From: Planctomycetota bacterium
Lineage (GTDB): Bacteria > Planctomycetota > UBA8108
Assembly (NCBI GenBank): GCA_002695115.1
Contig: NZOA01000058.1
Span: forward strand, 29,568-52,998
Length of the DNA: 23,431 nucleotides
Direction of reading: 5' to 3'
Shown: one piece after another, positions 1 to 23,431 of the stretch
Layout of the letters: every line of letters begins with the position of its first letter
Numbering within the stretch: position 1 is the first letter of the stretch
Notes under the pieces: generated by a model
Databases searched by the model: none
What the model was told of the DNA's origin: nothing
What the model saw: the letters and a program-made list of their open reading frames with translations, nothing else
Made by a program: the position numbers and the translations under genes

Positions 1-766
1 CGCCGTCGTCGGTCTGGACAAGACCGATTCGCATGGCCTCGCGGGGCGGGTGCTCCAGGTACCTGAGCATGGCCCCAACGAGGCCGCCAATGCTCAGCAG
101 GCTGATCGCCGCCCCGGTACCGACAAGCGTCGAGAAGAACTGAACGCGCCCCCGCCGCTCTCTCAAGGCCAGGAAGAAGGTTCCGTTGACCAGGCAGAGC
201 GCGAAACCGAGTCCCGTGAGTCCAATGGCCGCCGCGAGCTGCCCCTCGGGGTTTTCCGGCTTCAAGGTCTGTCCAAGCTGCATCCAGGGGCCGGCCAGCG
301 GGATACATTCGACGCGCAGGTACTCGAGCCCGGTCCAGGCCAGGGCCAGCCCCGGGACTATGGCGAGGCGGGAGGGCTTTCGAAGCAGGACTCCCCCGGC
401 CGCGCAGAAGAGCATCCAGGACCCGATCATGAGCAGGCTGGCCCAGGCGGTAGCCAGGATGGACGTTTTGTTCCATTCCCCGGACAATACGAGGGGCCAG
501 CAGTACAGGATGAATCCGAAAAATAGCCCGTGCAGCAGTCGCCATTTCAGGTCGTGGCGATGACGGTCCAGGCTGATGAAGAGGGGGAGCAGGCCGAACC
601 ATGGAATGGTGCGTTGGAGGACTCCGTCCTGTTCGAGAAAGCACAGGGACAGCAGCATTGCCGAGAGCGGTCCGCCGAAAAAAACGCCGCCTCGTTTTTT
701 CCCTCGTGAACCGTCCTGGTCGTCCGTGGTGGGCATTGAGATCGGCACCTGGGAGTCCCCGGTCAT
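1..766 (-). CDS. lnt: Apolipoprotein N-acyltransferase, N-terminal part (runs off left edge)
   Basis: Reading the minus strand from an ATG at 766 gives an open frame of 255 codons to the window edge, with no stop. Lnt transfers a third acyl chain from a phospholipid to the N-terminal cysteine of lipoproteins in the inner membrane. The translation shows a polar N-terminus, then several hydrophobic segments, with PWFGLLPLF followed by HGLFFGFILYCWPL, an aromatic GPWMQLGQ segment, and a glycine-rich AAAIGLTGLGFALCLVNG helix. It ends in REAMRIGLVQTDD, which matches the first strand of the nitrilase-like domain. This is the Lnt order of membrane part then hydrolase; the Glu-Lys-Cys triad would lie beyond the edge. 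An in-frame ATG at 736 is an alternative start, and neither has a clear ribosome binding site. A TGA lies 13 codons upstream of the 766 ATG. Family call is made from sequence pattern only. Confidence 0.8.
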   Translation of the reverse strand, partial: MTGDSQVPISMPTTDDQDGSRGKKRGGVFFGGPLSAMLLSLCFLEQDGVLQRTIPWFGLLPLFISLDRHRHDLKWRLLHGLFFGFILYCWPLVLSGEWNKTSILATAWASLLMIGSWMLFCAAGGVLLRKPSRLAIVPGLALAWTGLEYLRVECIPLAGPWMQLGQTLKPENPEGQLAAAIGLTGLGFALCLVNGTFFLALRERRGRVQFFSTLVGTGAAISLLSIGGLVGAMLRYLEHPPREAMRIGLVQTDDG

Positions 767-854
767 TGTTGCGGACGGATCCGGTTCATCGTCATTCGTT
801 GATCACGCTGAGCGCGTCATGCTCGAGGGCTCATGGGTTCCAGCCGTTGAAGAG

Positions 855-875
855 TCTCTCCATTGGACGGAGAGA
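855..875 (+). other. 7-bp stem-loop covering the ribosome binding site of the dtd remnant
   Basis: TCTCTCC at 855-861 is the exact reverse complement of GGAGAGA at 869-875, with a 7-base loop (862-868). The right arm is the Shine-Dalgarno sequence for the ATG at 878, so folding would hide it. There is no T-run on either side, so it does not look like an intrinsic terminator. Confidence 0.35.
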
Positions 876-877
876 GT

Positions 878-976
878 ATGTGTGAAAGGAAGTTGGTGGT
901 CCAGAAAATCTCCCGTGCGGAGGTCGCCGTGGATGGAATAAATTGGGACTTTTACCGACTGTACATTAACTGGTAG
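878..976 (+). pseudogene. dtd: Remnant of D-aminoacyl-tRNA deacylase N-terminus (32 codons)
   Basis: An ATG at 878, with GGAG at 869-872 five bases upstream, opens a 32-codon frame ending in TAG at 974-976. Residues 6-20 read LVVQKISRAEVAVDG, matching the first strand and turn of bacterial Dtd (the pattern xxQRVxRAxVxVxG, as in E. coli IALIQRVTRASVTVEG). The match stops at the VDG; the next 12 codons do not resemble Dtd, and no continuation appears in any frame before the HNH gene at 1001. Dtd is normally about 145 residues and removes D-amino acids from tRNA, so this is most simply a 5' fossil left by a deletion or rearrangement, with its translation start still intact. Fifteen residues is a short basis, so chance resemblance is not excluded. 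Confidence 0.45.
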
Positions 977-1023
977 GGTTGTAGGTCCTCGGGAGGGTCG
1001 ATGGTCCGCCCGGGATGGAATAA
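931..1023. repeat. 11-bp direct repeat GGATGGAATAA flanking the dtd break
   Basis: The identical 11-mer occurs at 931-941 and 1013-1023, 82 bases apart. The first copy sits exactly where the Dtd resemblance ends (the last codons of VDG). The second lies inside the first codons of the HNH reading frame, before its internal ATG at 1034. Reading on from the second copy does not restore Dtd sequence, so a simple insertion with target duplication is not supported. Confidence 0.4.
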
Positions 1024-1633
1024 TCGAGGAACAATGCACGCCACCTGTCTTGCAGATCCGACCCTGGTCCTGAATAAGAACTGGTTGCCGATCCAGGTAT
1101 GCACAGTGCGAAGGGCTTTCACTATGCTCTTCAAGGACCTGGCCCGTGTTGTCGAACCGGACGACTTTTCTCTCTATGATTTCGAGAGCTGGTCGGACCT
1201 GGCCATCCCCAGGGGCGAACCGTTTGTGCAGGGTGTCGGTGACCGGATTCGCGTCCCGGAGGTTATCGTTCTTCAAAATTGCGACCGGTTCAATCGGCCG
1301 CGTGTCGTTTTCACCCGGCGAAATCTCTTCCGCAGGGATCGAAACAGCTGCCAGTACTGCGGCAAGAGATGCACGACGGAGAATCTCTCGATCGACCACG
1401 TGATTCCCAGGTGCGCTGGAGGGATCAGCAGCTGGACCAATTGCGTGGTCGCCTGCCTGGCCTGCAATGCCCGCAAGGGCGGCCGGACCATCAAGCAGGT
1501 GGGTATGCGGCTGCTTCGTGAGCCTGGCGAGCCTCCGGCCCAGTCGGCCTTCACTCTTCATGTCACGCGCCGCAAGGCGAGCTGGGATCACTTCGTCAGC
1601 GAAGCCTATTGGAATACAGAGCTGAAGCCCTGA
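1001..1633 (+). CDS. HNH endonuclease family protein
   Basis: The 210-residue product has the layout of a widespread stand-alone HNH family. It begins with a TLVLNKNWLPIQVCTVRRAFTML segment in two parts (a 'lasting word on naming' strand followed by the helix), then a central region, then a zinc-type CQYCGKRC knuckle and IDHVIPRCAGG, and finally NCVVACLACNARKGGRT. The ID-H pair, the Asn of the WTNCV segment and the final N-A-R-K make the HNH metal finger; the Cys pairs CxxC and CxxC would hold structural zinc. Such proteins cut DNA, but the cellular role of this family is unknown. The start is uncertain: ATG 1001 has GGGAGGG at 991-997, while ATG 1034 has GAGGA at 1026-1030 and begins MHATCLADPTLVLN. 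It is not near any recognisable restriction, phage or intron gene. Family call is firm, function is not. Confidence 0.85.
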   Translation: MVRPGWNNRGTMHATCLADPTLVLNKNWLPIQVCTVRRAFTMLFKDLARVVEPDDFSLYDFESWSDLAIPRGEPFVQGVGDRIRVPEVIVLQNCDRFNRPRVVFTRRNLFRRDRNSCQYCGKRCTTENLSIDHVIPRCAGGISSWTNCVVACLACNARKGGRTIKQVGMRLLREPGEPPAQSAFTLHVTRRKASWDHFVSEAYWNTELKP

Positions 1634-1674
1634 ACCCCCGGCGTCCGCTCTTTTGTCCGGGCATTCCTCTTGGC

Positions 1675-1703
1675 TTGACTGGCGGGGTGGGGGAGCCCAT
1701 CAT
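1675..1703 (+). promoter_or_regulatory. Candidate sigma-70-type promoter for the dehydrogenase gene
   Basis: TTGACT at 1675-1680 and CATCAT at 1698-1703 are separated by 17 bases, matching the consensus at 5 of 6 and 4 of 6 positions. It lies in the 126-base gap after the HNH gene and about 55 bases before the next ATG. In GC-rich sequence this is suggestive only. Confidence 0.3.
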
Positions 1704-1759
1704 GCTGCTCTCCTTTGCACGGGTAAGGCTGATCCCGTTTTTATCAATGATTCCAGCAG

Positions 1760-2527
1760 ATGGATAACGACATGCCATTTTCCCTCGATGGCCGGGTGGC
1801 CCTGGTCACCGGCAGCTCAACAGGCCTCGGCAAGGCGGTCGCTTTTAGCCTGGCCCGCTCGGGAGCCAGGGTGGCCTTGAACTATTTTAACAACGAGGAG
1901 CGCGCAGCTGAGACCTTGGGTGAGTTCCAGGCTGAGGGGCTCGAGGGTGTCATGCTCCGCGGAGACGTTTCCGATGAGTCCGCGGTGAACGCGCTCTGTG
2001 GAGAGGTCGTCGAAAAGCTCGGCGAGATAGATATTCTCGTCGTCAACGCGACTCCGGACCAGCCCCAGATGCCCATCGAGGAGTTCACCTGGGAGCATTT
2101 CCAGACGATGATTGATTTCTTCATCAAGAGCCCCTATCTGCTGACCCGCGCGGTGCTGCCGCATATGAAGAAAAACCGATGGGGCAGGATCATCAATATA
2201 ACCAGCGAGGTTTTTCAGCGCAGCATCGGCAACTTCAGCGCCTATGTGTCCGCCAAGGGCGGGCAGATTGGTTTCACCCGCAGCATGGCGACCGAATTGG
2301 CGCCGTTCAATATTACCGTGAATCTCGTAGCGCCGGGTTGGATTCCCGTGGAGCGGCATGAAAACGATTCGCAGGAGCAGAAGGATGGTTACAGGGAGAT
2401 GATCCCGATGGACCGCTGGGGCGTTCCCGATGATGTCGCCGGGGCCGTCGCTTACTACGCCAGCGAGGAGGCCGGCTTTGTCACCGGGCAGACGATCTGC
2501 GTCAACGGCGGGATGAGCCCCTGGTAG
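1760..2527 (+). CDS. Short-chain dehydrogenase/reductase (FabG-like)
   Basis: A 255-residue classical SDR, expected to be a soluble NAD(P)-dependent oxidoreductase. Visible motifs are the Rossmann TGSSTGLG (residues 17-24), D69-V70 for adenine contact, and the catalytic S149, Y162 and K166 (YVSAK). The C-terminal GFVTGQTICVNGG segment is typical of the FabG-like group. The usual NNAG motif is changed: residues 95-98 read VNAT, keeping the structural Asn96 but losing the glycine. The substrate cannot be told. FabG itself is normally among fatty-acid genes, and none are here, so a secondary-metabolism or general reductase role is as likely. The start could also be ATG 1772 (MPFSLDGRVALVTG); neither start has a clear ribosome binding site. 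It is followed after 56 bases by the chromate-type transporter gene on the same strand. Confidence 0.88.
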   Translation: MDNDMPFSLDGRVALVTGSSTGLGKAVAFSLARSGARVALNYFNNEERAAETLGEFQAEGLEGVMLRGDVSDESAVNALCGEVVEKLGEIDILVVNATPDQPQMPIEEFTWEHFQTMIDFFIKSPYLLTRAVLPHMKKNRWGRIINITSEVFQRSIGNFSAYVSAKGGQIGFTRSMATELAPFNITVNLVAPGWIPVERHENDSQEQKDGYREMIPMDRWGVPDDVAGAVAYYASEEAGFVTGQTICVNGGMSPW

Positions 2528-2531
2528 GAAT

Positions 2532-2549
2532 CAGCCGGGCTCCCGGCTG
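2532..2549 (+). other. Perfect 18-bp palindrome between the dehydrogenase and transporter genes
   Basis: CAGCCGGG (2532-2539) and CCCGGCTG (2542-2549) are exact reverse complements around CT. As RNA it would form a 7-bp GC stem with a four-base loop. No T-run follows, so it is not a classical intrinsic terminator. It could stabilise an upstream mRNA end, weaken read-through, or bind a dimeric protein. Confidence 0.4.
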
Positions 2550-2583
2550 TCGCCCGGGACCTTGCTGGAGATTGTGAATTCGC

Positions 2584-3771
2584 ATGTCGCGTATTGGTGA
2601 ACTGGCGTCGGTCAGCTTCAGGTTGGGAGTTCTCGGCTTCGGCGGGCCGGCGGCGCACATCGCCATGCTCGAGGACGAGGTCGTGAAGCGCCGGGAGTGG
2701 ATCACCCCGGAACGTTTTCTCGATATGATGGGAGCGACCAACCTGATTCCAGGTCCGAACTCCACCGAGATGGTGCTTCACGTCGGCTTTCTCAGGGCCG
2801 GCTGGTTGGGCCTGCTGGTTGCCGGAACCTGCTTCATCCTGCCGGCGGTGGCGATCGTTACGGTTCTGGCCTGGCTCTACGTGGGCTACGGAGGCCTGGT
2901 CGACGAGAATGGACGCTTTGCGCTCAAGCCGGATGTCGCGCTTTTCCTCAAGGGCATCCAGTCGGTCGTTCCCGTGTTGATAGCCATGGCGGTCTGGAGG
3001 CTCGGCCGGACCGCGGTCAAGAGTCCCCTGCTGGCGGTGATCGGGGCCGCGGTGGCGGCGGCCGTATTCATGAAAGCCGATCCGGTTCTCGCTCTTCTTG
3101 GCGGTGGACTGGTGGGGCTGGCGCTGGCAAAGACGTCCACGGGCTCTCCGCCCGGCAAAGGCCCGGCTGTCGCCGTCGGCTGCTGCTGCGGGCTGTCCGG
3201 GGTGGGTGGTGGCACGCTGGTCGCGCTCGGCGCGGCGGAAGTCATGAAGGCGACGCTGGTGGAACTCGGTCTCGTATTTCTCAAGATCGGCTCGGTCCTG
3301 TTCGGGACGGGTTACGTCCTGGTCGCCTACCTCGAGCGAGAGCTGGTAAACCCGGAATTCGGGCTTACCCATGAGCAGCTCCTGGACGCTGTGGCGGCGG
3401 GCAATCTCACTCCCGGCCCTATTCTCTCGACAGCCTCCTTCATCGGCTACCTGCTGGGCGATCTGCCGGGCGCCGCCGTAGCGACCGCGGGCATCTTCCT
3501 GCCGTCGTTTATCTTTGTCGTTTTATTGGCGAAGATTATCTGGAGGCTTCGCGCTTCGGCGCGGATGGGAGCGTTTCTCGACGCGGTAAATGTCAGCTCC
3601 GTAGGATTGATGGCGGCTGTGACCTTCACGCTTGTGGAAAACACCCTGCTCGAATGGCGGAGCTGGGTCCTGGCCGCGCTGGCAGCCGTTCTGCTCTCGG
3701 TCTTCAAATTGAGCCCCTTGTGGCTTATTCCGGCATCTTCCATCGCCGGTTGGCTGCTATTTCAGTTTTGA
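2584..3771 (+). CDS. chrA: Chromate transporter, long-chain CHR family
   Basis: The 395-residue membrane protein is of the usual length for two-domain (long-chain) CHR proteins, which export chromate and may move sulfate-like anions. Each half carries the CHR hallmarks: FGGP at residues 19-22 with NLIPGPNSTEM near 60 in the first, and FGTGY at 240-244 with GNLTPGPILSTASFIGYL in the second. Hydrophobic stretches alternate through the chain, consistent with about ten helices. The linker between the halves is rich in G, P and K. The only upstream purine-rich site is GGAG at 2567-2570, 13 bases before the ATG, which is rather far. The neighbour upstream is a dehydrogenase; no chrB-type regulator is present. 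CHR proteins are also common where no chromate resistance is known, so the substrate is an inference from family. Confidence 0.9.
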   Translation: MSRIGELASVSFRLGVLGFGGPAAHIAMLEDEVVKRREWITPERFLDMMGATNLIPGPNSTEMVLHVGFLRAGWLGLLVAGTCFILPAVAIVTVLAWLYVGYGGLVDENGRFALKPDVALFLKGIQSVVPVLIAMAVWRLGRTAVKSPLLAVIGAAVAAAVFMKADPVLALLGGGLVGLALAKTSTGSPPGKGPAVAVGCCCGLSGVGGGTLVALGAAEVMKATLVELGLVFLKIGSVLFGTGYVLVAYLERELVNPEFGLTHEQLLDAVAAGNLTPGPILSTASFIGYLLGDLPGAAVATAGIFLPSFIFVVLLAKIIWRLRASARMGAFLDAVNVSSVGLMAAVTFTLVENTLLEWRSWVLAALAAVLLSVFKLSPLWLIPASSIAGWLLFQF

Positions 3772-3795
3772 GCTGTCGGTGGTTTGTGTGGTCCT

Positions 3796-3823
3796 TTTAC
3801 CCATGCGTAAAAAAGGTTAAAAT
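3796..3823 (+). promoter_or_regulatory. Candidate promoter for the FHA-kinase gene
   Basis: TTTACC (3796-3801) and TAAAAT (3818-3823) are spaced 16 bases apart, matching 4 of 6 and 5 of 6 consensus bases, in the only clearly AT-rich patch of the 168-base gap. It would give a leader of roughly 110 bases that includes the inverted repeat at 3870-3917. A second, weaker pair is TTGTCG (3902-3907) with TACATT (3925-3930) at 17 bases, which would make an almost leaderless message. Confidence 0.35.
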
Positions 3824-3869
3824 ATACCTTCACCGTTCGGTTTCCCGGGGGGTGTTTCGTGTTGGAAGT

Positions 3870-3917
3870 CACTGTGGCGACAAACTTTGACAATCGCACT
3901 CTTGTCGCCATCCAGTG
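3870..3917 (+). promoter_or_regulatory. Large stem-loop in the leader of the FHA-kinase gene
   Basis: TGGCGACAA (3875-3883) pairs exactly with TTGTCGCCA (3902-3910). After a two-base bulge (3911-3912), CACTG (3870-3874) pairs with CAGTG (3913-3917). This makes a 14-bp stem around an 18-base loop, 22 bases before the ATG at 3940. The arms could be an operator for a dimeric regulator or an RNA control element. The following TTGATTTT could also make it a weak terminator for transcription from chrA. The sequence shows the structure but not which use is right. Confidence 0.55.
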
Positions 3918-3939
3918 TTGATTTTACATTAGGCAGGCT

Positions 3940-6900
3940 ATGGCCAAGTTAACCGTTGAATCCGGCTCTCAGAGAGGGAAGCAGTTCAAGCTTCCCGAGT
4001 CAGGAAGCTTCTCGATCGGCAGGGACGAGAGCTGCTCCTTTTGCATCGAGGACCAGATGGCCTCACGGGAGCATTGTGTGGTGCGCTGCGAGCCGGGCAA
4101 GTGGGTTATCGAAGATTCCGGGAGCACCAACGGCATCCGGGTAAACGATATCCCGGTGCATGAGCACACCCTCATTCCAGGGGATACGATCGCGATTGGT
4201 GACACCCTCATGTCGCTCGCCACCACCGATGAGGATCCGCTCATCGGCAGCACCCTGGCCGGTTACAAGATCGAGAAGCGTCTGGGCCGCGGCGCGATGG
4301 GTACTGTCTACCTGGCTTGCCAGCTTTCCCTCGATCGGCAGGTCGCCCTGAAAATCCTGGCTCCCCGGTTTTCCAAGGACGAGGATTTCATCCAGAGCTT
4401 TCTGAAGGAGGCGCGGTCCGCTGGCAGTCTGAACCATCCAAATGTAGTCCAGGTCTACGATGCGGGCAACGAGGGCGACTATCACTATATGTCGATGGAA
4501 TACCTCGAGGGCGGTAGCCTCGAGGAGCTTCTCGAGCGGGAAGGGCGCCTCGATATTATCCGTGCCGTCAATGCGGCCAGGGATGCCGCCCAGGCCCTCC
4601 AGTTCGCCCAGCAGAATCAAATTGTCCACCGTGACATCAAGCCTGCCAATCTCATGCTCACTCTCGATGGGACGGTAAAGGTCGGAGATCTCGGTATCGC
4701 TGCCGACCTCAGCCAGTCCGCGAGTGGGGGAGGCGGGGGCAATGTTCCCGCGGCAGGCTCGCCCCGCTATATGGCTCCTGAGCAGGCCCGGGGCGAGGCG
4801 CTGGATCACCGCGCTGATATTTATGGCCTTGGGGCGACGCTCTACAGGATGATCGCCGGGGTAGCCCCCTTCGATGGGTCGAGCGTCAAGGAGATCATCA
4901 GGGCCAAGCTGGATAATGATCCGACGCCTCTGCGGAAGCTGAACCCGGAGATTCCCGGAGGGCTTTCCGCCGTCGTACAGAAGATGCTCGCGCGCAATCC
5001 CGACAGCCGGTACGAGAACGCGGCCCAGGTCTACTCGGCCCTGGAACCATCCCAGTACAGAAAGAGTATTTCAGCCAAGGGAAAGGCGCGCGCCGCCCGG
5101 GTTGCCGTGGCGAGCCAGGGCGCCCGTCCGGCGGCGGGGCGCGGAGGCACCAGGCATCCTCGCCGCCCGGCCCAGGGGTCGCAATCAAATCTTATTGTCG
5201 GCTCGATAATAGGGGTCGTCGCGCTGATTCTCGTACTCGTTCTCGTCTCAAACTTCAGGAATGATGGAGAGCAGAGCCCCGACAGGGGCAAGTCGAATGA
5301 GCCAGTCACTTCCACCTCAAAGCCTCCGGAGGAGCATAGGGAGGACAATCCGGGTCTTGAGAGGAATCAGTCGAAGCTCGCCCTCAAGCGGCTCGAGAAG
5401 ATCCAGGAGCTCTATTCCGGGGGGAAGCTCGATGCCTCGGCGGCGCTCCTGCAGTTGGAGAACCTTCTCGCGGACAATCCGCGGATCGCGCTCAGCGCTG
5501 AGAAGCTCCTGAAAGAGCTTGGCTCCAAGGCGGAGTTGGCGAAGAAGGAGGCGGCCAGGAATCGCAAGAAGCAGGCCACCGCCGCGCTGGCTTCCATCGA
5601 TGTTCTCATCGAGAAGAACGAATTGCGCAAGGCCGCTGATTCCATAGCGGCTTTTCTCGCGCGGTATTCCGATCTCGGTGCCGGGATGGTCTCCCCGTAC
5701 CAGGCGAAGCTCGGCGGCATCGTTCGCTCGGGAATGGATGCGGCCGGCAAGCTGGTGAGGCAGCTGTCCTCCAGCGGCGACTTTGAGAAAGCTCGCGCGG
5801 AGATCACCGCCCTGAAAGCGCGGATGCCCTCAAGCGAAAGCGCGCGTATCCAGTCCATGGAAGCGGAGATCGGCCTGGTTGAGAGCCGACGGGCCAACAG
5901 CCTGAAGTTCATTGAAGACAATCGGGCCGGCCTCTACACGATGCTGGCCGATTTCGATTTTGCCGGCGCCCGCAAGCATCTTGATGGCATCATCGGCAAG
6001 CTCGGTGGCGCCGACGCGGTTAATAAGGAGGCCAAGGCTCTCCTGGAACTTCTTGGCAACCAATTGTCCGCGAGCCGGAAGAGCTGGGAGGAGCTCCAAT
6101 CATTTTTTTCGAAGTCGGAAAAGTCCAAGTCAGTAGTGAAGGTCAGGTTTCTCCCGGTCGCCAAGGATGACAAGGAGCTGCGGTACAAGGTTCTTGGTCT
6201 CGAAGGGCACGCGGTGAGGGTCCAGGAGTCCGGCTCCAAGGCGCCAGCCCCGGTGGCCTATCGTATCCTGGGACTTGATACAGGCAGTCTTGTCAGGCTG
6301 GTCGGGCAGCCGGGAGCATCGGGCCTCAAGGAGGCGGAGGTGTTCCAGGGACTCGGAACGCTTCTGCTGCTGAGAGATGGCCCCGCCCGGGCGCGTTCCA
6401 TGCTCCTGTCCGAGAAAATTCCCGTAGCCGCCAGGAAGGATAATGAGAGGATCCTTGCCAAGTACGTCGAAACCTGGCGGGAGGTACGCTTGTATTCTCT
6501 CCAGAAACTCGAGAGCAAACTTTCAGCTGGAAAGCAGCCGGTGTCCTCCGAGCTGTGGAACTTCATCGCGAACGACACGGGCTTTCTGATCACCTCCTGG
6601 AAAACCAGGCCCGACTACGCTAAGCATCGCCCTACCCTGCATGAATTATTTCTCCGTACCCGGATCGCGTCCCTGGCGGGCGCCTCGGTGGAGGGAGCAT
6701 TCAACGCCAAGACGGTCAAACAGGAACGCGATGGTCAGACCACCCTGTCCTACGATTTTTCATCGATGGATCAGCTGAAGGATTTCTACCCGGTGGGCAA
6801 GGGCGCCTCCTCGCTGGAATGGATCGAGAAGAAACGGTTTTTCAAGCTCAAGGGAGAGGCCCGTTTCCTTGCGGCTAACCCCTTCGAATCCAGGATCGCT

Positions 6901-7851
6901 GTCAACGGTGTCGTTCCTTCCGGTGGCTACCATGCCCCCGCTCCGAATATCAACGTCGCCCTGTGGACTGAAGAGAATGATCACGTAACCCTGGGTCTCG
7001 ATGGCGGACGTTTTGAGTACAACTCCTGGCGTGAAAGCGGTGGTGATGGCGGGGATCCCCCGGCGGATTACTTCGCTCTCGGAATGGGATACAAACCCGA
7101 AATAAACATCTCCACCGATCTTCTTCCTGGAGGACGCCTCGGACGCCTGGCCGGCCTGTTGACCAACGTGCTCCCCGGCTATTTCAGAGAGACTTCTTTC
7201 GTGCTTCTCTCGGGTGATCACAACGCCACCCTGCATCGGCGCAGGGATGAGAAAATCTGGGAGCAGCCCGTGGGTAACGTAATGCGCTCAGGGGGGGTGC
7301 GTTTCTCCATTTCGATGGAGAACAGCGATCTGAGGTGGAAGATCAACAACAAGACCCTCAACTACAAGACCAGCCGGGCGGCGGCCCGGCTGGGTGAGAA
7401 GATTCCTCACGCCGGATCGCTGACTCTCTTTACCAATAACAGCACCGTCTATTTCTCCTCCCTGGAGATCAGGGGCCAGATCTCGAAAGAATGGGCCGCC
7501 GGTCTCGCCAAGAGCATCGCGGAGCGGGAGCTCAAGAAGCTGGATTCTTCCGTAGAAAAGGGCAAGGGAAGCGCCAATGAAACGCCCAGGTCTGAGTCGG
7601 GGGCAGGGAATGGATCGGGAAAAGGAAGCGCCCCGGAAAAAAAACCGGATCAGGACACCGGCTCTTCAGGATCCCTCGATGGTCTCAAGGGGGTTATGGA
7701 GAGATTCGACAAGAATGGCGATGGCAGCCTGGACGATGACGAGCGCAAGAACCTCCAGGATTTCCTGCGGGGGAGCCTGGAGCCCGGGTCGGATTCTTCT
7801 CCAGATAAAAAGAAGCCGGCCGGCTCAACGGGTGGGGGATCATCTTCCTGA
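3940..7851 (+). CDS. FHA-domain Ser/Thr protein kinase with one membrane span and C-terminal EF-hand
   Basis: A 1303-residue signalling protein. Residues about 1-95 are an FHA domain, which binds phosphothreonine (IGRDE, SREHC, STNG). Residues about 110-370 are a Hanks-type kinase with GRGAMG (116-121), K138, HRDIKPAN with D232, K234 and N237, D250-L-G in place of DFG, and APE (279-281); all catalytic residues are present. A basic, Pro/Arg/Ala-rich linker leads to a membrane helix at about 418-438. The outside part has a Lys/Glu-rich helical stretch (about 465-720), then a beta-rich region (about 930-1190) recalling concanavalin-like glycan-binding folds, then a Gly/Ser/Lys linker. A canonical EF-hand loop lies at 1257-1268 (DKNGDGSLDDDE) with ligands at positions 1, 3, 5, 9 and 12. 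The layout suggests an envelope sensor that phosphorylates cytoplasmic targets; the signal is unknown. A G-G-C-A-G-G patch is the only weak ribosome binding site. The CotH gene follows immediately. Confidence 0.93.
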   Translation: MAKLTVESGSQRGKQFKLPESGSFSIGRDESCSFCIEDQMASREHCVVRCEPGKWVIEDSGSTNGIRVNDIPVHEHTLIPGDTIAIGDTLMSLATTDEDPLIGSTLAGYKIEKRLGRGAMGTVYLACQLSLDRQVALKILAPRFSKDEDFIQSFLKEARSAGSLNHPNVVQVYDAGNEGDYHYMSMEYLEGGSLEELLEREGRLDIIRAVNAARDAAQALQFAQQNQIVHRDIKPANLMLTLDGTVKVGDLGIAADLSQSASGGGGGNVPAAGSPRYMAPEQARGEALDHRADIYGLGATLYRMIAGVAPFDGSSVKEIIRAKLDNDPTPLRKLNPEIPGGLSAVVQKMLARNPDSRYENAAQVYSALEPSQYRKSISAKGKARAARVAVASQGARPAAGRGGTRHPRRPAQGSQSNLIVGSIIGVVALILVLVLVSNFRNDGEQSPDRGKSNEPVTSTSKPPEEHREDNPGLERNQSKLALKRLEKIQELYSGGKLDASAALLQLENLLADNPRIALSAEKLLKELGSKAELAKKEAARNRKKQATAALASIDVLIEKNELRKAADSIAAFLARYSDLGAGMVSPYQAKLGGIVRSGMDAAGKLVRQLSSSGDFEKARAEITALKARMPSSESARIQSMEAEIGLVESRRANSLKFIEDNRAGLYTMLADFDFAGARKHLDGIIGKLGGADAVNKEAKALLELLGNQLSASRKSWEELQSFFSKSEKSKSVVKVRFLPVAKDDKELRYKVLGLEGHAVRVQESGSKAPAPVAYRILGLDTGSLVRLVGQPGASGLKEAEVFQGLGTLLLLRDGPARARSMLLSEKIPVAARKDNERILAKYVETWREVRLYSLQKLESKLSAGKQPVSSELWNFIANDTGFLITSWKTRPDYAKHRPTLHELFLRTRIASLAGASVEGAFNAKTVKQERDGQTTLSYDFSSMDQLKDFYPVGKGASSLEWIEKKRFFKLKGEARFLAANPFESRIAVNGVVPSGGYHAPAPNINVALWTEENDHVTLGLDGGRFEYNSWRESGGDGGDPPADYFALGMGYKPEINISTDLLPGGRLGRLAGLLTNVLPGYFRETSFVLLSGDHNATLHRRRDEKIWEQPVGNVMRSGGVRFSISMENSDLRWKINNKTLNYKTSRAAARLGEKIPHAGSLTLFTNNSTVYFSSLEIRGQISKEWAAGLAKSIAERELKKLDSSVEKGKGSANETPRSESGAGNGSGKGSAPEKKPDQDTGSSGSLDGLKGVMERFDKNGDGSLDDDERKNLQDFLRGSLEPGSDSSPDKKKPAGSTGGGSSS

Positions 7852-7869
7852 TTTTTGAGATTCCGGGAT

Positions 7870-7873
7870 GAGG
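7870..7873 (+). promoter_or_regulatory. Ribosome binding site deciding the start of the CotH/LTD gene
   Basis: GAGG lies eight bases before the ATG at 7882. The more upstream in-frame TTG at 7855 sits three bases after the kinase stop and has no such site, so 7882 is preferred. Confidence 0.5.
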
Positions 7874-7881
7874 CCGATCGG

Positions 7882-10800
7882 ATGGTTGTGAATCAAGAGG
7901 GCTGTTGTCCGAACTCCCGCTCTCCGGTCGCCACGCGGCCCGGGCGGAGACCATCCCGCCTCCCGGGCTTCAGCCCGGGGAAGCTCCTGCCGGGGCTGCT
8001 GGCGTTTTTACTGCTCAGTTCGGCCACTGCCTGGAGCCAGCCCCTTTCGGTTCGCTGCGGAATGACCGTTTCGCGGGAGGTCGAGGGGGAGAGCAGGAGC
8101 CTGCCGGACCTGCCCTTCAATGTTTCCAGGGGTTACGGATTTATCGGTGGCTCCTCGGGAGCGCTCGAGGCGGGCACGGTTCGGGGCTGGCGGCCGGGGG
8201 CTCCAGTCTCCTGGCGTTCAGGGGAGACAAAATACGTATTCAAGCTGGAGAGGGGAGACTACCTGGTGACCATCGATCTGGTGGAAACCGAGGTCGCCGC
8301 GGCGGGCTTGAGAGTGTTTGATGTCGAGGCTGAGGGGAAGACCGCAGTCGAGGGGGTCGATATTTTTGACGAGGCGGGTGATTTCAGCCTGCTCCAGAGG
8401 GTCTTTCGCGTCGGTGTCTATGATGGATGGCTCGATCTGCGCTTCGCGGCCGTTACCGGGGACCGCGGTCCCCGGGTGTCCAGGATCTCCGTAGAGCGGG
8501 CACCTCCCGGTAAGCCGGCAGAGCTTTCGCTGGTAAAGCCGCTCCTCACAGGCAGGGCGGGGCTGTTTCACAACACCCTCTCCTGGCAGCCCTCAGGGGG
8601 AAAAAGCTGGGGGACGGCTCCGCTCGCGGGTTTCAACGTCTACCGCGGTGAGGATCCGGCTGGTCCCTTCGCGCCCCTGAATGACAGGCTCCTGAGGGTT
8701 CCCTTCGTCACGGACCGGGACCTGGTCCCGGGGGAGACCTATTACTACAGGGTGGAGAGCCAGGATATCGATGGAACCAGGAGTCCTCCATCCGCGGCGG
8801 TTGTCGTCGAGGCCTCCGTCCATGGTGAAGGACATCCGAAACTCTACGATTTCCGGATCAGCCAGGCTGATCTTCAGCACATGGCGACCCCTGCCGGTTC
8901 GCGCGAAATGGTTCCCGCCGAGCTTCTCTACATGAAAGACCGTTTTCCCGTGGAGCTCGGTTTTGATTCGAGGCCCGGAAAGTGGCTGGCACATAAGAGC
9001 CTGGTGGTGGATATGACCAGGGACAGCTTCAGGGTTTTTCGCAAGAGAGACGTGCTGCTGCTCAGTACGCAGGAGCTGGATTTTACCCGGATGCGCCACT
9101 GCCTCACTGCCCTGGCGGCTGAATCCATCGGGCTCCCGGCCGCAATGGCTGAACCGGTCGTGGTGCTCATCAACGGTCGGTTTTTCGGCTTGCGTTACGA
9201 TATCGAGAGAATCGACAGCAAGTTTCGAAAACGTGTCCTGCTTGACAGGACCGGCCCCCTGAGCCGGCTCAACGGCGATGACCACTGGCGTTCGGATTGG
9301 AGCCTGAGAGGGCGCAGGATCGGCAAGAGTGGCGACCTGTTGTCGGTGAACGAACTTGTCAGGCAGGTCAACCGCCTCCATCCCGGGGAGGTCGAGAGCT
9401 TTTTCAGGAGCCGCTTCTACCTGCAGAAATTTATCGATCGCCTGGCGTTCTCGGCGGTTCGTGGAGAGCTGGATCCGGCGCCCACAGATTTTCTTCTGCT
9501 GCGAGATTCTCGGAATGGAAAGTGGGAGATGTTCAGGGAGGATTATCGCAACAGTGACTGGGGGATCCGTGATCTTGAAAAAGAGATCCGGGAGCTCACG
9601 TCGGGAGAGCTGGAGCGGGCGCTCTTTCCTCTCTGCCAGAGAGCTGGAGCGCCCAGGCGGGAAGCCTGGCTGGTTCTCTTCACCCGGTTTTTCAAGGTGC
9701 CGGCTTTTCGTGAGCTCTATCTCCAGAGGGTGGAGGCCCTCTTGCGTGAGGAGCTGTCTCCCGGGCGATTCGATGTCCTGGTCGACAGGACCGCCGCCAA
9801 GGTGGCCTCTTCCCTGGAAGACTGGAGGTTGATCTGGCCATACGACGAGGGCGTGACCCTGGAGAGCTCCGTCGAGAAGATCAAATCCGCGCATCGCAGG
9901 CGGTCCCTGGCTCTCAAGGGATTCATCGCCGAGGTCAGGGCGCGGCCCACGGAGCCGGTGTGTTTCTCAGCCTGGTCCCTTCATCCCTCCATCGGCGCGG
10001 CCTGGGTGGAATTGACCAATCGTTCCGGAGAGCCTGTGCGCCTGGCGAGCTACCGGTTCTCCGAGGGTTTCTCGGAGAATCCCGGCCTTGTCTCCCTGCG
10101 GGAAGTTCTCGCTCCCGGAGCGAGCTTCCGGATCGAGCTGCCGGGCGGGGCGGCGGCATCGCGACGCGCGGCTGGAGGACTCCTGGCGCTCTGGCGGCGC
10201 GGGTTGGCCGGAAGCCTGGTCGTTTCGGACTTTTTTTTTCATGGTCACCAGGTTCGCGGCATTGTTCAGAAAAAGGATCCGGGCGCCGGTGGGGGATGGA
10301 TCTTTGTCTCCGGTGAGGAGAGGAAGGGAGAGTGCCCGAGCCCTTTTTTCTCTCATGGGGTCACTCGCCAGGACAACAAGGATCTCCTGCTCTCCTTCAG
10401 GTTCCAGGCTCCGCTTGGCACGGGCGGGGGCGAGAGGCCCGAGATCGAGCTGATGTACCGTCCCGTGACAGAGAAGGAATACCGCAGCGTCCCGATGAGC
10501 TGGGATGATGAGAGACATCGTTACCTGCTTACCCTCGAGAAGGAAGCTGATCGTCCCCGGACCGAGTACTACTATCGGGCCAGGGGGGCGAACGGGCTGG
10601 AGCGGGCCTATCCCCTTGGTGCCCCGGCCCTTTCGCTGGCACTGCCTGTCCTGCCGCCGCTGTTTATCAACGAGGTCTGTCCCCGTCCCGGAGGGGGCGC
10701 GGATGGCCCGGGTGAGTTCATCGAGATCTTCAACGGGTCTGATGGTGAGCTGTCTCTCAAGGGCCTCTATCTTTCCGACGACAGGCGAAGAAAGGCGAAG

Positions 10801-11145
10801 TGGCGTATCGATGAGGATATTGTCGTCAAGTCGGGCGGCTACGTGGTTTTCTATGGAGATGGTCAGAACCGGGGTCGGCATACGAGCTTCAAGCTGTCCA
10901 ATTCCGGAGAGTTTATCGGTCTCTACACGCCGCCGGAGGAGGGGAGCCTCCTGGTTCATGGCTGCGCCTTCAGGGGTGTTCCGCTGGGAAACTCCTGGGG
11001 AAGAAAGCAGGATGGAAGCCGCTCCTTCAGGGCCTGGAAAGATCCCACGCCGGGCAGGAGGAATCTCCCGAAGATACCCGATGGTCTCCTGGAGAAGCTG
11101 CGCGCGAAGGAAAAGGAGAAAGGCGCGAAGGAGGAGGAGAGGTAG
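7882..11145 (+). CDS. Secreted CotH-kinase-like protein with malectin-like, FN3-like and lamin-tail domains
   Basis: A 1087-residue exported protein. A long basic N-terminus precedes a signal segment (LLPGLLAFLLLSSATAWSQ, about 35-53). Next come a malectin-like carbohydrate-binding region (about 54-205, beginning LSVRCG) and an FN3-like region (about 222-312, with GFNVYRGE and YYYRVESQD). The CotH-like region (about 317-680) keeps the family pattern: the HKSL lysine (K372), LLSTQELDFTRMRHCL, VLINGRFFGLRYDIERID. Two lamin-tail-like folds follow, the first degenerate (about 690-790) and the second clear (about 927-1060: INEVCPRP, EFIEIFNGSDGELSLKGLYLSDD, SFKLSNSGE). CotH proteins are kinase-like folds that phosphorylate proteins in spore coats, and are widespread in planctomycete secretomes. 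Here the usual WDLD-like motif is WEMFREDYRNSDW (548-560), so activity is uncertain. The C-terminus is a Lys/Glu tail. It is probably co-transcribed with the kinase. Confidence 0.85.
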   Translation: MVVNQEGCCPNSRSPVATRPGRRPSRLPGFSPGKLLPGLLAFLLLSSATAWSQPLSVRCGMTVSREVEGESRSLPDLPFNVSRGYGFIGGSSGALEAGTVRGWRPGAPVSWRSGETKYVFKLERGDYLVTIDLVETEVAAAGLRVFDVEAEGKTAVEGVDIFDEAGDFSLLQRVFRVGVYDGWLDLRFAAVTGDRGPRVSRISVERAPPGKPAELSLVKPLLTGRAGLFHNTLSWQPSGGKSWGTAPLAGFNVYRGEDPAGPFAPLNDRLLRVPFVTDRDLVPGETYYYRVESQDIDGTRSPPSAAVVVEASVHGEGHPKLYDFRISQADLQHMATPAGSREMVPAELLYMKDRFPVELGFDSRPGKWLAHKSLVVDMTRDSFRVFRKRDVLLLSTQELDFTRMRHCLTALAAESIGLPAAMAEPVVVLINGRFFGLRYDIERIDSKFRKRVLLDRTGPLSRLNGDDHWRSDWSLRGRRIGKSGDLLSVNELVRQVNRLHPGEVESFFRSRFYLQKFIDRLAFSAVRGELDPAPTDFLLLRDSRNGKWEMFREDYRNSDWGIRDLEKEIRELTSGELERALFPLCQRAGAPRREAWLVLFTRFFKVPAFRELYLQRVEALLREELSPGRFDVLVDRTAAKVASSLEDWRLIWPYDEGVTLESSVEKIKSAHRRRSLALKGFIAEVRARPTEPVCFSAWSLHPSIGAAWVELTNRSGEPVRLASYRFSEGFSENPGLVSLREVLAPGASFRIELPGGAAASRRAAGGLLALWRRGLAGSLVVSDFFFHGHQVRGIVQKKDPGAGGGWIFVSGEERKGECPSPFFSHGVTRQDNKDLLLSFRFQAPLGTGGGERPEIELMYRPVTEKEYRSVPMSWDDERHRYLLTLEKEADRPRTEYYYRARGANGLERAYPLGAPALSLALPVLPPLFINEVCPRPGGGADGPGEFIEIFNGSDGELSLKGLYLSDDRRRKAKWRIDEDIVVKSGGYVVFYGDGQNRGRHTSFKLSNSGEFIGLYTPPEEGSLLVHGCAFRGVPLGNSWGRKQDGSRSFRAWKDPTPGRRNLPKIPDGLLEKLRAKEKEKGAKEEER

Positions 11146-11169
11146 AGGGCCGTGCCACCCTGGGCGGGT

Positions 11170-12138
11170 CTAGATCTCTTCGTCCTCAAAGAGCCTGCCG
11201 AGCTTTTTCATGAAGGCGGGGAAGCCCGGATCCTTCCTCAGCTTCAGCAGGTCGCCATCCTTGCCGATATTTCCGTAGTGCTCCGGATTTCCCTGGACGG
11301 CCTTCAGCAGGTATTTCCTGGCGCGCTCGAGGCTGCCGTTGAGGCTGTTGGAACAGGCGGCGTTGTAATAGTGGAGGTTGAGCTGGTCTTCCCTTGCCCG
11401 CAGAATCTCCTTGGGCATTCCGGCCTGGCGTTCAGCCTTGTAGATTCTCTCGGAGAGCTCGAGGATCTTCTCGTAGGCCTCTACCGCCTTTGCGTAATTG
11501 CGGATTCGGTAGTAGAGATTGGAGAGCTGGACGTTCGCGCTCAGCCTCACCAGGGTTCGCTGGTGGTCGACAAACTTGGTATACCGGGCCAGCTCTTTCT
11601 CTACCGATTGCGTGTCTCCGAATACTGCGAGGATGATTCCCAGCTCTTCTCGAAGCCGGGCGTCGAGGAGCAGGTCCCAATAGAGTTGTCGAAGCCGGGG
11701 GATGAGATTCTTGTCCCCTATGTCCGCCAGCGCCCGGCAGCTGCTGAGGCGAATGCCCAGGGGGCTCGATTCATCGTTGAGCAGGTGGAACAGGGCCTCG
11801 ATGTTCTCAGCCCTGTTCGAGGCCAGCTCATTGTATTGACCATCGAAAGAGAGCTGGGATTTAATGCCGCGCTCGAGGACCCGCGACACCTGCTTCGCGA
11901 CGATGTTGTTGCGGGCCAGCTCGAGGGCCCTGGTGATGGAGCCGGCACCTGATTTCAGCCTGGCGCGGATTGTTCCGAGCGCGTCGGGGCCGAGCCCCGC
12001 CAGCTCCCTGCTCAGGCGGGAAGCATCACCGCCCTTTTCGAGCTTCTCGATGATCGCCTCAGCGTTATTTTCTTCCGCCGTGGCCGGCAGGGAGAGCGTG
12101 AGGACAAGGGCCGCCTGAAGGAGGAAATGGTGTCTCAT
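11170..12138 (-). CDS. Exported TPR/HEAT-repeat protein
   Basis: A 322-residue protein with a signal peptide (MRHHFLLQAALVLTLSLPATAEE), so probably periplasmic. Residues about 25-190 are alpha-helical and HEAT-like (a RLSSCRALADIGDKNLIPRL pattern). Residues about 195-300 hold two TPR units, one around NLYYRIRNYAKAVEAYEKIL and one around YNAACSNSLNGSLERARKYLLKAV. The end, GNIGKDGDLLKLRKDPGFPAFM, is the common C-terminal extension of bacterial TPR proteins. Such repeats bind other proteins, and no partner can be named. The gene converges on the CotH/LTD gene, with only 24 bases between stops and no terminator visible. It diverges from the metalloregulator across a 207-base gap. Confidence 0.85.
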   Translation of the reverse strand: MRHHFLLQAALVLTLSLPATAEENNAEAIIEKLEKGGDASRLSRELAGLGPDALGTIRARLKSGAGSITRALELARNNIVAKQVSRVLERGIKSQLSFDGQYNELASNRAENIEALFHLLNDESSPLGIRLSSCRALADIGDKNLIPRLRQLYWDLLLDARLREELGIILAVFGDTQSVEKELARYTKFVDHQRTLVRLSANVQLSNLYYRIRNYAKAVEAYEKILELSERIYKAERQAGMPKEILRAREDQLNLHYYNAACSNSLNGSLERARKYLLKAVQGNPEHYGNIGKDGDLLKLRKDPGFPAFMKKLGRLFEDEEI

Positions 12139-12142
12139 GATC

Positions 12143-12204
12143 CGGGAAACTGGTTATCGACCGGGAAATTCCTCCGGCTTGAGGCCGGCGGGAAATTTAC
12201 CCGC
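12143..12204 (-). promoter_or_regulatory. Repeats and two short stem-loops upstream of the TPR gene
   Basis: CGGGAAA occurs three times in the same direction, at 12143-12149, 12162-12168 and 12190-12196 (allowing a one-base shift in the last). CCGGC/GCCGG (12174-12178, 12184-12188) and GCGGG/CCCGC (12188-12192, 12200-12204) could form two adjoining hairpins. They lie in the divergent gap, so they may belong to either gene. I saw no clear promoter here. Confidence 0.3.
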
Positions 12205-12257
12205 TGAATAGTACTCGACCGCCTGTGGAGGGGATACAGAAAAGACACCTAGTGGAG

Positions 12258-12283
12258 CTGCCAGCTGGCGTCTTGCCAGGCAG
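12258..12283 (+). other. Inverted repeat in the leader of the metalloregulator gene
   Basis: CTGGC (12265-12269) pairs with GCCAG (12275-12279), and CTGC (12258-12261) with GCAG (12280-12283) around a three-base bulge. GCCAGCTGGC at 12260-12269 is also a perfect 10-bp palindrome by itself. Autoregulation by the regulator is possible, but the site does not match a known MntR or DtxR box that I can recognise. Confidence 0.35.
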
Positions 12284-12335
12284 GCTTCTACCGTGGAAAA
12301 TATCCTGCCTCTTGTGCGCGGATTTCCGAGTGAGT

Positions 12336-12339
12336 GGAG
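12336..12339 (+). promoter_or_regulatory. Ribosome binding site deciding the metalloregulator start
   Basis: GGAG lies six bases before the ATG at 12346. The alternative in-frame GTG at 12334 would overlap this site and has none of its own. Confidence 0.5.
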
Positions 12340-12345
12340 TGTGAG

Positions 12346-12852
12346 ATGACAGGTAAGCAGGAAGACAAATCGACAGAGACCCGTGACGTTCTCTCCACGG
12401 CCCAGGAGGACTATATCGAGACCATCTTCAACCTCGCCTCCGGCATGGAGAGGGTGCGGGTGACCGACATAGCTGAGCGGCTGGGTGTGAGGATGCCGGC
12501 GGTGACCCGGGCGGTGCAGGGCATCGAGAAGCTCGGCCTGGTCGAGCGGGATGATGGTCGCGGCATCACACTCACTCCCATGGGGCAAAAGCTGGCCGAG
12601 GCCCTGGTCCATCGGCATAGCGATCTGGTTTATTTCCTCACCGAGGTATTGGGCGTGGACGAGGGCATAGCCGAGGCCGATACCTGCCAGATGGAACACG
12701 GGATCTCTGCCGAGACAGCGCAGAGCCTGCACGAGTTTCTCAAGGAGTACGCCCAGCTGGATGAGACGACACGGCAGCGGCTGCGTTCCAGCAGCACGAA
12801 GTCGGAATTCCGGTTCCTTCCCGATGGGAAGGGTTCCGGCTGGCGGGCCTGA
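12346..12852 (+). CDS. mntR: Metal-dependent transcriptional regulator, MntR/DtxR family
   Basis: A 168-residue DNA-binding protein. The helix-turn-helix is RVTDIAERLGVRMPAVTRAVQGIEKLGLVERDDGRGITLTP (two adjoining segments, residues about 38-78). The metal-binding set is intact when laid on MntR: D22, E25, H91, C114, E117 and H118, where Cys replaces the Glu of B. subtilis MntR, as in DtxR and E. coli MntR. The protein lacks the SH3-like third domain of full DtxR, so it is closer in layout to MntR. It would repress metal uptake genes when Mn(II) or Fe(II) is plentiful. No metal transporter lies in the window except chrA. It converges on transketolase, with only eight bases between the two stops. 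The symbol is a family assignment, since the metal preference is unknown. Confidence 0.85.
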   Translation: MTGKQEDKSTETRDVLSTAQEDYIETIFNLASGMERVRVTDIAERLGVRMPAVTRAVQGIEKLGLVERDDGRGITLTPMGQKLAEALVHRHSDLVYFLTEVLGVDEGIAEADTCQMEHGISAETAQSLHEFLKEYAQLDETTRQRLRSSSTKSEFRFLPDGKGSGWRA

Positions 12853-12860
12853 GGTCTCTC

Positions 12861-14879
12861 TCAGCTCCCCAGCAGGGTCCTGGCCTGCGTGGCGACATTC
12901 CCGGCGGTGAAGCCGAAGTTCTCGGCGAGATCCTTGATCGGCGCGGACGCTCCGAAGCGGTCCATCCCGACAACGACTCCGTCTGTGCCGACGTAGCGTT
13001 CCCAGCCGAAGGGAGAGCCAGCCTCGACCGCTACGCGCGCGGTCACCGCCCGGGGTAGCACCGACTCCCTGTAGTCATCAGCCTGCGTTTCGAAAACTTC
13101 CCAGCACGGCATGCTGACCACCCGTGCCTGGATCCCCTGCTCCCGGAGGAGCCCCGCGGCCTCTCGCGTGGTGGCTACCTCGGAGCCGGAGGCAAGGAGA
13201 ATAATGTCGGGCCCATTATCGCCTTCTTCCCTGTCGAGGACGTAGGCGCCTCTCTCGGAGCCCTGGCCGATGCGGGTGTCGTCATAGATCGGCAGACCCT
13301 GCCTCGAAAGCAGTATGGCGCTGGGGCCGGTGCCATGTTCAAGCGAGAGGGCCCAGGCCATCGCGGTCTCATTGGCATCAGCCGGCCGGAAGACGCGCAG
13401 GTTCGGTATCGCTCGCAGGGCGGCGAGATGTTCCACCGGCTGATGGGTTGGGCCGTCTTCGCCAAGGAAGATGCTGTCGTGGGTCCAGATATAGATGACC
13501 GGTTGCCTCATCAAGGCCGCCAGCCTGACGCTCGGTCTCATGTAATCGCTGAAGACGAGGAAGGTGCCGCCGTAGGGACGAACGCCTCCATGCAGGGCCA
13601 TGCCGTTCATCATGGCGCCCATGGCGTGCTCACGGATGCCGAAGTGCATATTGCGTCCGTCCATCCTGGCGCTCTCGATGGAGTCCTGCTCCTTGACCAT
13701 CGTATTGTTCGATGGGGCCAGGTCGGCGGAGCCGCCAATCAACTCCGGGAGAGCCTCGGCGATCGCGTTGATCACCTTTCCCGAGGCGGCCCGCGTCGCG
13801 ATGCTGCCTTCGGAGCTTTCGAATACGGGAAGCTTCTCGCGCAGGTCGCTCGGGAGCTCTCCGCTCTGCATCCGGTTCCACTCCGCGGCCAGCTCGGGGT
13901 TTTTCTCCCGGTAGTCTTTCAGCAACTGCTTCCAGGCGGCGTGTTTTTCACCTCCACGATTGCCGGGCTCGAGGAAAAGCGGCCTGACCTCGTCGGGAAC
14001 CGAGCACTCGGGGTGATTCCAGCCGAGAGCTTTGCGGGTCAGTTCGCACTCCTCGTCTCCGAGGGGAGAGCCGTGTACGCCTGAGCTCCCGGCCTTATTG
14101 GGGCTGCCGAATCCGATGGTGGTCGTGGCGATGATGATGCTGGGCCTGGCGGTTTCGGCCCGCGCGGCCTCGAGGGCTCCGGCGATGGCCTGTCGATCAT
14201 GTCCGTCAATCGACTGGACCTGCCAGCCGTAGCTCTCGAAACGCTTCGCCGTATCCTCACTGCTGGCGAGCTCGGTTCCGCCTTCGATGGTGATGGCATT
14301 GCTGTCGAACAAATAGACAAGTTTCCCAAGACCGAGATGTCCGGCGAGGGATGCCGCCTCGTGGGAGAGCCCCTCCATCAGGTCTCCATCGCTGACCAGA
14401 GCGTAGGTGAAATGATCGACGAGCTTGTGCTCGGGAGTGTTAAATCGTGCGGCCAGCAGACTTTCGGCAAGGGCGAGGCCGACGGCATTGGCTGTTCCTT
14501 GTCCCAGCGGCCCGGTCGTCGTCTCGATTCCGGGAGTATCGCCGTATTCGGGGTGTCCCGGGGTCATCGAACCCCACTGTCTGAAGTTCCTCAACTCTTC
14601 AAGCGGCAGATCGTAGCCGCAAAGATGGAGCATGGAGTAGATCAGCATCGAGCCGTGTCCCGCCGAGAGCACGAAACGGTCTCTATCAGGCCATCCGGGC
14701 GCTTTCGGGTCAAATTTGAGACTGCTGGTGAAGAGCGTGTAGGCCAGGTCGGCACACCCCATCGGCAACCCGGGGTGTCCTGAATTGGCTTTCTGTACAC
14801 ATTCGAAAGACAGGACCCTGATCGTATTGACGGCCAACTCTTCGAGGGTTGCGTTGTCAGCTGAGTTCGTCTCGTTCAT
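12861..14879 (-). CDS. tkt: Transketolase
   Basis: A 672-residue cytoplasmic thiamine-diphosphate enzyme of the non-oxidative pentose phosphate and Calvin pathways, moving two-carbon units between sugars. It has the full family length. Motifs are SGHPG (H35), [38 protein letters not shown] with a following DSN (diphosphate/metal site), [22 protein letters not shown] with the catalytic Glu, and [19 protein letters not shown]. The start is set at ATG 14879, with GGAAGG four bases upstream (14884-14889). The in-frame GTG at 14903 would add eight residues that look like leader sequence. It diverges from the amidohydrolase operon, and no partner pentose phosphate genes are nearby. Identity is firm. 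Confidence 0.97.
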
Positions 14880-14920
14880 GGCGCCTTCCGGAATAATCTG
14901 CACTTCGGGATAAACGGCGC

Positions 14921-14950
14921 ATACTAAGCAGGCATGGACACTTCTATCAA
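14921..14950 (-). promoter_or_regulatory. Candidate promoter for transketolase
   Basis: On the minus strand TTGATA (14950-14945) and TAGTAT (14926-14921) are spaced 18 bases apart, matching the consensus at 5 of 6 and 4 of 6 positions. This would give a leader of about 35 bases before ATG 14879 and would put the start site close to the GTG at 14903, another reason to prefer the ATG. Confidence 0.4.
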
Positions 14951-15061
14951 TAGAAAACCAACGGTGGGTGAATACCTTTGCTCATCCGCCCAGGCCTCGT
15001 TTTCACTCCGGTGGGCACGAAGATTGCTTCATTTTCTCCGGTAGCATAGCTGTTGTCGTGA

Positions 15062-15090
15062 TTTACAACCCCCGTGAGACCATATAAAAT
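15062..15090 (+). promoter_or_regulatory. Candidate promoter for the amidohydrolase operon
   Basis: TTTACA (15062-15067) and TAAAAT (15085-15090) are 17 bases apart, each matching the sigma-70 consensus at 5 of 6 positions. The predicted transcript starts near 15097. It then holds a tandem CAACGAG repeat (15098-15111), an AGGAG (15110-15114) and a GAGCC/GGCTC stem (15112-15116, 15128-15132) before the amidohydrolase frame. The rest of the 14880-15167 gap shows nothing else I recognise. Confidence 0.45.
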
Positions 15091-15167
15091 GATTCTTCAA
15101 CGAGCAACGAGGAGCCTTCTATCGGTGGGCTCATTAGAGCTTTCACCTTTACCTGTCTGAATAATCA

Positions 15168-18100
15168 GTGATCTATATTTCCAGCGCTTTGCGTAGCGTG
15201 AGTTCATTTCTACGCGCGCGATTGCGCAAAAACACAATACTGACGAGGGGGTGTCCGGCGATTGAACGCGTTCGGCCGCTTCGCTCAGTCCACGCCATAT
15301 TTTTCCTGGTGGCCAGCTGCCTGGTATTTTCGGTGGCGTCCGCGGCGGAGCTCGTGATCACCTCGGCGACAGTGCATGTCGGCAATGGAGAGGTATTGGA
15401 GGCCGCCACCGTGCTGGTCTCCGACGGGCGCATCGCGGAGGTCGGCAAGGATGGAGAGGTGGAGATCCCGGCTGGCGCGGAGCGGATCGATGCGAGTGGA
15501 CTTCACCTGATGCCGGGGATGGTTGACCTGCGCAGCCTCGAGCTCGTGCCTGAATCTAGAGGCGCTTTCGGGGTGGATGCCCGGATTGCCGTGGCGGATG
15601 GTCTCGATTCCTTCGAGGACTGGGGCCGCGCCCGTGAGGAGGGCGTTACGACGGTCGCTGTCAGCGGGGCGGGCGGTAGCGCCCAGAGCAGCCTCGGAGC
15701 TGTCCTGAAGCTCCGGAGGCGCAACGGGTCCTCTGTCGCGCTCAACGAGTTGCTGCTCGGGAGAGAATCCCACATCGTGCTCTCCCTGGGAATTGCCGGG
15801 TCGACCTCGACCAGCGCTCAGCGTCTCGAACAATATTACGCACTCAGGAGGCAGCTGGTGGCCGCTCGCAATTACAGCGAGTCCTGGGAGAACTACTGGA
15901 AGGAAGTGGAGAAGTACAATAAGGCCGCCGGTAAATTCAACGACGGACTGAAGAAGAAAAAAACCGCTGGAGGATCTGGGCAGAAGAAGGAAGAGAAGAA
16001 GGAAGAGAAGAAGGAAGGGAAAGAAGAAAAGAAGGCTCCCGTTCCACCCCCGGCGGAGGAGAAAAAAGAGCCAAAAAAAACCCCCCCCGCGTCAAAATCC
16101 ACCGCTGCCAAGGCCCCTCCCAAGGCTCCAAAGAGGCCCAAGCTCGACATTGTCCTCGAGGCGCTCAGCAGGGTATTGAAGGGTAAGCTTACCGTCTTCA
16201 TCGAGGCCCATCGTGCCGACGATGTTCGTTACGCTCTGCGTCTGCACAAAGAGTTCAAGCTGGACTTCACCCTTCTGGGCGCCGGGCGCGCCGGGAGCGT
16301 GGCTGGGGAGCTGGCGGCTTCCGGCCTCACGGCCGCTCTCGGGCCGGTTCTCCAGGGTGCCTGGGACCTGCGTCGCAGGGCGGAGAGCGAGCGCCTTGCG
16401 GGTGTTTTCGAAGACGCTGGAGTACCCCTGGTGATCACCTCCGGGGCGGCCTCCGGAGTGGGTTCGAGGTATCTTCGTCTGCAGGCTTGCGCCGCGGTGC
16501 GAGGCGGTCTCGATTCCAGCAAGGCGCTGCAGGCGATTACCCTGCGGCCCGCGAAGCGGCTGGGACTGGAAAAGAAAATTGGCTCCATCGAGAAGGGAAA
16601 AGACGCGGACCTGGTTCTGCTCGATGGCCCTCCGATGGATGTCCGAAGCCGGGTCATCTCGGTCGTCGTCGAGGGAAGAGTCGGCGAAGAGAGCCGGAGC
16701 CCGGCTGAAAAAGCCGACAGGGGGCCTGCGGCGGGATTGAGCTTCGATGCGATAAAGAAACACGGCAACGGGTGGATTCCTGGGGGCCCAACGATCCTGA
16801 AGAACGCGGTTGTCATGCGAGCTGCGCCCGGGGGTCTGGAGGTGATGGAGAAAGCGACGGTGGTGCTCCACAACGGCAAGATCGAGAAGGTGACGACCGA
16901 TCCCGTCAAGGAGGAGCCGCGGCACGCGGTCTTCGATCTCGCCGGCCGCTGCCTGCTGCCCGGTTTTATCGACGCGCACTCGCATATTACCCTCAAGGGT
17001 GATGTCGATGACCTGTCCGTCGCGGTGAATGAAGGGCTGCGTGTTCTTGACAGCTTTGACCCCTGGGACGGTGAGCTGGCGACCCTCCTATCCCGGGGAG
17101 TGACGACCGTGGCCCTGAGTCCGGGACGCAACAACGTGGTCGGCGGAGAGATCAGCCTTGTCAAGCTTCTGCCCGGAGGGGTCCCCCTGCGGGTTCTGAA
17201 ACGGAAGGCCGCGGCGAAGACATCCCTGGTTCCCAACCTGGCCCTGCCGCGCTACCCAACCGCGCACAGTGGCGCGGGCGAGGCCTTCGCGAGCTGGTTG
17301 AAAGTTCGCTTCGGCGGGAAAGCCGCGGGGTCGCGGGCACCTGTGGTCGCCTACTTCGAGACCATCACCCAGGCCGAGCGTTCCTTCGCGTTGGCGAGCG
17401 CCCACGGCGTGCCGGTCACGTTTCTCGAGGGTGTAGGAACCGATGGACGAACCTTCGGCCGGCTGCCCAGGGGATCGAGGGCAATCCTGGGTCCGTACTC
17501 GATAGAGGAACCCGAGAGGGTCTTGCGGGCCCCGGCGATTCTCGAAGAGACGGGAATTCCCTTCTCCTGGGCGACCAGCGGAACCTTGATCGATCCGCTG
17601 AGCTCTGCGGTCCTGGCCATCCTGTACGGGTTGAGCGAGGCGGAGGCGCTTCGTTCACTCACCACGCATCCGGCCGCGATGTACGGTGTGGAAGGGCGGA
17701 TCGGACGCCTCGAAAAGGGCGCCGATGCGGACCTGGTTGTCTGGGATGGAAATCCGCTGACTCTCACCGCGTCGGTCAGCATGGTTCTCATCGATGGAGA
17801 GGTCGTCTACGAAAACGGGCGGGCAGTCGCGGGAAAGGTGAAGCTGTCAGGAAATGATGAGGGCGCCGAGGCGCCACCGACGCCGGTGGTCGCGGCTGCC
17901 GTTGAGGATCCCGTGGCTGTAGCTGATGCGGCGGAGTCAACCATCCTGGTGAGAGCCAGGAAGGTCTACACGGTCTCGGGCGCGGCTCTCGAGCCCGGGC
18001 AGGTGCTGATTCGCGCCGGGAAGATTGTCCAGCTTGGCAAAAGGATAGATATCGACAAGGCGACTCCCGGCCTCCTGGTCATCGATGTTCCGGGCAGCAT

Positions 18101-19184
18101 CTGTCCAGGATTCATCGACGCGGGCTCCGGGATGGGGGTGAGCGGGCGGCGAGCTGACGAATTTCGGGAGATGACCCCAGACCTGCCGGCCCTCTTCGGC
18201 ATCGATCTTCACAGCATCGACCGCCGGAGGGCGCTCCAGGGTGGCGTGACCACCGCGGCGATCACTCCCGGAGACCGTAACGTAATCGGCGGTCTCGGCG
18301 GGGTGATCAAGACATACGGAGATGAGCTCTCCAGTGCGGTCCTGGAGGAGGCTTCTTTTCTCTCCATGTGCCTGACGGAGATGGCGAGCTCCGGTAACCG
18401 GCAACTTCGATCAGGCCGGCCAAGCACCTATCTGTACCGCATACCCACCACGAGGATGGGTACGGTTTTCCTGGCCAGGAGGGCGCTGCTGGAGGCGGAT
18501 CCCGCGGGCTGGGACAGGAGCCAGGCGGTCGGTGACCTGAAGGATATGTTGACGACGGCCGAGCGAGGTGTACTCAGTGAAGTTCGTGCCGGCAAGCGTG
18601 TGCTCAGGGTCCGTGCCCAGACCCGCTACGAGATCCTGACGGCTCTTCGAATCGCCGGAGAGTTTGGATTGAAGATCCAGCTGGAAGGAGCCAGGGAGGC
18701 GCTTCACCTGGTGGATCTCCTCAAAGAGAAAAAGACGGCTGTCCTTCTCAGCGCCGCTGAGAGGTGGTCAGGCAGTGAGCTGGAGGCGAACCTCAACCTG
18801 GGTGCCCGGCTCCCTGCCGAATTGCACAAGGCGGGGGTTCCCTTCGCGTTCTATTCGGACTCCGCCTCTTCCGTTCCTCTGCTGAGGGAGCGGGTGACCT
18901 GGTGCGTTCGCCGTGGCCTTGATGAGGCCGCGGCCCTGGAGGCCCTCACGCTGGGCGCGGCGCGTCTCCTGGGCGTCAGCACCAGGGTCGGCAGTCTCCA
19001 GCCCGGCAAGGATGCGGACCTCGTCGCCTTCGCGGGCTCGCCCTTCGATCTGAAGGCGGGCGTACTCTGGGTCATGGTGAACGGCGAGCTTGTCGCTGAT
19101 CCGTTCAAGGGAGCGCCGGCTATTGAGCGTCCCCGTGCAAGAGTGAACAAACGAAGATCATTGGCCCCGCAAGGGGATTTTTGA
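15168..19184 (+). CDS. Exported protein of three fused amidohydrolase-like modules
   Basis: A 1338-residue protein; single-module relatives are about 400-450. An N-terminal signal segment (HAIFFLVASCLVFSVASAA) is followed by module 1 (about 60-510), module 2 (about 545-890) and module 3 (about 930-1320). Each opens with a short beta-sandwich part, then xPGxxD, then GVTT, and closes with GSIEKGKDADL-like sequence. These belong to the imidazolonepropionase-like group of metal-dependent amidohydrolases. Metal ligands differ. Module 1 has LRSLE in place of HxH. Module 2 keeps H604-S-H606 but lacks the later His and Asp. Module 3 has AGSGM in place of HxH but keeps S1230-D1231. Module 1 carries a Lys/Glu/Pro-rich insert (about 240-325). 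The frame opens directly after a stop with GTG 15168, which has no ribosome binding site; GTG 15198 or an even later non-ATG start is possible. Substrate unknown. Confidence 0.85.
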   Translation: MIYISSALRSVSSFLRARLRKNTILTRGCPAIERVRPLRSVHAIFFLVASCLVFSVASAAELVITSATVHVGNGEVLEAATVLVSDGRIAEVGKDGEVEIPAGAERIDASGLHLMPGMVDLRSLELVPESRGAFGVDARIAVADGLDSFEDWGRAREEGVTTVAVSGAGGSAQSSLGAVLKLRRRNGSSVALNELLLGRESHIVLSLGIAGSTSTSAQRLEQYYALRRQLVAARNYSESWENYWKEVEKYNKAAGKFNDGLKKKKTAGGSGQKKEEKKEEKKEGKEEKKAPVPPPAEEKKEPKKTPPASKSTAAKAPPKAPKRPKLDIVLEALSRVLKGKLTVFIEAHRADDVRYALRLHKEFKLDFTLLGAGRAGSVAGELAASGLTAALGPVLQGAWDLRRRAESERLAGVFEDAGVPLVITSGAASGVGSRYLRLQACAAVRGGLDSSKALQAITLRPAKRLGLEKKIGSIEKGKDADLVLLDGPPMDVRSRVISVVVEGRVGEESRSPAEKADRGPAAGLSFDAIKKHGNGWIPGGPTILKNAVVMRAAPGGLEVMEKATVVLHNGKIEKVTTDPVKEEPRHAVFDLAGRCLLPGFIDAHSHITLKGDVDDLSVAVNEGLRVLDSFDPWDGELATLLSRGVTTVALSPGRNNVVGGEISLVKLLPGGVPLRVLKRKAAAKTSLVPNLALPRYPTAHSGAGEAFASWLKVRFGGKAAGSRAPVVAYFETITQAERSFALASAHGVPVTFLEGVGTDGRTFGRLPRGSRAILGPYSIEEPERVLRAPAILEETGIPFSWATSGTLIDPLSSAVLAILYGLSEAEALRSLTTHPAAMYGVEGRIGRLEKGADADLVVWDGNPLTLTASVSMVLIDGEVVYENGRAVAGKVKLSGNDEGAEAPPTPVVAAAVEDPVAVADAAESTILVRARKVYTVSGAALEPGQVLIRAGKIVQLGKRIDIDKATPGLLVIDVPGSICPGFIDAGSGMGVSGRRADEFREMTPDLPALFGIDLHSIDRRRALQGGVTTAAITPGDRNVIGGLGGVIKTYGDELSSAVLEEASFLSMCLTEMASSGNRQLRSGRPSTYLYRIPTTRMGTVFLARRALLEADPAGWDRSQAVGDLKDMLTTAERGVLSEVRAGKRVLRVRAQTRYEILTALRIAGEFGLKIQLEGAREALHLVDLLKEKKTAVLLSAAERWSGSELEANLNLGARLPAELHKAGVPFAFYSDSASSVPLLRERVTWCVRRGLDEAAALEALTLGAARLLGVSTRVGSLQPGKDADLVAFAGSPFDLKAGVLWVMVNGELVADPFKGAPAIERPRARVNKRRSLAPQGDF
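15952..16088 (+). repeat. Low-complexity GAAGAAGGAAGAG repeats and an A8C8 run inside the fused amidohydrolase gene
   Basis: A purine-rich stretch encodes Lys/Glu repeats (KKEEKKEEKKEGKEEKK), followed by a Pro-rich part. It ends in eight A (16073-16080) directly followed by eight C (16081-16088). A slip of one base in either run would shift the frame of the other 1030 or so residues. It lies in the insert of module 1, a place that tolerates length change. Confidence 0.8.
19165..19182 (+). terminator. Possible weak terminator overlapping the end of the three-module gene
   Basis: CCCC (19165-19168) pairs with GGGG (19173-19176) around a GCAA loop of the stable GNRA type, followed by ATTTTT up to the stop codon. 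The stem is only four pairs, so at most partial termination or attenuation before the next gene is expected. Confidence 0.3.
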
Positions 19185-19205
19185 AAGCGAACTACAGGAA
19201 AAGAC

Positions 19206-20537
19206 ATGAATTTCATTACCCCGATCATGATTCTCACCGCCAGTCTCGCCGCGCAACCCGATGAGGTTGTCGCGCTCAAGGTGGGGCGGGCGATCACAGT
19301 GGCCGGCAAGGAGATCGAGAAGGCCGTCATCGTCATGGAAGGCGGCACCATCAAGGCCATCGGCTCCGATGTCGAGATTCCGCGCACGGCGCGCGTGGTG
19401 GATATGCCGCGGGCGGTGGCCATGCCCGGCATCGTTGACGCCCACAGCGTCAACGGGCTTCGACTGTCCAATGAGCGTCTCGCCAATGTTCCCTACGTGA
19501 GCGTTCTTGACGGCATCGATCCATCGTCGCCGGGGCTCAGGAACGCGCTGCGCCACGGGGTTACCAGCATTCACTGTATCGCTGGAAACGTTACGCGCTT
19601 TGGTGGCCAGGGAGCAGTCATCCGTACCAGTGGAAAGACGGTCACCGAGCTCGTGGTGCAGACACCCTCGGCCATGAAGCTCTCCCTCCAGCCCGCCTCC
19701 GGCGAGAACCGGATGGGGAATATGGCCGCCCTGCGCAAGACCTTCTACGATTTCTATACGAGGATGAAGGCAATCCAGGGAACGGGGGGACAGGCTCCTC
19801 TTGTGGAGAGGAAGAAGCTCTCGCTTACCGACCTGGTAAACACGCGTCCGAGCTGGGGCGAGATCGATTGGAAGAAGGTCCCGCACGACAAGGTGTCCGA
19901 GCGCGACAGGCCGATGCGGGCCCTTGTGAAGGGAGAGCTCAGGGCCTTCATCAACTGTCCGACAGCCTCCGATGTCTTCAAGGCTTTCGAGCTCATCGAC
20001 AACAACCACATTGACGCGACCCTTGTGCTCGGGCCGGATGCCTGGAAGCTCGGAGATATCCTGGCTGTGCGCAAGAACCTGGGACCGGTGGTCCTCAACC
20101 CGCTGCTGGAGGTCTGGGATCGAGATGATGAGACCGGTGCGGAGAAGCGTCATATAACCCCGGTGCTGCTTCACAAGGCGGGAATCTCCTTCGCGCTGCA
20201 GGTGTTTACCGACACGAGCTTCAATACGGGCCCCTACTTCGGTCGCAGTGGTCCCTACCATCACTGGTACCAGGCGGCGCTGCTGGTGCAATACGGCATG
20301 CCCAGGGACAAGGCGCTCGAGACGATCACGATCATTCCTGCGAAGCTCCTCCGTCTCGACCATCGACTCGGCTCGTTGGAGGTTGGCAAGGATGCCAATA
20401 TAGCCATCTTCTCGGGAGATCCGCTCGATGCCCGCAGCTGGGTTGAGAGGGTCTTTATCGAGGGCAGGGAGGTTTACGATCGAGGTAAGGATCGTGACAT
20501 CGAGCGGCTCTTGAAGGACCCCGAGAGGCCATTCTGA
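19206..20537 (+). CDS. Exported amidohydrolase-like protein, single module
   Basis: A 443-residue one-module relative of the preceding gene. It has a short signal peptide (MNFITPIMILTASLAA) and AGGAAAAG six to ten bases before ATG 19206, and it starts 21 bases after the upstream stop. Family marks are MPGIVDAHS, HGVTS, and GSLEVGKDANI near the end. The HxH pair is half lost: H80 is kept, but the second position is V82. The strand that normally carries the next His reads FINCPTA. An FTDTS segment could still supply the Asp of strand 8. With so many changes, hydrolysis in the normal way is unlikely. It is translated as part of the same operon and likely shares the partners of its neighbours. 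Confidence 0.85.
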   Translation: MNFITPIMILTASLAAQPDEVVALKVGRAITVAGKEIEKAVIVMEGGTIKAIGSDVEIPRTARVVDMPRAVAMPGIVDAHSVNGLRLSNERLANVPYVSVLDGIDPSSPGLRNALRHGVTSIHCIAGNVTRFGGQGAVIRTSGKTVTELVVQTPSAMKLSLQPASGENRMGNMAALRKTFYDFYTRMKAIQGTGGQAPLVERKKLSLTDLVNTRPSWGEIDWKKVPHDKVSERDRPMRALVKGELRAFINCPTASDVFKAFELIDNNHIDATLVLGPDAWKLGDILAVRKNLGPVVLNPLLEVWDRDDETGAEKRHITPVLLHKAGISFALQVFTDTSFNTGPYFGRSGPYHHWYQAALLVQYGMPRDKALETITIIPAKLLRLDHRLGSLEVGKDANIAIFSGDPLDARSWVERVFIEGREVYDRGKDRDIERLLKDPERPF

Positions 20538-20575
20538 GACGGCGCCGAGCAAACAGGATCGGCAAACGAAGAGAC

Positions 20576-23107
20576 ATGAGAAAACCATCCAATCAACCGA
20601 AACCGAGAACAGCCAGGGGGCTTGTGGGTGCGGTATGGCTGCCGGCAGTCTTGCTGGTCGCGTTCTTGTCGCCTGCCGTGCTTCGCGGCGGCGAGGAGGC
20701 CTCGGGCCGTAGCTTCGCCCTGCGCGGCGCGACCATCTATACGATCTCGGGGGAGGTCCTGGAGAGTTCAATCCTCCTGGTCGAGTCTGGAAAGATCAAG
20801 GCCCTTGGGAAAGACGTCAAGATCCCCGCCGGCATGAAGGTCTATGACCTTGGTGGCTACGTCGTGCTTCCCGGGCTTCTCGATGCCGAGACGACGTTGG
20901 CAAGCGACAATAGGGATACGCTCGGGAGCTTGTCTCCCCAGGTCCGGGCCCTGGATGGCTGGGATTTTTATCGTAAGAACAGGGAGCTTCTCGAGGGTGG
21001 GGTCACATCGGTCTACCTCTCTCCCGGAATTCCCGCCTCGACGACGAGGACACGGCTTATCTCAGGGCAGGGGGCCGTGGTCAAGACGGCAGGCTCTGCG
21101 AAGGACCCAAGGCAGCGGGTCGTTTCAGCCTCCAGCGGCCTGCAGGTGACCCTCGGGGAGTTGTCTCGGCTTCAACCTTCGATCTACATCCCCCCGGTAG
21201 GGGCCTCACCGGACAATCCCTTCGAGGTTATATTTCCGCCGCTGCCCCAGTCTCGCGCCGGAGAGTTCCTGGCGCTGAGGCAGGTGCTTGCGAGAACCCG
21301 CGCCTGGGGAGCTTCCCTCGCCAGGCATCTCAAGGATGGTTCCGCGGTCCCCGCCTACGATGGCCTCTCTTCAGGTCTCTACCCGGTCGTAGAGGGCCGT
21401 GACCATCTTCGGGTTCGCGTCAACAAGGCGCGGGACATCTACCATATTCTCGAGCTGGCCCGCGAGGCGGATATCAAGATCGTCATCGAAGGCGGCGCCG
21501 AGGCGGAACGCCTGACCGCCTGGCTTGCCAGGATGAAGGTTCCGGTTATCTTCCCGGGAGCGTTCCAGGCTGGAAAGCTGCCCGGTGGAGACCTGCAGAC
21601 CCCGTCCCTGGAGGGACGGCTTCGGGAGGAATCGATCCTGCGGATGCATCAGGCAGGGGTCAGGGTGATTCTCAACAGTCCGACGGATGTCGAGGTGAAG
21701 AATCTGCTCCTGCAGGCTGCCGCGGCGGTACGCATGGGAATGGAGCCCATGGAGGCTCTGCGCGCCGTCACGCTGAATCCCGCCGGGATTCTCGGGGTGG
21801 ATGACCGCATCGGCAGCATCTCTGTGGGCAAGGATGCGGACCTGATCGTTCTTGGCGGGGACCCGCTGGGAGCGGATAACCGGGTGCAGGCCGTATTCAT
21901 CGATGGAGAGCTGGTTTTCAACCGCGCTCCGGCGGTCACCGGGGACTGTACCGTGATCCGTGCCGGACGTCTCATTACGGGAGCTGGCTCGGAGCACTCC
22001 AACGGTATCGTGATCGTCAGGAACGGCAAGATTGAGTACGCCGGAGCGGGATTGATCCTGGAGACCGGAGAAAAAGCCGCGCGTGTAATAGACGCCTCCT
22101 CCCAGACGGTCATACCCGGGCTGATCGATGCCGGCGGCACGGCCGGGACCCGGGCGGAATCCCTGGTTCCGAGCCTTGGAGTGGGCAAGGGCAGCTCGGG
22201 AGCGGGAACGGCGGCCGGCTTCCGGCTCGTTGATTCCATCGACCCGGGGGACCCGGCGCTCATGGAGCTGGTGAAGGCGGGTATCACCACGGCCCTGATA
22301 ACGCCTCCCGGCGCAGGCCAGGTCTCGGCTCTCAAGCTCGCCGCGGCAGATCCCGCCGAGGCGGTCCTCAAACCCTACGCGGCGCAGTATTTCACGAAAT
22401 CATCGAGCAAGACCCTGAAGACCGCCAAGAGCTACCACGACAGCTGGGTTAAGTTCAAACAGAAGAAGGAGGCCGCTGAGAAAAAGGGCGAAGAATTCAA
22501 GGACAAGGCTCCCAAGGTCCAGGATGCCTATGAGCCCTACAGGGCGCTCTTCAAGGGAGACGTTCCCGCCCTCGTCGAGGTGTCTACAGCTTCGGCTGTG
22601 TCCGGCGTCATCGCGCTGTACAAGGACCAGTATGGCATCCGTGTTCTCTGCAGCGGCCTCTCATCGCTGAAAAGGGATGAAGATCTCGGTGCGCTGGCAG
22701 GCATGCTCCTCTCGAAGACGGGGGGAATCGTCCTGCAGACCCCGCTGATCGTCAAGCAGGACAACCAGTCGGTCAACTGGCCCCGGGAATTGAACGCTCT
22801 CGGTATCACGCTCTCGGTTCGTTCCCGCGTCGCCGATGGGGCCAGGCTGCTGCCCCTGCAGGTCTCCTACGCGGTTCGTGAAGGTTGGAATTCGAGGTCA
22901 GCCCTGCGTTCGATGACCTCGGTGCCGGCGAAGCAGTTCGGAATCTCCGACAGGGTCGGCAGCATCGAGAAGGGCAAGGATGCCGACCTGGTCATACTCT
23001 CGGGCGAGCCCTTCTCCGTCACCTCCAGGGTGCTCGGGGTCATGGTCGATGGAAAGCTGGTGCATGGAGTCGAAGAGTTCAAAGGACAGGTTGATGGCAA
23101 TGATTAG
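20576..23107 (+). CDS. Exported protein of two fused amidohydrolase-like modules
   Basis: An 843-residue protein with a basic N-terminus and one hydrophobic signal segment (LPAVLLVAFLSPAVL), starting 38 bases after the previous gene with a GAAGAG site. Module 1 (about 45-445) has LPGLLDAETT where HxH should be (103-107). Module 2 (about 455-830) has IPGLIDAGGT (D518 to T522). Both keep GVTS/GITT segments and end in GSISVGKDADL and GSIEKGKDADL. The strand-8 Asp is also lost in both (NSPTD, RSRVADG). Module 2 has an insert with the pattern SYHDSWVKFKQKKEAAEKK, the same kind as in module 1 of the first operon gene. I expect no metal-dependent hydrolysis from this chain. The stop overlaps the start of the next gene. 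Confidence 0.85.
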   Translation: MRKPSNQPKPRTARGLVGAVWLPAVLLVAFLSPAVLRGGEEASGRSFALRGATIYTISGEVLESSILLVESGKIKALGKDVKIPAGMKVYDLGGYVVLPGLLDAETTLASDNRDTLGSLSPQVRALDGWDFYRKNRELLEGGVTSVYLSPGIPASTTRTRLISGQGAVVKTAGSAKDPRQRVVSASSGLQVTLGELSRLQPSIYIPPVGASPDNPFEVIFPPLPQSRAGEFLALRQVLARTRAWGASLARHLKDGSAVPAYDGLSSGLYPVVEGRDHLRVRVNKARDIYHILELAREADIKIVIEGGAEAERLTAWLARMKVPVIFPGAFQAGKLPGGDLQTPSLEGRLREESILRMHQAGVRVILNSPTDVEVKNLLLQAAAAVRMGMEPMEALRAVTLNPAGILGVDDRIGSISVGKDADLIVLGGDPLGADNRVQAVFIDGELVFNRAPAVTGDCTVIRAGRLITGAGSEHSNGIVIVRNGKIEYAGAGLILETGEKAARVIDASSQTVIPGLIDAGGTAGTRAESLVPSLGVGKGSSGAGTAAGFRLVDSIDPGDPALMELVKAGITTALITPPGAGQVSALKLAAADPAEAVLKPYAAQYFTKSSSKTLKTAKSYHDSWVKFKQKKEAAEKKGEEFKDKAPKVQDAYEPYRALFKGDVPALVEVSTASAVSGVIALYKDQYGIRVLCSGLSSLKRDEDLGALAGMLLSKTGGIVLQTPLIVKQDNQSVNWPRELNALGITLSVRSRVADGARLLPLQVSYAVREGWNSRSALRSMTSVPAKQFGISDRVGSIEKGKDADLVILSGEPFSVTSRVLGVMVDGKLVHGVEEFKGQVDGND

Positions 23108-23431
23108 ATCCCGCAATACCGTCATGCTTCTGCTCGCGTTGAGCGTTTACGCCTTGCCGCTTTGTCGTGGCGAAGAGCCCGTCGCGGAGAAATGGGCTAT
23201 TCGCGGGGGCAAGGTCGTCACCGTGACGAAGGGAACGCTCGAGGGAGCCGTCGTGCTCGTCTCCGGCGGCCGCATCGAGAAGCTCGTCTCCGCTCCCGGG
23301 CCGGGCTGGAAGCCGCCCGCGGGCTACAAGCTCATCGATGCCGGCGAACGTTGGATTGTCCCCGGCTTTGTCGAGCTCCACTCCCATATCGCCGGCGGTG
23401 ATCTCAACGACATGGTCTACCCTGTGAATCC
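23094..23431 (+). CDS. Exported amidohydrolase, N-terminal part (runs off right edge)
   Basis: ATG 23094 (or 23100) overlaps the end of the previous gene by 14 (or 8) bases, with AAAGGACAGG just before it, so the two are probably translationally coupled. The 112 visible residues show a signal peptide (VMLLLALSVYALPLCRG), the opening beta part, and WIVPGFVELHSHIAGGDLND. Here the metal pair H96-S-H98 is intact. With that motif kept, this is the best candidate for the truly catalytic member of the operon, though the later ligands are outside the window. Substrate unknown; the family includes amidases, peptidases and lactonases. Confidence 0.85.
   Translation, partial: MAMIRSRNTVMLLLALSVYALPLCRGEEPVAEKWAIRGGKVVTVTKGTLEGAVVLVSGGRIEKLVSAPGPGWKPPAGYKLIDAGERWIVPGFVELHSHIAGGDLNDMVYPVN

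Follow-up and report, generated by a model that had tools for sequence, protein, structure and literature searches.

The stretch of DNA analyzed here (the window, 23,431 nucleotides, G000:C14:29568-52998) belongs to a Planctomycetota genome of 3.24 Mb in 80 contigs that is 63% complete. Its 3' part carries, on the forward strand, three complete ORFs with three (15168-19184), one (19206-20537) and two (20576-23107) amidohydrolase modules, and a fourth ORF starts at the window end. Pfam amidohydrolase matches are far over the cut-off, with an E-value of 6.6e-44 for the first ORF. The preliminary description had counted seven tandem modules in four ORFs; the tandem on one strand is real, but the contig contains the whole of ORF D, followed by ORF E and ORF F, so the operon comprises nine modules in six ORFs (3+1+2+1+1+1) and is truncated by the window end. 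The closest named relative found is the Planctomycetota isolate ALOHA_A2.5_93, whose ORF D is 96% identical.

The HxH, beta-5 His, beta-6 His and beta-8 Asp columns are taken here to be the metal ligands, in line with what is known of the superfamily in general and with the alignment of module M7 with PDB 3ooq (see below). ORF A (15168-19184, 1338 aa from a mechanically assigned GTG start) fuses M1, M2 and M3 behind one signal-peptide-like segment and has no intact metal site: M1 (15339-16766), which carries a Lys/Pro-rich insert, reads R, L, E, G, A at the ligand columns; M2 (16797-17870) has HSH with the remaining ligands lost (Y, E, none; HHYE- in the alignment of all modules); and M3 (17931-19181) reads G, G, R, G, D. 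ORF B (19206-20537, 443 aa) is M4, with HSV, and ORF C (20576-23107, 843 aa) is a fusion of M5 (20702-21949; E, T, R, G, P) and M6 (21938-23104; G, T, E, G, R), neither of them intact. ORF D is M7 (23094-23431 in the window, start only; L011:8662-9918 in the contig), the sole module with an intact site (H, H, K, H, H, D, with the beta-4 Lys retained); its start codon at 23094 (L011:8662) was our choice, as the open frame extends further upstream. Past the window end on the same contig and strand lie ORF E, or M8 (L011:9936-11357), and ORF F, or M9 (L011:11354-12667), both without an intact site. Given the chosen starts, ORFs C and D and ORFs E and F overlap by a few bases.

These assignments modify several motif readings of the preliminary description. 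The strings that it gave for an xPGxxD position mixed registers; aligned to HxH, modules 1 to 7 read R-L, H-H, G-G, H-V, E-T, G-T and H-H. Modules 2 and 7, both with HSH, had been considered possibly active; module 7 has all ligands, whereas module 2 lacks the others (Y, E, no D), so that only module 7 is intact in the window's genome, where it alone shows HHHHD. As for the fold marks ascribed to every complete module, GVTT is exact in modules 1 to 3 but appears as GVTS in 4 and 5 and as GITT in 6, and GSxxxGKDADL gives way to GRLEKGADADL in module 2 and to GSLEVGKDANI in module 4.

By sequence, the closest solved relative of M7 is PDB 3ooq (E 2.2e-47), a Thermotoga maritima amidohydrolase that presumably corresponds to locus TM0814, and its HxH, His, His and Asp align with those of M7. 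The same structure is the top fold match of the AlphaFold2 models of M4 (pLDDT 87.7, pTM 0.87) and of M5-M6 (pLDDT 79.4, pTM 0.70). The fold is that of the amidohydrolase superfamily, a barrel with a flanking beta-sandwich as in solved members, and in the window's genome the residues of the 3ooq-type catalytic metal site are all present in M7 but not in M1-M6, M8 and M9; eight of the nine modules differ from 3ooq in lacking the site. No named NCBI family (imidazolonepropionase, Xaa-Pro dipeptidase and others) exceeded its curated cut-off among the matches listed (the best 25 for each protein), the best NCBIfam score among them being 151.3 bits against a cut-off of 500.

Single-gene relatives in other phyla differ from the operon in their N termini and in having no neighboring siblings. 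A signal-peptide-like start was found in 432 of 487 unfused genes of the operon and in none of 64 such relatives, as judged by a rule of our own that was also positive in 17/63 fused M6 and 2/4 fused M3 starts and so yields false positives. By class, such starts occur in 45/48 M1, 43/48 M2, 44/52 M3, 48/60 M4, 58/61 M5, 86/97 M7, 52/63 M8 and 56/58 M9. The proteins are apparently exported, presumably to the periplasm or the cell surface. Among 72 named loci (L051-L122), 65 hold a single module, which reads HHHHD in 64 and is gapped at HxH in L119.

The arrangement was followed in relatives by fetching up to 20 kb around matches and labeling modules with nine position profiles, which gave 69 loci that are not independent, since in several cases two loci come from the same genome and others are closely related. 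All nine labels occur in the order M1-M9 in 48 of these. In 43 of the 48, no class covers fewer than 280 profile positions; in the other five one class falls below 280, namely M1 in L053, L125 and L137 and M9 in L197, all at the locus end, and M2 in L165. Contig or fetch ends account for 17 of the 21 partial loci; the remaining four belong to G196 and G169, where M1-M6 stand apart from M7-M9 with all nine still present. Three pieces were mislabeled as M2: a short M8 tail piece in L139 and the front of M3 in L177 and L209. The recurrence of nine classes in one order across the phylum is far beyond chance. One genome, G084, has two separate nine-module operons (L175 and L176).

M5 and M6 share one frame in 63/63 cases, and other neighbors are fused occasionally (M1-M2 9/55, M2-M3 6/57, M3-M4 1/61, M4-M5 1/60, M8-M9 1/58). 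M7 was never found fused (M6-M7 0/61, M7-M8 0/63, M7-M7 0/33). It is also the class that varies in number: across the 48 complete loci it is present in one copy in 34, two in 8, three in 3 and four in 3, and one partial locus has five. All tandem copies of M7 (two to five; L165-L168, L182, L187, L188, L189, L195-L197, L205-L207) are intact. A second near-full copy of any class except M7 was found in none of the 69 loci.

The metal site follows the same division. HxH, K, H, H and D are kept in 96/96 near-full M7 modules, and an intact site occurs in one of 446 modules at the other positions, an M2 (all five ligands, HxH, His, His and Asp: M1 0/49, M2 1/53, M3 0/52, M4 0/61, M5 0/62, M6 0/56, M8 0/58, M9 0/55). 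These counts cover modules spanning at least 280 profile positions and exclude L202, which repeats the operon of L178, the empty L194, and L200, for which the fetch comprised 10 bases. The alignment of degenerate motifs differs between runs, L178 and L202 giving unlike letters for M1 and M6 of the same gene, but two methods agree on the M7 sites and on the site of the intact M2. The latter, at L199:7424-8503 in genome G206 (HSH, K, H, H, D), was labeled by profile score (310 for M2 vs 239 for M3), and it means that site loss is not universal in M2. The M2 of L137 retains four of the five ligands. M2 therefore looks like a second catalytic class whose site was lost later than in the others. G206 may have two catalytic classes; in L190 (G290) M2 is cut, yet its last three ligands are present.

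M4 keeps the first His in 50/61 and the beta-4 Lys in 56/61 modules, with the remaining ligands absent. In most of the classes that lost the site, the metal columns differ from family to family. Off these columns lie conserved polar residues that are specific to a class, such as N72, E73, Y407 and D412 in M4, E80 and R170 in M3, and K125, W235 and R253 in M9; few such residues are conserved in M1, M2, M5 and M8.

Over all modules dN/dS ranges from 0.03 to 0.40. Within the genus, YN00 gives 0.044-0.398 for G000-G003 and 0.071-0.166 for G001-G004, and 0.031-0.116 over 7/9 modules for the more distant pair G000-G004, whose M4 and M5 have NG86 values only; M1 of G003 was compared over 242 codons only. 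M7 yields 0.080 (G000-G003), 0.071 (G001-G004) and 0.031 (G000-G004), and the highest values, 0.40 for M1 and 0.36 for M2, come from the closest pair. In L141 and L164, M1 is split over two frames, which may be true breaks or errors of sequencing; away from contig ends, the 69 loci otherwise showed no broken frames. Decay of tandem duplicates was rejected on the dN/dS values of 0.03-0.40 together with the open frames. The modules are under purifying selection rather than decaying, M1 and M2 being the least constrained.

The suggestion of the preliminary description that the modules serve as pseudoenzymes and are not decaying is borne out by frames that are nearly always open, by most positions being kept as a class of their own, by the kept order and by dN/dS values well below 1. 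It had named broken frames in relatives and relaxed selection on the HxH-lacking modules as evidence that would count against this: away from contig ends, breaks were found in M1 of L141 and L164 only, and relaxation is not general, with selection somewhat looser in M1 and M2 only. The mixed assembly that it had proposed would also fit, with a single active member. The same order does recur across the phylum, as it had proposed to look for, although the true series is M1-M9 and not 3+1+2+1.

In 392 evenly drawn Planctomycetota genomes, profile matches split into a strong and a weak set, and strong matches to M9, M7 and M4 were obtained in 97, 102 and 100 genomes, respectively (at most four candidates scored per genome; cut-offs of E 1e-80 for M9 and 1e-100 for M7 and M4). 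Any of the three occurs in 106 genomes, which span 26 families by family codes, and all three in 88; M7 never occurs without M4 or M9. This profile search found none of the three in 286/392 genomes, among them G005, which belongs to the family of the window's genome and is 80% complete in 870 contigs; genes cut at contig ends, such as the M7 of G382, are missed by these cut-offs.

As to the history of the classes, in a FastTree phylogeny of 138 modules M1, M3, M4, M5, M7, M8 and M9 each occupy one side of a branch, while M6 needs two changes, M2 three and the outside non-intact modules two; 11 groups need 11 changes (minimum 10) vs 103.7 in shuffles. In a quick tree under a mixture model with 75 rows, M4, M6, M7, M8 and M9 form one clade each and M1, M2, M3 and M5, among which many branches are long, need 2, 3, 2 and 3 changes; here 10 groups need 12 changes (minimum 9) vs 55.4 in shuffles, and even when only well-supported branches are counted the label M1 has to change twice. 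One clade for each of the nine classes was not fully reached in either tree. From the trees and the fixed order we infer that the duplications into classes probably took place before the sampled Planctomycetota families split.

Smaller sets of related modules occur elsewhere. In second loci of Planctomycetota, a pair-biased sample picked for matches, often with two matches on a contig, exactly one intact module has at least one non-intact neighbor in 18 of 20 (L144-L147 and L149-L162, with one or two non-intact modules); of the other two, L143 is a cut end and L148 is part of a nine-module operon. Among the 72 named loci, two from Acidobacteria (L100:8314-12753 and L113:6165-10741) have a three-gene cluster of a non-intact, an intact and a non-intact module, L051-L053 come from Planctomycetota and have the nine classes, and L057 combines one intact module with two weak, short pieces on the opposite strand. 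A Clostridia locus (L106:9989-16575) is contrary to the rule, with four intact tandem modules, a fifth with 4/5 ligands and a short sixth piece.

The kept order, the eight single-copy classes, the M5-M6 fusion, the variable number of M7 and the export-type starts point to a fixed hetero-oligomer, and the fusion of neighboring modules is as would be expected of partners. The operon may thus encode an ancient, exported hetero-oligomeric amidohydrolase with one catalytic class and eight structural or substrate-handling ones, a reading to which we give an even chance. A hydrolase gene of the TM0814 type (PDB 3ooq) would have been duplicated to yield nine fixed classes, of which M7 would have kept the metal site and would perform the chemistry, while the site would have disappeared from the other eight, in M2 apparently at a later time and with some lineages spared. 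The eight non-catalytic subunits could hold M7 in place, shape its pocket or present substrate, either in the periplasm or on the cell surface, and the fixed hetero-oligomer could carry one or several alternative catalytic M7 subunits. The products would then touch each other and would probably have a hydrolytic activity like that of their relatives. The same rule on a smaller scale, in 18/20 second loci and the two Acidobacteria loci, counts in favor of this reading. So do the class-specific conserved polar residues, the low dN/dS, the joint occurrence of the M4, M7 and M9 markers and the presence of all nine classes in the split operons of G196 and G169. Against it, co-occurrence and fusion equally fit separate proteins of one pathway, and the pTM of 0.70 for M5-M6 is no proof of a fixed arrangement; the fastest-evolving classes are M1 and M2 (0.40 and 0.36), M1 is frame-broken in two loci and M2 is intact in L199; the trees do not give one clade per class, and 286/392 genomes lack M4, M7 and M9. 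The stronger proposal, an obligate exported complex of nine paralogues with a single always-catalytic class that predates the split of the sampled Planctomycetota families, is put forward tentatively, at somewhat less than an even chance.

Alternatively, the eight non-catalytic proteins could be exported ligand-binders that capture, transfer or sense related substrates or products, separately from M7 and without a complex. This would suit eight distinct classes of which several have conserved polar residues of their own, encoded mostly by separate genes of which most of the unfused ones have their own export-type start, and with the barrel fold retained in the models made. It is nevertheless rather unlikely: conserved order and completeness are as in a fixed stoichiometry, M5 and M6 are always fused, M7 varies in number whereas the others are single, and in the 21 loci compared the genes beside the operon include no transporter or sensor family that is shared across the phylum. 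Less probable still is a multi-step pathway in which some of the eight have acquired new metal-independent or differently metallated sites. The first His (50/61) and beta-4 Lys (56/61) of M4, the strictly conserved charged residues of M3, M4 and M9 and the intact M2 of L199 would agree with such sites, but the metal columns at most lost positions vary between families, conserved polar residues are few in M1, M2, M5 and M8, and Pfam and NCBIfam searches found no other domain in the proteins of the window's operon. Finally, the modules could be decaying tandem duplicates, either pseudogenes or nearly neutral leftovers, as the loss of metal ligands in eight of nine classes, the broken M1 frames of L141 and L164 and the fast evolution of M1 and M2 might suggest; with dN/dS well below 1 in all modules, nine classes in order over many families without further frame breaks away from contig ends, and M4, M7 and M9 together in 88/106 positive genomes, this seems hardly credible.

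A hetero-oligomer with a single catalytic class would have parallels among known systems. The eukaryotic proteasome beta ring, ClpP/ClpR and TRiC are paralogous hetero-oligomers with active sites in a subset of fixed classes; the operon shares their fixed paralogue classes, but these complexes have other folds, none being an amidohydrolase. CRMP/DPYSL proteins are inactive dihydropyrimidinase-like scaffolds of the eukaryotic cytosol, which resemble the modules in having an amidohydrolase fold without catalysis, with weak sequence matches to 5x1c and 2gse, and differ in having no operon with a catalytic sister class. To our knowledge, inactive enzyme relatives are usually described singly. The closest published analogue that we found appears to be the aspartate transcarbamoylase of Pseudomonas aeruginosa, which is reported to require an inactive pseudo-dihydroorotase (pDHO) chain for activity (PMC7053772). 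Like the operon, this system has an inactive chain of the amidohydrolase superfamily beside an active partner, the partner's need for the chain being a feature of pDHO; as described there, that partner is a transferase unrelated to the chain, and a single class is inactive (PMC7053772). The operon instead has a paralogous active partner, eight classes without an intact site, and N termini of exported appearance. Pfam found no aspartate transcarbamoylase gene among the window's own neighbors, and the neighbors of other genomes were compared only with each other. A description of the nine-module operon was not found in the literature searched (open-licence PMC, with subscription papers mostly outside it). 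Pseudoenzyme partners are a known kind, and what is unusual here is the number and the age of the classes.

Eight classes that lack an intact site have retained a fixed order alongside a single intact one, with marker classes in 106/392 Planctomycetota genomes. If the hetero-oligomer is real, it would represent an extreme example among bacteria of a homo-oligomer turned into a fixed hetero-oligomer, with one to five exchangeable M7 subunits on a constant eight-class scaffold, and would mark the far end of a wider habit of exported 3ooq-type enzymes of working with dead siblings. The natural series of one, two, three and nine modules could serve for tracing how a self-assembling enzyme becomes a mixed complex, and it also bears on how often the loss of a catalytic site leaves a protein that is still needed. 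Additionally, domain annotation alone labels nearly all of these modules as amidohydrolase, which inflates enzyme counts in Planctomycetota.

Genes within 3.5 kb of the operon were compared for 21 loci, and no accessory gene, including any of a transporter or sensor family, is conserved beside it over the phylum at this range. An opposite-strand neighbor, a transketolase by eye, recurs in six loci of the order. Within the genus, an FG-GAP protein and three further genes recur beside the operon, and one gene recurs in L141 and L142. The FG-GAP repeat protein of the window's contig (L011:12722-14248) lies on the same strand directly 3' of M9 and is limited to the genus among the compared loci. 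Upstream of the operon, the window encodes a protein with an FHA domain, a Ser/Thr kinase domain and a long C-terminal part ending in a stretch that resembles an EF-hand by eye (3940-7851), followed by one with a CotH kinase domain and lamin-tail and malectin domains (7855-11145). Further downstream, at L011:15675-18309, are possible pilin-like ORFs, recognized by eye from a hydrophobic GFSLLEV start.
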